Assembly: GCF_000015965.1 (NCBI RefSeq) | Contig: NC_009091.1 | Span: 1,116,001-1,180,000, forward strand | Direction: 5' to 3' | DNA from: Prochlorococcus marinus str. MIT 9301 | GTDB lineage: Bacteria; Cyanobacteriota; Cyanobacteriia; PCC-6307; Cyanobiaceae | Length of the DNA: 64,000 bases | In this document: one piece after another, positions 1 to 64,000 of the stretch | Layout: every line of letters begins with the position of its first letter | Position numbering within the stretch: position 1 is the first letter of the stretch | Program-made: the position numbers and the translations under genes | Notes under the pieces: model-generated | The model's input: only the letters and a program-made list of their open reading frames with translations | Told to the model about the DNA's origin: nothing | The model's database searches: none

Positions 1-240
1 TGAGTTTAAGTTTTCAGGTAATTCTAAAAAACCTAAAAGATAATCAGATTCAAATTTTTTAGAAAGAATTTTATTAATCGGAAAGAATATTTTTTTATTT
101 TTTATTGATTTACCAAAATCAATAACAAAAGTATCTCTCAAAGTTTGTAAGTCGCCACCTATCCAAGGCAAGACTTCTCGAAATGGCTTATTTTTTTCGT
201 AATCTGAAAAACTAAAAGATATACTATTATTTGTCCCCAA
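1..240 (-). CDS. Alpha/beta hydrolase, YheT-like, N-terminal part (truncated by window edge)
   Basis: The minus strand is open from about 240 to the window edge and reads as the N-terminus of a YheT-type predicted hydrolase; the stretch PWIGGDLQTLRDTF resembles the 'PW..GG.LQTL' opening of that family. No ATG is available; a TTG at 240, with AAGGA upstream, is the likely start and would overlap the end of pntB by 14 bases. The catalytic part lies outside the window, so activity cannot be judged. It follows pntB on the same strand and may be cotranscribed with it. Confidence 0.6.
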   Translation of the reverse strand, partial: MGTNNSISFSFSDYEKNKPFREVLPWIGGDLQTLRDTFVIDFGKSIKNKKIFFPINKILSKKFESDYLLGFLELPENLNS

Positions 241-1666
241 CTCCAAGATCCTTTAATTCTCCAATCAAATCATTCAGTACCTTTTTTGCATCACCAAAGA
301 CCATTGAGGTATTTGGCAGATCAAATAAATCATTTTTTATTCCGGAGTAACCTGCACTCATACCACGTTTAATTACAAATACCGTTCTTGCTTCTTGAAC
401 ATCAAGAACTGGCATGCCATATAAGGGAGAAGAGCTATCATTTTTAGCTTGAGGGTTAACCACATCATTTGCTCCTAAAACTAAAACAACATCCGTTGCT
501 GGAAAATCAGGATTTACAACGTCCATCTCTTTAAGTTGTTCGTAAGGAACATCTGCTTCTGCTAAAAGTACATTCATATGTCCAGGCATCCGCCCTGCTA
601 CAGGATGAATTGCGTAAACAACTTCAATACCATTTTGCTCTAGTTTTTTTGTCACTTCCCTTAAAGTATGTTGAGCTTGAGCTACTGCCAGACCGTAACC
701 AGGAACAATAATTACCTTGTTGGCTGCCTCTAAAGTCAATGCGCATTCTTCAACACTGCAAGAAGTTATATTTGTATATTCTCCTGAACCAGAAGAGGCT
801 GTACTTTGTGCAGATAAAGATCCTCCAAAAAGAACTGAGACCAATGATCTATTCATACCCTTACACATCACTTGAGTAAGTATTAGACCTGCCGCTCCAA
901 CCATTGCGCCTGCTACTATCAAAAGCTGACTATCAACAACAAAACCTGCTGCTGCTGCTGCAATCCCTGAATAGCTATTTAATAAAGATATAACGACTGG
1001 CATATCCGCTCCACCAATTGGCAAAGTAACTCCAATACCTAATAAAGAAGAAACTATAACTAAAAGCCAAATAGAACTTGTATTACCATTTATCAAATCA
1101 AAAAAGGCTATCAAGGAAGCAACTGTAAAAACAATATTTACAAAATGTCTAACTTTGCTCTGAGTCCATCCTGGAGTTGACAACCAACCCTGCAACTTTG
1201 CCATCGCAACAATTGAACCTGTGAAAGTTATGGCCCCAACAAATATAGAAACAGATATTGAGACTTCGTTAATCAGTGACTTAAAAAAATCAAAATCTTC
1301 TTGGCCACCAGATATAGGAAAAATAGCTACTCCCAAGGCCACTAAAAGTGATGACATTCCTCCACAACCATTGAACAATGCCACTGTTTCAGGCATGGAG
1401 GTCATAGGTACTTTTTTTGCAAGAATTGCTCCGAATAAACTACCTAAGATTGATCCAATTATTATCCAAATCCAAGACTGAATAGCAATTCCAGAAGTGC
1501 CTAAATAATAAGAAAGTAATCCTACTACTGATAGCGACATTGCAAATGCAGCTAATCTATTGGCATCCCTTGCTGATTTTACTTTTGACAATCCTTTTAT
1601 TCCCAAAGCCAGTAAAAGTACTGCTAGAAGGTCAATAACGAATTTAATGATTACAGGTAGATTCAT
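227..1666 (-). CDS. pntB: NAD(P) transhydrogenase subunit beta
   Basis: Membrane and NADP(H)-binding subunit of the proton-translocating transhydrogenase, which uses proton-motive force to move hydride from NADH to NADP+. The first ~270 residues are a run of hydrophobic helices (domain II). The C-terminal ~160 residues form domain III, with the NADP-site signature VPGYGLAVAQAQ and the later GRMPGHMNVLL and VLGANDVVNP motifs. At 479 aa it has normal length. It is the third gene of a pntA1-pntA2-pntB operon with gaps of about 10 bases. In cyanobacteria the enzyme sits in the thylakoid membrane and supports NADPH supply. Confidence 0.97.
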   Translation of the reverse strand: MNLPVIIKFVIDLLAVLLLALGIKGLSKVKSARDANRLAAFAMSLSVVGLLSYYLGTSGIAIQSWIWIIIGSILGSLFGAILAKKVPMTSMPETVALFNGCGGMSSLLVALGVAIFPISGGQEDFDFFKSLINEVSISVSIFVGAITFTGSIVAMAKLQGWLSTPGWTQSKVRHFVNIVFTVASLIAFFDLINGNTSSIWLLVIVSSLLGIGVTLPIGGADMPVVISLLNSYSGIAAAAAGFVVDSQLLIVAGAMVGAAGLILTQVMCKGMNRSLVSVLFGGSLSAQSTASSGSGEYTNITSCSVEECALTLEAANKVIIVPGYGLAVAQAQHTLREVTKKLEQNGIEVVYAIHPVAGRMPGHMNVLLAEADVPYEQLKEMDVVNPDFPATDVVLVLGANDVVNPQAKNDSSSPLYGMPVLDVQEARTVFVIKRGMSAGYSGIKNDLFDLPNTSMVFGDAKKVLNDLIGELKDLGVGDK

Positions 1667-1674
1667 GTTAAAAA

Positions 1675-1968
1675 TTACTTCTTATTTGATGGTTTACGAC
1701 TAAACATCGCGAGCATTCGATCAGTTACAAAGAAACCACCTACAACGTTGAAAAGAGCAAATCCAAGAGAAACTGAACCAATGATTAAAAGTGGTACGTT
1801 ACCTTCTGCTTTTACAATTAAAGTCAAGGCTGCAAGCATTGTTATTCCTGAAATTGCATTTGCTCCACTCATTAGAGGTGTGTGAAGAGTAGGAGGAACT
1901 TTTCCAATTAACTCAAGACCTAATAAACTACCTAGTAAAAGAACCCAAAGAAGACTTATAAAAGACAT
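1675..1968 (-). CDS. pntA2: NAD(P) transhydrogenase subunit alpha, membrane part
   Basis: Small membrane protein of 97 aa with three hydrophobic helices, matching the C-terminal membrane piece of PntA that many cyanobacteria encode as a separate gene. It completes the domain II proton channel together with PntB. It lies 12 bases downstream of the NAD-binding alpha gene and 8 bases upstream of pntB, so the three subunits should be made from one transcript. The split alpha arrangement is usual in the phylum. Confidence 0.95.
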   Translation of the reverse strand: MSFISLLWVLLLGSLLGLELIGKVPPTLHTPLMSGANAISGITMLAALTLIVKAEGNVPLLIIGSVSLGFALFNVVGGFFVTDRMLAMFSRKPSNKK

Positions 1969-1980
1969 AATTTTAAAACC

Positions 1981-3111
1981 TCAATTTTCAAAAACTTTAT
2001 TTTGAAGAACAACTCCTTCATCGCTTAATAAACATCCAGAAATGAGTTCATCCTCTTTATCTAATTTAATTACACCATCTTTTATAAATGGTGTAATCAA
2101 AGATGTTAAGTTCTTAGCATAAAGTGAACTTGCGTCATAAGGAACTGAAGAGGGTAACTCGCCCGCTCCTATAAGTTTTACCCCATCTTTCATAATAGTT
2201 TCATTTGATTTTGTTCCTTCGCAATTCCCTCCCTGAGAAACTGCTAAATCAATAACTACTGCTCCAGGCCTCATTTTTTCAATCATGGGTAAGTCTATTA
2301 AAACAGGGGCTTTTTTACCAAGAACTTGCGCAGTACATATAGCAACATCAGCTTCAGATAAATATTTAGTTAAAGTTGCCTTCTGTTTTGTGAGGAATTC
2401 GGGTGTTACAGCTTTTGCATAACCTCCCGCCTCTCCTGGCTTTTCCTCAACTTCAGGAAGTTCTATAAATCTTGCTCCGAGGGACTCTACTTGTTCTTTA
2501 ACAGCCGGTCTAATATCAGATACAAATACTATTGCTCCAAGTCTTTTCGCCGTCGCAACTGCCTGTAATCCTGCAACGCCACCACCAAGAACCACTACTT
2601 TTGCAGGTTGGACTGTCCCTGCTGCAGTCATAAGCATTGGGAAATATCTATCTAACTCACTTGCAGCCAAAAGAACTGCTTTATATCCAGCAATATTTGC
2701 CTGTGAAGAAAGAACATCAGAAGATTGTGCTCTACTAATCCTAGGAAGCAACTCTAGTGATAAAGCTGAAATCTTATTACTATTAATTATCCTAAGAAGC
2801 TCCTTATTACCATATGGGTTAAGAAGACCAAGAAGAACAGCGCCTTTCTTTAACTTAGTTAAATTATCATTTGATGGAGTTTGAACACAAAATATTAAGT
2901 CAGCTTCACTCCAAATTTTTTGATTAAAGTTGTTTATTATTATTCCGCCCGATTCTTCATATGATAAGTCACTAAATCCTGATAATTTTCCTGCTGAACT
3001 TTCAATATAAACATCACATCCAAGGCTTTTTAATTTCTTTACCGCTTCTGGCGTAGCTGAAACTCTCCTTTCACCGGAGCTTGTTTCGGAAGGAATAAGT
3101 ATCTTTGTCAA
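1981..3111 (-). CDS. pntA1: NAD(P) transhydrogenase subunit alpha, NAD-binding part
   Basis: NAD(H)-binding domain I of transhydrogenase, 376 aa, in the alanine dehydrogenase/PNT N-terminal family. The start TKILIPSETSSGERRVSATP is the usual PNT opening, and VVVLGGGVAGLQAVATAKRL near the middle is the Rossmann dinucleotide loop. It lacks the membrane helices, which are in the next gene. First gene of the operon; the 127-base gap to the divergent gene at 3239 should hold promoters for both sides. Confidence 0.96.
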   Translation of the reverse strand: MTKILIPSETSSGERRVSATPEAVKKLKSLGCDVYIESSAGKLSGFSDLSYEESGGIIINNFNQKIWSEADLIFCVQTPSNDNLTKLKKGAVLLGLLNPYGNKELLRIINSNKISALSLELLPRISRAQSSDVLSSQANIAGYKAVLLAASELDRYFPMLMTAAGTVQPAKVVVLGGGVAGLQAVATAKRLGAIVFVSDIRPAVKEQVESLGARFIELPEVEEKPGEAGGYAKAVTPEFLTKQKATLTKYLSEADVAICTAQVLGKKAPVLIDLPMIEKMRPGAVVIDLAVSQGGNCEGTKSNETIMKDGVKLIGAGELPSSVPYDASSLYAKNLTSLITPFIKDGVIKLDKEDELISGCLLSDEGVVLQNKVFEN

Positions 3112-3238
3112 TTTATTTATTTTTTAAACATACTAAATATAAATTGAAGAAAGTCAAAAGTCTTGGATTTTTGTTAAAAATATATTTTCTTTTCTATAAA
3201 AAATAGCTATCTAGAATATAAAGGTACTTAATAATCAA

Positions 3239-3817
3239 ATGAGTATAAAAGCAATCGAATGTCCTGATGGAGTATGTCACAGTCATCATGGTGGACATGC
3301 TGTTCCAAGGCAAGCTATGCAGAAAAACTTAGAAAAACATGGTAAAGACTGGTGCGAGAAATTAGCAGAGAGAATTTATGAAATGTCAGTTGATACTTAT
3401 TCACAGACAGTCATGCCCAGTCTCCACTCAGCAGGCTGGCAAAGAAGGCATCTAGATTGGGAATTTAAGCTGGCAGAAAATGATTCTGAACCGGATGAAG
3501 CTCTTGTTGAAGGAATTATTAATGCAACAGAAAGCTTTTTAAGGAGTAGTGAGGTTCATCGATTATTTATTCAGGAATTAGTTCAGGGCACATTTGAGGA
3601 AGCAAATGACAAAAAAATAATTTCTAAAGCTATAAAATCTATAATTGAAGAAGAAATTGTAAGTTCATTAAGAGAAAAAAAAGAAACTCTTTTGAAGAAA
3701 ATATCTTCAAAATTAGTTTCAGAGGAAAAAGTTAGCGAGGAACTTGCAATAAATTCAGCCAAAGAGGGTTTCGAGGAAGTCGAAAGGCTTCTTGCAAATC
3801 ATAGCGAGGCTGTTTAA
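3239..3817 (+). CDS. Conserved cyanobacterial hypothetical protein with N-terminal Cys/His motif
   Basis: A 192-aa soluble protein I cannot name. Residues 8-20 are CPDGVCHSHHGGH, two cysteines and four histidines in 13 residues, which looks like a metal- or heme-type ligand cluster. The rest is predicted helical: a middle segment rich in W, R and H (SAGWQRRHLDWEF) and a charged C-terminal helix with coiled-coil character. It is divergent from the transhydrogenase operon. No signal peptide or membrane segment is visible. The composition argues for a real gene; function is unknown. Confidence 0.75.
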   Translation: MSIKAIECPDGVCHSHHGGHAVPRQAMQKNLEKHGKDWCEKLAERIYEMSVDTYSQTVMPSLHSAGWQRRHLDWEFKLAENDSEPDEALVEGIINATESFLRSSEVHRLFIQELVQGTFEEANDKKIISKAIKSIIEEEIVSSLREKKETLLKKISSKLVSEEKVSEELAINSAKEGFEEVERLLANHSEAV

Positions 3818-3971
3818 TTCTATTTTTTTATATTTTCTTTATAATTAGCGCAAAAACCCGCTCAAATATAAATTAAAGATTAAATTATTGTTTGGAAGTA
3901 CGAAGTTGTAGCTTATTAGACAATACATAAGCTGTTTGATGTGTTTATCTATATAAAACTTTTGGGTTTCA

Positions 3972-4196
3972 ATGGAAAATTTCATTAGAAAAAGGATCGA
4001 TATTGCAACCTGTTGGGCAACCAACAGAATTTCTGCAATGGATACTCTAGAAAGATATGAAGATAGTTACGCAATAGCAGAAGAATTTAGAGAGTGGATA
4101 CTTCATATTGGAGAAAAGAACGAAAATTTAAAAGATTCTGTTTTAAACTTCCCAAATGAATTAAAAAAATTATTAGACCCAAAAATCAACGATTAA
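3972..4196 (+). CDS. Small conserved hypothetical protein
   Basis: A 74-aa protein with mixed charged and hydrophobic composition and no recognisable motif or membrane segment. It starts with MENFIRKRIDIATCWATNR and looks helical throughout. It stands alone between the gene at 3239 and the NTRC gene, with gaps of about 150 and 80 bases, so it probably has its own promoter. The reading frame has amino acid usage like its neighbours, which supports coding. Function unknown. Confidence 0.6.
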   Translation: MENFIRKRIDIATCWATNRISAMDTLERYEDSYAIAEEFREWILHIGEKNENLKDSVLNFPNELKKLLDPKIND

Positions 4197-4274
4197 ATAT
4201 CAAATCGATCGAGTGGAAACCGCCCTACATTATTTGGGTTTGTTTATTATTATTAGAGTGAAATTAGCAAATAA

Positions 4275-5651
4275 ATGGAAAATAAAGAGAAGATTCCAAA
4301 CGTAGAAAATGTTGTAATTATTGGTTCAGGTCCCGCAGGATACACAGCTGCAATTTATGCTGCAAGAGCAAATCTTCAACCATTGCTCGTTACAGGATTT
4401 AATTCTGGTGGAATTCCTGGTGGCCAATTGATGACTACAACATTTGTTGAAAATTATCCAGGTTTCCCAGATGGTGTACTTGGTCCTGAATTAATGGATC
4501 TAATGAAAGCTCAAGCCGAAAGATGGGGCACTAATTTATATGAAAGTGATGTTGTCTCAATAAATACTGATTCACATCCCTTTGAATTAAAAACTTTAGA
4601 AGGAACTATAAAATCTAACTCAATTATTATTGCAACTGGAGCAAGTGCAAATAGATTAGGCGTGATAAATGAAGATAAATTCTGGAGTAAAGGAATAAGT
4701 GCTTGTGCAATATGTGATGGAGCGACCCCACAATTTAGAGGTGAAGAATTAGCTGTTATTGGAGGGGGCGACTCTGCATGTGAAGAAGCAGCATATCTCA
4801 CAAAGTATGGAAGCAAAGTGCATTTGATTGTTAGATCAGAAAAATTAAGGGCTAGCGCGGCAATGGTAGATAGAGTAAAAGCTAATCCAAAGATAGCAAT
4901 TCATTGGAACACAAAAGTTGAAAAAGCGGATGGCTCTGAATGGCTTGAGAAAATAGAAACTATTCACTCTCAAGAAGGTAAAGGGGAAATCAATATAAAA
5001 GGTCTTTTTTACGCGATAGGGCACACACCAAATACTAAGTTCTTAGGCAGCAAAATTGACTTAGATAATAAAGGATATATTGCTTGCAAATCAGGAAGAC
5101 CAGAAACATCTATTGAAGGCATCTTCGCAGCAGGTGACGTTGTCGACTCTGAGTGGAGACAAGGAGTTACCGCTGCTGGAACTGGGTGCATGGCAGCATT
5201 AGCTACCGAAAGGTGGCTAGCCGAGAAAAACTTAGCAAAAACAATAGTCAGAGAAACACCCGAACCAGAAAAAAAACTTAATTCATCAGATTTTAATGAA
5301 GAAGAAGTTAATGAAGATACTTTCGATTCAAATTCTGAATGGCAAAAAGGCAGTTATGCATTAAGGAAACTTTATCACGAGAGTAAAAAACCTATCTTAG
5401 TAATTTTTAGTTCTCCAAGTTGCGGCCCATGTCATGTTTTGAAACCTCAGTTAAAAAGGGTAATTAAAGAACTTGATGGTGCAGTTCTTGGCGTTGAAAT
5501 AGATATTGATAAAGATCAAGATATTGCAAAACAAGCTGGTATTAACGGCACACCAACAGTTCAACTTTTTAAAGAAAAATTATTAAAAAAACAGTGGCAA
5601 GGTGTTAAACAAAGAAGTGAGTTTAAAGAAGCGATAAAAAATATTATCTAA
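4275..5651 (+). CDS. trxB: NADPH-dependent thioredoxin reductase with fused thioredoxin domain (NTRC)
   Basis: 458-aa fusion of a thioredoxin reductase and a thioredoxin. Residues 13-315 are the reductase: FAD loop GSGPAGYTAAIYAA, active-site CAICDG (Cys144/Cys147), NADPH loop GGGDSACEEA and the C-terminal GDV FAD motif. A charged linker (about 325-355) leads to a thioredoxin domain with active site CGPC (Cys383/Cys386) and the cis-proline segment GTPTVQLF. This is the NTRC architecture of oxygenic phototrophs, which uses NADPH to reduce 2-Cys peroxiredoxin and light-regulated enzymes. The GVKQRSEFKEAI tail matches NTRC rather than a chance fusion. Confidence 0.92.
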   Translation: MENKEKIPNVENVVIIGSGPAGYTAAIYAARANLQPLLVTGFNSGGIPGGQLMTTTFVENYPGFPDGVLGPELMDLMKAQAERWGTNLYESDVVSINTDSHPFELKTLEGTIKSNSIIIATGASANRLGVINEDKFWSKGISACAICDGATPQFRGEELAVIGGGDSACEEAAYLTKYGSKVHLIVRSEKLRASAAMVDRVKANPKIAIHWNTKVEKADGSEWLEKIETIHSQEGKGEINIKGLFYAIGHTPNTKFLGSKIDLDNKGYIACKSGRPETSIEGIFAAGDVVDSEWRQGVTAAGTGCMAALATERWLAEKNLAKTIVRETPEPEKKLNSSDFNEEEVNEDTFDSNSEWQKGSYALRKLYHESKKPILVIFSSPSCGPCHVLKPQLKRVIKELDGAVLGVEIDIDKDQDIAKQAGINGTPTVQLFKEKLLKKQWQGVKQRSEFKEAIKNII

Positions 5652-5660
5652 AGTAACTTT

Positions 5661-5927
5661 TTATTTATTATTTCTCTTAGGGTTATTTTTATTAGTAGTT
5701 GGTTTAGCATTTCCTGCATTTCTTTCTCTATAAGTTATCCTCCCTCTAGAGAGATCATAAGGACTAATCTCAACTAACACTTTATCTCCAGCTAATAATT
5801 TAATTCTAAATTTAGTCAATTTTCCTGCAGCTCTACATAAACATTGATGTCCTTCAGGTTGTTCTAATGTAACCAAATAAAATCCATTCCCCTGCTCTTT
5901 TTCTATTACACCTGAAGTTTCAATCAT
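5661..5927 (-). CDS. infA: Translation initiation factor IF-1
   Basis: 88-aa S1/OB-fold protein: a start MIETSGVIEKE, a core with GDKVLVEISPYDLSRGRITYR typical of IF-1, and a basic Asn/Lys-rich tail of about 17 residues beyond the usual 72-aa length. IF-1 binds the ribosomal A site during initiation. The gene converges on the NTRC gene with only nine bases between stop codons. Confidence 0.95.
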   Translation of the reverse strand: MIETSGVIEKEQGNGFYLVTLEQPEGHQCLCRAAGKLTKFRIKLLAGDKVLVEISPYDLSRGRITYRERNAGNAKPTTNKNNPKRNNK

Positions 5928-6019
5928 TAATTAATCTTTTACTAAGTCCATATTATCAGAAAAAGATTGGCCAAAATCGATTTAAGAAAAATTACATACG
6001 TAAAAATATGAAATTCAAT

Positions 6020-6232
6020 TCAAATAGAAAATTTAATTTCATTAATTATTTGAAGTTGACCATAATAAAAATTTGCTTTAGCAATTTTTTCAGAATCTTC
6101 TAATTGATCAAAAAAAACAAACCCAAGGCTTTCCCATAATGAAGATCCGCAAACACTATTCAATTCATTTTTTGCTTCTTTTGCAAAATTATCTAGTTTT
6201 CGTTCAAGATTTTTAGACTTAGAAACAGACAT
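6020..6232 (-). CDS. Small conserved hypothetical protein
   Basis: I place the start at the ATG at 6232 (MSVSKSKNLERKLD), giving 70 aa; an upstream in-frame ATG at 6259 would add nine hydrophobic residues and is less convincing. The N-terminal half is a charged helix, the C-terminal half more hydrophobic. No known motif. It lies between ycf39 and infA on the same strand. Function unknown. Confidence 0.5.
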   Translation of the reverse strand: MSVSKSKNLERKLDNFAKEAKNELNSVCGSSLWESLGFVFFDQLEDSEKIAKANFYYGQLQIINEIKFSI

Positions 6233-6288
6233 AATTAATAATAGATATATATAGTACAAATATACTATATAAGTCTACAGTTGCAACA

Positions 6289-7251
6289 TTAAAATGGTAA
6301 TCTCTTTTTTTCCTCTATATTTAGATCTGCCTCCATCTCCCTTAATCTTTTAAGTATTTGTTGATAGTACTCCTTTATATAACTCTCTAGTGAGGTCATA
6401 TCTTCTTTTTTAAGTTCCAGTATTTCGTAAGTTTTGCTCATGTCAGCATCTAATGATTCACCACTACTAGTTACTTCGGCAAAAGCCAATCTTTCAGCAA
6501 CACTTAAAGAATCTTGGAAAAAGGAAACTACTTTCTGAGTGACACTAATCAGAAAAGGTGAAACTCTAAAAATTTTAGCTTTCTTTTCGCTAAATTTTTC
6601 ACATAAGGATATGACTTCGTTTGAATCCCATGCTTTAGGACCAACCAATGGCAATGATGTTCTATGAGTTTTTGGATTATTAACTGCTGCGACAATAACT
6701 TTTGCCATGTCTTGAGTATTCATGTATGCAATTTTAGTAGGAGTTCCACTCATCCATACTGCTTGACTATCTAAAATGGGAATAGCAAATTGACCTATAA
6801 CTCCTTGCATAAAAGCTGCACATTTGAAAATAGTGTATTCTAGATCAGATTTCTCAAGAAGTTTTTCAGTACAATATTTAATGTCCATTAATGGAACATT
6901 TCTAAATTTTTCTGTTAAAAGAATTGAAAGGAATATTACTCTTTTTACATTTAAAGATTCACAAGCATTAAATAAATTAAGTTTTCCATCCCAATCTGTT
7001 TCATAAATACTTTTAGGATCATCTGGTTTACTGGTAGCTGCATCAATAACAACTTCAATATCTTGCAATGCATATTCTATATCAGAAGAATTTAATAAAT
7101 TACCTTTTGTTAGTTCACATCCCCACTCTTGAAGAAAGGAAGCTTTTCTTGGGTTTCTGACAAAGCATCTTACTTCGTGTCCATCTTCTATAGCTTGCTT
7201 TGCTATTTGTCTACCAAGTGTACCTGTTGCTCCTACTAAAAGTATCTTCAT
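6289..7251 (-). CDS. ycf39: Ycf39/HCF244-type SDR, photosystem II assembly factor
   Basis: 320-aa atypical short-chain dehydrogenase of the NmrA/Ycf39 group. The dinucleotide-binding loop GATGTLGRQIAKQA lies at residues 8-21, and the family segment YTIFKCAAFMQGVIGQFA sits in the middle. In cyanobacteria Ycf39 works with high-light-inducible proteins in chlorophyll delivery to nascent D1 during photosystem II assembly. It lies next to petM and near ycf4, psbD and psbC, consistent with that role. Confidence 0.88.
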   Translation of the reverse strand: MKILLVGATGTLGRQIAKQAIEDGHEVRCFVRNPRKASFLQEWGCELTKGNLLNSSDIEYALQDIEVVIDAATSKPDDPKSIYETDWDGKLNLFNACESLNVKRVIFLSILLTEKFRNVPLMDIKYCTEKLLEKSDLEYTIFKCAAFMQGVIGQFAIPILDSQAVWMSGTPTKIAYMNTQDMAKVIVAAVNNPKTHRTSLPLVGPKAWDSNEVISLCEKFSEKKAKIFRVSPFLISVTQKVVSFFQDSLSVAERLAFAEVTSSGESLDADMSKTYEILELKKEDMTSLESYIKEYYQQILKRLREMEADLNIEEKKRLPF

Positions 7252-7308
7252 ATTTAAGATTTACTTAACCTGTAGACCATAACTCAAATTGTGATGTATT
7301 CGTGAGAA

Positions 7309-7407
7309 TCAATCTCCCTGAAACTTTAACAACAGAGCACCACCAACCAATCCTATTGGTATCAGTATCCAAAAAACTGCTGCAATACTAAAAATTTCTT
7401 GAGCCAT
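7309..7407 (-). CDS. petM: Cytochrome b6-f complex subunit VII (PetM)
   Basis: A 32-aa peptide beginning [13 protein letters not shown] and ending in a short polar tail. It is one transmembrane helix with the glycine-rich [12 protein letters not shown] segment of PetM, and the length and the MA.EIF start match cyanobacterial PetM. It is a small structural subunit of the b6-f complex in the thylakoid. The gene lies 57 bases upstream of ycf39 on the same strand and is divergent from the hydrolase at 7502. Confidence 0.88.
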
Positions 7408-7501
7408 AGTAAAAATTTAAAGATTACTATAATTTACATTCAATATACATTTATTTGTTAAAAAAGTAGATAATGCAAATATCTTGAAAATTTTTGAATA
7501 A

Positions 7502-8443
7502 ATGAATAATAATTTCAAAGAAAATATAAACTTTACTAATTACTGGATTTGGAATGGTTTTAAAATTTGTTGGAGTGTTGCAGGCGAAGATAATAAAGTT
7601 CCTATTATCTTTCTCCATGGATTTGGCGCTAGTCGAAAACATTGGAGAAATAATTTAGAATATTTTGCGGAAAGGAATTGCGCCGCATACTCTTTAGATT
7701 TAATAGGATTTGGGGATTCAGATCAACCTGGGATTAGACAAATTGGGAAACTAGATAATGAGATTTGGTCTAATCAAGTGAAAGACTTTATTGCACAAGT
7801 GATAAGACCAAAAAATTCTGGGAAAGTAATTCTTATTGGCAATTCCCTTGGATCACTTGTTGCCTTAACATGTGCTGTCACATTAGAGGATCAGATTGCA
7901 AAAGTTATTGCATCCCCGCTGCCAGATCAAATTCAAGAAAATAAAACGTCGAAAACAAAAAAATCATCATTTAAGAAATTTCAAGATAAATTCATAAGAA
8001 TATTTTTTATATTTTTTCCTTTGGAGATTATTTTATTTTTAATAACCAAATTAGGTGTTATAAAAATGGGACTAAATTCTGCCTATTTCAAAAAAGATAA
8101 TATTGATCGGGAATTAATAGATTTGGTAACAAAACCAGTTTTAAGGAGAACTTCAGCTAGATCATTAAGAGCTATGTGTATTGGTATGTCTTCAAGAGAT
8201 GAAAAATTTCAAGCTTCTTACCTTTTGAGAAAACTGAGCGCCTCAAAAAAAGTTCCTTTTTTATTGATTTGGGGAGAAAAAGATAATTTCATACCTTTGT
8301 TTGTTGGTAAAAAGATTGCAAATTTCCATAGATGGGTAAAATTAAAAATAGTATCCAATTCAGGGCATTGTATCCATGATGAAGACCCTTCAGTATTCAA
8401 TAGAATTTCTTATGAATGGATTAGAGATTTAAAAACCTTTTAA
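7502..8443 (+). CDS. Alpha/beta hydrolase fold protein
   Basis: 313-aa soluble hydrolase. The oxyanion loop is FLHGFGASRKHW, the nucleophile elbow GNSLGSL, the acid WGEKDNFIP and the catalytic histidine SGHCIHDEDP, so the full Ser-Asp-His triad is present. A basic, hydrophobic insertion in the middle (about residues 155-195) would form the lid. The substrate is unknown; such proteins in cyanobacteria are often loosely called pheophytinase- or haloalkane-like. It ends three bases before ilvN, so the two genes are probably cotranscribed. Confidence 0.85.
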   Translation: MNNNFKENINFTNYWIWNGFKICWSVAGEDNKVPIIFLHGFGASRKHWRNNLEYFAERNCAAYSLDLIGFGDSDQPGIRQIGKLDNEIWSNQVKDFIAQVIRPKNSGKVILIGNSLGSLVALTCAVTLEDQIAKVIASPLPDQIQENKTSKTKKSSFKKFQDKFIRIFFIFFPLEIILFLITKLGVIKMGLNSAYFKKDNIDRELIDLVTKPVLRRTSARSLRAMCIGMSSRDEKFQASYLLRKLSASKKVPFLLIWGEKDNFIPLFVGKKIANFHRWVKLKIVSNSGHCIHDEDPSVFNRISYEWIRDLKTF

Positions 8444-8446
8444 AAT

Positions 8447-8971
8447 ATGAAACATACATTATCAGTTCTTGTAGAAGATGAATCTGGAGCCTTGAGTAGA
8501 ATCTCAGGCCTCTTTGCTAGAAGAGGATTCAACATAGATAGCCTTGCAGTAGGACCTGCAGAATCCAAAGGGATTTCAAGGTTAACGATGGTAGTAGAGG
8601 GTGATGATGAAACTCTTCAACAAATGACTAAGCAACTTAATAAGTTATTTAATGTTCTTGGAGTTGTAGATTTTACTAATCTCGCAGCTGTTGAGAGGGA
8701 ATTGATGTTACTAAAAGTTTCATCGAAAGAAGATACTAGGAGTAATATCCTTGATATAGTTCAGATTTTCCGTGCAAAAGTTGTTGATGTATCAGATATG
8801 GCCCTAACTCTTGAGGTAGTTGGAGACCCTGGGAAGTTAGTTGCTCTAGAGAAATTACTCGAGCCATACGGCATCCTTGAAATAGCGAGGACTGGTAAGG
8901 TTGCTCTTAAACGCTCTTCAGGAGTTAATACAGAAATGTTGAAAATAAACAAATATTCACTAGAAATTTAA
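8447..8971 (+). CDS. ilvN: Acetolactate synthase small (regulatory) subunit
   Basis: 174-aa regulatory subunit of acetohydroxyacid synthase, the first common step of branched-chain amino acid synthesis. The N-terminal ACT domain is clear ([19 protein letters not shown], then the [14 protein letters not shown] turn); a second ACT-like C-terminal domain ends in GKVALKR. It mediates feedback inhibition by valine and activates the large subunit. The 3' end overlaps the convergent cyclophilin gene by four bases. Confidence 0.95.
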
Positions 8972-9624
8972 TTAATTATCTGGACTGCCTTGATGTAGTC
9001 TTCTTTATTAAGTTTTTTGAGTACATCTAATCCTTTTATAATTTTTCCAAAAATTGAATATCTTCCATCTAATTCTGGGATATTAGTTGTTACAAAGAAA
9101 AATTCAGTTGATGAAGACTTATTGTTAAAGCTCTTGACCATAGCAATTGAACCATTCTCAAAAGTATTAACTAAATTTTCAATTTCGTTAGGATTTTTTA
9201 TTTGATAGTTATATCTTGGTTTACTTTCTTCTTTAAATTTTATTTCTAAAGGTATTGATAGACTTGTCTTTTTCAGGTTTTGATTTCCTTCAAAATAAAA
9301 TTTATTTTTTGGATTAACACCGCCGTGTACAAATCTTATTTGGGTAAAATTTATTATTTTATAAAATTTTTGATTTACGTAAATATCATTGTCTATGTTT
9401 TCCAGAAAGTTTGACACTGTTACTGGGTTATCTTTACCAAATAATTCAACCTCAAAATCACCTTTTGTAGTTTTAAAATTAACTACTTTATTACTCTGAA
9501 TACAACTAAATCTAAGTTTTTGGCAATAATAAGTTGAATCAACCTTATTTTTATAACTACAAGCTTGAAACAAAAACAGAACCTGTATAAAAAATAATAT
9601 TCTTAATAAATATTTTTTTTTTAT
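8968..9624 (-). CDS. Cyclophilin-type peptidyl-prolyl isomerase, probable lipoprotein; apparent ATA start
   Basis: Cyclophilin-like domain ([17 protein letters not shown], later [23 protein letters not shown]). The first usual start codon is TTG at 9573, but the frame stays open upstream and encodes three lysines, a hydrophobic helix and a lipobox-like LFQAC (Cys22 counted from an ATA at 9624). A GGAGG ribosome-binding site lies seven bases before that ATA. I therefore place the start at 9624, giving 218 aa with a lipoprotein signal; starting at TTG would lose it. The ATA overlaps the TAA stop of ycf4. The isomerase probably acts in the periplasm or thylakoid lumen on proline-containing proteins. 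Confidence 0.75.
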
Positions 9625-10178
9625 TTTAAGCCCTCCAAATTAACATCCAAAAATTTAGCCAGACGAGCCCCCTCCTCTTCAACTTGAAGAAGTGGTTTGA
9701 GTTCACCTGCTCCGCTTAAAGGGAGAGGTTTTTTTCTTCCTTTTAATACTAATGCAATTCTTCTTCTAGGATTAAATCCCTCACTTATATCTAACTTGAC
9801 CGATTTAATTTCATCAAAATTTAATTTAACTTCAATATCTTTGAATAATCCTTTTCTTCTTATTTCTATAGATTTTGATGATTTATCAAAATAATTACTT
9901 CCTGAACCAAAGTTTATGTAAACCAAATACCACAAGTAAAAATTTAATAAGTTGGCTATTACTCCATATGCTCCCATTATTATTCCTTGAGGGATAAACA
10001 ATAAAGTTGAAGGATTTCCTAGAGGTAATAAATCCCTTCCTGTGTAGCTAGATATAGAGGCCAAAAGAAAACCAATACCTCCTATAGTTAGCATTCCTCC
10101 AATAATGTAATTTGAAATTTTTCTTGATCCACCAATTTTTTGTTCGATTTTATCGAAAGACTTGAGGTCTGAATTCAT
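9621..10178 (-). CDS. ycf4: Photosystem I assembly protein Ycf4
   Basis: 185-aa thylakoid membrane protein. Two hydrophobic hairpin helices occupy residues ~25-100 (IGGMLTIGGIGFLLASISSY, then the GIIMGAYGVIANLLNFYLWY segment). A soluble C-terminal domain carries the EIRRKGLFKDIEVKLNFDEI and RRRIALVLKGRKKPLPLSG motifs of Ycf4. It is a scaffold for photosystem I assembly. Its stop codon TAA provides the first bases of the probable start of the following cyclophilin gene. Confidence 0.95.
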   Translation of the reverse strand: MNSDLKSFDKIEQKIGGSRKISNYIIGGMLTIGGIGFLLASISSYTGRDLLPLGNPSTLLFIPQGIIMGAYGVIANLLNFYLWYLVYINFGSGSNYFDKSSKSIEIRRKGLFKDIEVKLNFDEIKSVKLDISEGFNPRRRIALVLKGRKKPLPLSGAGELKPLLQVEEEGARLAKFLDVNLEGLK

Positions 10179-10361
10179 TTTTATCCCTTTTTTAGAGCCT
10201 AATTCAGATAATTTAACAAATTAAGGGAGTATTCTTACCTAATTTTTAATAAAAAAGTCAGGAAAGCTTTACAAGGCATTTCAGATATACAGATATTTCC
10301 CCACATTACTCTCAATCTTTGTTACAGTCACTGCGTATCCCGAAGCTAAAAACGATTTCTC

Positions 10362-11438
10362 ATGACGATCGCAGTTGGTAGCGCCCCACAAAGAGGATGG
10401 TTTGATGTCCTCGATGATTGGTTGAAGCGCGACCGCTTTGTATTTATTGGTTGGTCCGGACTACTTCTACTTCCTTGTGCATACCTTGCTATAGGTGGTT
10501 GGTTTGTCGGAACAACATTTGTTACCTCTTGGTACACACACGGAGTTGCAAGTTCATACCTTGAAGGTTGTAACTTCTTAACAGCAGCTGTAAGCACCCC
10601 TGGTGATGCCATGGGACACAGTCTTCTATTTTTATGGGGTCCTGAAGCCCAAGGTAGTTTCGTAAGATGGCTACAACTTGGTGGTCTTTGGAACTTCGTT
10701 GCATTACATGGAGTATTTGGCCTAATTGGTTTTATGCTTCGTCAGTTTGAAATTGCTGGCCTTGTTGGAATTAGACCATACAACGCACTAGCTTTCTCAG
10801 CAGTAATTGCAGTATTCACAAGTATTTTCCTTATTTATCCTTTAGGACAGCATAGTTGGTTCTTCGCACCTTCATTCGGTGTTGCAGCAATCTTCCGTTA
10901 CATCCTATTCATTCAAGGTTTTCACAATATCACTTTAAACCCATTCCATATGATGGGAGTTGCTGGAATTCTTGGTGGTGCTCTACTTTGCGCTATTCAT
11001 GGAGCTACAGTTCAAAATACTTTGTATGAAGATACAAGTATTTACACAGATGGTAAGGTTCAAAGTTCAACATTTAGAGCTTTTGATCCAACTCAAGAAG
11101 AAGAAACCTATTCAATGATTACAGCGAATAGATTTTGGAGTCAAATCTTCGGTATTGCTTTCTCAAACAAGCGTTTCTTACATTTCTTGATGCTATTTGT
11201 ACCTGTTATGGGTATGTGGACATCTTCTATTGGTATTGTCGGCTTAGCACTAAACTTGAGAGCTTATGACTTCGTAAGCCAAGAAATTCGTGCAGCAGAA
11301 GATCCAGAATTTGAAACTTTCTATACAAAAAATATACTTTTGAACGAAGGTATGCGAGCATGGATGTCTTCTGTGGATCAACCACACGAAAACTTTGTAT
11401 TCCCTGAGGAGGTTCTTCCACGTGGAAACGCCCTTTAA
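10362..11438 (+). CDS. psbD: Photosystem II D2 reaction-centre protein
   Basis: 358 aa, start [20 protein letters not shown] as in other marine picocyanobacteria. Five transmembrane helices; the chlorophyll and iron histidines are present, for example in [18 protein letters not shown] and [19 protein letters not shown]2 pairs with D1 in the photosystem II core and holds the QA quinone. The 183-base gap upstream, opposite ycf4, should contain its promoter. The 3' end overlaps psbC, the universal arrangement. Confidence 0.99.
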
Positions 11439-12804
11439 TAATTTATTAAGAGCTCCAAACCAAAGTATTGAGGAAACTGGTTATGCCTGGTATGTAGGCA
11501 ACGCTAGATTAATCAATTTATCTGGACGTTTATTAGGAGCTCACATTGCTCACTCTGGACTAATAGTCTTTTGGGCGGGAGCAATGATGCTCTTTGAGGT
11601 TAATCACTTTACTTTTGATAAACCAATGTGGGAGCAAGGTTTAATCTGTATGCCACACGTCGCGATGTTTGGCTATGGAATAGGCCCTGGTGGTGAAGTT
11701 ACTGATATCATGCCTTTCTTCCAGGCAGGCGTGGTTCACTTAATAGCTTCTGCTGTTCTTGGTTTTGGTGGTATTTATCACTCATTAGCAGGTCCAGAAA
11801 AACTCGAAGAAGATTTTCCATTTTTCTCCACCGACTGGAGAGACAAAAACCAAATGACAAATATCCTTGGATATCATTTGATTGTTTTAGGTGTAGGTGC
11901 GTTAGCATGGTCAGTTAACTGGTGTTTTATTGGCGGTGCATATGATACATGGGCACCAGGCGGTGGTGAAGTCAGACTTGTTAACCCAACTTTAGATCCA
12001 AGAGTTATTCTTGGTTATTTATTCAGATCTCCATGGGGAGGAGCTGGATCAATAATCGGCGTTAACTCCATAGAAGATATTGTTGGTGGTCACGTTTATG
12101 TTGGAATTACTGCAATTATCGGTGGAATATTCCATATCTTTACCAAACCTTTTGGATGGGCAAGAAGAGCATTTATCTGGAATGGTGAAGGCTTATTAAG
12201 TTATGCACTTGGTGGAATTTGTGTAGCAAGTTTTATTGCTTCAACATTCATCTGGTTTAACAACACTGCTTACCCTTCAGAATTCTACGGTCCAACTAAT
12301 GCTGAAGCATCACAGGCTCAAAGTTTTACTTTCCTTGTGAGAGATCAAAGAATTGGAGCTAATGTAGGTTCAACAATGGGACCAACAGGTCTAGGTAAGT
12401 ATCTCATGAGATCTCCTACTGGTGAAATTATATTTGGTGGTGAAACAATGAGATTTTGGGATTTCAGAGGTCCATGGTTAGAGCCTTTAAGAGGTCCTAA
12501 CGGATTGAGCCTTGAGAAAATCCAAAATGATATTCAGCCTTGGCAGGTAAGAAGAGCCGCTGAATATATGACTCATGCTCCTAACGCTTCTATCAACTCT
12601 GTTGGTGGAATTATTACAGAGCCAAATGCTGTTAACTTCGTTAACCTTAGACAGTGGTTAGCTGCAGCTCAATTCTTCCTAGGATGGTTTACATTCATTG
12701 GTCACCTTTGGCATGCTGGACGTGCTAGAGCAGCCGCTGCTGGTTTCGAAAAAGGAATCGACAGAAAGAGTGAACCGGCTCTAGAAATGCCTGATTTAGA
12801 TTAA
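11422..12804 (+). CDS. psbC: Photosystem II core antenna CP43
   Basis: 460-aa six-helix chlorophyll-binding protein of photosystem II. I choose the GTG at 11422 ([12 protein letters not shown]), 17 bases inside psbD, because GAGGAGG lies nine bases upstream within the psbD coding sequence and CP43 normally starts with an internal GTG in psbD. The large lumenal loop includes [20 protein letters not shown], the segment whose Glu and Arg contact the oxygen-evolving cluster. A strong terminator follows at 12826. Confidence 0.98.
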
Positions 12805-12825
12805 TTTCTATCTCAACTAAAAAAG

Positions 12826-12852
12826 CCCTATCTTTAGATAGGGTTTTTTTTT
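12826..12852. terminator. Rho-independent terminator between psbC and maf, bidirectional
   Basis: An inverted repeat CCCTATCT/AGATAGGG (12826-12843) is followed by a run of T on the plus strand and preceded by a run of A. It can therefore end the psbDC transcript and, on the minus strand, the maf transcript. Confidence 0.85.
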
Positions 12853-12863
12853 GCTCAATTTTA

Positions 12864-13475
12864 TTATCTATATAAGTTTTTTCTGAGCCATGGCAAACTT
12901 AAACCCATTACATTACTGAAACAACCCTCTATTTTTTCTATATATTTACCTCCTATACCTTCCAAGGCAAATCCTCCTGCACAATATAAAGGTTCATTTG
13001 TATCTACATAACTCTTGATTTCCCAATCTTCCAAATTAGAAAAATAAACTCTTGAACTTACTGTTTTTTTTATTATTTCAGTGATTTTAAAAATTTTGGA
13101 AGTTGAATCAAAATTCCCAATTATTAGAGTATGACCAGTATGTAAAAATCCAAATTCTCCAGACATTTTTTTCCATCTAATAAATGCTTCCTCTTTATTA
13201 GATGGTTTCCCATAAGCTTCACCTTTAAATTCAAAAATTGAATCGCACCCAAGTATTTCCAAAGGACCATGATTCAATTCTTCGGGCAATGATAAGTTCT
13301 GAATATTTTCAGATAAACTATTAGCCTTTTGAAAAGATAATTCCAAAGCTAAATTAAATATATTCTTTTCTTGGATAGTAGTTTCGTCAAAGTCACTTGA
13401 TATTTGGAAAAATTCGATTTGACAATTTTCTAGTAATTTCTTTCTAGATTGAGAAGCAGAGGCTAGAATTAACAC
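12864..13475 (-). CDS. maf: Maf-family nucleoside triphosphate pyrophosphatase
   Basis: 203 aa. The start [17 protein letters not shown] is the Maf signature (SASxxR+xLL), with SSDFDETTI, the [16 protein letters not shown] segment and [20 protein letters not shown] near the end. Maf proteins hydrolyse non-canonical or methylated NTPs and are linked to septum arrest and housecleaning. The usual ADT(V/I) metal-site motif is replaced by GCDS, a modest deviation. Divergent from cobQ with a 66-base gap. Confidence 0.88.
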
Positions 13476-13541
13476 AAATTTTTTACCAAATTATAATTCA
13501 ATTTAATAATTAATAAATTTTAAAATTAATATAAATTACTA

Positions 13542-15071
13542 ATGGAATTAGAGGCAAAATTACATGAAATAAAGAAACCAATAATGGTCCTAGGTACTTC
13601 CAGTGGAGCAGGAAAATCATTAACAGTTACTGCTATTTGTAGGATTCTTAAAAACTTAGGCGAAGAACCAATCCCTTTTAAAGGACAAAATATGAGCAAC
13701 AACGCTTGGGTTGATTGGGAAGGTGGAGAAATGGCATATTCACAAGCACTTCAGGCTTTTGCTTGTGGTATTAATCCCGCTGCAGAGATGAATCCCATTT
13801 TATTAAAACCACAAGGAAACTCAATAAGCGAGGTGATTCACCTTGGCAAAAGCATAGGGACCACCACTGCAAAAAATTACTATAAGGATTGGTTTACTCC
13901 AGGTTGGGAAGTAATTAAAAAAAGTTTAAAGTCTATTTACGAAGGAAATCCGAATTGCCGTTTAATTATCGAAGGGGCTGGAAGTCCGGTAGAGATGAAT
14001 TTAATTCATAGAGATCTGACTAATTTAAGAGTTGCTAAATATTTAAATGCAAATTGCATTTTGGTTACTGATATTGAAAGGGGAGGCGTATTTGCACAAA
14101 TAATTGGTACTCTTGAATTAATGAAGCCTGAAGAAAAGAAGCTTATTAAGGGAATTATTATAAATAGATTCAGAGGAGACCTTTCATTATTTGAAGATGG
14201 GAAGAAATGGATAGAGAATAAGACTCAAATCCCTGTTGTTGGAATTATTCCATGGTTAAATGATTCATTTCCCCCAGAGGACTCTTTAGATTTAATAGAA
14301 AAAAAATCACTTTCTAAAAATCCTGAAATCAAAGTTGGAATTATAAAATTACCATCTATTAGTAACTTCTCGGATTTTGATCCACTAGAAAATGAAGAAA
14401 CGATATTTATTGAATGGATTAGAAAATCACAAAATCTAAGTAAGTATGACTTCATCATTCTGCCGGGAAGTAAACAAACGATTAAAGATCAAATATTTCT
14501 TGAAAATTCTGGTTTATCTAAGGATATAAGGGACTATTCAAAAAACAAAGGAAATATTGTTGGAATATGTGGAGGCTTACAAATGTTAGGGACTACACTT
14601 GAAGATCCATATTTTAAAGAGGGTTCCAAAAATTATTCTGAACAAAAAATTAAAGGTATTGGATTACTACCCTTAAAAACGACTTTCTTTAAAAAAAAAT
14701 TAACACGTCAAATTAAATCTAAATCTATATGGCCGTGCCAATCAGAAATTAATGGATTTGAAATTCATAATGGTCAAACTGTATTAGATGAAATCCAAAG
14801 TTCATTAAAGATTAATCCAATTTTTGAAGATTCAGATCTTGGTTGGTATAAAGAAAATAATAAAGGAGGAACTATTGCAGGAACATATATTCATGGAATC
14901 TTTGAAAATGACAGTTGGAGAGAGCATTATATTAATTTAATAAGGAAGAGTAAAAATCTACCAACATTAAACAAAAAATCAATATCTTATAAAGAGAAGA
15001 GACAATTCATTATTGATAATCTTGCGAATGAATTCCACAAACATTTAAATCTCAAATCATTTTTAAGTTGA
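13542..15071 (+). CDS. cobQ: Cobyric acid synthase
   Basis: 509-aa glutamine-dependent amidase of cobalamin (pseudocobalamin in marine cyanobacteria) synthesis; it amidates four carboxyls of adenosyl-cobyrinic a,c-diamide. The N-terminal ATPase domain has the P-loop GTSSGAGKSLTVTA. The C-terminal class I amidotransferase domain has the Cys nucleophile in GICGGLQMLG and the His in GTYIHGIF. No cobalamin riboswitch is visible upstream. Its TGA overlaps the start of the ferredoxin-like gene. Confidence 0.96.
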   Translation: MELEAKLHEIKKPIMVLGTSSGAGKSLTVTAICRILKNLGEEPIPFKGQNMSNNAWVDWEGGEMAYSQALQAFACGINPAAEMNPILLKPQGNSISEVIHLGKSIGTTTAKNYYKDWFTPGWEVIKKSLKSIYEGNPNCRLIIEGAGSPVEMNLIHRDLTNLRVAKYLNANCILVTDIERGGVFAQIIGTLELMKPEEKKLIKGIIINRFRGDLSLFEDGKKWIENKTQIPVVGIIPWLNDSFPPEDSLDLIEKKSLSKNPEIKVGIIKLPSISNFSDFDPLENEETIFIEWIRKSQNLSKYDFIILPGSKQTIKDQIFLENSGLSKDIRDYSKNKGNIVGICGGLQMLGTTLEDPYFKEGSKNYSEQKIKGIGLLPLKTTFFKKKLTRQIKSKSIWPCQSEINGFEIHNGQTVLDEIQSSLKINPIFEDSDLGWYKENNKGGTIAGTYIHGIFENDSWREHYINLIRKSKNLPTLNKKSISYKEKRQFIIDNLANEFHKHLNLKSFLS

Positions 15072-15322
15072 AAGAAACAAAAAATACAAAAGTAATATGG
15101 CCAAACAATAAAGAAACCTTTGTTTCAGATGGTGATAACTGGTTTTCTTCTGCTAAAAAAGCAGGTTTAGAAATCCCTTCTGGCTGCCTCACAGGGAGTT
15201 GTGGAGCCTGTGAAATTGATGTAAACGGTGTAACAGTAAGGGCTTGTATAAGTGAAATTAAAAATAATAAAAAATGTACGTTACGGGTTTCTTTAACTAC
15301 AGACCCCTTTTGGGAAAAATAA
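15068..15322 (+). CDS. Plant-type 2Fe-2S ferredoxin-like protein
   Basis: 84 aa starting at a TTG (TTGA overlap with the cobQ stop). The cluster motif is present: GCLTGSCGACEID (C-X4-C-X2-C) and a final Cys in VRACIS, so all four ligands of a [2Fe-2S] centre are there. It is shorter than photosynthetic PetF and lacks the acidic body of that protein, so it is probably a specialised electron carrier. Coupling to cobQ may be chance or may reflect a reductive step in corrin metabolism; that is inference. Confidence 0.85.
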   Translation: MKETKNTKVIWPNNKETFVSDGDNWFSSAKKAGLEIPSGCLTGSCGACEIDVNGVTVRACISEIKNNKKCTLRVSLTTDPFWEK

Positions 15323-15328
15323 ATTTCA

Positions 15329-15877
15329 CTAAACATTACCTATTATTAGATAAAGGAAAACATAGTAAAAAAATGATCCAAAAAATGTGTTTATTAGAAT
15401 AACCTTATTTTTGATTTTTGACGAGGCAATAATATAGCTCCCCAAAACATGAGGTAGGATGGGGAAAGATCTAATGATTAAAATATAAAAAGATCTAAAA
15501 GTAATATTGTCAAAAAATTTATAAAGATTATTCTTTTCTGGTCTTTTTAAAAATAATATATTTCTAGAAAATTTAAATTTAATTTTCCTCAAAATAAGAA
15601 CTTGAATTACACTTAAAATCGTTAAAGCAGGAGAAAATAATAAAATATAAATAAACCCAAAAACTTTTAATAATATAAAGTCAAAAATAATTGATAATGG
15701 GATGCCTAAAAATATAAAAACTATATTTAAAGCAATCAAATATTTGTATTGAATATTATTAAATAGTAACTCAAGATCATAGTTATACTTGAATATCAGA
15801 GCAAGAAAATAAACCCCTAAATATGTGTAAAATATTTTAAAAATTGCTGATTTAAAATTTAAACCTTTTCTATTCAT
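15329..15877 (-). CDS. Integral membrane protein, TVP38/DedA-like
   Basis: 182-aa very hydrophobic protein with about five membrane segments. The segment IIRSFPILPHVLGSYIIASSKI followed by a G.FF stretch resembles the 'R.iPilP....nylaG.s.i....f...t..G' core of the TVP38/TMEM64 (SNARE-associated/DedA) family. These proteins are implicated in lipid or proton-linked transport. The match is by eye to a short motif, so the family call is moderate. Converges on the ferredoxin-like gene with a six-base gap. Confidence 0.6.
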   Translation of the reverse strand: MNRKGLNFKSAIFKIFYTYLGVYFLALIFKYNYDLELLFNNIQYKYLIALNIVFIFLGIPLSIIFDFILLKVFGFIYILLFSPALTILSVIQVLILRKIKFKFSRNILFLKRPEKNNLYKFFDNITFRSFYILIIRSFPILPHVLGSYIIASSKIKNKVILINTFFGSFFYYVFLYLIIGNV

Positions 15878-16067
15878 ATAAGATGAAGATTACAAATGGT
15901 TATCAAAACAGAAAGGGTGAAATCACATCTTATACTTCTTTGACTATTATAGAACCAAATTGGAAATATTTAGACAGGCACTCATTTTGTGCAACATCAA
16001 ATTTTTGGTATTTATAGGGAATACTGGTGAAGACGCAGGAAAGTAAAGATAAGCAAAGAATTTGCAT
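15878..16067. other. Intergenic stretch left of the Yfr2 RNA
   Basis: Part of a 496-base gap without a convincing protein gene. A 44-codon open frame at 15883-16017 (plus) is present but has no clear ribosome-binding site or recognisable product. No repeats or tRNA seen. Confidence 0.4.
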
Positions 16068-16091
16068 AAAAAAAACCCCAAATAATGGGGT
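16068..16091 (-). terminator. Terminator of the Yfr2-like RNA
   Basis: ACCCCA/TGGGGT inverted repeat (16075-16091) with a five-base loop, followed on the minus strand by eight T. It forms the 3' end of the small RNA. Confidence 0.85.
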
Positions 16092-16155
16092 CTTATGTAG
16101 CTTTACAAAATTAAGTGTTTCCTTGTTTCCACTTTTTTGAGTAAAACATCTCCTT
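16068..16155 (-). ncRNA. yfr2: Yfr2-family small RNA
   Basis: On the minus strand a stem AAGTG/CACTT (16113-16117 with 16130-16134) presents a loop reading GAAACAAGGAAA, so that GGAAACA occurs twice in tandem. This repeated GGAAACA in an exposed loop is the hallmark of the cyanobacterial Yfr2 family. The RNA ends in a perfect terminator, and a TAAATT -10-like box at 16162-16167 would start it near 16155, giving about 88 nt, the usual Yfr2 size. The 5' end is inferred. Family members are abundant regulatory RNAs whose targets are only partly known. Confidence 0.8.
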
Positions 16156-16373
16156 CACACAAATTTAACATATGTCATTTAATTCTTTTTCGTGGCAGGC
16201 CTGAATGGAATGTTACTTAACTGTCACATATGCCAATTCCCCATTTCTGGATATCAAAAATAAAGAAAAACCTAATACAGAGAAGGGGGGATTATAAGAG
16301 ATTGAAGTGTGAAGAGTTTTCTGAGTTTTGTAAATTACTGAGTAAAGATATCAAATTTTTACAGTATTAATTA
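16156..16373. other. Intergenic stretch right of the Yfr2 RNA
   Basis: About 218 bases between the RNA start and the 3' end of the gene at 16374. It contains the probable -10 element of the RNA (16162-16167) and otherwise nothing I can support. Confidence 0.4.
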
Positions 16374-16568
16374 CTAATTCTTTTCCCAAAATAGATAAAG
16401 ATTTGAAAACTGGTTTTTAGTATCTACTATTGCAATACTTGTTGAGATCAACTTCCATCCTGCAGAATTGCGTTTTTTCATAATTGCTGCAAGTTCATTT
16501 TCTTGTCTTTGAGTATTTGTATTTCCAACTGCGTAATATATATCAAGATCATTTTCTACTTTTGCCAT
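16374..16568 (-). CDS. Small conserved hypothetical protein (DUF4177-like)
   Basis: 64 aa: MAKVENDLDIYYAVGN, then QENELAAIMKKRNSAGWKLIS and a C-terminal strand ending NLYLFWEKN. The pattern 'LN.....GW.li......' ending in an aromatic strand is like the small DUF4177 fold, but the similarity is weak. Cytosolic, no membrane segment. Function unknown. The Yfr2 RNA lies downstream on the same strand. Confidence 0.6.
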   Translation of the reverse strand: MAKVENDLDIYYAVGNTNTQRQENELAAIMKKRNSAGWKLISTSIAIVDTKNQFSNLYLFWEKN

Positions 16569-16661
16569 TTTTAAAGGTGATGCTTTATTCAGAGTTAATA
16601 TTACTCAATCTTTCATCATTATTGGGAAAGATTCGATAGGGTGGTCGAAAATAAGACTCAT

Positions 16662-16766
16662 ATGTTATTACCTTCACCCCAAATTGCGATTGCATTACTG
16701 CTTATAAGTATTGGGATAGTAGTTACTTTTGATATCAAAATTGATCTATTTAAAAGTAAAGAGTAA
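16662..16766 (+). CDS. Putative 34-aa single-helix membrane peptide
   Basis: A short frame starting MLLPSPQIAIALLLISIGIV and ending in a charged tail (DLFKSKE). It is one hydrophobic helix with a polar end, the layout of small thylakoid subunits, but it does not match PsbI/J/K/M/N/T, PsaM or PetN that I know. No strong ribosome-binding site is visible. Could be a real orphan membrane peptide or a chance frame. Confidence 0.35.
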   Translation: MLLPSPQIAIALLLISIGIVVTFDIKIDLFKSKE

Positions 16767-16828
16767 AAGAAAAAGGTTGGATATCTTGGAAAATATCTAC
16801 ATTAATCTGATCAAATAATTAATCTAAA

Positions 16829-17431
16829 TTAGATTAAGAATAAAAAACACCCTGCAATAAATCCACTTAAATGACCTAATAAACTTACCCCTGGCAAAAA
16901 AGAGAGCATCAAACCTATGAGGCATATTGTCTTTGACATTTTTTGAACTTCATAATTGGACTTAAAACCAATTTCTTTACCTAAAAAATATTTCTTTCCA
17001 TGAAAAGAAGTTAATAGTAAGAATCCAAAAAAAGCATAAATTATTCCACTAAATCCTAAAGCGGCATAATTCGGATATATATTAAAATAAGACAAGATCT
17101 TTTCGTAGACCCATAAAATAAAAAAATTTAAAAAAGAGCAAATTAAAATAAATTTCAAATAAAAAAATCTACTTTTAATTTCAAGTCTCATCAAAAAATA
17201 TCTAGTGATGATTATTCCACCAAGATTACTTAATAAATGATTTAAATCTGCATGAGTTAATATTGATGTAAAAATCCTATGGGGTTGATCACTAATTAAT
17301 CTTGGTACAAAGTAAAAATATTCTTTATCAATAACGCCAATTAAATCTGTAAAAATAAAAACTGAGATTAAAAAAAATCCAGTTACAAGATATTGCCAAT
17401 CATATTTTGATATTGAATTATAAAAAGGCAT
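16829..17431 (-). CDS. Rhomboid-family intramembrane serine protease
   Basis: 200-aa polytopic membrane protein. The rhomboid catalytic dyad is visible: Ser128 in GFSG and His187 in GHLSGF. The loop HADLNHLLSNLGG near residues 60-72 matches the conserved 'H....HL..N' region. It cleaves single-helix substrates inside the membrane; the substrate is not predictable from context. A CP12-like mini-gene lies just upstream on the same strand, separated by a terminator-like hairpin. Confidence 0.87.
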   Translation of the reverse strand: MPFYNSISKYDWQYLVTGFFLISVFIFTDLIGVIDKEYFYFVPRLISDQPHRIFTSILTHADLNHLLSNLGGIIITRYFLMRLEIKSRFFYLKFILICSFLNFFILWVYEKILSYFNIYPNYAALGFSGIIYAFFGFLLLTSFHGKKYFLGKEIGFKSNYEVQKMSKTICLIGLMLSFLPGVSLLGHLSGFIAGCFLFLI

Positions 17432-17467
17432 TTTTTAGTTTCAAATCAAAAAATTATCTTCTTAATA

Positions 17468-17493
17468 GAAAAAAAGAACCTGAAAAGGGTCTT
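17468..17493 (-). terminator. Terminator-like hairpin after the CP12-like mini-gene
   Basis: On the minus strand AGACC and GGT-TCT pair with one bulge and are followed by seven T. It lies about 27 bases beyond the stop codon of the small gene at 17520-17678. Confidence 0.5.
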
Positions 17494-17519
17494 TATTAAT
17501 ATCTTAATTTATATTGCCT

Positions 17520-17678
17520 TTAGTAAACTTTGCAATGAGAACTTGTTGGGTGGTCTATGCATTCCTTTTCCCAATAATCTTGTCTATGGTCATTAGGTAG
17601 TTCATAATTAAAATCATGCATTCTCCAAACATCTGAAGTTGCATTTCTAAGGGCAGTTAATGGAGTGGTGAGTCTCAT
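17520..17678 (-). CDS. Small CP12-tail-like protein
   Basis: 52 aa, MRLTTPLTALRNATSDVWRM at the start and ending ECIDHPTSSHCKVY. The tail has the spacing C-x3-P-x4-C-x2-Y (Cys40, Pro44, Cys49, Tyr52), which is the C-terminal GAPDH-binding motif of CP12. The N-terminal PRK-binding AWD..EE region of full CP12 is absent. A good ribosome-binding site (TAGGAG, five bases before ATG) and a downstream terminator support a real gene. A role in redox control of a Calvin-cycle enzyme, or a CP12 competitor, is inference. Confidence 0.65.
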   Translation of the reverse strand: MRLTTPLTALRNATSDVWRMHDFNYELPNDHRQDYWEKECIDHPTSSHCKVY

Positions 17679-18014
17679 AAAAACTCCTAGATCTCTACCA
17701 CTTAATTATCCTCCTATTCAATTAAAATTAATAGAGTATTAATACCCTAGTATTAGCGCTTTATGGTTGTCGCGATTATCTTTTTTCATTAAGTACAATA
17801 AGAAATGTTCAGAATTCAAAAAACCTTATCCAATTTGTAGACAATTAGGAGCATAAGACTCGTAAAGGGAATTTATTTGCTCTCTTATTTTTTTTAATTT
17901 TATTAGAACTTTTTGTTAAAGAATTAAAATTATAAGGTAAAAAAAACTCTTTTTTATTAAAAGGATAATGATTAAAATCTCTTTAGATGATTTCAAAAAG
18001 TATGTAAATAAAAT
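17679..18014. other. 336-base intergenic region with a palindromic element
   Basis: Holds promoters for the minus-strand mini-gene at 17678 and the plus-strand pair at 18015. A perfect palindrome GTATTAATAC lies at 17736-17745 and overlaps a TAATAC/GTATTA inverted repeat at 17740-17755. A 16-codon frame at 17968 ends in an ATGA overlap with the next gene. No longer gene seen. Confidence 0.5.
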
Positions 18015-18200
18015 ATGAGCAATAAATGGAATGAAAAATATTGGCAGAAAGATTTCTTAAACATGAAGTCACACTCTCCTTCCGATGCAAAACTCTTAAT
18101 GGGAGGTGTAAAAGGATTAAAAGATGCATGGCGTTTAGGCGTTCTACATGTTGAATACGAAAGACTGAAGAAAATACAGGAGGAACAGCAACAGCAATGA
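18015..18200 (+). CDS. Small hypothetical protein, first of a tandem pair
   Basis: 61 aa, charged and helical; core GGVKGLKDAWRLGVLHVEYERLKKIQ, ending in a glutamine run. Its stop overlaps the ATG of the next gene (ATGA), so the two are translationally coupled. The core resembles the GAKNFMQGIYLGYMYSRWRK stretch of the neighbour, suggesting an old tandem duplication. Function unknown. Confidence 0.6.
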   Translation: MSNKWNEKYWQKDFLNMKSHSPSDAKLLMGGVKGLKDAWRLGVLHVEYERLKKIQEEQQQQ

Positions 18201-18427
18201 CAGAAAAAATAAATTGGCAGAGAGAATTATTAGAAAGTGGAAAATTTAATGATAAATTTTCAAAGAATTTATTAGAAAATGGAGCAAAGAATTTCATGCA
18301 AGGAATATATCTTGGATATATGTATTCCAGATGGAGAAAAATTAGAGGATTGGATAAAGATGACCCCATAGAAAACAAAGGTCAAATGCAATCATCTTTT
18401 AAAGATTTTGAGAAGAAAATCAAATAA
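18197..18427 (+). CDS. Small hypothetical protein, second of a tandem pair
   Basis: 76 aa; NWQRELLESGKFNDKFSKNL, then an amphipathic helix with GIYLGYMYSRWRKIRG and a charged tail. Starts inside the stop codon of the previous gene. Likely a diverged paralogue of it, with the same 'G.K....LG....Y.R.KKI' pattern. No known domain; function unknown. Confidence 0.6.
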   Translation: MTEKINWQRELLESGKFNDKFSKNLLENGAKNFMQGIYLGYMYSRWRKIRGLDKDDPIENKGQMQSSFKDFEKKIK

Positions 18428-18492
18428 AGATGATACCTACTTACCTCCATAAGAATCTGAATAACCCTAATATTTACAAGCGATTTTGAGGA

Positions 18493-18570
18493 ATCCACCA
18501 ACACATAATTCGTAAATTAAATATCCACCAACACATTAAAAAATATCCACCAACACATCCACCAACACAT
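18493..18570. repeat. Four copies of a 14-base direct repeat
   Basis: ATCCACCAACACAT occurs exactly at 18493-18506, 18523-18536, 18545-18558 and 18557-18570; the last two share two bases. The start-to-start spacings are 30, 22 and 12. It lies between the tandem small genes and the 3' end of tRNA-Ser. Too short and irregular for a CRISPR array. Confidence 0.8.
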
Positions 18571-18678
18571 TCAGGCATAAACTGGTAAATATTGGACTAT
18601 ATAGGACAAGGAACTTCTTTAAAAACCGATTTTGACTACATTATTGCCCACATAGAACTTTACAGGAAGATAATTAAA

Positions 18679-18763
18679 CGGAGAGGGTGGGATTCGAACC
18701 CACGAATAGTTTCCTATTAAACGATTTCGAATCGTTCGCTTTCGACCACTCAGCCACCTCTCC
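18679..18763 (-). tRNA. tRNA-Ser (CGA)
   Basis: Minus-strand cloverleaf: acceptor GGAGAGG/CCTCTCC with discriminator G, an anticodon stem AACGA/TCGTT with loop TTCGAAA (anticodon CGA), a long class II variable arm and a T-arm GGGTTCGAATCCC. CCA is not encoded. The long variable arm and the G discriminator fit a serine tRNA. Confidence 0.95.
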
Positions 18764-18826
18764 GCCTATTTAATAAGTATGCACGGAATAAATAGAAAAT
18801 TATGTGCTATATAAAAATCTTAATTT

Positions 18827-19849
18827 TTAATTCCAACCTGCATCTTTCATCAATCTAATAGCTAAAGAATTTTTTTCTCCAAGTTCTTCTACGGTAACAC
18901 CATCAGGTGTAAACTCTCCAAAGTTCTTAACTATTTGATTCTGATTAACTTCCTTCAAGGGATGTTCAAAAGTTGGAGCAGCTAAACCTTTACTTCCTTC
19001 CGAAGATGCTAAGAATTCAAGCAACTGAATAGCTTCATTTTTATTTGTTGCATATTTTGCAACACCTCCAGCACTAATATTTACATGAGCAGGATTAGGT
19101 GTAAGGACCTCTGTTTTTTTTGCATATAAAGCATCTCTTCTTCCATTAACACCAGCCAACATTCTTGCGACATAATAATGGTTAACGATTCCTACCCCGC
19201 ATTTTTTCTTTGAAACTGCTCTAATTATTGCAATATCCCCTGGGAAAAAAGGTTTTGAAACGTTTGAAATCATTCCGCTTAGCCAAGCTTTAGTAGCTAA
19301 TTCACCTTTGTTGATTAATTGATTGGCAACTAAAGATTGATTATATGGACTTTTTCTATTTCTTAAACATACTTTCCCTTTTAAAGACGGATCAGCCAAA
19401 TCAGTGTAGTCATTTATCTTGCTAACATCGACAACTTTTGGATTGGCTATCATTACCCTAACTCTTCTTGTTAATGCATACCATTCCTTACCTGGATCTT
19501 TTAATCCAACTGGAACATCATTTTCTAAATTAGAAGATTCTATTGATTGAAGTAATCCAGCTTTGGCTGCATTAGTAATTCTTGCGGCATCTACTAACAA
19601 TATTAAATCTGCTTGAGAATTCTTCCCTTCTCGTTTCATTCTTTCGATTAAAGAAATTCCCGCTGCCTCGATAAGCCTAACTTTAATTCCTGTTTCTTCT
19701 GCAAACTTTTTAAAAACACTTCTATCTGTGTTGTAATGTCTACCCGAATAAACTTTGACTTCTTTTTCTGTTGAATTAGCAGGTATATTAACGTTTAGCA
19801 AAAATGTACATGTGAATACTGAAAAAATTATTTTTTTTAGTTTTTGCAC
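18827..19849 (-). CDS. futA: Iron(III) ABC transporter substrate-binding protein (FutA/IdiA)
   Basis: 340 aa with a signal peptide (residues 1-26). The mature part opens VKVYSGRHYNTDRSVFKKF and carries WYALTRRVRVMIANPK, GKVCLRNRKSPYNQSLVA and NHYYVARM, all typical of the FutA/IdiA ferric-binding family with its tyrosine iron ligands. It delivers iron to the FutB/C permease, which is not in this window. In cyanobacteria this gene is iron-stress induced. Divergent from the PiuC-like gene at 19952. Confidence 0.95.
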   Translation of the reverse strand: MQKLKKIIFSVFTCTFLLNVNIPANSTEKEVKVYSGRHYNTDRSVFKKFAEETGIKVRLIEAAGISLIERMKREGKNSQADLILLVDAARITNAAKAGLLQSIESSNLENDVPVGLKDPGKEWYALTRRVRVMIANPKVVDVSKINDYTDLADPSLKGKVCLRNRKSPYNQSLVANQLINKGELATKAWLSGMISNVSKPFFPGDIAIIRAVSKKKCGVGIVNHYYVARMLAGVNGRRDALYAKKTEVLTPNPAHVNISAGGVAKYATNKNEAIQLLEFLASSEGSKGLAAPTFEHPLKEVNQNQIVKNFGEFTPDGVTVEELGEKNSLAIRLMKDAGWN

Positions 19850-19951
19850 TTTTTGAAATTAGTATCTATGGTTACTTTATACCTATAAAAAGAGTTCAAA
19901 CTTCAAAAGCGAACTTCTATACATCGTGTTGTATCATTTTTTATATTTCAT

Positions 19952-20620
19952 ATGAATTATTTAATCCATCAGTTGTTAAACGCTGAAGAAATAAATTTAA
20001 TAAAAAAAGAATTAGACAAATGTAGTCAACAAGATTGGGAAGATGGGAAAAAAACTGCTGGCAGTCACGCATCAATGGTAAAAAATAATTTACAACTAAA
20101 TAGAAATACTGAAGTATCAAAAAAAAACGCTCAATTAGTTACTAAAAAAATCCTTTCCAGCCAATTAATAAAAAGTTTTTCTTTACCAAAAAAGATACAT
20201 GGAATAATGTTTACAAAATCGTCAAAAAATATGCATTATGGGAGACATATTGACAATCCATACATGTCTTCTGGTAGATCAGATTTATCATTTACTATTT
20301 CATTGACGAATAAAGATTTTTATGACGGTGGAGAATTAATTATTGAAACAATGAACACAGAAGAAAAATTCAAATTGAATCCTGGAGAGATAATTTTATA
20401 TCCAAGTTCTTACTTACATGCAGTGAATGAAGTAAATAATGGTGAAAGATTAGTATGCGTGGGTTGGATAGAAAGTTATGTTAAATCTACTGAAAAAAGA
20501 GAATATTTATTTGATTTAGACGCAGGTGCAAGAAGTTTACTGTCAAAGCATGGCAGATCTGACGAACTTGATCTTATTTTTAAATCTTATTCAAATCTCT
20601 TAAGAGATATCGGGGAGTAA
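19952..20620 (+). CDS. piuC: Fe(II)/2-oxoglutarate-dependent hydroxylase, PiuC/YbiX-like
   Basis: 222-aa PKHD-type hydroxylase. The iron ligands are visible: H-x-D in YGRHIDNPYM and a distal His in PSSYLHAVNEV, with the 2-oxoglutarate Arg in GERLVCVGW. Bacterial PiuC/YbiX genes often sit beside iron-uptake genes, and here it is divergent from futA with a 102-base gap, so shared iron control is likely. Its substrate is not established. Confidence 0.87.
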   Translation: MNYLIHQLLNAEEINLIKKELDKCSQQDWEDGKKTAGSHASMVKNNLQLNRNTEVSKKNAQLVTKKILSSQLIKSFSLPKKIHGIMFTKSSKNMHYGRHIDNPYMSSGRSDLSFTISLTNKDFYDGGELIIETMNTEEKFKLNPGEIILYPSSYLHAVNEVNNGERLVCVGWIESYVKSTEKREYLFDLDAGARSLLSKHGRSDELDLIFKSYSNLLRDIGE

Positions 20621-20693
20621 ATAGAATCATTTTATACAACAAAAAGAATATTAATTTGAAATTGATTAATATATTAGAAACCTAATTTATCGA

Positions 20694-20933
20694 ATGTCAA
20701 AAAAGAGTTCAATTGCAATTTTTATCGCAGCCACAAGCGCATTAGCTATTTCAACGGCGGATAGTAATTCAGTTAAATCAGGTGAAAATGATTTAGGTGG
20801 ATTAAAAGAATGGAATACTGATATGCCTTTAGATGCAGATTTCATATTAGACGACAATGCTCAAAAAATTGCTGATGAGGCAGCAAAATCAAGTGCTTGT
20901 ATCCCAATTGGAGAGGGTGAAAATTGCTGGTAA
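20694..20933 (+). CDS. Small secreted hypothetical protein
   Basis: 79 aa with an N-terminal signal peptide (KKSSIAIFIAATSALAIS). The mature part is acidic and ends ACIPIGEGENCW, whose two cysteines could form a disulfide. It follows the PiuC-like gene on the same strand and shares a terminator with the porin. No family recognised; probably periplasmic or lumenal. Confidence 0.6.
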   Translation: MSKKSSIAIFIAATSALAISTADSNSVKSGENDLGGLKEWNTDMPLDADFILDDNAQKIADEAAKSSACIPIGEGENCW

Positions 20934-20952
20934 AAATTTAAAAAGTCAAAAT

Positions 20953-20976
20953 AAAAACGCCCAACTGGGCGTTTTT
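20953..20976. terminator. Bidirectional terminator between the small secreted protein and the porin
   Basis: Perfect inverted repeat AAAAACGCCC/GGGCGTTTTT with a four-base loop AACT. The flanking A and T runs make it work for both converging genes. Confidence 0.9.
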
Positions 20977-20993
20977 ATTTTGTCTAAATTAAA

Positions 20994-22292
20994 TTAGAAC
21001 TTGAAAGTTGTTTGGAGAACTGTGCCGAAGACATCATCACCATCTGCTCCATTTCTATTAGTTCCACCAAAAATGGTAGGTGTAATAGTAATAGAATCAT
21101 TAGCTTTGAATTCATAATATGCTTCGTAAGCGAATGGTTCATTAGGTTCGTCTTCGTTCATAGTTGGCTGTCCAAAAGCTACTCCGATTCTGTCATCAGC
21201 TTGGAAAATATCCTGCCAAGTTAATCCAGCAAACCATGCTGTTGAATTGTTGGATGCTTCTGGAGCTTCATCATAGTCGGTAGTATCATATCCAAGAGAA
21301 ACTGCAGGCGTTGCTGTTCCAGTCTCAAGTGGTCTCCACCATCCTCTTAAACCAATTGCAGTAAAGTTAGTTACACCTGTAGTGAAATTGGAAGGGGTAT
21401 GCTGTTTTGACTCGTAGTAACCATCTGTCCAACCGTTGTATTTATTGTTAACAATCGCAGATACAGACCATTGATCAGTGGTGTAACCTGCCTGAGTAGC
21501 CCATGAAGTTTTTGCTTCATTGGTCAAAAACCCTTTCGATGTTCCACTTTCAGATGCCACGTTTTGCTTGGAAACCACGTTAGAACTTACAGCAAAGCCA
21601 TTATCAGCTTTGTATGCCCAACCAAAACCTGAGTCGGTACTTGCACCATATGCATCGCCATTACCACCAAGAGTAAATTGTTTTGTTACTGGCTTATAGA
21701 TAGAAGGAGTAGTTCCATGCATATAGTAGTTTTCAATTTTTGGTCCTACCCAGACAGTATTACTATCACCAACTGGGAACGTATACCAGATTTTATCGAC
21801 TTTAAGTAAATCTCCATATTCAGTACCCATACTTAAGTATGTTCCAAATTCCTTATTAACAAAATTACTAGTGCTGTTACCTGATCTTAGTCTTACGTAA
21901 AGATTATCATCACCCGTAAAACTTGAGTTGAGATTCATTGTGTATTGATAAGCAGCTGCTAATACGTCAGTACCATCTGTCTTAACCTTTGAGTGGTCAG
22001 TGGCCATCAAACCAAAGACAGCTTTACCATCTAATGTAGTTGTATCTGAGAATCCGCCGGCTTCAAATTCATTTTGTTTAACCTCAAGGCCATCTACACG
22101 ACCCTTAAGATTTGCAATATCTTCACTAACTTCGTTAATGAATGTTTTACTATCAAATCTGGAAGATTTTGTTTTGCTACGTGAGTAGCTATTCATTTCT
22201 TCTAGATTGACTACGTCGGAAGCTTGAGCAGCAACTGGAGCTAATAAGCTCAATGTCGCTCCGGCCACCAACATTTGTTGGAAGAGTTTCAT
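20994..22292 (-). CDS. som: Outer-membrane porin (cyanobacterial Som/OprB-like)
   Basis: 432 aa with a signal peptide ending near AAQASD and a C-terminal beta-strand ending in F (TTFKF), as for outer-membrane barrels. Alternating aromatic strands (e.g. FGWAYKADNGFAVSSNVV) fill the body. The usual S-layer homology (SLH) domain after the signal peptide is missing; instead there is a short coiled coil (EVSEDIANLKGRVDGLEVKQ). It probably passes small solutes. A TATAGT-like box upstream may be its promoter. Confidence 0.88.
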   Translation of the reverse strand: MKLFQQMLVAGATLSLLAPVAAQASDVVNLEEMNSYSRSKTKSSRFDSKTFINEVSEDIANLKGRVDGLEVKQNEFEAGGFSDTTTLDGKAVFGLMATDHSKVKTDGTDVLAAAYQYTMNLNSSFTGDDNLYVRLRSGNSTSNFVNKEFGTYLSMGTEYGDLLKVDKIWYTFPVGDSNTVWVGPKIENYYMHGTTPSIYKPVTKQFTLGGNGDAYGASTDSGFGWAYKADNGFAVSSNVVSKQNVASESGTSKGFLTNEAKTSWATQAGYTTDQWSVSAIVNNKYNGWTDGYYESKQHTPSNFTTGVTNFTAIGLRGWWRPLETGTATPAVSLGYDTTDYDEAPEASNNSTAWFAGLTWQDIFQADDRIGVAFGQPTMNEDEPNEPFAYEAYYEFKANDSITITPTIFGGTNRNGADGDDVFGTVLQTTFKF

Positions 22293-22427
22293 TTTACCTC
22301 ACACTAAAATAGCCCAAAGAAATTGGGTAACTATACTGTATCGGTACTAACAAATAAGGAAAGAAATATAAGTTTCAAGGCGTTGTAACTTTTTATACAA
22401 GCATTGTTTTTCGTGTTTATAAGTTTA

Positions 22428-23297
22428 TTAATTCTTTACCAATGGAAAGTTAAGGAATTCTCTTTCTTCCACCCATGATGATGCAACTTCTCTTGCTAAT
22501 TTTCGAATCTTTTCAATATATTGAGCACGATCTGTAACTGAGATCACTCCTCTAGCATCTAGAAGATTAAATGTATGACTACATTTCAGAACAAAATCAA
22601 GGGCAGGATAAGTTAATTTCTTTTGGATTAAATTATTTGCCTCAGCTTGGTAAATTTCAAATAATTTCCTGAGATTGTCGGCACTAGATTCAGTAAAATT
22701 ATATGAGCATTGACTTTTTTCAAATTGAAGCCAAATATCGCTATATTTCAAATCCTTATTCCAATTCAAGTCCCAAATACTTTCCTTATTCTGCAAAAAC
22801 ATTGCAATCCTCTCTAGTCCGTAAGTGATTTCAATTGGGATTGGATTACAATCTATACCCCCGCATTGTTGGAAATAAGTGAATTGAGTTACTTCCATTC
22901 CGTCCAACCAAACTTCCCAACCTACACCCCAAGCTCCAAGTGTTGGCGACTCCCAATTATCTTCCACAAATCTTATGTCATGATTTCTAGGATTAATTCC
23001 AAGAGATTCTAGAGATGTCAAATATTTTTCCTGGATTCCTTCAGGCGAAGGTTTAATTATTACTTGATATTGAAAGTAATGTTGCGCCCTATTTGGATTA
23101 TCGCCAAAACGTCCATCTGTAGGCCTTCTACATGGCTCAGCATATGCCACACTCCAAGGCTCTGGTCCAATTGCCCTTAAAAAAGTATGGGGATTCATCG
23201 TTCCAGCACCCTTTTCAGTATCATACGGCTGCATAATCAAACAACCTTCTTCTGACCAAAAATTATTTAGTTTTTGAATTATATCCTGAAAAAACAT
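22428..23297 (-). CDS. glyQ: Glycyl-tRNA synthetase alpha subunit
   Basis: 289-aa class II synthetase subunit: [37 protein letters not shown] and [19 protein letters not shown] are the standard GlyQ blocks. It activates glycine and works with GlyS, which is encoded elsewhere. Length is normal. Confidence 0.97.
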
Positions 23298-23454
23298 TTA
23301 ATTAAGATAGTGGAAAAATTTAGATCAATGCCAGTAGATATAATAACAAAGCTTTAAGGTAAAAAATATTTTGAAATCCAAGTTATCAGAAATATCATCC
23401 TATAAAAAATTGTAATTAAATTAGATTCTTCATAAAACATAAATTAGAAATTTA

Positions 23455-23841
23455 TTACATAAAGAAATCCAATGGCAATGGTCCAAAAGTATCAGATGGT
23501 TTGGCATCTTCGTTATACTGACATGTTATTAAAATCCCTTCTCCAAGACCATTTTCAGATCTCATAAAAACATTACCAGTTTTTTGATTAGCTTTTAAAA
23601 AAACACAACCATCAGCATGAAGTGAATCTAAATTTCCAAATTTAATTGAGGCATATTTCTTAGAAATTGACTGTAATGATTCAATAGCCCTATTATCGCG
23701 AGGCGCCATTATTCCTATTGTTAACCAATCAGTTTTAAGAATATTTGCTTCAAGTTCCTCCGAAAGTTTTTTCACTTGACTATCACTTAATTGAGGCGCA
23801 GTTCTAAGATTATTTAAATCAACTAATTTATTTATTTCCAT
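23455..23841 (-). CDS. DUF1824 family protein
   Basis: 128-aa cyanobacterial protein of unknown function. The segments LRTAPQLSDSQVKKLSEEL, TDWLTIGIMAPRDNRAIESL and GEGILITCQYNEDAKPSDTF fit DUF1824. Soluble, no signal. It follows the tautomerase gene by 20 bases on the same strand and is probably cotranscribed. Confidence 0.75.
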   Translation of the reverse strand: MEINKLVDLNNLRTAPQLSDSQVKKLSEELEANILKTDWLTIGIMAPRDNRAIESLQSISKKYASIKFGNLDSLHADGCVFLKANQKTGNVFMRSENGLGEGILITCQYNEDAKPSDTFGPLPLDFFM

Positions 23842-23861
23842 TCTATTTATACAAAAAATCC

Positions 23862-24194
23862 TTAACCAAATGTTCTACCATTCCAAGCCCACAATGATGC
23901 GGGTACATCCTGAAAAGAAAGATAAATCCTATCTATTGGGATTCCCATTTTCTCATATACAAAATCCGATATTGGTTTTGCCATTTCTGAAGGATTTAAA
24001 GAACCTATTGACTTGATTTCCAAAAAGCAAGAAGGAGTCGCATCATCAAAATACATTTGACAATTATCATCAATTTTCGCCATAACAAATCTTCTTGATT
24101 TTTTAGTTAAAGATGAAATTAGAGTTGAAATTTCTTCGAGTAATTTATCTTTATCATTTACTTTTGCTGAAGTCGAAAGATTAATATAAGGCAT
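23862..24194 (-). CDS. MIF-like tautomerase
   Basis: 110 aa in the macrophage migration inhibitory factor superfamily. After removal of Met the catalytic Pro is N-terminal (MPYINLSTSAK), and the MIF-like end DRIYLSFQDVPASLWAWNGRTFG is clear. Prochlorococcus MIF homologues are known to tautomerise phenylpyruvate-type substrates in vitro; the role in the cell is unclear. Confidence 0.9.
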   Translation of the reverse strand: MPYINLSTSAKVNDKDKLLEEISTLISSLTKKSRRFVMAKIDDNCQMYFDDATPSCFLEIKSIGSLNPSEMAKPISDFVYEKMGIPIDRIYLSFQDVPASLWAWNGRTFG

Positions 24195-24196
24195 TT

Positions 24197-24370
24197 CTAT
24201 GCAGCAAGATAATCTTTCTTAGAATCATTTTCTTGATAAACAGTTTTATTTTTTAAATTTCTTTTTGATGAAAGATATGCCATATCGTATGAACTTATTC
24301 CGTTTTTATAAGGATTGAAAAGAGCATTTTTAGACCTGTTTTTTTTGCTCCTCTTGAATGCAATCATCAT
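24197..24370 (-). CDS. Short hypothetical protein
   Basis: 57 aa, MMIAFKRSKKNRSKNALFNP at the start, ending KKDYLAA. Basic N-terminus, then the YKNGISSYDMAYLSSKRNL segment. It lies immediately upstream of the tautomerase gene on the same strand (stop to ATG: two bases). No motif recognised. The tight spacing is the main support. Confidence 0.5.
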   Translation of the reverse strand: MMIAFKRSKKNRSKNALFNPYKNGISSYDMAYLSSKRNLKNKTVYQENDSKKDYLAA

Positions 24371-24520
24371 TATTAAATCATTAATTAATAATTTAACTTT
24401 TTTTGAATAGATGTCTAGTTTTTTTGAGAATTTTAAATTTATTAAATAAAAATAAATTCCTGATACGCAATTAGAATTTCTATTTACTAGATTTGCTAAA
24501 TAGTTTCTAAATTAGCTGTT

Positions 24521-25159
24521 TTGGAAGTTTTAAATAATTATCAAAGGAAAAAACTTGATGAGAGTAATGATGAAGAGTTTTATTCTGATCCAAAATTTGT
24601 CTATCATCTAGATGCGAACTTCAGGCGAAAACTTTCAGATTTGTATGAAAGAGAAATTGATAGTTATTCGACTGTCCTTGATTTAATGTCCAGTTGGGAT
24701 AGTTATTTACCTAAAATGAAAAAATATAAAAAAGTTATAGGACATGGTTTAAACAAGCAAGAACTTGAAAAAAACAAAATTTTTGATTCTTATTGGATAC
24801 AAAATTTTAATTTAAATCAACAAATTCCGCTTGATGAAGAAAGTGTTGATTATTGCTTAATGGTGGCCGCATGGCAATATTTACAATATCCAGAGAAGTT
24901 AACCAAAGAAATTGCAAGAATATTAAGTAGACATGGTAAGTTTATTATTGCTTTTTCAAACAGAGCATTTTGGCATAAAGCTCCCAACATATGGACTTCA
25001 TCTACTGAAGAAGAGAGGGTTAAATACGTAAGAAAAGTATTAATCTCAAACGGATTTAACGAGCCAAAAATTATCAAAGAATTTAGTGATAAAGCACTTG
25101 ATATTTTTAATATTTTCAATAAAGACCCATTTTATTGTTTAATCGCGACCAAAGAGTAA
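24521..25159 (+). CDS. SAM-dependent methyltransferase-like protein
   Basis: 212 aa with a TTG start, the only usual start available before an upstream stop. The fold is suggested by STVLDLMSSWDSYLP (motif I region), VIGHGLNKQELEKN, then PLDEESVDYCLMVAAWQYLQ (motif II/post-I) and GKFIIAFSNRAFW. The glycine-rich SAM loop is replaced by LDLMSSWDS, as in several cyanobacterial homologues. Substrate unknown. Confidence 0.72.
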   Translation: MEVLNNYQRKKLDESNDEEFYSDPKFVYHLDANFRRKLSDLYEREIDSYSTVLDLMSSWDSYLPKMKKYKKVIGHGLNKQELEKNKIFDSYWIQNFNLNQQIPLDEESVDYCLMVAAWQYLQYPEKLTKEIARILSRHGKFIIAFSNRAFWHKAPNIWTSSTEEERVKYVRKVLISNGFNEPKIIKEFSDKALDIFNIFNKDPFYCLIATKE

Positions 25160-25267
25160 ATTTTTAATTGCATTCAACTGATCAACAACTCTATAAAAAA
25201 CTAACAACTATTTTTCATAGCCATAGTTTTAATTTTTTACTAATATTGGATAGTTCAAATTAATCAT

Positions 25268-25513
25268 ATGGGTTCTAAAAGAGAAAAATATCCTGAAAAA
25301 TGTCCTTGGGATCTTGGACCTAATCAACATTTAGCCAAAGAAGAGAACTGGACTTTAAGATTAGGAGAAGCAAATGTATGCTTTAGCAAAAATAAATTAG
25401 ATAATAACTATTTTCATGTAATTAGTAATGAAAATGAAGAGCAAATTCTAGCTTTTAGGGCAAGACTCTTATACCAAAAACTACTTGATAAAGGGTTTAG
25501 ATTAGTTGAATAA
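25268..25513 (+). CDS. Small conserved hypothetical protein
   Basis: 81-aa soluble protein: EKCPWDLGPNQHLAKEENWT, then a short alpha/beta-like stretch and a C-terminal helix (RARLLYQKLLDKGFRLVE). Nothing I recognise. It converges with the DUF3386-like gene with a five-base gap. Confidence 0.6.
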   Translation: MGSKREKYPEKCPWDLGPNQHLAKEENWTLRLGEANVCFSKNKLDNNYFHVISNENEEQILAFRARLLYQKLLDKGFRLVE

Positions 25514-25518
25514 AAAAC

Positions 25519-26172
25519 CTAATTTAATAAGCATAAATCCTCGAAAACAAACTTTTGCATCTCTTCTTCTTGATTTTGGTTTAAATATTTAATTGTCCTC
25601 GATTTTAATATCCAATAATCTTCTTTCCCTACATTTACAAATTCATCCTCGTATTCCAATTTTTCGGAATTCGTCTGAAGTGTATCTGGATTAATTTGTT
25701 GACTACTATATTTTTTACTAAGGGAACCGACTCCTGTTTCTAAGAATTCTTCAACAAAAATTTCAATTATAGTTCCATGAATTTTTCTATAAACCATATT
25801 AATACAGTTATTTTTAACTCTATATTTATCACCTTTATTCTTACCTGAAACAATCATTTCTATCCCACTTTCAGAATTTTTGAGTAAATTAAAATTATTT
25901 TCTGAGTGCACTGCTTCGAATTCTCTTTTTACCCTATGTATACATACTTCAAATAATTGAGAGGCAATACTTTTAACAATTTTCTCATCTTCTATTTTTT
26001 GAATATTTGGTTTAAAGTCTTTACCTAATAAGAAGTTACCTTGATGAATATTATTCTTAGTAAAAAAAATACATTTACCTTGGTAACCATTAAAATCATT
26101 CTGCCAAGTGTACCGATTTTCATAAGCCTTCCTAAAAATCTCCTTACAATTAATCTCTTTTAGATTATCCAT
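25519..26172 (-). CDS. DUF3386-like protein
   Basis: 217 aa, opening with a helix then RKAYENRYTWQNDFNGYQGK, the 'A.E.RYTW...F.GY.G' pattern of the cyanobacterial DUF3386 family. The rest is beta-rich (NNCINMVYRKIHGTIIEIFV). No signal peptide or membrane segment. Function unknown. Confidence 0.65.
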   Translation of the reverse strand: MDNLKEINCKEIFRKAYENRYTWQNDFNGYQGKCIFFTKNNIHQGNFLLGKDFKPNIQKIEDEKIVKSIASQLFEVCIHRVKREFEAVHSENNFNLLKNSESGIEMIVSGKNKGDKYRVKNNCINMVYRKIHGTIIEIFVEEFLETGVGSLSKKYSSQQINPDTLQTNSEKLEYEDEFVNVGKEDYWILKSRTIKYLNQNQEEEMQKFVFEDLCLLN

Positions 26173-26204
26173 TAATTTTTTGAATCCATGTATTAATTCT
26201 ACAA

Positions 26205-26239
26205 AAAAAAACCTCCCTGTTTGAGGAGAGGTTTTTTTA
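26205..26239. terminator. Terminator between pcb and the DUF3386-like gene
   Basis: Near-perfect stem AAACCTC(C)CT / AG(G)AGAGGTTT with a short loop. It is flanked by A-rich and T-rich runs on both sides, so it can end pcb (minus); the plus-strand orientation is also possible but has no gene reading into it. Confidence 0.75.
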
Positions 26240-26249
26240 TTAGATTGGA

Positions 26250-27308
26250 CTAATTTTGAGTAATTTTTGTATTTTCAATATTGTCAAAAGCTTGACCAAT
26301 TTTCTTAAAGTCAAATCCCATTGCTCTTAATGCATGCCAAAGATGACCTTGTAAGAAAAAGAAACCCAAATAAAAATGAGTATTAGCAAGCCAAGCTCTT
26401 GAGCTATAAACCCCTGAACCTAAATCTACCGTATCAGTAAAATAAGGTGCGAATTCAAATTGAAGCTTTAAGGGCTCTCCATACAAATCAACTGGATATA
26501 TAGTTGTGTTTGAAGCACACCAAAAAGCAGCAACAAAAGCCATATAAGAAACACCTACTACTGAATATGACAAAATTGCCTCAGCTCCTAGTAATCCTTT
26601 TCCCTTGAATTCTGTATATTCTCCAAATTGTTTAGTACAAATATGGAAAACCCCTCCAATTATTTCGAGGAAAGCTAGGAAAGCATGTCCACCCATAACA
26701 TCTTCAAGACTATCTATTTTTAAAAAATCAAATTGATGATTCCAGATAGCGGCAATATCTAAATTGTAAATAACTTGTCTTGTAGATCCTATTGCTGGGT
26801 CGTAAATTCCATGAATACGGGCCCATTCAACGAACATTATTGCTCCAAGCCCCAGAAAAATTAGATGATGACCAAGAATAAAAGTTAATTTATCTGGATC
26901 ATCCCATTCAAAATCAAATTTTTGTGGCTTACTATTCTCTGGATAGTCTCCAAGATCACCAGCAAATTTATTGGAGTGTAGTAATCCTCCAGCACCCAAT
27001 ACTGCTGAGAATATTAGATGTAATGTGCAAATTACAACTATTCCATATGGTTCTGTAATAACACCATTTTCAATCCCACCAATTCCAATACCGGCTAGGT
27101 GAGGTAAAACAATTGCTTTCTGTGCCCCCATTGGAATACTGGAGTCGTAACGAGCCAATTCAAATAATCCAAAAGCTCCTGCCCAGAACATCATTAAACC
27201 TGCATGAGCAGCATGAGCAGCTATGAATTTACCTGAACGGCCAACAACACCAGAATTCCCTGCATACCAGTCATAGGTGACATCAGATTTTCCGTAAGTT
27301 TGTAACAC
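26250..27308 (-). CDS. pcb: Pcb/IsiA-family chlorophyll-binding antenna protein
   Basis: 352 aa with a GTG start (MLQTYGKSDVTYDWYAGNSG). Six transmembrane helices with conserved histidines (AAHAAHAGLMMFWAGAFGLF, HLIFSAVLGAGGLLHS, GHHLIFLGLG) mark the CP43-like superfamily; the large lumenal loop of CP43 is absent, as in Pcb and IsiA. Pcb proteins bind divinyl chlorophyll a/b and act as the main antenna. It lies 144 bases downstream of isiB on the same strand with no terminator between. Whether this is the constitutive PcbA or an iron-stress paralogue is unresolved. Confidence 0.93.
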   Translation of the reverse strand: MLQTYGKSDVTYDWYAGNSGVVGRSGKFIAAHAAHAGLMMFWAGAFGLFELARYDSSIPMGAQKAIVLPHLAGIGIGGIENGVITEPYGIVVICTLHLIFSAVLGAGGLLHSNKFAGDLGDYPENSKPQKFDFEWDDPDKLTFILGHHLIFLGLGAIMFVEWARIHGIYDPAIGSTRQVIYNLDIAAIWNHQFDFLKIDSLEDVMGGHAFLAFLEIIGGVFHICTKQFGEYTEFKGKGLLGAEAILSYSVVGVSYMAFVAAFWCASNTTIYPVDLYGEPLKLQFEFAPYFTDTVDLGSGVYSSRAWLANTHFYLGFFFLQGHLWHALRAMGFDFKKIGQAFDNIENTKITQN

Positions 27309-27452
27309 TTGATTTAAGTAAACAGCAAATTGAGCATATTGCTAATCACTGTTAATTTTTAAATGTTCTTTACAGATTTAATTACTTATGTAAAAAAAAT
27401 ATATTGTGAAAGAACAAATGTTACAAATTAACGAAGTATTATCTTTGGAAGC

Positions 27453-27977
27453 CTATGCCAATGAGGGGATTTCACCCTTAAGCTGAGAAGCCCATGTCTC
27501 AAGACGCGAATCGGTCAAATCAGATTCACTATCCTCATCAAGAGGTAATCCACAAAATCTGTCCCCCATAACACTTTTGGATTCATCAAATGTATAAGAA
27601 GATTTATCTACGTAACCGACCATTTCGGCGCCTGCTTTTGTGAAGTAGCTATGAAGTTCTTCCATTGCATCACAATAGTTTTCTGTATATGTAGAAGAAT
27701 CTCCTAAACCAAAAATTGCAACTTTTTTTCCTGATAAACTTAGTTCACCAATATCCTCTAAGATTGAATCCCATGCAGTTCCCGACCTTTCTTCATCGGC
27801 ACCAGTATTCCAAGTGGGTATCCCGCAGATAATTCCATCAAGACCCTCAAATTCTGAAAGATCATCCACATCAGATACATCTTTAGGTGCTTCAGCTGAA
27901 GAGATAAAGTTGTGAAGACGATCAGCCACATCTTCTGTTTTTCCGGTTGTAGTTGCGTAATAAATTCCTACAGTCAT
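27453..27977 (-). CDS. isiB: Flavodoxin
   Basis: 174-aa long-chain flavodoxin. FMN phosphate loop ATTTGKTEDVAD near the start, GIPTWNTGADEER (Trp at the flavin) and FGLGDSSTYTENYCDAM (Tyr) are all visible. It replaces ferredoxin when iron is scarce. It is upstream of pcb on the same strand and divergent from the gene at 28118. Confidence 0.97.
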   Translation of the reverse strand: MTVGIYYATTTGKTEDVADRLHNFISSAEAPKDVSDVDDLSEFEGLDGIICGIPTWNTGADEERSGTAWDSILEDIGELSLSGKKVAIFGLGDSSTYTENYCDAMEELHSYFTKAGAEMVGYVDKSSYTFDESKSVMGDRFCGLPLDEDSESDLTDSRLETWASQLKGEIPSLA

Positions 27978-28117
27978 AACTTCAAAATGTTTACAATAAA
28001 ATAATAAAATCTAAAAACGTTAAATTAATTTCTTTAAAAACTTTTTCACGTAAAATTTTATACTAACAAAGGTGAGAAATTTTTTTTGAGAATAATTTAG
28101 ATACCATTTAAAACCTC

Positions 28118-28852
28118 GTGACTGACGATTTTCAAAATAATATCAAAAATCTGTTGGAAGAATTTAACATTAATGGGCAGAAAAAATTTAAGTTAATTGT
28201 TTTATTTGGCTTATTAGGAGATTTTGATAGCTTTGAATATGCAATAAATTTGAGAAGTTATATCGATAATAATCAAGATAAAAATTTAGATATTTTTGCA
28301 ATTGCTATTGGTAACCAAAATGGAAAAGAAAAATTCTGTAACTTTACTGGCTTTCGTAAAGAAAATTTAATTGTAGTTTCGGATAATCAAATTCATAATA
28401 ATCTTAAAGTTTCTAGAGGATTAAATATTGGTTTAGGAGGTTGGATCAATATGCTTTTGATGTTATCAGGTATAAATTCTTTTAAAACAATCAAAGAAGT
28501 TATTAGAGGTTATCTGGGAGACCGTAAAGCCAAACAAATCTATTCAGAATTTGACAAAATTGAAGTTTTTAAATTTCTAAAATTTTCAGGTAATTCATTT
28601 ACACAAGTTTTCGGAGATGGTTATCTGAGACCATTTGAGTTGGCAACATTTAGATTAAATAACATGAATGAAATAATTCAGAATTGGAGTGACTATATTC
28701 TTAATGATGCATACCTTCCTCAAAGAGGAGCTTCTTTTCTACTAAACAATAAAAATCAAGTAATTTATAAATTTTTTTCAAATGATGTACTTGGATATTC
28801 ATCAAATATGCGGGATCCCTTAGAATTTTTGACTGATTTAATTAAAGAATAG
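28118..28852 (+). CDS. Peroxiredoxin-like (AhpC/TSA-like) protein without an obvious peroxidatic Cys
   Basis: 244 aa with a GTG start. The strand-helix start KLIVLFGLLGDFDSFEYAIN, then DIFAIAIGNQNGKEKFCNFT and VVSDNQIHNNLKVSRGL fit the thioredoxin-like core of the Prx-like2/AhpC-TSA group seen in cyanobacteria. Where the catalytic Cys would be, the sequence reads GDFDSFEY, so classical peroxidase activity is doubtful. It is divergent from isiB, which may mean shared stress control. The family call is moderate. Confidence 0.6.
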   Translation: MTDDFQNNIKNLLEEFNINGQKKFKLIVLFGLLGDFDSFEYAINLRSYIDNNQDKNLDIFAIAIGNQNGKEKFCNFTGFRKENLIVVSDNQIHNNLKVSRGLNIGLGGWINMLLMLSGINSFKTIKEVIRGYLGDRKAKQIYSEFDKIEVFKFLKFSGNSFTQVFGDGYLRPFELATFRLNNMNEIIQNWSDYILNDAYLPQRGASFLLNNKNQVIYKFFSNDVLGYSSNMRDPLEFLTDLIKE

Positions 28853-28867
28853 TTTTAAAGTATTTTT

Positions 28868-29131
28868 ATGAACGTAGAAATATTCGGATATTTTGCAGCG
28901 ATTTTAACAACAGCGGCATTTCTGCCTCAATTGATAAAAACTTTAAAAACAAAAAAGGCAGATGACGTTTCTTTGACAACATTAATAATGTTTATTATCG
29001 GCGTTTTTTCTTGGATTATTTACGGTTATAAAATTTCGTCTACACCAATATTGATTGCAAATTTTGTTACTCTGATTTTAAATTTATTGATATTAATCTC
29101 TAAAATATTTTTTTCAAAAAAACAAACATGA
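28868..29131 (+). CDS. SemiSWEET/MtN3-like small transporter
   Basis: 87 aa with three transmembrane helices. FLPQLIKTLKTKKADDVS contains the PQ-loop motif of SemiSWEET sugar transporters, which work as dimers. Substrate not predictable. Starts 15 bases after the peroxiredoxin-like gene, so probably cotranscribed with it. Confidence 0.85.
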   Translation: MNVEIFGYFAAILTTAAFLPQLIKTLKTKKADDVSLTTLIMFIIGVFSWIIYGYKISSTPILIANFVTLILNLLILISKIFFSKKQT

Positions 29132-29201
29132 GTAAAATATTTTCTTAAAGTAATAAATTTTAGTTTTATTATTTAAATTTTGATTAAAATAAAACAAATT
29201 T

Positions 29202-29435
29202 TTGTTGATCTTGAAAACTTCAAAATGCTGGGTTTGGTTTAAAGGTAGCCTTAAAAATGGTGGCTATTGGAAAGAAGGGTTTACTTGTACTTTTGACGAG
29301 AAACCTGGAGTTTTAATAGAAAGTCCAGCTTATGTAGCCTGTCGTGTTCCTACATGGAGAGTTGTGACTAAAGAACCAGAAAGTTTATACAAATCTCCTT
29401 TAATTCCTGACAAAGCAATCTGGAAAATAATTTAA
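29202..29435 (+). CDS. Small conserved hypothetical protein
   Basis: 77 aa, using a TTG start (two adjacent TTG codons and a third nearby make the exact start uncertain). SKCWVWFKGSLKNGGYWKEG, then FTCTFDEKPGVLIESPAYVA and a basic tail: a small beta-rich protein. No family recognised. Confidence 0.55.
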   Translation: MLILKTSKCWVWFKGSLKNGGYWKEGFTCTFDEKPGVLIESPAYVACRVPTWRVVTKEPESLYKSPLIPDKAIWKII

Positions 29436-29640
29436 ATACCTAATGAATAATAAAAAACTTTTTGACTGCGCTACCGCAAGTTAGTATTGCTTTAACAAAT
29501 ATTAAATTAATACCATCTACTCTCTTTTCATAAATATTATTCCTTTCTTAATCTTTGGTTTTCTTCTTGGGAAAAATAATCCAAAGATTTCAAAATATAT
29601 TGCAAGACCTCTAATAAGATTTGGAATTCCATTAAGTGTA

Positions 29641-30426
29641 ATGGGGCTCTTATTAAAAGAAGGCATAGATATAAACCTAATTAAAAGTGCATTTTTAGCA
29701 TTTTTTATTATTGGATTTTTAATAATATTAATAAATTTAATCCCAATATTTAAAAAGAGGCTTCCAAATTACACATTGCAGCTAGCAGGCTTAATAGGTA
29801 ATACATCATTTCTTGGAATACCAATTGCGTTAGCTCTTCTACCTTCAACAACAATAAATTTCACAATTGGATTTGATTTAGGAACAACACTTTTTGCTTG
29901 GATATTTGGACCTTTTTTTCTTCAAGAAAAAAACAAAAGCAATAATATCCCAAACATCAAAGGACTATTAAATGCATTGGTTAATAGTCCTGCATCGAGA
30001 GGAATTATTGGTGTACTTCTTGCATATCTTTTTCGTATAGATGAAATTTTAGGAGATTATCTTTGGATTCCTGCAAGAATAGTTATTGCTTTAGCAATAA
30101 TAATTGTGGGCACAAGACTTGGAATAATAACGAATCAAAAGGGAAGAGTTTTGGATCTAAATGAAGAAATAAAATTTTCAATTTTATTAAAATTGTTTAT
30201 TCTTCCTTTTATTACTTTTTTAGTTTGCAGAACATTAAATTTTAATTTCTATCAATTATCAGCAGTAATTCTTCAAGCAGGAACCCCAACAGCAATATCA
30301 ACGATATTAATGGCGGAGGCTTATGGCGTAAAACAACAAACTGCTTCAAAAATTCTTTTCACAACAACTTTAATTTCAATAATTACAATTCCTCTTTTAA
30401 AAATAATTATGATTTTATTTATTTAA
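29641..30426 (+). CDS. AEC-family permease (auxin efflux carrier-like), 5' end probably disrupted
   Basis: 261 aa of membrane helices; LAGLIGNTSFLGIPIALALL and ILQAGTPTAISTILMAEAYG are the conserved AEC cores. The first ATG is at 29641, but the same frame encodes the missing family N-terminus (IIIPFLIFGFLLGKNNP, then FGIPLSVMG) back to about 29530 with no ATG, GTG or TTG. A frame open from a TTG at 29462 runs into the same place one base out of register. A lost base near 29530, or an unusual start, would explain this. Confidence 0.8.
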   Translation: MGLLLKEGIDINLIKSAFLAFFIIGFLIILINLIPIFKKRLPNYTLQLAGLIGNTSFLGIPIALALLPSTTINFTIGFDLGTTLFAWIFGPFFLQEKNKSNNIPNIKGLLNALVNSPASRGIIGVLLAYLFRIDEILGDYLWIPARIVIALAIIIVGTRLGIITNQKGRVLDLNEEIKFSILLKLFILPFITFLVCRTLNFNFYQLSAVILQAGTPTAISTILMAEAYGVKQQTASKILFTTTLISIITIPLLKIIMILFI

Positions 30427-30519
30427 ATAACTTTAACAAAAACTTAGGTACTGAGCATGAATAATGAAAATTGTAAAGATTATATCCTGATAACTAAATA
30501 ATGTCTTAAGATTTAGGTT

Positions 30520-30771
30520 ATGAAGTCAGCAAACCCTGAAAATGAATATATCCCATTAAATCTTAGGATTTCTGTGAGGAGAGATACTCTACGGCTTATC
30601 TCTGAAATGGCTCAAGATATGGGAATAAGCATTAATGAAGTTTTTAGTTTTTTAGCCGAAGATTCTGTCATCGATCTCGAATTAATGGAAGATTTGAATA
30701 ATATAGATATACCCAGCAAGTGCAGCCTTGATGATCTAAAAAAAGCGCTTCTTAAAAAAAGACTTTGTTAA
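30520..30771 (+). CDS. Small hypothetical protein with ribbon-helix-helix-like segment
   Basis: 83 aa. IPLNLRISVRRDTLRLISEM followed by MGISINEVFSFLAEDSV resembles a CopG/ribbon-helix-helix fold (short strand, then two helices), though the match is only by pattern. A C-terminal helix ends in LLKKRLC. The 3' end overlaps the convergent glycosyltransferase by four bases. A DNA-binding role is inference. Confidence 0.5.
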   Translation: MKSANPENEYIPLNLRISVRRDTLRLISEMAQDMGISINEVFSFLAEDSVIDLELMEDLNNIDIPSKCSLDDLKKALLKKRLC

Positions 30772-32573
30772 AATTTTTCAACTTTCCTATTTTTCCAGTC
30801 GGATTTATAACCACTATTCTCTAAAAATTTCGAATAATTATTTAAATCACTTTTTTGAATTCGCCATAAATTATAAATCCCAAATTTACCCAATTTTTGA
30901 TGATTAATTTTTGACCATTGGTGTCGGCCTGAAGAGTATTCATCTATGACGACCAATAGAGATTTGTATTCATAATCAGGTTGATCCTCATAATTTTCTC
31001 GCCTATCAGTATTTAGCCTGTCTGAAAGATTAATTAATCCCTCTTCAGTACTTGGTTCATAAAAAACTATTTGCCTGGAGTAAAAATGCAATGAAGGCTT
31101 TCTTATACCGATCATTGCTAAGGTTTCCCTCCTCTCGCGAATATCTAAAATTAATTTTGAGATATTTCTCAAAGGTAATTGCCTAGAAGTATCTGCTAAT
31201 TTTCTTATTGGCGGCATCAAAGAGGATTGTCCAATTAAAAGTAAAATTTGAAGATAAAGAAGGATATTTCTGGACTTTAAAGAAAATAAAATTATTGCAA
31301 GTAGTGTAAATAAAGAGAAGAATAATTTAGCTTTAAAAATTATCCCAGAACTTATTAGTTCAGATGCGAGATTAGGCATTTCGGGATCATTTATTGAGCT
31401 TAACCAATTATTTGAGAAAAAGAATGCCATCGTAACACCGAAGAAAATTAAAATATTAAAATTCCATAAAAATAGATAGCTTTTACTTGAATTTTTTAAG
31501 TTTATAAAGCTATTAGTAATTAAGATTGCCGCTGCTGGAATCGCTGGCAACCAATAGCTTGGTAGTTTTGTAGCAGAAAGGCTAAAGAAAATCAAAACTG
31601 ATATTAGCCAACATAGAGAATAGATATAAAGGGTCTCAGCGACATTGCAACTTTGTTTTGAACTTTTCAAGAAATCCTCAAAGGCTTTGAATATTCCGTG
31701 AAACAAAAAAGGCGTGAATGGTAATGAAGCCAATATCATTATGTAAAGAAAAAACCAGAATGGTTCGGCATGATTATTTACAACTGAGGTATATCTTTGA
31801 AAATTATGGTAACCAAAAAAATTGTCCCAAAAAGGCTTTCCCTCTTTTACTAGTTCTAATAAATACCATGGAACACTTATAAGAATTGTTATTAAAAAAC
31901 CTTTCTTAGGATTTATCTTGCAGAGCAACGTTTTCCAATTCTTCTGACTAAACAAAAAAGATGTAATAGTTAATAATGCCAAAACGAATGCAACAGGTCC
32001 TTTAGTTAAAATTGCAAAACCTAAAAATACCCACGCTGAAATACATTGGTCATTATTTTCACTTGCCATTCTTCTCCAAAACAAAAGCAGGCTTATCCCC
32101 AAGGTTCCAGTTAAAAGGGCATCACTCACAGCAGTTCTACTCCATATAATTATCAGTGGAGACAAAGCAAAGCCTAATGATGCAACTATTGGAGTGAGGA
32201 ATTGCCTATCACTCTTCTGTGGCCAACAAAACAAAGTATCTCCAATCATCAACATTAAAAATAATGATCCCAAAGCTGAAGGAAGTCTTGCTGAGAGTGT
32301 CCCGTAACTATCCCAGATCTCGTTTTTCGGCAATGAGTAAAAAAAACCCATAAGCCAATATATTAATGGTGGCTTATCAAAACGGAACATTCCATTAACC
32401 TTTGGAGTTATCCAGTCACCAGATTCACTCATCGCCCTTGCCGCAGCAGCAAATAAAGGGGGCGTTTCATCCACCAGTCCTGTAGTACCTAAACCTAGAA
32501 AAAATATAATGATCCCACAAACTAAAACTATCAGTAAGGTTATAAGCCTTTTTTTTGAGTTAAGAAGAATCAT
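30768..32573 (-). CDS. ArnT/PMT-like membrane glycosyltransferase (GT83-type)
   Basis: 601 aa with about ten to twelve transmembrane helices. The first loop has VDETPPLFAAAARAMSES and MFRFDKPPLIYWLMGFFY, the acidic pair and 'KPPL.YWL' typical of undecaprenyl-phosphate sugar transferases such as ArnT. The C-terminal region is a soluble, charged domain. It would transfer a lipid-linked sugar to an acceptor outside the cytoplasmic membrane. It follows a GT4 transferase by six bases; the two probably form an operon. Confidence 0.82.
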   Translation of the reverse strand: MILLNSKKRLITLLIVLVCGIIIFFLGLGTTGLVDETPPLFAAAARAMSESGDWITPKVNGMFRFDKPPLIYWLMGFFYSLPKNEIWDSYGTLSARLPSALGSLFLMLMIGDTLFCWPQKSDRQFLTPIVASLGFALSPLIIIWSRTAVSDALLTGTLGISLLLFWRRMASENNDQCISAWVFLGFAILTKGPVAFVLALLTITSFLFSQKNWKTLLCKINPKKGFLITILISVPWYLLELVKEGKPFWDNFFGYHNFQRYTSVVNNHAEPFWFFLYIMILASLPFTPFLFHGIFKAFEDFLKSSKQSCNVAETLYIYSLCWLISVLIFFSLSATKLPSYWLPAIPAAAILITNSFINLKNSSKSYLFLWNFNILIFFGVTMAFFFSNNWLSSINDPEMPNLASELISSGIIFKAKLFFSLFTLLAIILFSLKSRNILLYLQILLLIGQSSLMPPIRKLADTSRQLPLRNISKLILDIRERRETLAMIGIRKPSLHFYSRQIVFYEPSTEEGLINLSDRLNTDRRENYEDQPDYEYKSLLVVIDEYSSGRHQWSKINHQKLGKFGIYNLWRIQKSDLNNYSKFLENSGYKSDWKNRKVEKF

Positions 32574-32579
32574 TTAATA

Positions 32580-33656
32580 TTATTTATATTCATGCATTAC
32601 CTCATTAAGCCAGTTAACAACCTTGTTAGCAAATATATCTGCGGAGGCATTTTTTTCTACCCATTCTCTACATTTCTGACGATTTATTTTTTCAATAATC
32701 TCAACATAAGAAAGCATATTTTTTTTATCATCAGGATCAGCAAGATAACCTGTTTGGCCATGCATAATAATTTCACTAGGTCCTCCCCTTTTATAAGCTA
32801 CAACAGGTACCCCACAGGCTAAAGCTTCAACAATAACGTTTCCATATGCCTCATTCCACTTTGGAGTATTTAGCAAACCCCTGCATTTACCAAGTTCTTT
32901 TTGTAATTCATCGGTTGATAAAAACCCCATCCAATCTATAGCTCCTTGAGGGAATAATTTTTCTATCTTTGAGGCATACATCTCATCTTCTATAAATCCC
33001 CAAACTTTTAATTTTTCGCCAAGTTGATCTGCCACATAAACTGCATCCTCCAAACCTTTCTCTGGAGCCACTCTTCCAACCCATGCCAAGGGTCCCTTAA
33101 CTGAATCTTGAAAAATATAATTATCTAAATTAAACCCATTCCCAATAATTGTTGGTTTTTTTATGAATGGATAATCATTAGCTTGCATTTTTGAGTGAAA
33201 AGCAAAATTATTTGGATATTTAGCGTATACCTTAGAGATTAAATTACTAATTACTGAACTTTCAGAACCCATACTAACAATATGTGCAATGGGTATCTCT
33301 AAATTTAGAGTCATCCAGATAGGCAACCAATCATAGGACATGTTCAACAATACATCTGCATGTTTAGCAATATCTATTGCCTTTTCAAGCATTCCCGCTA
33401 ATAGTGAATTGTCTGGAATACTTACGTGAGAATTGAAATCTTGATGTTGCCAACTAATTTGATCTTCACCTTCCACAAAATGTAATTTCGCATTTACATT
33501 ACTTTCGTGTAACTTAGAATTTTTTGGAGCTACAACCTCGACAGAATGGCCTAAAGAAATTAAACCTGAAACTAAAGAATTCAAAGTTAATTCAACTCCA
33601 CCACCTTTACCACTGCCCAAGAATCCTATTGGAGTACTAATCAAAACTATTCGCAT
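32580..33656 (-). CDS. GT4-family glycosyltransferase
   Basis: 358 aa GT-B fold. Start RIVLISTPIGFLGSGKGGGVE (glycine-rich sugar-nucleotide loop), then LAWVGRVAPEKGLEDAVYVA, TPKWNEAYGNVIVEALACGV and PVVAYKRGGPSEIIMHGQTG, the EX7E-type region of group 1 transferases. Cytosolic retaining transferase; sugar unknown. Upstream partner of the ArnT-like gene. Confidence 0.9.
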   Translation of the reverse strand: MRIVLISTPIGFLGSGKGGGVELTLNSLVSGLISLGHSVEVVAPKNSKLHESNVNAKLHFVEGEDQISWQHQDFNSHVSIPDNSLLAGMLEKAIDIAKHADVLLNMSYDWLPIWMTLNLEIPIAHIVSMGSESSVISNLISKVYAKYPNNFAFHSKMQANDYPFIKKPTIIGNGFNLDNYIFQDSVKGPLAWVGRVAPEKGLEDAVYVADQLGEKLKVWGFIEDEMYASKIEKLFPQGAIDWMGFLSTDELQKELGKCRGLLNTPKWNEAYGNVIVEALACGVPVVAYKRGGPSEIIMHGQTGYLADPDDKKNMLSYVEIIEKINRQKCREWVEKNASADIFANKVVNWLNEVMHEYK

Positions 33657-33684
33657 TATTAGACTTTTTACAAAAAGACACTAA

Positions 33685-34626
33685 TTAAATAGTAGTGTCA
33701 GAAAACTTATTTTCCCATAAACTCTTTCGCTGGCTAACAAGAAATACAGAGATAAGAACAAACACTACTCCAATCCACTGAACAATAGTGAGCCTTTCAT
33801 CTAACCAAACACCTCCACTAAGAAGAGCAAATACAGGAGTTAAAAATGCAAGAGTACTAAATCCAGTTATTTCTTTATTATTGGCAAAATAGAAAAACAA
33901 TCCATACGCTATTGCCCCTCCAAAAATACTTGCAAATGACATAAGTCCCCAATCGAATAGTGACCAATCTGGAATTATTTTGAAACTTGTTTGTAAGCAG
34001 TGCTTAACAATTAAGGGCAAACTTCCTAAAACCATATGCCAACCTGTAACTGCAACTGAATCACTTTTAGTACAAGTGAATCTAATTAAAATTGTTCCTA
34101 ATGCCATAGCTAAAGCGGCTGCAAGCATCCAGAGCTCTCCAAAGTTAAAAGCAACATCATTTATAGATTTGTCAGACATCAACCACCAATTACCTAAAAA
34201 TTCTTGTGGAACCCCTAAAAATACTATTCCTCCCAATCCAAAAATTAGTCCTAACCAACCTATTGGATTAATCAAATTTCCAAAAATTGCTCTCGCTAAA
34301 ATAGCTACCAAAAGAGGTTGAGAATCAATTAAGACAGAGCCTAAACCTGCTCCAGTCTTTTCGATACCATAAGTTAAAAAAAACTGAAAAAAAGTAGCAT
34401 CTACTATCGTAAAGACAAAAAACCACTTCAAATCACATCTATAAATTTTTAAATCTCTTTTTAACAAATATGTTGTAATTAGAACAAGAATCCCTGCAGG
34501 AAGTAATCTTAAAGAAGCTACAAATTCCGGGTCAGCATTAGAAACTAAGGGAGTCATAGCCGCCATTGAAGTACCCCAAAGTGCAAAAGGAAGAATCATT
34601 AAAAGCCAATTTAGGATTGAATTCAT
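33685..34626 (-). CDS. EamA/DMT-family metabolite exporter
   Basis: 313 aa with ten transmembrane helices in two EamA repeats (LPFALWGTSMAAMTPLVSNA; then IGWLGLIFGLGGIVFLGVPQ). The end VQWIGVVFVLISVFLVSQRK is typical. Exports or imports small metabolites; substrate unknown. Divergent from sppA. Confidence 0.88.
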   Translation of the reverse strand: MNSILNWLLMILPFALWGTSMAAMTPLVSNADPEFVASLRLLPAGILVLITTYLLKRDLKIYRCDLKWFFVFTIVDATFFQFFLTYGIEKTGAGLGSVLIDSQPLLVAILARAIFGNLINPIGWLGLIFGLGGIVFLGVPQEFLGNWWLMSDKSINDVAFNFGELWMLAAALAMALGTILIRFTCTKSDSVAVTGWHMVLGSLPLIVKHCLQTSFKIIPDWSLFDWGLMSFASIFGGAIAYGLFFYFANNKEITGFSTLAFLTPVFALLSGGVWLDERLTIVQWIGVVFVLISVFLVSQRKSLWENKFSDTTI

Positions 34627-34678
34627 TAGTTCTGCTGATAATCTTTTTAAAGTAGTTTTATTTTTTTACCTTAAAAGA

Positions 34679-35488
34679 ATGATTTGGCCTTTTAGACGAA
34701 AGTCAAAAAAAAGAATGGCTCGCATAGTTATAGATGAGCCTATTACAAGTTCAACAAGAGTTTCGGTCCTTAAAGCTCTTAAACAAATAGAGGATAGAGA
34801 ATTTCCTGCTTTAATCGTGAGAATTGATTCACCAGGTGGTACTGTCGGAGATAGCCAAGAAATATATTCTGCCATTAAAAGACTAAAAAATAAAGGATGT
34901 AAAGTCATTGCTAGCTTTGGTAATATTTCAGCATCTGGAGGTGTTTACATTGGTGTTGCATCTGACAAGATAGTTGCGAATCCAGGAACAATTACAGGTT
35001 CTATTGGTGTGATTATAAGAGGAAATAATTTATCTGAATTATTAGATAAAGTTGGTATTAAATTTGAAACCGTTAAAAGCGGAGTATTTAAAGATATACT
35101 TTCTCCTGATAAGCCTTTAAGCGAGGAAGGGAGGAGATTGCTTCAAGGCCTAATTGATGAAAGCTACAAACAATTTACTGAAGCTGTTGCTGATGGAAGA
35201 AATTTACCTGTTGAAGAAGTAAGAAAATTTGCTGATGGGAGGATTTTTACTGGCACTCAAGCGAAAGAATTAGGATTAGTTGATGAGGTTGGAGATGAAT
35301 TTGTTGCAAGGGAACTAGCTGCAGAGATGGTCAATATTGACCCTAAAATTCAACCCCTAACATTTGGTAAGAAAAAGAAAAAAATACTTGGATTAATTCC
35401 TGGAAGTAAAATGATTGAGAAAATCATCAATAATATCTTTTTTGAGTTTGACTCATCTAATAAAGTACTTTGGTTATACAAGCCTTAA
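34679..35488 (+). CDS. sppA: Signal peptide peptidase SppA, short form
   Basis: 269 aa serine protease of the SppA (S49) family. The nucleophile Ser is in GNISASGGVYIGVASD and the general-base Lys in VKSGVFKDILSPDKPLS. This is the single-domain, protease-IV-like form that acts as an oligomer. It digests cleaved signal peptides in the membrane. Followed after six bases by aroH. Confidence 0.92.
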   Translation: MIWPFRRKSKKRMARIVIDEPITSSTRVSVLKALKQIEDREFPALIVRIDSPGGTVGDSQEIYSAIKRLKNKGCKVIASFGNISASGGVYIGVASDKIVANPGTITGSIGVIIRGNNLSELLDKVGIKFETVKSGVFKDILSPDKPLSEEGRRLLQGLIDESYKQFTEAVADGRNLPVEEVRKFADGRIFTGTQAKELGLVDEVGDEFVARELAAEMVNIDPKIQPLTFGKKKKKILGLIPGSKMIEKIINNIFFEFDSSNKVLWLYKP

Positions 35489-35494
35489 ATCGAT

Positions 35495-35878
35495 ATGTCT
35501 GAAAAAATGAAAGATGATTATAAAATTACATTTATTCGTGGCGCAACTACAGCATCTGGAAATTCTGTTGGGGAAATAGAAGTTGCCGTGGTGGAATTAA
35601 TTGATGAATTAATTTCACGCAACGATCTGATCAAGACGAACATATTATCCATTACATTCACAGCGACAAAAGATTTGAATGCATGTTTTCCTGCTTCAAT
35701 TGCCAGAAAATTTAATGGACTTGATTCAGTAGCCTTTATAGACTGCCAACAAATGCATGTATCTAATGATGTTGATTTTTGTATAAGAATTATGGCTCAA
35801 GTTTTATTGCCACCCAAATATGCAATAAAGCACCCTTATTTAAGAGGCGCTGCAAAATTAAGGACAGATAGATGTTAA
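35495..35878 (+). CDS. aroH: AroH-type chorismate mutase with changed active-site Glu
   Basis: 127 aa, monofunctional AroH family, which turns chorismate into prephenate for Phe/Tyr synthesis. Recognisable are IRGATTASGNS (Arg), DLNACFPASIARK, CIRIMAQV (Arg) and HPYLRGAAKLR. Aligned by eye with Bacillus subtilis AroH, the position of catalytic Glu78 is Gln86 here (DCQQMHV). Other key residues appear kept. Start MSEKMKDDYKITFIRG. Confidence 0.9.
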   Translation: MSEKMKDDYKITFIRGATTASGNSVGEIEVAVVELIDELISRNDLIKTNILSITFTATKDLNACFPASIARKFNGLDSVAFIDCQQMHVSNDVDFCIRIMAQVLLPPKYAIKHPYLRGAAKLRTDRC

Positions 35879-35947
35879 CCTTAGTGAAATGATTTTCTGC
35901 TTTAAATTTGAATAGCAAGAACTAAAACTTTTAATTCCATTCGCTTA

Positions 35948-36526
35948 ATGTTTAAAATCGCAAAGAAATTTACTTTCAATCTTAAAATTTTAAGATTTTT
36001 TCTAATCCCCACTATTTTAGTTTCGACTCCTTTTTTTAATTACATCCAAGAGGCTAAAGCAGGATTGGAATTTCAGTGGAATCAAAACTCTAGTTTTAGG
36101 AAATTAAAGTGGTTTCAAAAAGAAAATAAAAGGAAATATAGAAATACAATTTATTTTTTCTTCAGGCCATCTGATAGAAAAACTGATATTTTAAAAATTA
36201 ATCTAGCAATTCCCAAGACCTTTAAATCCACTCTAAATAATGAAAAAATTAGTTTTTGCAAAGTAAGAATAGGCGGTTTTGAGAGTAGAACAAAATGTTT
36301 AGAAGACATCCCAGCTGATTTCGAAATCAAGACTGATGAATCAGGCTTACGTTCACTTGATATTTACCCCTACAGCCCAATTCCTTCTAACAAAGACAGT
36401 TATGCGATTGTCTTTAAAATCTTTAATCCAAAAAGATCAGGTTTATATCAATTTCATTCATTTGTGCAACCTAAAGGTAAATCATTTTCAAGTTATTTAG
36501 GAAGCTGGACTATAGTGATCGATTAA
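35948..36526 (+). CDS. DUF2808 family protein, secreted
   Basis: 192 aa with an N-terminal signal/anchor (LRFFLIPTILVSTPFFNYI). The DUF2808 parts are TIYFFFRPSDRKTDILKINL, then IPKTFKS and VFKIFNPKRSGLYQFHSFV. Such cyanobacterial proteins are periplasmic beta-sandwiches of unknown function. Just upstream of rpmH, but separated from it by about 30 bases. Confidence 0.82.
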   Translation: MFKIAKKFTFNLKILRFFLIPTILVSTPFFNYIQEAKAGLEFQWNQNSSFRKLKWFQKENKRKYRNTIYFFFRPSDRKTDILKINLAIPKTFKSTLNNEKISFCKVRIGGFESRTKCLEDIPADFEIKTDESGLRSLDIYPYSPIPSNKDSYAIVFKIFNPKRSGLYQFHSFVQPKGKSFSSYLGSWTIVID

Positions 36527-36556
36527 ATGATAAATTAAATAAGGACAATTAAACAA

Positions 36557-36694
36557 ATGACTAAAAGAACTTTTGGCGGAACTTCAAGGAAAAGAAAACG
36601 TGTATCTGGTTTTAGAGTAAGAATGCGTTCCCATACAGGTAGAAGAGTTATTAAAAGCAGAAGGCAAAAAGGTAGAGAGAGAATAGCTGTATAA
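36557..36694 (+). CDS. rpmH: 50S ribosomal protein L34
   Basis: 45 aa, [20 protein letters not shown] start and the [19 protein letters not shown] end: a textbook L34, basic and Arg-rich, at the exit-tunnel region of the large subunit. It heads the conserved rpmH-rnpA-yidC order. Confidence 0.98.
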
Positions 36695-36705
36695 CTTAAT
36701 TTTAA

Positions 36706-37092
36706 ATGGCCTTACCTAAGGATATGCGTTTAAAAGGTCATAGGACCTTTAATTACATTCATAAAAATTCCATAACATATCATGGAAAATTAATGACATT
36801 TAAAGTTGCAAGGTCTAATCCAGGAATTCTCTTAACTCATAAACTCAAAAATACCTCAAATAAATTTAGGGTTGCAATTGCTATTAGTAAGAAAGTTTCA
36901 AAAAAAGCTGTAGAAAGAAATAAATTGAGAAGAATCCTGCAAGAGTGGTTATTAACAAACATTCAAAAAATTAATAACCACAAACCATATTGGTTACTTG
37001 TTAACCTTAAATTTGGGGATTTCTGCAATGATAAAAGTAAACTTTTGGAGGAATTTCAAAACTTAATGTTCAAATCTCGTCTAATCAAATGA
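36706..37092 (+). CDS. rnpA: Ribonuclease P protein component
   Basis: 128 aa basic protein. LPKDMRLKGHRTFNYIHKNS start and the RNR signature KKVSKKAVERNKLRRILQEW mark it as RnpA, which binds RNase P RNA and helps tRNA 5' processing. Eleven bases after rpmH; its TGA overlaps the next ATG. Confidence 0.97.
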   Translation: MALPKDMRLKGHRTFNYIHKNSITYHGKLMTFKVARSNPGILLTHKLKNTSNKFRVAIAISKKVSKKAVERNKLRRILQEWLLTNIQKINNHKPYWLLVNLKFGDFCNDKSKLLEEFQNLMFKSRLIK

Positions 37093-37502
37093 TTAACATG
37101 AATGAAGAAATCTTTTATGAAGGTGGGCCCGCAAAAAGTGATTTAATTATAAATCTTCTTGCAGGTATAACTATTCTTGGATTACCGTTTACTTTTGCCG
37201 CAATAGTTAGAGCATTGTGGTTGAGATATAAAATCACAAACAAAAGAATTTCAATAGATGGAGGTTGGTTTGGTAAAAACAAAACACAAGTCTCATTAAG
37301 CAATATAGAAGAAATCAGATCTATTCCAAGGGGATTCGGATCATACGGTGATATGGTTCTCATCCTAAATGATGGATCAAAGGTTGAAATGAAATCATTA
37401 CCCTTATTTAGAGAAAAGCAAAAATTTATCGAAGAAAATATAAACAAAAGATCACAGACCCCAAATCTCAAAGAAGTTGAAGGATTTGCTACTAAATTCT
37501 AA
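37089..37502 (+). CDS. Membrane protein with bacterial PH domain
   Basis: 137 aa. Two membrane segments early (LIINLLAGITILGLPFTFAA), then a bPH2/YdbT-type domain: YKITNKRISIDGGWFGKNKT, VSLSNIEEIRSIPRGFGSYG and VLILNDGSKVEMKSL. It sits between rnpA and yidC, a typical cyanobacterial position, and may act in membrane protein quality or assembly. Confidence 0.85.
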   Translation: MINMNEEIFYEGGPAKSDLIINLLAGITILGLPFTFAAIVRALWLRYKITNKRISIDGGWFGKNKTQVSLSNIEEIRSIPRGFGSYGDMVLILNDGSKVEMKSLPLFREKQKFIEENINKRSQTPNLKEVEGFATKF

Positions 37503-37574
37503 ATAAATTAATTACAAAAACCTTTTTTTCCTGTAAAATAAAATGTCTAATAAAATTACACTCTCTTTAATATC

Positions 37575-38717
37575 GTGATAGGGTTCATTTCTGAAAAACT
37601 ACTTATCCCGATTCTAGATTTTTTCTACGGTTTAGTTCCTAGTTATGGTTTAGCGATTGTCGCATTGACTGTCGTTATTAGAATTGCACTTTTCCCTTTA
37701 AGCGCTGGTTCCATTAGAAGTGCAAGGAGGATGAAAATTGCCCAGCCAGTAATGCAAAAAAGACAAGCAGAAATAAAATCAAAATTTTCAGGTGACCCAA
37801 AAAAACAGCAAGAGGAGCTTGGAAAATTAATGAACGAGTTTGGCAGTCCACTTGCAGGTTGCTTGCCTTTGATTGTACAAATGCCTGTTCTTTTTGCACT
37901 TTTTGCAACTTTAAGGGGATCTCCTTTCGCTGATGTTCCTTACAACATAAATCTTAAGGTTGTCCCACAGGATCAAATTGCAGCTATAGATCCAAAACCT
38001 TATAAATCTCCAAGACACTCTATATTCATAACAGAAAAATCACATTTTCCAGTAATAGCTACCATTCCCAACGGAACTAAATTAGGAACGGAAGAATCCA
38101 TCAAAATTAGTCTCCAAACAACTAATGGCAATAGCTACTCAGAAGTTTTATCTAAATATGACAATGGATCAAATTTTCTCCCTACTTGGAAGGTCTCAAA
38201 AGGCTCAGAGAATCTAAAAGTTTCTCAAGACGGTACAGTAACTGCTATTAAACCAGGTGATGCAACAATTGAGGCAAAAATACCTGGTTTAGCCGCAAAA
38301 AGTGGTTTCCTTTTTATTAAAGCTCTTGGTCAAGTTGGGTTTTATGTGGATGGGGCAATTAATTGGGATATTGCAGCACTTGTTGGTGCCTTTGGATTAA
38401 CCCTCCTTCTTTCTCAAGTTCTATCTAGTCAAGGGATGCCTGCTAATCCACAGCAATCAACAGCAAACAAAATTACACCAGTTATGATTACTGGAATGTT
38501 TCTGTTTTTCCCACTACCAGCAGGAGTTTTACTGTACATGGTTGTTGCTAATATATTTCAAGCATTTCAGACTTTTCTGCTTAATAAAGAGGCTCTTCCT
38601 GAGAATCTACAGAAAATTCTTGATCAACAATTATTGGCCAAGAATGAAGTAATAACAACTACGGCTGCAACTATCTCAGATAAAAGATTACCTTTTGAAC
38701 CTAATAGTAAAAAATAG
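37575..38717 (+). CDS. yidC: Membrane protein insertase YidC/Oxa1 with an inserted Big2-like domain
   Basis: 380 aa with a GTG start ([19 protein letters not shown]). Oxa1 core: [39 protein letters not shown] and the C-terminal [20 protein letters not shown] block. Between helices, about residues 155-255 form an inserted periplasmic or lumenal domain whose [20 protein letters not shown] stretch resembles a bacterial Ig-like (Big2) repeat. YidC inserts membrane proteins, including photosynthetic ones. Confidence 0.95.
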
Positions 38718-38732
38718 TCTGAATTTTACATA

Positions 38733-40199
38733 ATGAATTCTTGGTGTAGAAATTTAGAATTACTCATAAAATCAAGAACTTCAATAATATGGATCAGAAC
38801 TAAAGAAGAGGAAAGATTAGAAAAACTGGTTGATTTATCTTGTGAAAGATTAAATATAAAAAGATTCGTTCGCTGGGATTGTGTTAGCGGTATAAAAGGA
38901 TTAATAAATGAAGAAGGTAAATTTTCTAATAATCCGTTAGGTGTGCTCAATTGGCTTAAAGAACAAAGTTCTGAAGTCTCTATAGTTTTATTATTAAAAG
39001 ATTTCCACAAATTTTATGATGATCCATCTATCAATAGAACTATTAAAGAACTATCTTCAGCGCTTAAGAAAACTAGCCATAATTTAATTATTAGTTCTCA
39101 TTTATTTCCATCATCAGAAGAGCTGGATGAATTAATGACAATTGTAAATCTACCTTTACCTGATCAAAAAGAATTGAAAAATCTAATAAAAAAAATTGCT
39201 ATTAATACCAATTCAAATCTTGAGGAACAAGACTTAAACGAACTTTCTTTAGCCTCAAGTGGACTTACAGAAATAAAAGTAATGCAAGTCACTGCAAAGG
39301 CCCTTGCTCAAAGAGGAAAAATAAGTAAAGAAGATATTAAAGATATTATTGAAGAGAAAAAACAAGTTATAGCAAGAAGTGAAATTTTAGAATTTTTCGA
39401 AGCTAAATCAAGTCAAGATGATATTGGTGGTTTAAATGTTTTAAAAGTTTGGCTTAATCAAAGATACAGGGCCTTTTCTAAAGAAGCTAGAGATTACGGA
39501 TTACCTATTCCCAAGGGAGTCTTACTCGTCGGAGCGCAAGGAACAGGAAAATCGCTTACCGCAAAATCAATTTCTAAGAGTTGGTCAATGCCGCTACTCA
39601 GGTTAGATGTTGGTAGACTGTTTTCTAGCCTCGTTGGTTCAAGCGAAGCAAGAACTAGAGAAACAATTTCAAGAGCTGAGGCAATGTCTCCGTGTATCCT
39701 ATGGATCGATGAAATAGACAAAGGATTTGGTGGCGATGCTAGAAGCGATGGAGGAACAAGTCAGAGGGTTTTGGCGAGTTTGCTAACTTGGATGGCTGAA
39801 AAAGAATCCGCCGTGTTTGTTGTTGCTACCGCTAATGCTATAGATAAGCTTCCTGCTGAATTATTAAGGAAAGGTAGGTTTGATGAGATATTTTTTCTTG
39901 ATTTGCCAAATTCCAAAGAAAGATTAAGTATTCTGGATTTGCATCTAAAAAAAAGAAGACCAAGTTACAGTTTTCCTCTATCTACCATCATCGATAGAAC
40001 AGATGGATTCTCAGGGGCAGAACTTGAACAAGCAGTAATAGAGGGGATGCATATTTCATTCTCTGAAAATAGGGAGCTTATGGAGAAAGATTTAATAAAG
40101 GCAGTTTCTGAATTAGTTCCTTTATCAAGAACGGCTAAAGAGCAAATTGATTTCTTAAAAGAATGGTCATCTACAGGACGGGCCCGCTCTGCATCTTGA
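38733..40199 (+). CDS. ycf46: AAA+ ATPase Ycf46
   Basis: 488 aa: an N-terminal non-conserved region and a C-terminal AAA domain. Walker A GAQGTGKSLTAKS, Walker B ILWIDEIDKGFGG, and the second region of homology ATANAIDKLPAELLRKGRFD. Ycf46 proteins are soluble AAA ATPases of photosynthetic lineages with a suggested role in CO2 uptake or photosynthesis regulation. Normal length. Confidence 0.92.
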   Translation: MNSWCRNLELLIKSRTSIIWIRTKEEERLEKLVDLSCERLNIKRFVRWDCVSGIKGLINEEGKFSNNPLGVLNWLKEQSSEVSIVLLLKDFHKFYDDPSINRTIKELSSALKKTSHNLIISSHLFPSSEELDELMTIVNLPLPDQKELKNLIKKIAINTNSNLEEQDLNELSLASSGLTEIKVMQVTAKALAQRGKISKEDIKDIIEEKKQVIARSEILEFFEAKSSQDDIGGLNVLKVWLNQRYRAFSKEARDYGLPIPKGVLLVGAQGTGKSLTAKSISKSWSMPLLRLDVGRLFSSLVGSSEARTRETISRAEAMSPCILWIDEIDKGFGGDARSDGGTSQRVLASLLTWMAEKESAVFVVATANAIDKLPAELLRKGRFDEIFFLDLPNSKERLSILDLHLKKRRPSYSFPLSTIIDRTDGFSGAELEQAVIEGMHISFSENRELMEKDLIKAVSELVPLSRTAKEQIDFLKEWSSTGRARSAS

Positions 40200-40321
40200 A
40201 TAAAATTTAATTTTTGAAATATTCCATAAGTCAGGAATCATTAATTAAGTTAATTTTTAATCAAAAAACCCAAATAATGAATTGAGATTAACTATCTTAA
40301 TTAATGTAATAAAAAAAAAGA

Positions 40322-41599
40322 GTGTTAGATCAAAAATTAATAAGAGAAAACCCAACATTTGTTGAAGAGAATTTATCCCTTAGAGGAAAGGTTTACAAGA
40401 TATCTCATATACACGAATTAACTGTTAAGAAAAAAGAAATTGACATAGAAATATCCAGCCTCCAATCTGAGAGTAAAAAATTAAGCAAATTAATCGGTCA
40501 AGTTATTGGAAAATCCCAAAATAATAATTCAAAAGAATTAAATGACTTAAAAAAAAAGGGAAACGAATACAGAATTAAAATTTCTGAGCTCGAAGAGAAA
40601 CAAAGAATATTAGACAAAGAAGTAGATGATGAGGTTTATAATTTGCCAAATTTTCCTAGCAAAGACGCGCCTATTGGGAAAGATGAAAGTGATAATTTAC
40701 AAATAAAAACTTGGGGGGATCCTCTAATAAAAGAGAATATAAAATCACACTGGGAAATAGGAGAAAGTCTTAATCTTTTTGACTTTGTAAAATCAACAAA
40801 AATATCAAAAAGTCGTTTTGTCACTCTTATAGGCAATGGTGCCAGATTAGAGAGGGCATTAATTAATTTTATGCTCGATATGCATACTAAAAATGGTTAC
40901 TTGGAGTTAATGCCGCCAGCTTTAGTAAATTCAGAAAGTCTTACCGGATCTGGTCAATTACCAAAATTTTCAAATGAAAGTTTTAAGTGTTTTAATGACG
41001 ATTTATGGCTTTCTCCAACGGCTGAAGTTCCACTAACTGCTTTTCATAGAAACGAACTTATTGATCCCAAGAAGTTACCTATTAAGTATGTTGCATATAG
41101 CCCATGTTTTAGGAGAGAGGCTGGCAGTTATGGAAGGGATACTAAAGGTTTAATAAGACTTCATCAATTTAATAAGGTTGAACTCTATTGGTTTTGTGAT
41201 CCAAGTAAATCTTTAGAAGCTCATAAAAAGATTACTTCTGATGCAGAAAGCATTTTAAAAAAGCTTAACTTACCTTACAGATTAGTTGATATTTGTACTG
41301 GAGACTTGGGCTTTTCTTCAAGTAGAACTTTTGATCTTGAAGTTTGGCTTCCCAGTAGTAAATGTTATAGAGAAATTTCAAGTTGCAGTAATTGTCTTGA
41401 CTTTCAAGCACGTAGATCATCAATAAGATCAAAGATTGATAAAAAAAATACATATATACATACATTAAATGGCAGTGGTCTTGCTATTGGAAGAACAATG
41501 GCAGCGATACTTGAGAATGGCCAACAAACAGATGGTAGCGTTAAGATTCCAGATGCTCTGGTTCCATATTTTGGATCAAATTTTTTAAAAACTGCTTAA
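40322..41599 (+). CDS. serS: Seryl-tRNA synthetase
   Basis: 425 aa with a GTG start ([18 protein letters not shown]). N-terminal coiled-coil arm with [20 protein letters not shown], then class II motifs: [20 protein letters not shown] (motif 2) and [20 protein letters not shown] (motif 3). It charges serine onto tRNA-Ser, one of which (CGA) is in this window. Confidence 0.97.
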
Positions 41600-41608
41600 T
41601 ATAAAAAA

Positions 41609-42688
41609 ATGAATGTTTTAACCTCAATAACAGTACTTGGATTCCTAATATTTTTTCATGAGATGGGTCATTTTCTTGCGGCCATTTTACAGGGAATATA
41701 TGTTGATGGATTTTCAATCGGCTTTGGGCCCTCAATTATTCAAAAAAAATTTAGAGATATTACTTATTCATTCAGAGCCTTTCCTCTTGGAGGATTTGTA
41801 TCCTTCCCTGATGAAGAACTAAATAATATTGACCCTAAAGATCCAAATCTTTTAAAAAATAGGCCAATAATTCAAAGAGTTATTGTAATTTCAGCTGGAG
41901 TATTTGCCAACTTGATACTTGCTTACTCAATCTTGATTATAAATGTAACTACTGTTGGTATTCCATTTGATCCAGAACCAGGCATTTTAGTTTTGGCTAC
42001 TCAACCTGAGAAGGCTGCCTCTCTTGCTGGTTTAGAACCAGGAGATAAAATATTAGAAATCGAAACTAGTACTTTAGGGGTTGGGGATCAAGCCGTTTCC
42101 ACTTTAGTAAAAGAAATTCAAAATTCATCAGACGAACCAATTTCAATAAAAATTGAAAGGGATGGGAGTTTCAAAGATTTAACTTTGGTACCAAAAAATA
42201 TTGATGGGAAAGGAACAATAGGTGCTCAATTGCAACCGAATATAAGGAAAGAGACTAAAAAGACAAAAAACATTTACGAACTTTTTAAATACACTAATAA
42301 TGAGTTCTCATCACTTTTAGTAAAAACAATTCAAGGCTATAAAGGTTTAATAACAAATTTCTCCTCAACAGCACAACAATTAAGTGGACCAGTAAAAATC
42401 GTTGAAATTGGTGCTCAACTTTCAGAACAAGGAGGTACAGGGATATTATTATTTGCGGCTTTAATCTCTATTAATTTAGCAGTTCTCAATTCATTACCTT
42501 TACCACTACTAGATGGTGGACAACTTGTTTTCACCTTAATTGAAGGATTTAGAGGTAAACCTGTCCCAGTTAAAGTACAAATGGCTGTTACTCAATCAAG
42601 TTTTTTTCTTTTAGTTGGACTAAGTGTTCTGCTTATTATTAGGGATACAAGTCAACTTCTAATCGTACAAAGATTGTTAAACCAATAA
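41609..42688 (+). CDS. rseP: Site-2 zinc metalloprotease RseP
   Basis: 359 aa intramembrane metalloprotease. HExxH in FFHEMGHFLAAIL (helix 1), one PDZ-like domain around residues 118-205 (AASLAGLEPGDKILEIETS), and the LDG motif in LPLPLLDGGQLVF. It cleaves membrane anchors of regulators and remnant signal peptides. Follows serS by nine bases. Confidence 0.95.
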   Translation: MNVLTSITVLGFLIFFHEMGHFLAAILQGIYVDGFSIGFGPSIIQKKFRDITYSFRAFPLGGFVSFPDEELNNIDPKDPNLLKNRPIIQRVIVISAGVFANLILAYSILIINVTTVGIPFDPEPGILVLATQPEKAASLAGLEPGDKILEIETSTLGVGDQAVSTLVKEIQNSSDEPISIKIERDGSFKDLTLVPKNIDGKGTIGAQLQPNIRKETKKTKNIYELFKYTNNEFSSLLVKTIQGYKGLITNFSSTAQQLSGPVKIVEIGAQLSEQGGTGILLFAALISINLAVLNSLPLPLLDGGQLVFTLIEGFRGKPVPVKVQMAVTQSSFFLLVGLSVLLIIRDTSQLLIVQRLLNQ

Positions 42689-42750
42689 ATTAATTTCAAA
42701 AATTGTTAGGCAAGCTGTTAATATATGTAATAGTTTTTAAAAATTTTTAG

Positions 42751-43053
42751 ATGGCAAAAAAGTCCATGATTGCGAGAGAGGTTAAACGCAAGAAGCTTGT
42801 GAAAAAATATGCTGCCAAAAGGAAATCATTATTAGATGAATTTAATGCTGCAAAAGATCCAATGGAAAGATTAGAAATACATAGAAAGATTCAAGGTCTT
42901 CCAAGAAACTCTGCACCTAATAGAGTTAGGAATAGATGTTGGGCCACTGGAAAACCAAGAGGTGTTTATAGAGATTTTGGTCTTTGCAGGAATCAGTTGA
43001 GACAAAGAGCTCACAATGGAGAACTCCCTGGATTAGTTAAATCAAGTTGGTAG
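42751..43053 (+). CDS. rpsN: 30S ribosomal protein S14
   Basis: 100 aa, [20 protein letters not shown] start and the end [20 protein letters not shown]. It lacks the two CxxC pairs of the short zinc-binding form, so it is the long, zinc-free S14. Upstream of pnp with a 186-base gap. Confidence 0.98.
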
Positions 43054-43239
43054 AAAAAGTTTTTTTGTTTTAAATATTAGATTTTCTGGAAAAGTGACGA
43101 TTAATTTGTATTAATTTTATTTTAAATAATGTTCATTTACAGAACAATTTTAAAAATTTTACAGCTTATTTAAATAATTGACTCAATATGTCCCTATAAA
43201 ATGTAAGAATAAATTATGTATAGATTTATAATTTAAAAA

Positions 43240-45405
43240 GTGGAAGGACAAAATAAGTCGATCACGTTTGACGGACGAGAGATACGACTAACAACAGGAC
43301 TATATGCTCCTCAAGCAAATGGATCAGTAATGATTGAATGTGGAGACACATCTTTATTAGTTACAGCAACAAAAACTACAAAAAAAGAAGTTTCAGACTT
43401 TCTCCCTCTAATATGCGATTATGAGGAAAAATTATATGCTGCGGGGAGAATTCCAGGCGGTTTCATGAGAAGAGAGGGCCGCCCTCCAGAAAGAGCAACT
43501 TTAATTTCAAGATTGATTGATAGGCCTATGAGACCACTTTTCCCCTCTTGGATGAGAGACGAGATACAGATAGTGGCTTCCTGCCTTTCTCTTGATGAGA
43601 GAGTACCTGCAGACATTCTCGCTGTTACAGGTGCTTCAATAGCAACCTTGCTCGGAGAGATACCATTTTACGGGCCAATGGCTGCAGTAAGAGTTGGGCT
43701 AATAGGAGACGACTTTATACTAAATCCAAGCTATAGAGAGATAGAAAAAGGAGATTTAGATATTGTTGTTGCAGGCTCAAAAGAAGGAATTGTGATGATT
43801 GAGGCAGGTGCTAACCAATTATCAGAACAAGATACTATAGAGGCAATAGATTTTGGATATGAGGCTGTATCAGAACTTATTAAATCTCAAGAAGATTTAC
43901 TAAAAGATTTAGGAATAAAGCAGGTTAAGCCATCCGAACCTGAAGAAGATAAAACATTGCCTTCTTTTTTAGAGAAAAATTGTACAAAACCTATTGAGTT
44001 AGTTTTAAAGAAATTTGATCTTTCAAAAGAGGAGAGAGATCTTGAACTCGAAAAAATAAAAGTTGAGACTCAAGGTAAAATTGAATCCTTGAAAGATGAT
44101 AATCAACTAAAAGTTCTTCTTTCGGAGAATGATAAGTTATTAAGTTCCGACTTTAAAAAACTTACAAAGAAATTAATGAGGTCGCAAATTATTAATGATG
44201 GTAAGAGAGTTGATGGAAGAGATCTAGATGAAGTTAGAAAAATTTCAGCTTCTGCAGGTATTCTTCCAAAAAGAGTTCATGGTTCTGCATTATTTCAAAG
44301 AGGTTTGACTCAAGTTTTATCAACAACCACATTAGGGACTCCTAGTGATGCTCAAGAAATGGACGACCTGAATCCAAGCACTGAAAAAACTTATCTACAT
44401 CACTATAACTTTCCTCCTTATTCAGTAGGAGAAACAAGACCAATGAGGACACCTGGCAGAAGAGAAATAGGTCATGGAGCATTAGCTGAGAGGGCAATAA
44501 TTCCTGTATTGCCTGGCAAAGAGACATTTCCATACGTGCTTAGGGTAGTAAGTGAGGTCTTAAGCTCTAATGGATCAACCTCAATGGGATCAGTATGCGG
44601 CAGCACATTATCACTATTAGATGCTGGAGTACCACTAAAGGCGCCAGTTAGCGGAACTGCAATGGGTTTAATTAAAGAAGGAAAGGAAGTTAGAATTCTT
44701 ACCGATATCCAGGGAATTGAAGATTTTCTAGGAGACATGGACTTTAAAGTTGCAGGTACTGATAAAGGAATAACTGCTTTACAAATGGATATGAAAATTA
44801 CAGGTTTACCAGTTTCTATTATTTCTGATGCAATTAAAAAAGCTCGGCCTGCAAGATTACATATTTTAGAAAAGATGCAAGAAGCTATTGAAAAACCACA
44901 AGAAACGTTATCTCCTCATGCACCAAGGCTGTTAAGTTTTAGAATTGACCCAGAACTTATTGGAACTGTAATTGGCCCTGGTGGAAGAACTATTAAAGGG
45001 ATAACAGAAAGAACAAACACAAAAATAGATATTGAAGATGGAGGAATTGTTACTATTGCGTCGCATGATGGAGCTGCCGCAGAGGAAGCACAGAAGATTA
45101 TAGAGGGATTAACTAGAAAGGTTCATGAAGGAGAAATTTTCCCTGGGGTCGTAACCCGAATTATTCCAATAGGAGCATTTGTAGAAATACTACCCGGCAA
45201 GGAAGGTATGGTTCATATATCCCAATTATCTGAAGCCAGAGTTGAGAGGGTTGAAGATGTTGTTAGGCAAGGAGATGAAGTAACTGTTAGAGTTAGAGAA
45301 ATTGATAGCAGAGGTAGGATAAATCTTACTTTAAGAGGAGTTGGTCAAAATGGTGGCATGTCTTATCCCGAACCCACACCTACTCCAGTAGCCCCCCTTA
45401 GTTAA
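43240..45405 (+). CDS. pnp: Polynucleotide phosphorylase
   Basis: 721 aa with a GTG start ([20 protein letters not shown]). Two RNase PH domains, a KH domain ([20 protein letters not shown]) and an S1 domain ([20 protein letters not shown]), with a Pro-rich end. It degrades and tails RNA. Its own autoregulatory 5' region may lie in the 186 bases upstream, but I see no clear hairpin there. Confidence 0.98.
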
Positions 45406-45406
45406 G

Positions 45407-46309
45407 TCAAAGAGGAAATAAATCACCTTCTCTGATTATTTCCTCTATCTCAGAACAAATGTTTTTATGATTATTAATATTATTAGATGCCACGATTATC
45501 CCACCCTGTTCAAAATTAGATTTCCCGTAGATTAAATCTTTATTATCCAAAGTTGTAATATTGCCGCCACTAGCTTTTAAGATAGCTTCAGGCGCAGCAA
45601 AATCCCAATCTTTGGGGGATGACATTCCAGGCAAACTCAGACAAATATATATGTCACTATCTCTTCTGACGATTGAGGCAATCTTACAACCTATACTTCC
45701 CATTATTATTACCTCTTTGAAATTAATTTTTTTAATTAATTTATTTAAAGTTGTATTCCCATGATTCTTACTAGTAACTAAAGACATCTCTTGAAGACTC
45801 TTCCGTTTTAAAGGTTTAGGTTTTATTCTGACTCCATTTCTATTCTCACACCATAACTCACATCCCACAGCGAACCACAATTCATCCCTCTCAGGTATTA
45901 ATACGATACCTATTAAGGGTCTTTTTTTGTAATTCAAAGCTAGATGCATAGCATAATTAGTAGTACCTTGTATAAAATCCTTTGTTCCATCAAGAGGGTC
46001 GAGAATCCAAACCCAATCTTGATTTATATTAGGATTGTAAGGTCCAGATTTTACGTTTTCTTCACTCAAGATTTTCCAATTAACGTCTTTATATAATTGG
46101 TTAATTTTATTAATTACTATCTCATTTACACTAATGTCAGCAAGAGTAACTGGATCCTCAAAATTATCATTTCTTAAAATATTGCGTTTACCGTTTGAAT
46201 CTTTTACTATTTGAGCATAATAAGTTAACTTTTCAGAAGCTTCCCAGCTTAAAATCCTCAAATTATCTATAAGATTTTGCAACTCTATGCCTGAAGGTAA
46301 CTTAATCAC
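45407..46309 (-). CDS. cysQ: 3'(2'),5'-bisphosphate nucleotidase CysQ
   Basis: 300 aa inositol-monophosphatase-fold enzyme with a GTG start. Metal-site motifs WVWILDPLDGTKDFIQGT and SPKDWDFAAPEAILKASGG. It removes phosphate from PAP made in sulfate assimilation, or acts on inositol phosphates. Converges on pnp with one base between stop codons and is divergent from rsmI. Confidence 0.92.
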   Translation of the reverse strand: MIKLPSGIELQNLIDNLRILSWEASEKLTYYAQIVKDSNGKRNILRNDNFEDPVTLADISVNEIVINKINQLYKDVNWKILSEENVKSGPYNPNINQDWVWILDPLDGTKDFIQGTTNYAMHLALNYKKRPLIGIVLIPERDELWFAVGCELWCENRNGVRIKPKPLKRKSLQEMSLVTSKNHGNTTLNKLIKKINFKEVIIMGSIGCKIASIVRRDSDIYICLSLPGMSSPKDWDFAAPEAILKASGGNITTLDNKDLIYGKSNFEQGGIIVASNNINNHKNICSEIEEIIREGDLFPL

Positions 46310-46312
46310 TTA

Positions 46313-47179
46313 ATGAACTCTAAACTTCTATCTTCTCATAACATCCAAGAACCTGAAAGTAGTGTTTTATATATTGTTGGTACCCCAATAGGTAACTTAA
46401 ATGATCTATCCCCTCGGGCACTAAATATTCTTAAAAAAGTTGAATTGATTGCATGCGAGGATACTAGACAAACAAAAAAAATTCTTCAAAAATTTGATTT
46501 TAAAAATAATCTCATAAGCTTCAATAAACACAATTATTTGAGTAAAATTCCAAAAATAATTAATTATCTAAATGCAAGCAAATCAATAGCATTAGTTAGT
46601 GATGCTGGCATGCCATTAGTCTGCGATCCTGGAGAAGAACTTGTAAAAGATGCTAAATCTAAAAATATCAAAATTGTTTGCATACCAGGTCCTTGTGCCG
46701 CCATCTCGGCACTCGTTACGAGTGGGATGTCTTCCTCAAAATTCACATTCGAAGGATTTCTTCCTAAAAAAAAGTCTGAAAGAGAAAAAATACTTTTCGA
46801 AATCAGTAAGAATGAAAAGACAACGATTATTTTTGAAGCTCCTCATCGATTAAGAAAATTGTTATTTGAATTAAAAGTTTTTTGTGGAGGCCAAAGAGAA
46901 ATCCAAGTATCACGTGAACTTACAAAAAAGTTTGAAGAACATATTGGGGACAATATAGATAAAGTTATTGATTTTTTTGATGGAAGAGAAGTAATTGGTG
47001 AAATCACAATTGTTATTAAAGGCTGTAACAAAAAAATTAAAAATATTGAATTTAACCAGTTAGAACTAAAAAAAGAGCTTCATGAATTAGTAAAAGCTGG
47101 GCTAAGCTTATCTTCTGCTTCTAAATACCTTGCTAGAAAAAAAAATCTCACCAAGAAAATTGTTTATAATTCATATTGA
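46313..47179 (+). CDS. rsmI: 16S rRNA (cytidine-1402-2'-O)-methyltransferase RsmI
   Basis: 288 aa of the tetrapyrrole-methylase superfamily: LYIVGTPIGNLNDLSPRAL, CEDTRQTKKILQ, ALVSDAGMPLVCDPGEELV and FEGFLPKKKSEREKIL. It methylates C1402 of 16S rRNA with RsmH. Starts three bases from the divergent cysQ start. Confidence 0.96.
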   Translation: MNSKLLSSHNIQEPESSVLYIVGTPIGNLNDLSPRALNILKKVELIACEDTRQTKKILQKFDFKNNLISFNKHNYLSKIPKIINYLNASKSIALVSDAGMPLVCDPGEELVKDAKSKNIKIVCIPGPCAAISALVTSGMSSSKFTFEGFLPKKKSEREKILFEISKNEKTTIIFEAPHRLRKLLFELKVFCGGQREIQVSRELTKKFEEHIGDNIDKVIDFFDGREVIGEITIVIKGCNKKIKNIEFNQLELKKELHELVKAGLSLSSASKYLARKKNLTKKIVYNSY

Positions 47180-47197
47180 GGAGCATAAATTTAAAAA

Positions 47198-47416
47198 ATG
47201 TATCTTTTAATCAAAAAGATTTTTTTTGCGGCGTCAATAAACATCTTTTTTCTTTTAGTAATTTTTATTGTAATTCAAAATAGTGCCAGCAAAAGTAAAG
47301 TTAATTTTATAATTGGCGAAACCATTGAATTACCAACAAGTTTCATTTTTGGGAGTTCTCTAATTTCTGGATCTTTTTTGGGAACTTTTTTACCCTTTTT
47401 TTTTAAAAGATATTAA
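47198..47416 (+). CDS. Small two-helix membrane protein, LapA-like
   Basis: 72 aa with two hydrophobic helices (NIFFLLVIFIVIQNS and FIFGSSLISGSFLGTFLPF) joined by a polar segment. The layout fits the LapA/DUF1049 family. Eighteen bases after rsmI, so probably cotranscribed. Function unknown. Confidence 0.6.
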   Translation: MYLLIKKIFFAASINIFFLLVIFIVIQNSASKSKVNFIIGETIELPTSFIFGSSLISGSFLGTFLPFFFKRY

Positions 47417-47423
47417 AAATATT

Positions 47424-48092
47424 TTAAATTGCAATTAATTGATCTTCATTAACTATTCTTGAAATACCACGAGATAATAAAATTTTTGAAGCAATTTTAA
47501 AAACCTCAGTATTAGGAACTTTAATTACCTTTTTATCTTTATTACAATTTTTCTTGGCGTTATTAATGTCATAGAAAATTTGTATAGTTTTTCTATTGAG
47601 GTCTTCTTCTGGTAGAAAATGCCATTCTGGAAAATCTCTAAGCAATTTAATTTCTAATTCAATTTTCTTATCTACGATCATATACACAGTTTTTGGGAAA
47701 TTAATAGTTGATAGAGGTACTGAAGATAGATCTTTTTGAGTTTCTTTATTAATTTCATAATCTAAAGGAGCTAACTCCATAAATAAATTATCTTGATAAG
47801 AATCGCTTTCATAATTATCTTGTTGGTAAGTAATATTAGATAATTGATTATTATTTAAATTTCTGTTGAATAAAACTTCATTATGATTATTTTCTTTTTC
47901 GGAAAATTTTCTTTCAGATTTATTTGCTTCTATTAAATTCTTATATTTTTCATCCCCAAGAGACTTCTTTAAATTTCTTGATATTGTTAACTTTGTACAA
48001 TTAAATTTCAAAGCCAGTTCATTAATAGCTATTCCATTAACAAAATCTTCCAATATCTCTTTTTTATTTTCAATTGAGAGTCTCAAAGCCAA
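47424..48092 (-). CDS. Hypothetical protein with N-terminal helix-turn-helix
   Basis: 222 aa. Residues 8-45 (ENKKEILEDFVNGIAINELA, then LKFNCTKLTISRNLKK) read as a resolvase/Hin-type helix-turn-helix. A low-complexity Asn/Glu-rich linker follows (about 60-120) and a C-terminal domain (PEWHFLPEEDLNRKTIQIFY). It may be a DNA-binding regulator; no catalytic recombinase domain is seen. It borders the tRNA-Arg and the glycan island. Confidence 0.6.
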   Translation of the reverse strand: MALRLSIENKKEILEDFVNGIAINELALKFNCTKLTISRNLKKSLGDEKYKNLIEANKSERKFSEKENNHNEVLFNRNLNNNQLSNITYQQDNYESDSYQDNLFMELAPLDYEINKETQKDLSSVPLSTINFPKTVYMIVDKKIELEIKLLRDFPEWHFLPEEDLNRKTIQIFYDINNAKKNCNKDKKVIKVPNTEVFKIASKILLSRGISRIVNEDQLIAI

Positions 48093-48230
48093 ATTTAACT
48101 AAATCATTGTCCATTTATTCTATGAAAAATAACCACAATTAACAAACAATTTAAACAAGAAAAATAAATATTTATTTTAATGGCATAGAGTTGTTGTTTA
48201 GTAGATGAAACTTAGATATAATTACATAAT

Positions 48231-48304
<74 letters not shown>

Positions 48305-48331
48305 TAATTTTAAGACGCTTAAAGAAATTAA

Positions 48332-49600
48332 ATGTTCTTTATAAAAAAGATATTTGGCGAAAATATTAATAAAAATAATTATGGAATATTTTTTTTCAGA
48401 GTAGGCATTTTTTTATTGCCTTCAGCGATGTTAATTTCTTTTATTTTTCTTCTTATTTCATTAATAGAAATATTTTTTAAGAACTTCAAATCATTTTTAA
48501 AAGACAAATTTAATATTCCATTTCTTATATCAATCCCCTTTTTTCTTTTATCCTGTTTGATACATTATTCCCAACTGAATTTAGAAGAAAATACATATTT
48601 ATCACTTTTAGGATTATTTAATTGGATTCCTTTTTTCTTTTGTTTTATGGGATTCCAAATTTATTTAAAATCAAGAGAAGAAAGGATTTTAATATCAAAA
48701 ATACTAATTTCAGGAACAATACCACTAATATTTAGTGGTTTTAGTCAATACTTCTTAGGATGGAATGGACCTTTTCAAACTCTGAATGGATTCATAGTAT
48801 GGTACCAAAAAGAAGGTGATTCTCTTTCTGGTGTATTTAGTAATCCTAGTTATGCAGCATGTTGGATTAATATTATTTTCGCTTTTAGTTTTTCTCAATT
48901 CTTAGATAATGGATTTAAAAACAAAAAATCATATCTTTTATTTTTCATAACAGTATTCTTAGTCATTTCTTCAGTACTCACTAATTCATATGATTCGATT
49001 ATTGGATATCATTTGATAGCTATTTTAATTTTATTAAAAGATTATTTTTTAGCTTTTGCTACTTTAATATCAACACTATTTTTTATAGTTTTACTCAATT
49101 TAAGTAACTTTATTAATTCATTTACTAGCTCCACTAATATTTTCGAAAACACTACTAATCCATATTTAAGTCTTATTTACTCAAAATTACAACTTAGAGC
49201 TGACATATTTACTTATTCACTTTCATCAATTTTTGAAAAACCCTTTTTTGGATGGGGAGCAGGCCAATTTGGAAATCAATCTATTAATGGAGCAACAGTT
49301 AACCATACTCATAATTTATTTTATGAATTAGCATATAACTATGGATTATTAGTAACTTTTTTGATAGCTTTTCCCATATTTCTAATAACTTTAAAATCAT
49401 TCAAAAAAATTTATAAATTTCCTTTCTCAAGAAAAAATTTCCTAGAAAATTCTTCTCTTTTTGAGAAAGGTTGGTGGTCATCATTTTTTGTTCTTCTATT
49501 ATCTCAATTAGTTGATATTCAATACTACGATGGAAGAATAAGTATGATTTTTTGGATATTATTAGCAGGTTTAAGACAAACAATAAATGAAAATTATTAA
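48332..49600 (+). CDS. O-antigen ligase/polymerase-like membrane protein
   Basis: 422 aa with about ten to twelve transmembrane helices. The Wzy/WaaL-type loop with GWGAGQFGNQSINGATVNHT and HTHNLFYELAYNYGLL is the family signature. It should join or polymerise lipid-linked surface glycan units at the periplasmic face. First gene of the island, 27 bases after tRNA-Arg. Confidence 0.85.
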   Translation: MFFIKKIFGENINKNNYGIFFFRVGIFLLPSAMLISFIFLLISLIEIFFKNFKSFLKDKFNIPFLISIPFFLLSCLIHYSQLNLEENTYLSLLGLFNWIPFFFCFMGFQIYLKSREERILISKILISGTIPLIFSGFSQYFLGWNGPFQTLNGFIVWYQKEGDSLSGVFSNPSYAACWINIIFAFSFSQFLDNGFKNKKSYLLFFITVFLVISSVLTNSYDSIIGYHLIAILILLKDYFLAFATLISTLFFIVLLNLSNFINSFTSSTNIFENTTNPYLSLIYSKLQLRADIFTYSLSSIFEKPFFGWGAGQFGNQSINGATVNHTHNLFYELAYNYGLLVTFLIAFPIFLITLKSFKKIYKFPFSRKNFLENSSLFEKGWWSSFFVLLLSQLVDIQYYDGRISMIFWILLAGLRQTINENY

Positions 49601-49602
49601 AT

Positions 49603-51018
49603 CTACCCTTTCCCAAGCGTCCATAGATTAATAGGAGTTACATCGATTTCCCTACGATTAATTATGCCTCTTGTATCAAAAACCCAAGAAGGCTTTCTCA
49701 TACTCTTGGATATTAATTCCCAATTTAAATTCTTATATTCTTGCCACTCAGTTAAGATAACTATTGCATCGGCTGATTTAACAGCCTCCAAAATGTCTTC
49801 CTCATAATACCAAATACCTTCTACATTGTGATCTATTTCTTTTGATGGCTGATTTAACGCTAATTCAATTTGTTTATTACTTACTCTTGGATCATTAATT
49901 ACTAATTTTGCACCATTTTCTAGCAAATTTTTTGCAATATCTATTGATGGAGATTCTCTTGTATCATTTGTATTAGCTTTAAAAGAAAATCCCAAAAGTA
50001 CAATCTTTTTACCTGTTATTGTTCCAAATAATTTATCTACTATTACTTCAGATATACGTTCCTTTTGCCAATTATTCAAAGAAATTACATTTTCCCAATA
50101 TTTTGCGACATGATCTAAACCATAATATCTACTTAAATAAACAAGATTTAAAATATCTTTTTGGAAGCAGCTCCCGCCAAAACCAGGACTTGATAATAAG
50201 AATTTATTTCCAATCCTTGTATCGGAACCAATAGCAGCAGAAACCTCTTTGATTTCTGCACCAGTCTTTTCGCAAATAGCCGCAATTGAATTAATTGAAC
50301 TTATTCTTTGGGCTAAAAAAGCATTTGCTGTTAATTTAGACAATTCACTGCTCCATATATTTGTAACCAGAATTTTTTCTTTAGGGATCCAATTTTCATA
50401 TATTGCACAAAGTTTTTTTATTGATTCTTCATTGTCACCTCCAATCAAAACTCTATCAGGATTTATCAAATCATTAATAGCACTTCCCTCTGCAAGAAAC
50501 TCTGGACTTGATAATACAGAAAAAGAATTTTCTTTTTTTTTGTTGGAACTATTAGAGCTCTTTAAAATTTTTTTTATTAATTCAGCAGTTTTAACAGGAA
50601 CTGTACTTTTCTCTACAACTATCGTATGACCGCTCGCATATTTAGCAACTTGCCTAGCACTTGATTCAACCCACTTCAAATCACTTGCATAAAATGCTCC
50701 AAATCCTTTTATTTTTGTTGGCGTATTTACTGAAATGAAAACCAATTCTGAGTCTTTAATTGATTTTTCAATATCATTAGAAAAAAATAGATTTTTGCCT
50801 CTAACCTTTGAAATAATTTTATCTAAACCTGGCTCAAAAACTGGAAGCTTATCCAAATTTTGATTATTCCACGCAGCAATCTTATTTAAATCAATATCAA
50901 CAACAGTGACTTTTATATTAGGACATTTTGAAGCTAAAACTGCCATAGTAGGTCCTCCAACGTAACCGGCCCCAAGGCAACAAATGTTCTTCACAATGTT
51001 TACATTTGAATTATCCAT
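49603..51018 (-). CDS. ugd: UDP-glucose 6-dehydrogenase, long eukaryote-type
   Basis: 471 aa. NAD loop CCLGAGYVGGPTMAVLASKC, the VVEKSTVPVKTAE motif and the catalytic Cys in GFGGSCFQKDILNLVYLSRY. The opening, the VNTPTK motif and the length are closer to animal/plant UGDH than to short bacterial Ugd. It oxidises UDP-Glc to UDP-GlcA, feeding the epimerase (51086) and UXS (52305). Converges on the ligase with a two-base gap. Confidence 0.95.
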   Translation of the reverse strand: MDNSNVNIVKNICCLGAGYVGGPTMAVLASKCPNIKVTVVDIDLNKIAAWNNQNLDKLPVFEPGLDKIISKVRGKNLFFSNDIEKSIKDSELVFISVNTPTKIKGFGAFYASDLKWVESSARQVAKYASGHTIVVEKSTVPVKTAELIKKILKSSNSSNKKKENSFSVLSSPEFLAEGSAINDLINPDRVLIGGDNEESIKKLCAIYENWIPKEKILVTNIWSSELSKLTANAFLAQRISSINSIAAICEKTGAEIKEVSAAIGSDTRIGNKFLLSSPGFGGSCFQKDILNLVYLSRYYGLDHVAKYWENVISLNNWQKERISEVIVDKLFGTITGKKIVLLGFSFKANTNDTRESPSIDIAKNLLENGAKLVINDPRVSNKQIELALNQPSKEIDHNVEGIWYYEEDILEAVKSADAIVILTEWQEYKNLNWELISKSMRKPSWVFDTRGIINRREIDVTPINLWTLGKG

Positions 51019-51085
51019 AAAATTAATGTTTAAAATACTTTAATATAGGGAAGGAATTTGGTTGCATAATTAAATAAAATTATAT

Positions 51086-52120
51086 TTAATGCTCATAGTA
51101 ATTTTCGAACCATTTAGCGAAATACAGAATTCCATCTTGTATAGAAGTTGATGGTGTAAAATCAATCCATTTAGTTAATAAACTTGTATCAGATAAGGTT
51201 GAAATAACATCTCCTTTTTGCAATTCATCATATTTCTTTATAGCCTTTTTGCCTAAAGCATCTTCAAGTAATTCAATGAAAATTTCTAATTCCACTGGCT
51301 TACTGTTACCAACGTTAAATATTCTATGCTTTGCAAAAGAGCAAGAATTTTCAGGATCAAATTTATCAAAAGTATTTGATACTGTTGCAGGTTTAAAACA
51401 ACATCTTTTTATAGATTCAACAACATCATCTATATAAGTAAAATCTCTTTTCATTTTGCCAAAATTAAATATGTTAATGGGTAATTGATTCATTATTGCA
51501 TTTGCAAAAATCATTGGAGCCATATCAGGCCTTCCCCAGGGGCCATAAACAGTGAAGAATCTTAATCCTATTGATGGGATATCATATAAATGACTATATG
51601 AATGAGCCATTAGTTCATTAGATCTTTTCGTGGCTGCATATAAGCTTATAGGATGATTTGAGCTATCATTTTCTTTAAAAGGTACTTTTTTATTACCGCC
51701 ATAAACAGAACTACTTGAAGCATATATAAAATTTTCTACATCAAATGATTTGCATGCTTCCAAAATATTAAAGAAACCAACCAAATTGCTTTTTATATAT
51801 GCTTCTGGATTTTCCAAAGAATACCTAACGCCTGCTTGAGCAGCTAAATTAACTACAATTTTTGGTCTATATTTTTCAAATATATTAAATATTTGATTTT
51901 TATTTTCTATAGATATTTTGTGAAAATTCCAATATTTACTTGAATTAGGGCTTTTAATAATATTGCTTAATCTTTCTTTTTTAAAAGAAGTCGAATAATA
52001 ATTATTAATATTATCAATCCCAATAACATGATTATTTTCTTCTAAAAGTTTTATTGCAAGAGCAGAGCCAATAAATCCGGCTGCACCTGTTATCAGTATT
52101 GAAGGTTTATCTTTTTTCAT
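51086..52120 (-). CDS. UDP-glucuronate 4-epimerase (CapI/GAE-like)
   Basis: 344 aa SDR: GAAGFIGSALAIKLLEENNH loop, YASSSSVYGG and catalytic Y-x3-K in YAATKRSNELMAHSYSHLY, then GPWGRPDMAPMIFANAI, the segment typical of GlcA 4-epimerases. It makes UDP-GalA from UDP-GlcA. Upstream of ugd on the same strand and divergent from uxs. Confidence 0.9.
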   Translation of the reverse strand: MKKDKPSILITGAAGFIGSALAIKLLEENNHVIGIDNINNYYSTSFKKERLSNIIKSPNSSKYWNFHKISIENKNQIFNIFEKYRPKIVVNLAAQAGVRYSLENPEAYIKSNLVGFFNILEACKSFDVENFIYASSSSVYGGNKKVPFKENDSSNHPISLYAATKRSNELMAHSYSHLYDIPSIGLRFFTVYGPWGRPDMAPMIFANAIMNQLPINIFNFGKMKRDFTYIDDVVESIKRCCFKPATVSNTFDKFDPENSCSFAKHRIFNVGNSKPVELEIFIELLEDALGKKAIKKYDELQKGDVISTLSDTSLLTKWIDFTPSTSIQDGILYFAKWFENYYEH

Positions 52121-52304
52121 AAGTTTGTGATACTCAAAATTTACTAAATTTATTTATTACAATCACTAAAAAAAAAATCATATAGGTGGTTTTATAGAAA
52201 TATATTTTTTAATTATTGCTTAATTTTACATTAAAGTCATATGGATTATAAATTTTTGAAGATTTTTCTTAAGATAAGAATTATTTGAACTAATTTTATA
52301 TTTA

Positions 52305-53255
52305 ATGGATAAACAACGTGATAGAAATTTAGTAACCGGAGGTGCTGGTTTTTTAGGTTCTCATCTTATTGATGCACTAATGGAAAAAGGTGAAGAAGTA
52401 ATATGTCTAGATAATTATTTCACAGGGCGGAAGCAAAATATAATTAAATGGATTAATCATCCAAAATTCGAACTTATTCGACATGATGTTACCGAGCCCA
52501 TTTTTCTGGAAATCGACAAAATATGGCATTTAGCTTGTCCAGCTTCTCCTATTCACTACCAATATAATCCAATTAAAACCTCTAAAACTAGTTTTTTAGG
52601 AACTTATAATATGCTTGGATTGGCAACAAGAACTAAAGCAAAACTACTTCTTGCCTCAACTAGTGAAGTTTACGGTAATCCCCTAATACATCCTCAAAAA
52701 GAAAGTTATTTTGGAAATGTTAACAATATAGGAATTAGAAGTTGTTATGACGAAGGGAAAAGAATAGCTGAAACATTGTGTTTTGATTATAACCGTATGC
52801 ACAAAACTGAGATTAGCGTAATGAGAATATTTAATACCTTTGGACCTCGTATGCAAATAGATGATGGCAGGGTAGTAAGTAACTTTATAAATCAGGCTTT
52901 GCGTGGAGAAAATCTAACTGTATATGGAGATGGGTCACAAACAAGAAGTTTTTGCTACGTGGAAGATTTAATAAACGGTATGATAAAACTTATGGAAAGT
53001 GAAGTAAAAGGACCTATAAATATAGGAGCTCAAAATGAATTGAGAATAGATAAACTAGCTGAAATTATAATAAAAAAAATTAATCGAGAACTTAAAATAA
53101 ATTTTAATCCAATCCCTCAAGATGATCCTATTATGCGAAGACCTTCTATAGAAAAAGCAAAAAAAGAACTTGGTTGGTCCCCTACTGTAGATTTTGAAGA
53201 AGGCTTAGAAAAAACTATTAATTATTTTATTGAACTAAACAAGTTAAGTATTTAA
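52305..53255 (+). CDS. uxs: UDP-glucuronate decarboxylase (UDP-xylose synthase)
   Basis: 316 aa. [57 protein letters not shown] and catalytic YDEGKR match UXS closely. It turns UDP-GlcA into UDP-xylose using tightly bound NAD+. Heads a plus-strand block with the following HAD gene, which begins seven bases later. Confidence 0.94.
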
Positions 53256-53261
53256 TTGATT

Positions 53262-53906
53262 ATGAAACAATTAAATACTGAAGCTTTAGAATCTATATTT
53301 GAAAATTATGATTATATATTCTGGGATTATGATGATACCTTATCTCCTACGGTGGAAAAGAAAGGCATTGCATATATAAAAATATTTAAAGAATATCCTC
53401 AAGAATTAAAGGATTTCATCTTAGATCATCATAAAAAATTTCCAGGCGTAAGTAGACAAGTTAAGCTGCCAATTTATTTAAAAGAAAGTCTTAAATACAA
53501 AGATGTAAACTTTGACTCAAAATTAATAGATCTAAAAAGAAAGTTTTCTATAGAATGCATTCAGATTTTAAGTGTAATCCCAATTTTTAAAAATATAGAA
53601 AAATTCTTGAAGAACAGTAAAAAACATAATTTTATTATTACAAATATGCCTCAGGAAGAAATAAATGAAACTATAAAATCAAAATTATTAAAAGAATTTT
53701 TTATTCAGATTATTGGAGATGCCATTGATAAGGCTGATATTCTCAAAGAAAAACTGAGTAACATTAAAGATAAAGAAAGGTGCGTTTTTGTAGGAGATAG
53801 TAAAACAGATTATGAAGCAGCTTATAATTGTAATATAGATTTTATTTTAAAAAGTTCTTCACTGAATAAATCTCTTCAATTAATACCTAGAATTAAAATT
53901 ATTTAA
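53262..53906 (+). CDS. HAD-superfamily phosphatase
   Basis: 214 aa from the ATG at 53262; a TTG six bases earlier is possible. HAD motifs: DYDDT (Asp22, Asp24, Thr26), NM after a hydrophobic strand (FIITNMPQEE), a Lys region and VFVGDSKTDYEAAY. The cap is of the C1 helical type. It is likely a phosphatase acting on a sugar phosphate, by analogy with KdsC in its setting. Ten bases upstream of the aldolase gene. Confidence 0.82.
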   Translation: MKQLNTEALESIFENYDYIFWDYDDTLSPTVEKKGIAYIKIFKEYPQELKDFILDHHKKFPGVSRQVKLPIYLKESLKYKDVNFDSKLIDLKRKFSIECIQILSVIPIFKNIEKFLKNSKKHNFIITNMPQEEINETIKSKLLKEFFIQIIGDAIDKADILKEKLSNIKDKERCVFVGDSKTDYEAAYNCNIDFILKSSSLNKSLQLIPRIKII

Positions 53907-53915
53907 TTAATAAAT

Positions 53916-54707
53916 ATGATCTCTTCCAAAATTATTAATAAAGAGCTTAATCAAATAAGAAAAAAATTAAATATTGGGATACCAAGTATTGGAAGTTGGT
54001 TGCAATTAAATAATACGTCAGTTGGAGCTATCATTGCCAAAAATAATTTTGACTGGCTTACTCTTGATTTAGAACATGGAGATATTGACGAAGCGGATAT
54101 ACCTCTAATGGTAAATTCGATTCAGTATTATTGTCCATTAGTTTTTGCACGAATAAGATCACCACAAACAACATATTGTTCGAGAGCATTAGATCTAGGA
54201 GTTAACGGAATAATAATTCCAAAAATTGAAAGCTTTGAGCAAATAAACAATTTAAGAGAAAGTATTTATTATCCCCCTTATGGTTGTAGAGGAGTTGGCT
54301 ATGCAAATACAAACTTATTTGGAGAAAATCTGCTGGACCACTTAAACGAACTAAATGAGCCATTCATAGTTCCCATGATAGAGACAAAAAAAGGAGTTGA
54401 GGAACTTGAAAGCATATTACGATGTAAAGGCATAGATGCTATTCTAATTGGACCATACGATCTAAGCGCTTCTTATGGAGTACCTGGCGAAATTCAATCA
54501 GAAATAGTTAAAGAAAAAGTTGATTATATTTTAAAAACTTGCAAAAAATTTGCTGTTCCTGCTGGCTTACACATAGTTGAACCTGATGAGAAAAGTTTGA
54601 ACGAAGCAATAAAAAAAGGATTCACATTTTTACCATATAGTATCGATACAGTATTCTTAAGGAAAGCTTCTAAAAAGCCTAATAATATCCATTATCAAAA
54701 AAAATGA
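53916..54707 (+). CDS. HpcH/HpaI class II pyruvate aldolase
   Basis: 263 aa TIM barrel of the HpcH/HpaI family. Visible catalytic elements: DLEHGDID (His54), FARIRSP (Arg79), metal ligands Glu156 in PMIETKKG and Asp182 in IGPYDLSAS, and GCRGVGYAN. These enzymes join pyruvate to an aldehyde, or cleave 2-keto-3-deoxy acids. Its stop overlaps the kdsB-like start by four bases, so the two are coupled. A role in making a 2-keto-3-deoxy sugar acid for surface glycan is inferred from context. Confidence 0.9.
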   Translation: MISSKIINKELNQIRKKLNIGIPSIGSWLQLNNTSVGAIIAKNNFDWLTLDLEHGDIDEADIPLMVNSIQYYCPLVFARIRSPQTTYCSRALDLGVNGIIIPKIESFEQINNLRESIYYPPYGCRGVGYANTNLFGENLLDHLNELNEPFIVPMIETKKGVEELESILRCKGIDAILIGPYDLSASYGVPGEIQSEIVKEKVDYILKTCKKFAVPAGLHIVEPDEKSLNEAIKKGFTFLPYSIDTVFLRKASKKPNNIHYQKK

Positions 54708-55447
54708 AAACTATAGGATTAATCCCTGCAAGAATGGGAAGTTCGAGATTACAAGGGAAACCTTTAAAAAAGATAAAAGGTAAAGAGATGCTCTTAAGAG
54801 TATATGAAAATGCATTAAATGCAAAATTAATAGATACTCTTTATATAGCTACTTGTGATGAAGAAATAAGAAGAACAATGGATGCATACGGATGCAAGGT
54901 AGTCATGACTGGTTCACACCACACAAGATGTACTTCTAGATGTGCAGAAGCATTGATAAAAATAGAAAAAACATGTAATTATACTTTCGATAATATTGTT
55001 ATGATTCAGGGAGATGAACCTTTGGTAAAGGGTGCTGAAATCGATGAAGCAGTTAAATTAATTATTGACAACAAGGATATTAGAATTGCAAATCTTATAG
55101 GAAAAATTGAAAGCTATGAAGAATTTACCGATAGGAACACTATAAAAGTGGTTCTAACAAAAAATGACGAAATACTTTATTTTTCTAGAGGAAATATTCC
55201 ATTCTCTGAGAAAGATAATTTTAAATATGCTTTTAAACAGGTATGTATCATTCCAATGAAAAGAGATATACTTGAAATTTTTACAAAATTTGAAGAGACT
55301 ACTTTAGAGAAAATTGAATCAATAGATATGCTTAGATTAATTGAAAATAAAATTCCTATAAAAGCAAAATTAATCAAATATAAAACTCAAGCAGTAGATG
55401 TTCCTTCTGATATTAAGAAAGTTGAGAAAATACTCACAAATGAATAA
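54704..55447 (+). CDS. kdsB: KdsB-like CMP-sugar acid cytidylyltransferase, diverged
   Basis: 247 aa. GLIPARMGSSRLQGKPLKKI and IQGDEPLV (102-108) are the KdsB cores for CTP and metal. At residues 69-82, where KdsB normally reads TS..H.SGTDR.AE, this protein has TGSHHTRCTSRCAE, so the Asp-Arg pair is changed. It probably activates a 3-deoxy-ulosonate with CTP, perhaps not Kdo itself. Confidence 0.85.
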   Translation: MKTIGLIPARMGSSRLQGKPLKKIKGKEMLLRVYENALNAKLIDTLYIATCDEEIRRTMDAYGCKVVMTGSHHTRCTSRCAEALIKIEKTCNYTFDNIVMIQGDEPLVKGAEIDEAVKLIIDNKDIRIANLIGKIESYEEFTDRNTIKVVLTKNDEILYFSRGNIPFSEKDNFKYAFKQVCIIPMKRDILEIFTKFEETTLEKIESIDMLRLIENKIPIKAKLIKYKTQAVDVPSDIKKVEKILTNE

Positions 55448-56933
55448 AACTCTAAAAGAATACAATAAAAAGCTTAGTGAATTATCCTTAATATTTGGTC
55501 CAAAATCATTATTTTCTCCAACTTTATGCAGGATAGAAGGTCAAACAAATTTATTTAGAAATATATTTATAAATAATAAAAAAAATAAAAATCAAAATTT
55601 TATAAGTTTAAGTTTAAATTTTTTAAAAAATTTTAGCTTTGTTTTAAAACCAATAAGAGATTTTGTATTCATGTTAAATTCTGAAAAAAAAGTTTTTCCT
55701 AAAAATATAAATAGACTATTTATAACCTATGGAGATTATAGAAACATCTCATATAAAAAAAACTGGGAAGAAGAAATTTTTAGGGGTATCAAACCAAGTA
55801 AAAAAAATAAAATCTTAGTTATTTCTCTTGGCAAATCAATAAAGGATGTCGTTAAAAATATAAACTATATAAAAAATTGTAATCAGAAGAAAGATATCTA
55901 CTCAATTTATTCAATGATTGAATTAAAAGATATTTTAAATGCTTTTTTGAAGAGTAATTTTTACTTTTTTACGTATTTATTTGGACTATCATCAAGAAAA
56001 ATATTTATTAATAGAAAAAATATAAAATCTTTTGTAATAAAAAGTTTGATTAATGATTATGCAAGAGGTTTTTTGTATAGTAATTGTCTTTTCTCAAATA
56101 TTTGGTCTAATACATTAAAAAATAATCCAAAAAAAATTATTTTCCCTTGGGAATCACATTGTTGGGAAAGGTTACTAATGCATCAAGTAAACAAGGATAA
56201 AATGTTCCAAACTATTTCCACTATAGGTTATCAACATACTGGATTTTCATACGGACTTCTTCAACATTTCGCAACCAAATCTGATGAGAAAAATTTTATT
56301 AATCCTCAAATAATCTTCTCATGCGGTGAAATTCAAAAAGAAAAATTAGATCAAATTGAAGGATTGTCAAAAGTAAGAAAATTTACAGTTGGGTCCCTTC
56401 GATGTAAATCAAATCCAGATATTAAAACTCTTTATTCCAAATTGAATAAAAAAATAAAGAATATATCTGTTGCACTAGGTTATAATCAGAAAAATTACCA
56501 AACAATTATTGACGAGCTAAATAAAGTAAATAAAAAAATTAATATATACATTTTTCTTCACCCGTTAAACTATAAATTCAATCCCACTAAATATCTTGAT
56601 AATAATATCATTTTAAAATATAAAAGAAATAATAAATTAATAAAAGATTCGGACTTATTAATTGTTGATGACAACTCAATGATGATAGAGGGATGGACAT
56701 TAGGAGTTCCCACAATAATTTATGAAACAGACTCTTATAAATTAACTAAAAGAGACTGGAAAAGTCCAATCTTGCATATCACAAAAAAAAATATTAATGA
56801 ACTAGATAAGAAAAATTTTAGAGCTAAACTTGATAGTTCCATCAAGATATATTTAAAGTCAAAGTATTATGAAAAATATTTCAAGGAAATAAATTTTTCT
56901 AAATTTGAAAATTTTTTATCACAAGTAAATTAG
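55440..56933 (+). CDS. Surface carbohydrate biosynthesis protein (TIGR04326-like), putative glycosyltransferase
   Basis: 497 aa from the ATG at 55440, which overlaps the KdsB-like gene by eight bases; longer starts run through that gene. Lys/Asn-rich N-terminal half, then IFPWESHCWERLLMHQ, the QHTGFSYGLLQHFATKS stretch, IFLHPLNYKF and a C-terminal DDNSMMIEGWTLGVPTIIYE. The last part resembles the nucleotide-sugar end of GT-B enzymes such as the CDP-glycerol or sialyl-type transferases. It is a candidate transferase for the CMP-sugar made next door. Ends four bases into the convergent ptmE. Confidence 0.65.
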   Translation: MNKTLKEYNKKLSELSLIFGPKSLFSPTLCRIEGQTNLFRNIFINNKKNKNQNFISLSLNFLKNFSFVLKPIRDFVFMLNSEKKVFPKNINRLFITYGDYRNISYKKNWEEEIFRGIKPSKKNKILVISLGKSIKDVVKNINYIKNCNQKKDIYSIYSMIELKDILNAFLKSNFYFFTYLFGLSSRKIFINRKNIKSFVIKSLINDYARGFLYSNCLFSNIWSNTLKNNPKKIIFPWESHCWERLLMHQVNKDKMFQTISTIGYQHTGFSYGLLQHFATKSDEKNFINPQIIFSCGEIQKEKLDQIEGLSKVRKFTVGSLRCKSNPDIKTLYSKLNKKIKNISVALGYNQKNYQTIIDELNKVNKKINIYIFLHPLNYKFNPTKYLDNNIILKYKRNNKLIKDSDLLIVDDNSMMIEGWTLGVPTIIYETDSYKLTKRDWKSPILHITKKNINELDKKNFRAKLDSSIKIYLKSKYYEKYFKEINFSKFENFLSQVN

Positions 56934-58000
56934 ATTTCATTAGCTTTACTTGAATTTCTAATCCTTTTATAATCTTCAGGTCTTCCTACATCCGTCCATT
57001 CTTCATGCAAAGCAAAAACTTTTAAAATTTTTTTCTTATTTATACCTAGTTCAAATAATTGATTCATATCAATATGTTTCCCCTTTTCTATTAAACCAAT
57101 CAAATTTTTTGAAACAACATAAACTCCAGCATTAATTGTAGATTTATATATTGGTTTTTCAGAAATTCCAATAAAATTATCATTACTAGTTTCAATTACT
57201 CCAAATGGATTTTGCAATCCAAATTCTTTAACAGCAATTACTCCATCAGCTTTTGTATATTTGGCAAAATTCAACATATTACTATATTCTAATGATGTTA
57301 CAACATCACCATTGGTAATAAAAACATAATCAGTAAGCAAATCTTTTTTTAAATATGCTAATGAACCTGCAGTCCCCAGGGGTTTTTCTTCTTGAATATA
57401 GCTTATATTAATCCCAAATTTATCCCCATTACCAAAATATTCCTTTATTACCTCTCCCAAATAACCAATTGACAGGACAAAATTTCTGAAGCCAAACTCC
57501 TTTGCATTATTAATTATTAATTCGATCATTGGCTTACCACTTATATGCAACATTGGTTTAGGAAGATTTTTAGTTAAAGGTCTCATTCTTAAACCTTTAC
57601 CTCCAGCTAATATAAAAAAGGTTTCATTAATAAAACTCTCTTCTATTAAATTATTAGAAACAAAGATGCCCTTAAATTTATTATTTTCATCAACTAAAGG
57701 TATATGAAAAATATGATTCTTTATCATTAATCTATAAATTTTTTCTTCTGATAAAAATTCATGAACTTTAATAGGTTGATAGTTTATTACATCAGATAAT
57801 TTACTACTTTTTGAAACGCCATTTAAAATTCCTCTTCTTAAATCACTATCAGTTATTATTCCTTCCAAATAATTTTGCTCGTTAAAAACTAGACAAATTT
57901 GGAAGCCACCTTTATTTATCTTTTGAATAGCTTCCCCTACATTATCCTTAATGTTTACAGAAAAATCTCTACAGTTTTTAATAAAAAAATTCCTTTTCAT
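56930..58000 (-). CDS. ptmE: CBS-domain sugar-1-phosphate nucleotidyltransferase, PtmE-like
   Basis: 356 aa: two CBS repeats (residues ~15-120: GGFQICLVFNEQNYLEGIIT, IFHIPLVDENNKFKGIFVS) and a nucleotidyltransferase domain with FILAGGKGLRMRPLTKNLPK, FITNGDVVTS and EWTDVGRPEDY. This fusion matches PtmE, the GlcN-1-P guanylyltransferase that opens the GDP route to legionaminic acid. It is the last gene of the nonulosonic operon. Confidence 0.87.
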   Translation of the reverse strand: MKRNFFIKNCRDFSVNIKDNVGEAIQKINKGGFQICLVFNEQNYLEGIITDSDLRRGILNGVSKSSKLSDVINYQPIKVHEFLSEEKIYRLMIKNHIFHIPLVDENNKFKGIFVSNNLIEESFINETFFILAGGKGLRMRPLTKNLPKPMLHISGKPMIELIINNAKEFGFRNFVLSIGYLGEVIKEYFGNGDKFGINISYIQEEKPLGTAGSLAYLKKDLLTDYVFITNGDVVTSLEYSNMLNFAKYTKADGVIAVKEFGLQNPFGVIETSNDNFIGISEKPIYKSTINAGVYVVSKNLIGLIEKGKHIDMNQLFELGINKKKILKVFALHEEWTDVGRPEDYKRIRNSSKANEI

Positions 58001-58002
58001 AC

Positions 58003-58221
58003 TTACAATAAATTAAATTTATAGTCTTTAAAGATTTTTCTAAACTTTTTTATACTTGAATCAATTATATGTATAGTTTTTATATAAGTACAAACTTTAT
58101 ATTTTAAAAAAGAAACTATTTTAAAAAAACTTTTTTTTTCTAAAATATTGTAAGATTGATTATTTTTAAATAAATTTTTATAATTTTTATTGAGTAAATT
58201 TTTTATCATATTAATTTGCAA
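58003..58221 (-). CDS. Doubtful 72-aa ORF in the nonulosonic operon
   Basis: Very Lys/Asn/Ile/Phe-rich frame between legG and ptmE with two-base gaps on both sides. It starts at TTG; an ATG is codon 5. No motif. The exact tiling favours expression as part of the operon, but the low complexity leaves a chance frame possible. Confidence 0.35.
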   Translation of the reverse strand: MQINMIKNLLNKNYKNLFKNNQSYNILEKKSFFKIVSFLKYKVCTYIKTIHIIDSSIKKFRKIFKDYKFNLL

Positions 58222-58223
58222 AC

Positions 58224-59336
58224 TTAGTTAATTATTTCTTTAAGTATCTTAATTATTTCATAACTTGGTAATTTTCTTTCTATTTGTAAATTCCTTGGTT
58301 GAGATAGAGGAGTTTTCCCTTCCTTTATTTTTTTAAGTGATTCATACATTTCTTTATATGATCCATCTAGATTGGACACCTTACCAAAAGTTGATCTTCC
58401 TTTTTGCCTTTCACCAATATTTAAGGAAGGTATTCCTATCAATGGTGCCTCAATAATTCCACTAGAGGAATTTCCAATTACTACATCAAATAACTTTAAA
58501 GATGAAATATATAAATCAGAGCCAAGAGATTTATAAAGGAAACATCTATCACTATTACGCTCTGAAAATCTAATTAAAGCAGTTTTAATTATTTCCCCAC
58601 CTTCATCTATATTTGGGTATGTAATAAGTACATTTGCCTCTAATTCAAGAATCACTCTAAATATATTTTTTAACTTCTCAAGACCATAATCATAAATATA
58701 ACTTTCTGGATGGAATGTCAGAATTATATTAAATTTATCAAATTTGAAATTAAGTTTTTTTTCGAATTGACTATGAGTAATTGATTCATGGCAATTTAAT
58801 AAATCTTTGATCATAGGCCCTACGGTAAATATATTTTTCTTATTTACGCCCATATTTAGTAAATTCTTTGTGTGTTTTTCTAAACTAGTAAAGTGAAGAT
58901 TGGCTAATTGACTAATTGCATTCCTAAACCCATTATCCAGAGAGCCAAAAGTAACTTCTCCACCATGCAAATGTATAATTTTTATTTTCTTTAAAAATGC
59001 CGAATAAACAGCGCCTAATGCCTCATACCTATCACCCAAGACTATTAAAAAATCAGGATTGAAATCCTCAAAAAACTTAGATATTTTTGTTATTAACTCA
59101 GCTGTGATTTCAGCAGCATTTTTATCTCCCTTAATTGATAGGTGAATAAATTCAAGATTAGAGAATCCATCTTTTTTAATCTGGTCACATGTATAACCAT
59201 ACTCATCCTCTAAATGTGTTCCTGTAACAATGATTATAAGTTGAAATAGTTTTTCAGAATCTAATAATTTGCATAGATTCCTTAATAAACCATATTCAGC
59301 CCTCGTAGAAGTAAAAACAGCTATTTTAGATTTCAT
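58224..59336 (-). CDS. legG: Hydrolysing UDP/GDP-GlcNAc 2-epimerase family protein (LegG/NeuC)
   Basis: 370 aa GT-B fold. IAVFTSTRAEYGLLRNLCKL, GTHLEDEYGYT, VLGDRYEALGAVYSA, HLHGGEVTFGSLDNGFRNAI and VIGNSSSGIIEAPLIGIPSL are the NeuC/LegG blocks. It removes the nucleotide and epimerises C2 to give a manno-configured sugar for the synthase. Start overlaps the legI end by eleven bases. Confidence 0.9.
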   Translation of the reverse strand: MKSKIAVFTSTRAEYGLLRNLCKLLDSEKLFQLIIIVTGTHLEDEYGYTCDQIKKDGFSNLEFIHLSIKGDKNAAEITAELITKISKFFEDFNPDFLIVLGDRYEALGAVYSAFLKKIKIIHLHGGEVTFGSLDNGFRNAISQLANLHFTSLEKHTKNLLNMGVNKKNIFTVGPMIKDLLNCHESITHSQFEKKLNFKFDKFNIILTFHPESYIYDYGLEKLKNIFRVILELEANVLITYPNIDEGGEIIKTALIRFSERNSDRCFLYKSLGSDLYISSLKLFDVVIGNSSSGIIEAPLIGIPSLNIGERQKGRSTFGKVSNLDGSYKEMYESLKKIKEGKTPLSQPRNLQIERKLPSYEIIKILKEIIN

Positions 59337-60351
59337 TTAAATTAAGATCTAATATTAGATCTCCATCTTTATAATCCTTGGATGCTACTGCTCCAATAAC
59401 CTTATCTATTTCCATTGGACTTAAACCATTACCTGGTCTTTGAAAGATTATATTTTTTTTTGTGATTAAAGAACCTTTTTGAATATTATTAAAGGCTCTT
59501 ATTGATCTCCTAGCTATTAATTTATTTTCAATTTCACTTTCTTTTGTTTCTTTTCTACTGTTACCTAACATCACCTCCGTTGCTCTTATATCACTAACCA
59601 TTTTTGCAAATAATTTAGGAGTAATACTCGCTTTATGGTCGGGACCAGGCAGGTCCTTATCAAGAGTTAAATGTTTCTCTATTGCAGATGCTCCTAGTGC
59701 AATTGAAATAATCGGCGCAATTATATTTTCACTATGATCCGAATAGCCTGTTTTACAACCAAAGCAATTTTGCAAAGTACTCAATACTTTTAAATTTAAG
59801 TCTTTATTTGGAGCAGGATAACTACTTACACAATGCATTATTGTTATTCTTTCTAGGGTCTCTTTAAATCTTAAAAGAGATAAAGCTTCCTCAATATCCC
59901 CTAAACTAGACATACCGGTAGATAATAAAACATTAATGTTTCCTTCTGAGATGAATTTACCTATTTCACTAATGAGAGCATAATTAGTAATTTCTCCAGA
60001 AGGTATTTTTATTGAAAGCATTCCTAAATCTAAAAGGAAATGTAATTCATCAACCCCAAAAGGAGATGACATAAACTCTATTCCAATTTCATTACAAAAA
60101 CTAAAAATTCTTTTTGTATCCTTATCCGTAAGTTCTAAAGATTTAAGCATATCTATTTGACTTTTATAAGAATTCGATTTTTTTTGATATTGAGCTAGAG
60201 GGGCAGAAAAACTAGCGAGGGATTCACTTTTAAAAGTCTGAAACTTAATAGAATCAGCTCCAGACAATTTAGCTTCTTCAACTAACTTTAAAGCTAAATC
60301 TAAAGATCCATTATGATTTACTCCCGCTTCAGCTATTACTTTAGTGGCCAT
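59326..60351 (-). CDS. legI: N-acetylneuraminate/legionaminate synthase (LegI/NeuB)
   Basis: 341 aa: VIAEAGVNHNGSLDLALKLV, the DSIKFQTFKSE motif, EFMSSPFGVDE, GYSDHSE and a C-terminal SAF antifreeze-like domain with RRSIRAFNNIQKGSLITKKN. It condenses PEP with the amino sugar to form the nine-carbon acid. Overlaps both neighbours. Confidence 0.94.
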   Translation of the reverse strand: MATKVIAEAGVNHNGSLDLALKLVEEAKLSGADSIKFQTFKSESLASFSAPLAQYQKKSNSYKSQIDMLKSLELTDKDTKRIFSFCNEIGIEFMSSPFGVDELHFLLDLGMLSIKIPSGEITNYALISEIGKFISEGNINVLLSTGMSSLGDIEEALSLLRFKETLERITIMHCVSSYPAPNKDLNLKVLSTLQNCFGCKTGYSDHSENIIAPIISIALGASAIEKHLTLDKDLPGPDHKASITPKLFAKMVSDIRATEVMLGNSRKETKESEIENKLIARRSIRAFNNIQKGSLITKKNIIFQRPGNGLSPMEIDKVIGAVASKDYKDGDLILDLNLNEI

Positions 60352-60929
60352 CCCATTACTCTCTTACCGGCACTTATTATTGTACCCCTCGGAAGAGATA
60401 AACCTTCCCTTATCATAACTTTACTTCCTATAAAACTTTCACGGCCAATTTTAACACCTCCATTAACAGTAACCGAAGTAGAAATATGAGAAAAGTCTCC
60501 TATATGAGTATCATGTTCTATCAGGCTTTGAGTATTAATTATACAATGCTTTCCAATATTACAATTTGCATTAACTATAGCAAAATGTCCTATTGTACAT
60601 CCTTCCTCAATTCTGGAGTATTTGCTAACGTATGAATTAGGAGAAATAATTGTAGGCAATTTGTAACCTAATAACTTTAAATCATTAATTTTTTTTACTC
60701 TCATTCGAGCAGACCCTATTTCACCAATTGCTAAAACTATATATTTATATTCTTTAGAAATTCTTTGCAAGTCTTTATCAGTCCATTTTACTTTGATATC
60801 TAATATTGATTGACCTAGTTCAGATTCAAGACCAACAATTCCAGCTATTTCCCACATTTCTGTACTTAAAATTAAATCTATCATTGATTTTGAATGACCT
60901 CCTGCACCAACTAGAACTACTTTTTTCAT
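60336..60929 (-). CDS. PglD/NeuD-like hexapeptide acyltransferase
   Basis: 197 aa: Rossmann-like start VVLVGAGGHSKSMIDLILST, then a left-handed helix with NTQSLIEHDTHIGDFSHIST (catalytic His) and GKRVMGWPLK end. In this operon it is the best candidate for the N-acetylation step (LegH role); O-acetylation as in NeuD is the alternative. Confidence 0.88.
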   Translation of the reverse strand: MKKVVLVGAGGHSKSMIDLILSTEMWEIAGIVGLESELGQSILDIKVKWTDKDLQRISKEYKYIVLAIGEIGSARMRVKKINDLKLLGYKLPTIISPNSYVSKYSRIEEGCTIGHFAIVNANCNIGKHCIINTQSLIEHDTHIGDFSHISTSVTVNGGVKIGRESFIGSKVMIREGLSLPRGTIISAGKRVMGWPLK

Positions 60930-62125
60930 TAAATAACAATTTGAGGACTACTTGGCAAAGAGATAATTAATTTCGATAAAGATTCAGAGATATCTAAATT
61001 AGATCTGAAACATTTATTGTACATTTCTGTTTTATGAATTAATTGCCAACATGGTCTTAATTGGATCCCTCTGTCCTTAGCTAAATTAATAATTGTATTA
61101 CGAATAAAGGAGATATCATTCAAATCCTTATCCAAAATCAAAGTTACAAGCCAATAGTTTGAAAATTCTGAAGATTTTTCTTCTTGAAGGACATTGATAT
61201 TTTTAATAGATTTAAAACTCTCAATATAATTTTTAGCTAACAATCTCTTAAGCTTTAATCTTTCATTAAAAACCTCCAACTGAGCAAAACCTAGTGCAGC
61301 ATTAATATTTGGCATTCTATCGTTCCAAGCTATTTGATCATGAATTATATTCCCATTATCATCTTCCATTTTTGCGGTTGTGGACAAGTGTTTTGCCTTT
61401 TTAGCTAAAATATTATCATTAGTAACTATGACTCCTCCTCCTCCAGTAGTAACTATTTTATTTCCATTAAAACTGTATACGCCTAAAGTCCCAAATGTCC
61501 CGCAATCTTTACCTTTAACTTTACTTCCTAGAGCTTCTGCTGCATCCTCAATAACGGGCAAATCCCATTCATCTGCTACTTTAATAAGTTGGTTTATTTT
61601 TGCGGGAATTCCAAAAACATGGACAACTATAATTGCCGATATTTTTTTTCCTGAAATTTTATTAAAAACAACTCCATTTCTCTTTTCTGCTACATTTTTT
61701 AAATGTTTAGAAAGTATTTCCGGATTTAAACCTAGAGTATCTTTCTCAATATCTACAAAATGTGGAGTTGCATTTAAATGAGCAATCGCATTAGCAGTTG
61801 CTATAAATGTGAGTGGCGGCATAATTACCTCATCTCCTTTATTTACTCCTACTAAGGAAAGAGCTAATCTTAATCCAACAGTTCCATTTGTAATCGCAAT
61901 AGCATTTTGTGAAGAAGTGATTTTTTTTATCTTATTTTCAAACTTTGTCACCCAATCACCTGATGTACTAACCCAAGCTTTATCAATACAATCTTTTACG
62001 TAATCTAATGCTTTATTGTCCTTAAAATATGGCTCATGCAACAAAATATCGTTGCTTTGATTTGGTTTTCTTACTACATTTTCTATTGCATCTACAATCT
62101 CATTGCAAAAAATAATATTCGTCAT
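60929..62125 (-). CDS. legC: LegC-like PLP-dependent sugar aminotransferase
   Basis: 398 aa DegT/DnrJ family. MPPLTFIATANAIAHLNATP, VIEDAAEALGSKVKGKDCGT and the PLP Lys in SFNGNKIVTTGGGG. The N-terminal part HEPYFKDNKALDYVKDCIDK is like LegC. It adds the 4-amino group to the keto sugar from LegB. ATGA overlap with legB. Confidence 0.92.
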   Translation of the reverse strand: MTNIIFCNEIVDAIENVVRKPNQSNDILLHEPYFKDNKALDYVKDCIDKAWVSTSGDWVTKFENKIKKITSSQNAIAITNGTVGLRLALSLVGVNKGDEVIMPPLTFIATANAIAHLNATPHFVDIEKDTLGLNPEILSKHLKNVAEKRNGVVFNKISGKKISAIIVVHVFGIPAKINQLIKVADEWDLPVIEDAAEALGSKVKGKDCGTFGTLGVYSFNGNKIVTTGGGGVIVTNDNILAKKAKHLSTTAKMEDDNGNIIHDQIAWNDRMPNINAALGFAQLEVFNERLKLKRLLAKNYIESFKSIKNINVLQEEKSSEFSNYWLVTLILDKDLNDISFIRNTIINLAKDRGIQLRPCWQLIHKTEMYNKCFRSNLDISESLSKLIISLPSSPQIVI

Positions 62126-63129
62126 AAAGAAAAATTATTATCAGAATAAAGGGTGTTATTTCTATTATTTATAAACCAATCAATTGTTTTTTTAATACCT
62201 TCCCTAAATCCATCTAAACCCTTATATTTTGGCTTCCAATTTGAAAGTTCTTGAAGCCTTGAACTATCACCAAAAAGTCTATTTACCTCAGATTTATCTG
62301 GCCTTAATCTTTTTTGGTCACTTATAATTGAAATTTTAGAGTTCATTATTTTTGAAATTTCTTTAACTGTATCAGCTATAGAAATTTCATATTCGCTTGC
62401 TGCATTTAAAATTTGTCCAGTAGTTTTATTACTTATACAAATCTTTTCAAAGGCTTCACAGGTATCACTTACGTAATTGAAATCCCTTGTTGGCATTAAA
62501 GATCCTAATGATATAAATTCCTTTTTTTCAAGGATTTGCAGAATTATAGAAGGTATTACAGCTCGGCAACTCTGTCGAGGACCATATGTATTAAATGGTC
62601 TTAAAATAGATACTGGAGTATTAAAACTTTTAAAGAAACTTAAAGCTAATTGGTCTGCTGCAATCTTTGTTGCGGCATATGGGGATTGAGCTACTAATGG
62701 ATGTTCTTCATTAATTGGAACATATTGAGCAGAACCGTAAGTTTCAGAAGTTGATGTATGGATGAGTTTTTCAATATCAAATTTTCGACAAGCTTCTAAA
62801 ACATTTAAAGTTCCTTTGATATTAGTATCAACATAGCTTGACGGAGAAGTATAACTATATGGAATTCCAATTAATGCTGCCAAATGAAAAACAAAATTAT
62901 TTGATTTTACTGCTTTTGAAATGGAGTCATAATTTCTAATATCCCCAAAAATATAATTTATATTATTTTTTATTTCAGGCGCAACAAAATCCAACCAACC
63001 TTTCAATCCAAATGAATTGTATAGACAGAAAGCATTAACTTCGTACCCTTTTCTAACAAGCATTTCCGTTAAATGAGATCCTATAAAGCCATCTGCACCA
63101 GTAACTAATACTTTTCTATTTTTATTCAT
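62122..63129 (-). CDS. legB: LegB-like NAD-dependent nucleotide-sugar 4,6-dehydratase
   Basis: 335 aa from the ATG at 63129, which shares ATGA with the SDR stop; a GTG at 63138 is less likely. VLVTGADGFIGSHLTEMLVR, YNSFGLKGWLDF, STSETYGSAQYVPINEEHP and the YAATK motif fit LegB. First ring-modifying step of the pathway. Confidence 0.92.
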   Translation of the reverse strand: MNKNRKVLVTGADGFIGSHLTEMLVRKGYEVNAFCLYNSFGLKGWLDFVAPEIKNNINYIFGDIRNYDSISKAVKSNNFVFHLAALIGIPYSYTSPSSYVDTNIKGTLNVLEACRKFDIEKLIHTSTSETYGSAQYVPINEEHPLVAQSPYAATKIAADQLALSFFKSFNTPVSILRPFNTYGPRQSCRAVIPSIILQILEKKEFISLGSLMPTRDFNYVSDTCEAFEKICISNKTTGQILNAASEYEISIADTVKEISKIMNSKISIISDQKRLRPDKSEVNRLFGDSSRLQELSNWKPKYKGLDGFREGIKKTIDWFINNRNNTLYSDNNFSL

Positions 63130-63884
63130 AAAGACCACCCATCATCAACTATTAAATTCTGACCAGATATACCTTTTGCTTGATCTGAGAGAAGAAACAA
63201 AATAGGATATGAAACATTTTTTGGTTTAAGTAGGCCAATATTATTGCAATCTGATTTATAGTTATTCTGAAAAATTTCTAACTGTTTATCCAATACTCCT
63301 CCTGGGCTAACACAGTTAATATTTAAATTAGAATTTTTAAAATATTTAGCAAGCCATTTAGTCATTATTATTATTGAAGATTTAACACAAGAATATTCTA
63401 TGGGAGAACTCATGCTTGTTCCACGATAGTGATGAAACTTAGGTGCAGCTATACCTTGTATTGATGCAATATTTACAAGACTGCCCCCTCCATTTATTTT
63501 TAAATAGTTGCAAATTATTCTTGATAAAATTATAGAAGAGCTTAATTGCATATTTAAATGCAAACTGACTTCATCAAGAGATATCTCATCAAATAATTTA
63601 CCCCAACTTTCTGGTCTAGGATAAGCACAGTGCACGAAACCATTAATTTTTACCCCACAATTTCTGATAAAATCCTTGAACTCTCTTAAACCTTTATTCG
63701 TCGTTAAATCACATTCAAAAAAACTATTTTTATCTGAATTAGAAGTATTTGTTGGGCTTTTTAAATCACAAGAAATTACATCAGCACCAGCCTCTAATAG
63801 TCTTTTGCATAAATCCAAGCCAATTAAACCTTCGCTTCCAGTAACTAAAAAAGTTTTGCCACTTAATGAAAAAAAATCTTCCAT
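63126..63884 (-). CDS. ptmA: PtmA-like short-chain dehydrogenase
   Basis: 252 aa SDR. KTFLVTGSEGLIGLDLCKRL, SLVNIASIQGIAAP, catalytic Tyr/Lys in EYSCVKSSII and a SGQNLIVDDGWSL end. The position between legF and legB matches PtmA of the Campylobacter legionaminic locus, needed for the GDP-sugar precursor. Exact step is inferred. Confidence 0.85.
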   Translation of the reverse strand: MEDFFSLSGKTFLVTGSEGLIGLDLCKRLLEAGADVISCDLKSPTNTSNSDKNSFFECDLTTNKGLREFKDFIRNCGVKINGFVHCAYPRPESWGKLFDEISLDEVSLHLNMQLSSSIILSRIICNYLKINGGGSLVNIASIQGIAAPKFHHYRGTSMSSPIEYSCVKSSIIIMTKWLAKYFKNSNLNINCVSPGGVLDKQLEIFQNNYKSDCNNIGLLKPKNVSYPILFLLSDQAKGISGQNLIVDDGWSL

Positions 63885-63890
63885 ATTAAA

Positions 63891-64000
63891 TCACTGATTT
63901 AAAAAGAATTCGGCCATTTTTAAATCAATTTCCGTATCAATATCTAAAGATCTTTCTTCTGGTATTTCTAAGCCTCCAATAACTCCATCTAATAAATTCT
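63891..64000 (-). CDS. legF: CMP-nonulosonate cytidylyltransferase, C-terminal end (LegF/PtmB/NeuA-like; truncated by window edge)
   Basis: Only the last 35 residues are in the window: they include EERSLDIDTEIDLKMAEFFL, the typical 'S.DIDTE.DL..AE' C-terminus of acylneuraminate cytidylyltransferases. It activates the nonulosonic acid with CTP. The stop is seven bases before the ptmA ATG. Confidence 0.8.
   Translation of the reverse strand, partial: NLLDGVIGGLEIPEERSLDIDTEIDLKMAEFFLNQ

Follow-up and report, generated by a model that had tools for sequence, protein, structure and literature searches.

The window analysed here, a stretch of 64,000 nucleotides from Prochlorococcus marinus str. 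MIT 9301, contains a gene cluster that raises the question of where a KdsB-like cytidylyltransferase obtains its sugar acid when the neighboring gene encodes a pyruvate aldolase. The four-gene set named in a first-pass annotation, namely a HAD phosphatase, an HpcH/HpaI aldolase, a KdsB-like enzyme and a transferase, was recovered in full on the + strand (Table 1). The overlap described for the last three genes was likewise found: the aldolase and KdsB-like genes share 4 bp, and the transferase, read from its ATG at 55440, overlaps the KdsB stop by 8 bp; this start is likelier than the alternative opening of the same ORF at 55398. We consider it reasonably likely that the pyruvate aldolase serves here to build a sugar acid, 2-keto and probably 3-deoxy, which is activated with CMP and destined for a surface glycan.

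Table 1. Genes of the cluster, with positions counted along the window.
Predicted product	Position	Strand	Remarks
HAD-IA family phosphatase, 214 aa	53262..53906	+	ATG at 53262; HAD_2 37 bits
HpcH/HpaI class II pyruvate aldolase, 263 aa	53916..54707	+	HpcH_HpaI (PF03328) 94 bits, cut-off 25; ligands intact
KdsB-family CTP:ulosonate cytidylyltransferase, 247 aa	54704..55447	+	NF009905, NF003952, PF02348
Putative GT-B glycosyltransferase, 497 aa	55440..56933	+	Iterated TIGR04326 profile, AlphaFold model, PDB matches

Aldolase, phosphatase and transferase of the cluster

Alignment of the aldolase with HpaI enzymes places E156 and D182 over Glu151 and Asp177 of AbHpaI, and H54 and R79 over His45 and Arg70 of EcHpaI, the roles of the metal-binding Glu/Asp and catalytic His/Arg residues of HpaI being described (PMC8560999); the metal ligands earlier called intact are thus indeed kept, together with the two catalytic positions. 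For another HpaI, condensation of pyruvate with D-glyceraldehyde has been demonstrated (PMC8560999). The window enzyme is the only member of the HpcH/HpaI family in the MIT 9301 genome, and its scores fall far short of the equivalog cut-offs for HpaI and GarL. Family members that have been characterized act mostly in catabolism, which counts against a synthetic role. With HpaI, GarL and YfaU the window aldolase shares family, metal ligands and catalytic residues; their genes, however, are linked to catabolic genes, whereas its own is linked to a CMP-sugar synthetase gene in a surface-sugar island. We propose it as a putative ulosonate-forming enzyme. A phage origin was rejected, phage records having yielded just two weak matches (24% identity).

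The HAD protein keeps the aspartate motif DYD and GDS..D, and shares a cap motif, HH...G.SR..K, with the HAD proteins encoded next to other aldolase-KdsB pairs and next to pairs of KdsB with an HMGL-type enzyme (see below). Its family match is to HAD-IA, with no detectable similarity to E. coli KdsC; we propose that it dephosphorylates either an aldose phosphate or an ulosonate phosphate.

The transferase had been labeled TIGR04326-like, a description that holds only in the sense of a distant relationship. The curated model (250 bits needed) did not match it at e-values up to 0.001, and membership by that model was rejected; yet an iterated TIGR04326-type profile built without the protein gave it 34.6 bits, as against at most 1.8 for its shuffled or reversed copies. 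In related loci, KdsB is followed by TIGR04326 surface carbohydrate proteins (L084, 549 bits; L088, 302 bits). An AlphaFold model of moderate confidence (pLDDT 71) retrieved GT-B enzymes and related 2-epimerases from the PDB (best e-value 1e-8, with TM-scores of only 0.3–0.6); the modeled structure thus predicts a GT-B fold, and we propose the protein as the putative carrier of the sugar from its CMP-ulosonate to an acceptor.

Genomic context of the aldolase-KdsB pairing

Searches of the MIT 9301 genome (a single contig of 1,641,879 bp) recovered none of three hallmark Kdo genes: for KdsA, the sole DAHP_synth_1 protein has 356 aa and nothing matched TIGR01362; for KdsD, TIGR00393 matched only the CBS domain of a PtmE-like protein, below cut-off; and for WaaA, PF04413 gave no match while the E. 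coli control was positive. The first-pass annotation had named a canonical kdsA at another genomic site as evidence against its reading; the search for one was negative. That a pyruvate aldolase takes the synthase position beside a KdsB-type enzyme is borne out by these absences and by the recurrence of the pairing elsewhere.

Within the genus, aldolase and KdsB are associated in 11 of 13 genomes (Fisher, 9e-7), in several gene orders among the Prochlorococcus islands. Among the closest relatives of the aldolase, spread over many phyla, 60 of 78 have a KdsB gene at most 6 kb away, the median gap being 50 bp. The gene pairing thus recurs and is not due to chance; given these linkage counts, the four-gene arrangement is far beyond chance as well. 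Wide use in cyanobacteria was rejected, since none of 15 further genomes of the phylum sample with a relative at an e-value of 1e-40 had KdsB within about 1.5 kb of it (one had a PseF-like cytidylyltransferase instead).

The expectation that carriers of the aldolase lack kdsA held in part. KdsA is absent from all six genomes with this aldolase type and from 10/10 Nitrosomonadaceae carriers, but 15 of 30 outside carriers possess it. Moreover, one subtype of Prochlorococcus operon (type B) carries, besides KdsB, both a true kdsA and a distant aldolase, so an aldolase may be part of such a cluster and yet not its sole synthase. On these two counts we rejected the notion that the aldolase replaces KdsA everywhere. 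The coexistence in type B operons also lends something to the possibility that the CMP-sugar does not derive from the aldolase at all: the aldolase would act on another metabolite or cleave a side product, and the cytidylyltransferase would draw on a different synthase, for instance the NeuB/LegI-like one encoded 3 kb away. We give this only a small chance, because the legionaminate-type genes have a LegF/PtmB-like cytidylyltransferase of their own (L020:1892-2575), and linkage of the aldolase to KdsB is maintained from phylum to phylum, with just 2 of the 78 loci having a NeuB relative close by.

A GmhA-like SIS isomerase is encoded 34 kb downstream of the cluster, outside the window. It occurs in five of six carriers of this aldolase type as against 3 of 260 other genomes (Fisher, 3e-8), and in loci L026, L185 and L186 its gene adjoins that of a HAD of the window type. 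By analogy, this isomerase, which has no detectable homology to KdsD, would complete a counterpart of the KdsD-KdsA-KdsC-KdsB set. The same slot, adjoining KdsB and a HAD, is occupied in about eight other Prochlorococcus genomes by an HMGL/DmpG-like pyruvate-aldolase fold unrelated to HpcH/HpaI. Mutual exclusion of this enzyme and KdsA was not upheld: their genome overlap is zero, but this is not significant alone (p=0.37). The isomerase partner, the second aldolase fold, and the kdsA adjoining a distant aldolase in other Prochlorococcus had all escaped the first-pass annotation.

Many related loci additionally encode a PGDH-like dehydrogenase and an SDR; the window cluster has neither, which counts against the aldolase route. 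The frequency of the PGDH-like gene (59 of the 78 related loci, with a HAD in 49) raises the alternative that hydroxypyruvate, supplied from 3-phosphoglycerate by the dehydrogenase and the HAD, is the donor in place of pyruvate, which would make the product a 2-ulosonic acid without the 3-deoxy feature; the solved structures matched by the aldolase do include relatives annotated as hydroxyketoacid aldolase. This is quite unlikely in our estimation, as the stretch of the MIT 9301 island searched contains no PGDH-like gene, and the HMGL-type enzyme that occurs in place of the aldolase is itself similar to pyruvate aldolases.

The cytidylyltransferase and the identity of its sugar

The KdsB-like protein passes two 'KDO cytidylyltransferase' models (NF009905, 255 bits; NF003952, 238 bits) and PF02348 (CTP_transf_3, 146 bits), but narrowly misses the equivalog TIGR00466 (145 of the 155 bits needed). 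It keeps the CTP/metal motifs R10, S13, R15, QGDEP and the final Asp. At three C-terminal positions, however, it has Q, I and M, as opposed to the H, Y and Q of all nine Kdo-type enzymes in the comparison (three solved Kdo enzymes and six kdsA-linked rows); the sugar is therefore probably not Kdo.

This signature weighs most directly on the reading that the product is genuine Kdo, in which the isomerase would yield D-arabinose 5-phosphate and the aldolase, as a non-orthologous replacement of KdsA, would join it (or D-arabinose) to pyruvate on the way to CMP-Kdo. The four-step parallel with the Kdo pathway, the subfamily matches of the cytidylyltransferase and the kdsA-less Nitrosomonadaceae carriers are all consistent with such a scheme. 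It is nonetheless improbable, given the deviating residues, the half of the outside carriers that already possess kdsA, an isomerase that is GmhA-like and not KdsD-like, and the lack of Kdo in the LPS of marine Synechococcus (PMC4515613). The Kdo-like detail of the first-pass annotation thus found no support, on account both of the C-terminal signature and of the HAD and the isomerase, for which no homology to KdsC or KdsD could be detected.

A proposed route to the CMP-ulosonate

In the route that we infer, the GmhA-like SIS isomerase would convert a ketose phosphate to an aldose phosphate, and the aldolase, binding pyruvate on a divalent metal, would add its enolate to the aldose, free or phosphorylated, with the HAD removing the phosphate before or after this step. 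The KdsB-family enzyme would then use CTP to form the CMP-ulosonate, pulling the reversible aldol step forward, and the predicted GT-B protein would transfer the activated sugar. Like the CMP-Kdo pathway, this comprises a sugar-phosphate isomerase, a three-carbon addition giving a 2-ulosonate, a HAD phosphatase and CTP activation. Yet the cytidylyltransferase is the sole homologous part, and even it differs from KdsB in putative sugar-side residues: a pyruvate aldolase stands in for the PEP-dependent KdsA, a GmhA-like SIS protein for KdsD and a HAD-IA protein for KdsC, and there is no WaaA. The sialic and legionaminic acid pathways (NeuB, NeuA/LegF), a legionaminate-type version of which is encoded next door (56930-63884), likewise end in a CMP-activated ulosonic acid, but use the PEP-dependent NeuB and a LegF-type cytidylyltransferase rather than a pyruvate aldolase and a KdsB-type enzyme.

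To our knowledge, PEP-dependent synthases are used in every worked-out pathway to a CMP-activated 2-ulosonic acid (Kdo, sialic, legionaminic and pseudaminic acids), and the literature searched, with most subscription journals outside its reach, held no description of a pyruvate aldolase feeding a CMP-sugar. The genomic evidence supports a candidate new variant of CMP-ulosonate synthesis. The recurrence of aldolase and CMP-activating enzyme as a pair in many unrelated bacteria suggests a widespread, undescribed surface-sugar route. The chances seem to us about evenly balanced that there is a general pathway class in which pyruvate aldolases of two unrelated folds, HpcH/HpaI and DmpG-like DRE-TIM, are interchangeable and take the place of the PEP-dependent synthase; its further members would be a GmhA-like isomerase, a HAD and, with a sugar side tuned to the product, a relative of KdsB.

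If the proposed route is true, the use of a pyruvate aldolase at the synthase step would amount to a second chemical way of making such acids, and would account for KdsB-like genes in genomes that lack kdsA, among them that of this Prochlorococcus and those of all the Nitrosomonadaceae tested. Surface glycans are expected to influence phage adsorption in ocean bacteria. The route would suggest that abundant ocean bacteria bear acidic surface sugars yet to be characterized and, should the general class hold, that previously unknown ones are made in Prochlorococcus, SAR11, Nitrosomonas and many others.

The four-gene cluster and its enzymes

The window (C1:1116001-1180000) lies within a complete genome of 1,641,879 bp, and all four ORFs of the set described in the first-pass annotation were recovered in place on the plus strand, in an extended region of surface-sugar genes reaching past the window edge. 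The last three genes do overlap as claimed, by 4 bp between the aldolase and KdsB-like genes and by 8 bp between the latter and the transferase gene, the start of which is most likely 55440 rather than 55398, where the ORF has its first ATG. The same island holds a near-complete legionaminic-acid-type set and a third CTP_transf_3 cytidylyltransferase.

Features of the cluster, its island and related loci (coordinates without prefix are window positions; L020 and L021 are stretches of the MIT 9301 genome outside the window; L024 is a locus of the Prochlorococcus genome G157)
Feature	Coordinates	Strand	Remark
HAD	53262-53906	+	ATG start at 53262
Aldolase	53916-54707	+	
KdsB-like	54704-55447	+	
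Putative transferase	55440-56933	+	
Legionaminic-acid-type set	56930-63884		PtmE-like CBS-nucleotidyltransferase, LegG, LegI, LegH, LegC, LegB, SDR
LegF/PtmB-like cytidylyltransferase of that set	L020:1892-2575		just beyond window
Third CTP_transf_3 cytidylyltransferase	L020:9413-10108		231 aa
GmhA-like SIS protein	L021:5869-6477		34 kb downstream
Type A aldolase	L024:9115-9867		broken by stop codon

In family profile searches the aldolase proved to be a genuine HpcH/HpaI enzyme (94 bits), and the MIT 9301 genome encodes no other member of the family. Its metal ligands are intact, as had been proposed: E156 and D182 occupy the aligned positions of the metal-binding Glu151 and Asp177 of AbHpaI, and H54 and R79 those of His45 and Arg70 of EcHpaI (residue roles as described in PMC8560999). 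The cytidylyltransferase scores above cut-off for the KDO-cytidylyltransferase subfamily models and retains the CTP and metal motifs, and the HAD protein is a HAD-IA enzyme with no likeness to KdsC detectable by sequence comparison. The fourth protein, labeled TIGR04326-like, matched no family model; a distant relationship is supported by an iterated TIGR04326-type profile built without this protein, which detected it at 34.6 bits (shuffled or reversed copies, ≤1.8 bits). Its structure model (pLDDT 71, pTM 0.73) matched GT-B enzymes in the PDB with E-values down to 1e-8, namely NeuC-type 2-epimerases, TagF, and several glycosyltransferases.

Synthase candidates within Prochlorococcus

A canonical kdsA elsewhere in the genome would offer another source for the substrate of this KdsB; searches of the MIT 9301 genome found neither KdsA nor the Kdo transferase WaaA, and the only match for KdsD was to the CBS domain of the PtmE-like protein. 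The remark that marine Synechococcus LPS lacks Kdo agrees with a report on two strains (PMC4515613), and the Kdo2-lipid A genes reported for cyanobacteria are lpxA, C, D and B only (PMC3087551).

Across 266 Prochlorococcus genomes, a related aldolase occurs in 13, a KdsB relative in 56, and true KdsA in 31; KdsB accompanies the aldolase in 11 of the 13 (Fisher 9e-7). The two genes are a few genes apart at most, and their arrangement varies: they run head to tail in the window and in L023, converge in L025, L026, L033 and L034, and have other genes between them in L027. Aldolases of the window's type (type A) are present in six genomes, none of which has KdsA. Type B loci (L028, L030, L031) combine in one gene run a real kdsA (its identity confirmed with a profile at L028), a CBS protein, a distant aldolase, two SDRs, and KdsB, joined in L028 and L030 by a 503-aa protein; as kdsA and aldolase share a run, the aldolase there is not the sole candidate synthase. 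L029 too has kdsA and a distant HpcH/HpaI aldolase in one operon, together with a CBS protein and SDRs.

The GmhA-like SIS protein is found in only 8/266 genomes, including five of the six type A genomes (Fisher 3e-8); its gene is the immediate neighbor of a window-type HAD gene at L026, L185 and L186, and is close to one at L182. With this isomerase, the aldolase, HAD and cytidylyltransferase form a set parallel to KdsD, KdsA, KdsC and KdsB of the CMP-Kdo pathway, but detectable homology is limited to the cytidylyltransferase.

Recurrence outside the genus

The 80 closest aldolase relatives in GTDB representative genomes span Pseudomonadota, Bacteroidota, Chlorobiota, Chloroflexota, Omnitrophota, Acidobacteriota, an archaeon, and others. 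The linkage recurs here: of the 78 loci with an aldolase ORF, 60 have KdsB ≤6 kb away, 59 have a PGDH-like dehydrogenase in that range, 56 an SDR, and 49 a HAD of the window's type. About two dozen loci are from Nitrosomonadaceae, so these counts are not independent. The aldolase-KdsB gap has a median of 50 bp (71 measured pairs), and a TIGR04326 protein follows KdsB at loci such as L084 and L088. On a tree, the KdsB label requires 13 changes versus 32 with shuffled labels; the window row, whose branch is long and modestly supported, belongs to a group in which KdsB linkage holds for 33 of 36 rows. Several outside aldolases are paired with a PseF-like cytidylyltransferase in place of KdsB (L119, L122, L124, L129, L139, L155; Bacteroidota, Chloroflexota, Planctomycetota), L119 additionally having a putative cyclase. 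Nitrosomonadaceae show a conserved run of KdsB, aldolase, PGDH-like dehydrogenase, SDR and HAD (L111, L132, L147, L149; partly L126), followed in several loci by a 6-phosphogluconolactonase-family protein.

The anticipated absence of kdsA from such genomes held for half of the carriers: KdsA was above cut-off in 15 of 30 outside carriers and missing from 15, not all genomes being complete. The module is thus found in cells both with and without a Kdo synthase. KdsA was absent from all 10 Nitrosomonadaceae carriers tested, consistent with a report that N. europaea has just one of the nine Kdo2-lipid A genes (PMC3087551).

A second aldolase fold and the cytidylyltransferase signature

In the Prochlorococcus islands L059-L065 and L076, a DRE-TIM HMGL-like protein is followed by KdsB and, in most, by a HAD whose cap motif is that of the window-type enzyme. 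Characterized relatives of the HMGL-like protein are 4-hydroxy-2-oxovalerate aldolases; of 11 genomes with it, nine have KdsB and none KdsA (the comparison with KdsA is by itself not significant, p 0.37). That two unrelated pyruvate-aldolase folds occupy one slot speaks more strongly than any other finding for a pyruvate aldol addition at this step. This DmpG-like aldolase (~540 aa, adjoining KdsB), in which the C-terminal 200 residues match no assigned domain, is also seen at L183, and G157 has an HMGL-KdsB pair on a different contig from its stop-interrupted type A gene. Six further Prochlorococcus loci (L071-L075, L078) link an SDR, a KdsB relative, and an AroB-like (3-dehydroquinate synthase family) protein, suggesting a cyclized or carbocyclic CMP-activated product.

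Three C-terminal cytidylyltransferase positions were compared across modules; some rows are copies of a single locus, and those of any one type are related to each other. They are H, Y, Q in the structure-known Kdo enzymes compared (E. coli KpsU, chains 4fcu and 3oam) and in 6/6 kdsA-linked rows, versus Q, I, M in type A-linked enzymes (together with F at a further, fourth position in 62/67 rows) and in the window enzyme, which has M at the fourth. HMGL-linked rows have Q, Y, I (16/16), AroB-linked rows H, I, L (6/6), and type B rows I or V, I, Q. As the signature follows the synthase module, these residues suggest several different sugars among the modules and disfavor Kdo for the window cluster. 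Of the Kdo-like branch first proposed, the aldolase route is supported by the gene linkage and the lack of KdsA, but a Kdo product is made less likely by Q, I, M in place of H, Y, Q. We consider it fairly likely that the cluster uses a pyruvate aldolase to make a CMP-activated ulosonate, which is probably not Kdo.

Follow-up and report, generated by a model that had tools for sequence, protein, structure and literature searches.

A predicted GDP-route cassette for making and CMP-activating a legionaminic-type nonulosonic acid in a replacement island of Prochlorococcus marinus MIT 9301

Introduction

The CMP-legionaminic acid (CMP-Leg) pathway of Campylobacter jejuni comprises PtmF, PtmA and PtmE together with LegB, LegC, LegH, LegG, LegI and LegF (Schoenhofen et al. 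2009, cited in PMC4481668 and PMC7371886). In Plesiomonas shigelloides 302-73, in which the flagella carry legionaminic acid, ptmA, legH and legF mutants are without flagella; the proteins of this set include PtmA (254 aa), LegF (229 aa), PtmF (326 aa), PtmE (352 aa), LegI (359 aa) and LegG (382 aa) (PMC4481668). Prochlorococcus and Synechococcus were already listed in 2009 as carriers of genes for sialic or nonulosonic acid synthesis (PMC2693436), and our full-text literature search for legionaminic or nonulosonic acid together with Prochlorococcus yielded little besides that report.

Here we describe an operon of P. marinus MIT 9301 that, judging from its genes, probably forms a full cassette for making a legionaminic-type nonulosonic acid through a GDP-sugar route and activating it with CMP. 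The enzyme types, including PtmE and the PtmF- and PtmA-like proteins, are those of C. jejuni, as compared through the literature; unlike the flagellar system of C. jejuni, however, this one lies in a marine cyanobacterial polysaccharide island, and its acetyltransferase is of the hexapeptide PglD/NeuD type. The Plesiomonas Leg region likewise shares the gene set, with proteins of similar size, but it differs in gene order and serves flagellin glycosylation (PMC4481668). Because this gene set is well known in many bacteria, we regard the finding as real but mostly ordinary: the pathway is well known, the operon is a diverged instance of it, and nonulosonate genes of Prochlorococcus have been on record since 2009. 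Less expected are two side results, namely clusters of nonulosonate genes in phages and a possible aldolase-based CMP-ulosonate module adjoining the operon.

Results

The window, i.e. the whole stretch of 64,000 bases that was analysed, covers bases 1116001-1180000 of the single-contig, 1,641,879-base genome. The ORF listing gives nine minus-strand frames at 56930-64000, with lengths of 356, 72, 370, 341, 197, 398, 338 and 252 aa, the ninth being represented by its last 110 bases only. The features of the operon and its surroundings are as follows (numbers past 64000 continue the window numbering).

48230-48305, plus strand: tRNA-Arg (UCU), marking the left boundary of the operon's replacement island
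56930-58000, minus strand: PtmE/LegX-like protein, two CBS domains and a sugar-1-phosphate nucleotidyltransferase, predicted GlcN-1-P guanylyltransferase (Pfam, motif)
58003-58221, minus strand: AT-rich spacer, not a gene (composition, no Pfam match)
58224-59336, minus strand: LegG, hydrolysing NDP-sugar 2-epimerase of the NeuC type (TIGR03568, solved relatives)
59326-60351, minus strand: LegI, NeuB-family nonulosonate synthase with SAF domain (PF03102, SAF, tree)
60336-60929, minus strand: PglD/NeuD-type hexapeptide N-acetyltransferase in the LegH role (TIGR03570, PglD_N, Hexapep)
60929-62125, minus strand: LegC, PLP aminotransferase (TIGR04181, PLP lysine motif)
62122-63138, minus strand: LegB, NAD-dependent 4,6-dehydratase (TIGR04180, motifs)
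63126-63884, minus strand: PtmA-like short-chain dehydrogenase (SDR) (PRK09186)
63891-64000, minus strand: LegF, CMP-nonulosonate synthetase, C-terminal end in the window (PF02348, motif)
63891-64574 (L002:9891-10574), minus strand: complete LegF, 227 aa (sequence beyond the window edge)
64571-65539 (L002:10571-11539): PtmF-like Gfo/Idh/MocA oxidoreductase, 322 aa
L003:7577-10096: HisH-HisF-WbuX amidotransferase trio

The original prediction counted all nine frames as one operon. Eight of them are genuine genes, each with a strong family match in profile searches, and they are tightly packed, overlapping by up to 16 bases or standing a few bases apart, with the 223-base gap between LegG and PtmE as the exception. 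The 72-aa frame did not hold up as a gene: its GC content is 11.9% and flat across codon positions (0.12/0.12/0.11), whereas its neighbours have 27-32% with clear bias, and it matched zero Pfam families. Every enzyme type that had been expected, namely PtmE, PtmA-like, LegB, LegC, acetyltransferase, LegG, LegI and LegF, was found by family match. Beyond the window edge we recovered the rest of legF, which runs to 64574 and overlaps by 4 bases the gene of an oxidoreductase; we call the latter PtmF-like because a PtmE-PtmF-LegF-PtmA cassette is conserved in related cyanobacteria (L144-L147). GalE and then a GT2 glycosyltransferase follow.

Measured against the curated cut-offs of NCBIfam models, LegB (TIGR04180, 507 bits, cut-off 475), LegC (TIGR04181, 500 bits, cut-off 420), LegG (NeuC-type TIGR03568, 386 bits, cut-off 236) and the acetyltransferase (NeuD-type TIGR03570, 174 bits, cut-off 161; Pfam PglD_N and Hexapep) all passed. 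The PtmA-like SDR passed PRK09186 (334 bits, cut-off 255) but stayed below the PtmA equivalog NF050062 (188 bits, cut-off 350), which counts against our reading. LegI, the sole NeuB of the genome, matched PF03102 (8e-80) and SAF. For PtmE, Pfam gave CBS (6.6e-14) and NTP_transferase (7.6e-35), with the motif GGKGLRMRPLTKNLPKP intact; equally intact are RGGSKGITKKN in LegF, which matches PF02348, the PLP lysine motif NGNK in LegC, and TSETYG and YAATK in LegB. The EHDTHIG motif of the acetyltransferase aligns with solved PerB/VioB/PglD-type enzymes, LegI and LegG align with solved NeuB and NeuC across conserved blocks, and the closest solved chains to LegF are the CMP-NeuNAc synthetases 6ifd and 1eyr. 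The operon is Leg-type in its membership: it holds the LegB and LegC families, an epimerase of the NeuC and not the PseG type, an acetyltransferase and a CMP-sugar synthetase.

Which legionaminic acid such an operon would make is a separate matter. Elg proteins of E. coli make 8-epi-Leg. They are also close homologues of the Plesiomonas Leg enzymes (PMC4481668), so homology does not set the configuration at C8 and C4. Tentatively, the operon may yield a stereoisomer or derivative of legionaminic acid, such as 8-epi-Leg, 4-epi-Leg or an acetamidino form produced through the HisH-HisF-WbuX trio, whose WbuX amidotransferase scored 314 bits against a cut-off of 203; on the other hand, we found no dedicated epimerase within the operon, and the substrate of the amidotransferase may be another sugar.

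The CBS fusion of PtmE and the PtmA-like SDR had been taken to indicate a GDP route, and gene content, now with a PtmF-like gene beside LegF, bears this out at the level of prediction. The GDP route fits because the operon has PtmE (CBS plus nucleotidyltransferase), relatives carry the PtmF/PtmA cassette, Plesiomonas has the same set, and the genome encodes GlmU and a GlmM homologue, although the latter lies 4 bits under its cut-off, a point against this reading. In the pathway we propose, housekeeping GlmM/GlmU and the PtmF/PtmA pair would supply glucosamine phosphate, PtmE would couple GlcN-1-P with GMP, and GlcN-1-P would become GDP-GlcNAc. LegB would dehydrate this sugar at C4/C6, LegC would aminate C4, the PglD-type enzyme would acetylate the C4 amine, and LegG would remove GDP and invert C2. 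Finally, LegI would condense the resulting 2,4-diacetamido-trideoxymannose with PEP to Leg5Ac7Ac, and LegF would add CMP to give CMP-Leg.

Alternatively, LegB, LegC, the acetyltransferase and LegG could make the same sugar class from UDP-GlcNAc, in the manner of the pathways to UDP-diacetylbacillosamine, with PtmE serving another sugar. Consistent with this, the closest solved chains to LegG (5xvs/5zlr, 212 bits, compared with 125 for human GNE) are named GDP/UDP-N,N'-diacetylbacillosamine 2-epimerase, for both substrates alike, the structural relatives of LegC (PglE-like 4ztc) and of the acetyltransferase (PglD 3bss) are UDP-linked, and the island holds a WbpM-like dehydratase. We nevertheless consider a UDP route unlikely, given that PtmE lies within the operon, that PtmF- and PtmA-like genes are also present, and that PtmE-like frames accompany LegB widely: among 80 LegB loci in genomes that span many phyla, 61 have such a frame, LegI occurs in 61 and LegG in 62, and LegB, LegC, LegG, LegI, PtmE and LegF co-occur across the survey. 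PtmF- and PtmA-like genes were found at only 11 of the 80 loci each, which counts against the GDP-route reading and marks the pair as an optional part.

In a tree of 47 synthases, LegI falls inside a clade of LegB-linked synthases (support 98/91), a clade labelled by gene context in a tree without any assayed LegI, and outside the solved Neu5Ac synthase (100/100) and PseI/SpsE (97/89) clades. This agrees with the predicted Leg type; the placement is statistically weak, since forcing LegI into either clade gave a worse tree at borderline significance only (AU test, Neu p 0.048, Pse p 0.053). LegI also reaches 397.7 bits on NeuB_NnaB, 2 below the cut-off of 399.65, and Neisseria-type synthases adjoin LegB in two Prochlorococcus clusters (L061 and L051); both observations count against our reading, and because of the latter the synthase clade alone leaves the product unfixed. 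That the operon makes Neu5Ac or pseudaminic acid is still extremely unlikely, for although general models name LegI NeuB and LegG NeuC and the AU tests are borderline, Neu5Ac requires neither LegB nor LegC, LegG fits the NeuC family, and the Pse families fail in the operon (PseB 67 bits vs 408, PseC 194 vs 424, PseI 252 vs 340). The window LegI lies outside the clade of other Prochlorococcus LegI in our trees; a separate horizontal origin was considered and dropped, because a constraint joining them was not rejected (p 0.53).

The operon lies in a Prochlorococcus island, as originally proposed, and the island has the pattern of a replacement island: the order cysQ-rsmI-tRNA-Arg is common to four relatives (L230, L231, L232 and L234), and the genes behind this junction are mostly different. 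The island reaches at least L003:10096 (about 84096 in window numbering) and also holds an ABC transporter, WecA- and WbpM-like proteins and the amidotransferase trio; one membrane protein may be a polymerase. No Leg transferase was identified among the genes examined, and an island glycosyltransferase would attach this sugar to a surface polymer resembling an O-antigen or a capsule.

Leg modules elsewhere in Prochlorococcus and related cyanobacteria are diverged and reshuffled (LegI at most 48% and LegB about 62% identical). In L048 the order from LegG to LegF is identical, with PtmE beside LegG but on the opposite strand; L046 has PtmE-PtmF-LegF-PtmA-LegB, and L144-L147 carry PtmF-LegF-PtmA. 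A NeuB-family synthase was present in 65 of the 151 Prochlorococcus genomes searched, which suggests that this chemistry may be widespread in Prochlorococcus; the window version of the cassette, in contrast, is not, the synthase closest to the window LegI being 48% identical.

Beside the operon, at 53256-55447, lie HAD, HpcH aldolase and KdsB-like genes, possibly an aldolase-based CMP-ulosonate module. L138 has all three types next to a Leg cluster, and L054 has two of them. We also considered a 511-aa neighbour as the Leg transferase and rejected it: it has no family match, its structure model is useless (mean pLDDT 36.6), and searches of other Prochlorococcus and cyanobacterial genomes and of viral contigs gave zero homologues.

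Among viral sequences, five contigs (L152-L156) have PtmE-, LegB-, LegG- and LegI-like genes, and most have LegF too. In L152 and L153 family models match LegB, LegC, LegG and LegI, below most cut-offs. L152, with its terminase, connector, head and tail genes, belongs to a T7-like podophage; a Pfam search of the phage contigs for TerL gave zero matches, though PHROGs finds the terminase in L152. Furthermore, in cyanophage MH319754 (Kyanoviridae) a NeuB-family synthase is accompanied by a cytidylyltransferase, an aminotransferase and SDRs. The synthase was matched by only 3 of 50,697 phage records.

Discussion

A broader scheme can be drawn, which we regard as quite unlikely: one surface glycan would bear two CMP-activated ulosonic acids, a (perhaps amidinated) GDP-route Leg and a second acid from the adjoining pyruvate-aldolase module (HAD, HpcH aldolase, KdsB-like and the 511-aa orphan), and cyanophages with nonulosonate genes of their own would place nonulosonates in the contest between phage and host.

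With regard to the GDP-route legionaminic-type cassette itself, the operon would, if expressed, give one of the most abundant phototrophs a carboxylated, sialic-acid-like residue. Such a residue could plausibly help to determine phage adsorption, grazing and charge, and the Leg cassette behind it is replaceable as a block.

Possible aldolase modules, and cytidylyltransferases of the island

Convergent with the legionaminic-type (Leg) operon, which it overlaps by 4 bases at 56930-56933, lies a group of genes in the window:

53256-56933, + strand: HAD phosphatase, HpcH/HpaI aldolase, KdsB-like CMP-sugar synthetase and an orphan 511-aa protein

These genes possibly constitute an aldolase-based CMP-ulosonate module. 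The trio of HAD, HpcH/HpaI aldolase and KdsB-like genes also adjoins a Leg cluster in locus L138, and two of the three types are present in locus L054. A candidate for a second kind of aldolase-plus-CMP-transferase module was found in Prochlorococcus G073, where the aldolase-like protein was identified from its sequence alone:

L057:7444-10476: KdsB-like and HAD genes adjoining a DRE-TIM-type aldolase-like protein

Separately, in many of the marine viral contigs L159-L174, a KdsB-like frame and a LegB-like SDR are separated by about 2 kb. In MIT 9301 itself, all three dedicated CTP_transf_3 proteins of the genome are inside the island, the third cytidylyltransferase lying beyond the window at L002:17412-18107; the fourth match genome-wide, a weak one, is GlmU.

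Related clusters in Prochlorococcus and phages

The clusters of two other Prochlorococcus loci (L061 and L051) contain LegB, yet their synthase groups with Neisseria NeuB in the tree (support 100/100), and synthase clade alone is therefore no predictor of product.

Compact legionaminic-type clusters were also observed on phage contigs L152 (IMGVR_UViG_3300022221_000008), L235 and L153-L156:

L152:3155-12649: PtmE-like, LegF, radical SAM, methyltransferase, HisF-like, LegB, LegC, LegG, LegI, hexapeptide transferase and GT2

Here the PtmE-like protein is without CBS and LegI is 266 aa long; the L152 record likewise includes genes for a terminase, a T7-like connector, and the head and tail. A NeuB-family synthase of 272 aa, in which SAF had no match, was seen in a cyanophage-family genome (MH319754.1, Marine virus AG-345-L05, Kyanoviridae):

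L237:6433-14430: synthase with cytidylyltransferase, DegT aminotransferase, SDRs, glycosyltransferase-like protein and methyltransferase

An amidotransferase trio in the island

About 17 kb past LegF, the MIT 9301 genome encodes three further proteins:

L003:7577-10096: HisH-, HisF/WbuZ- and WbuX-like trio

The WbuX-like protein matched the N-acetyl sugar amidotransferase model at 314 bits against a cut-off of 203, and through this trio some sugar of the island may carry an acetamidino group.
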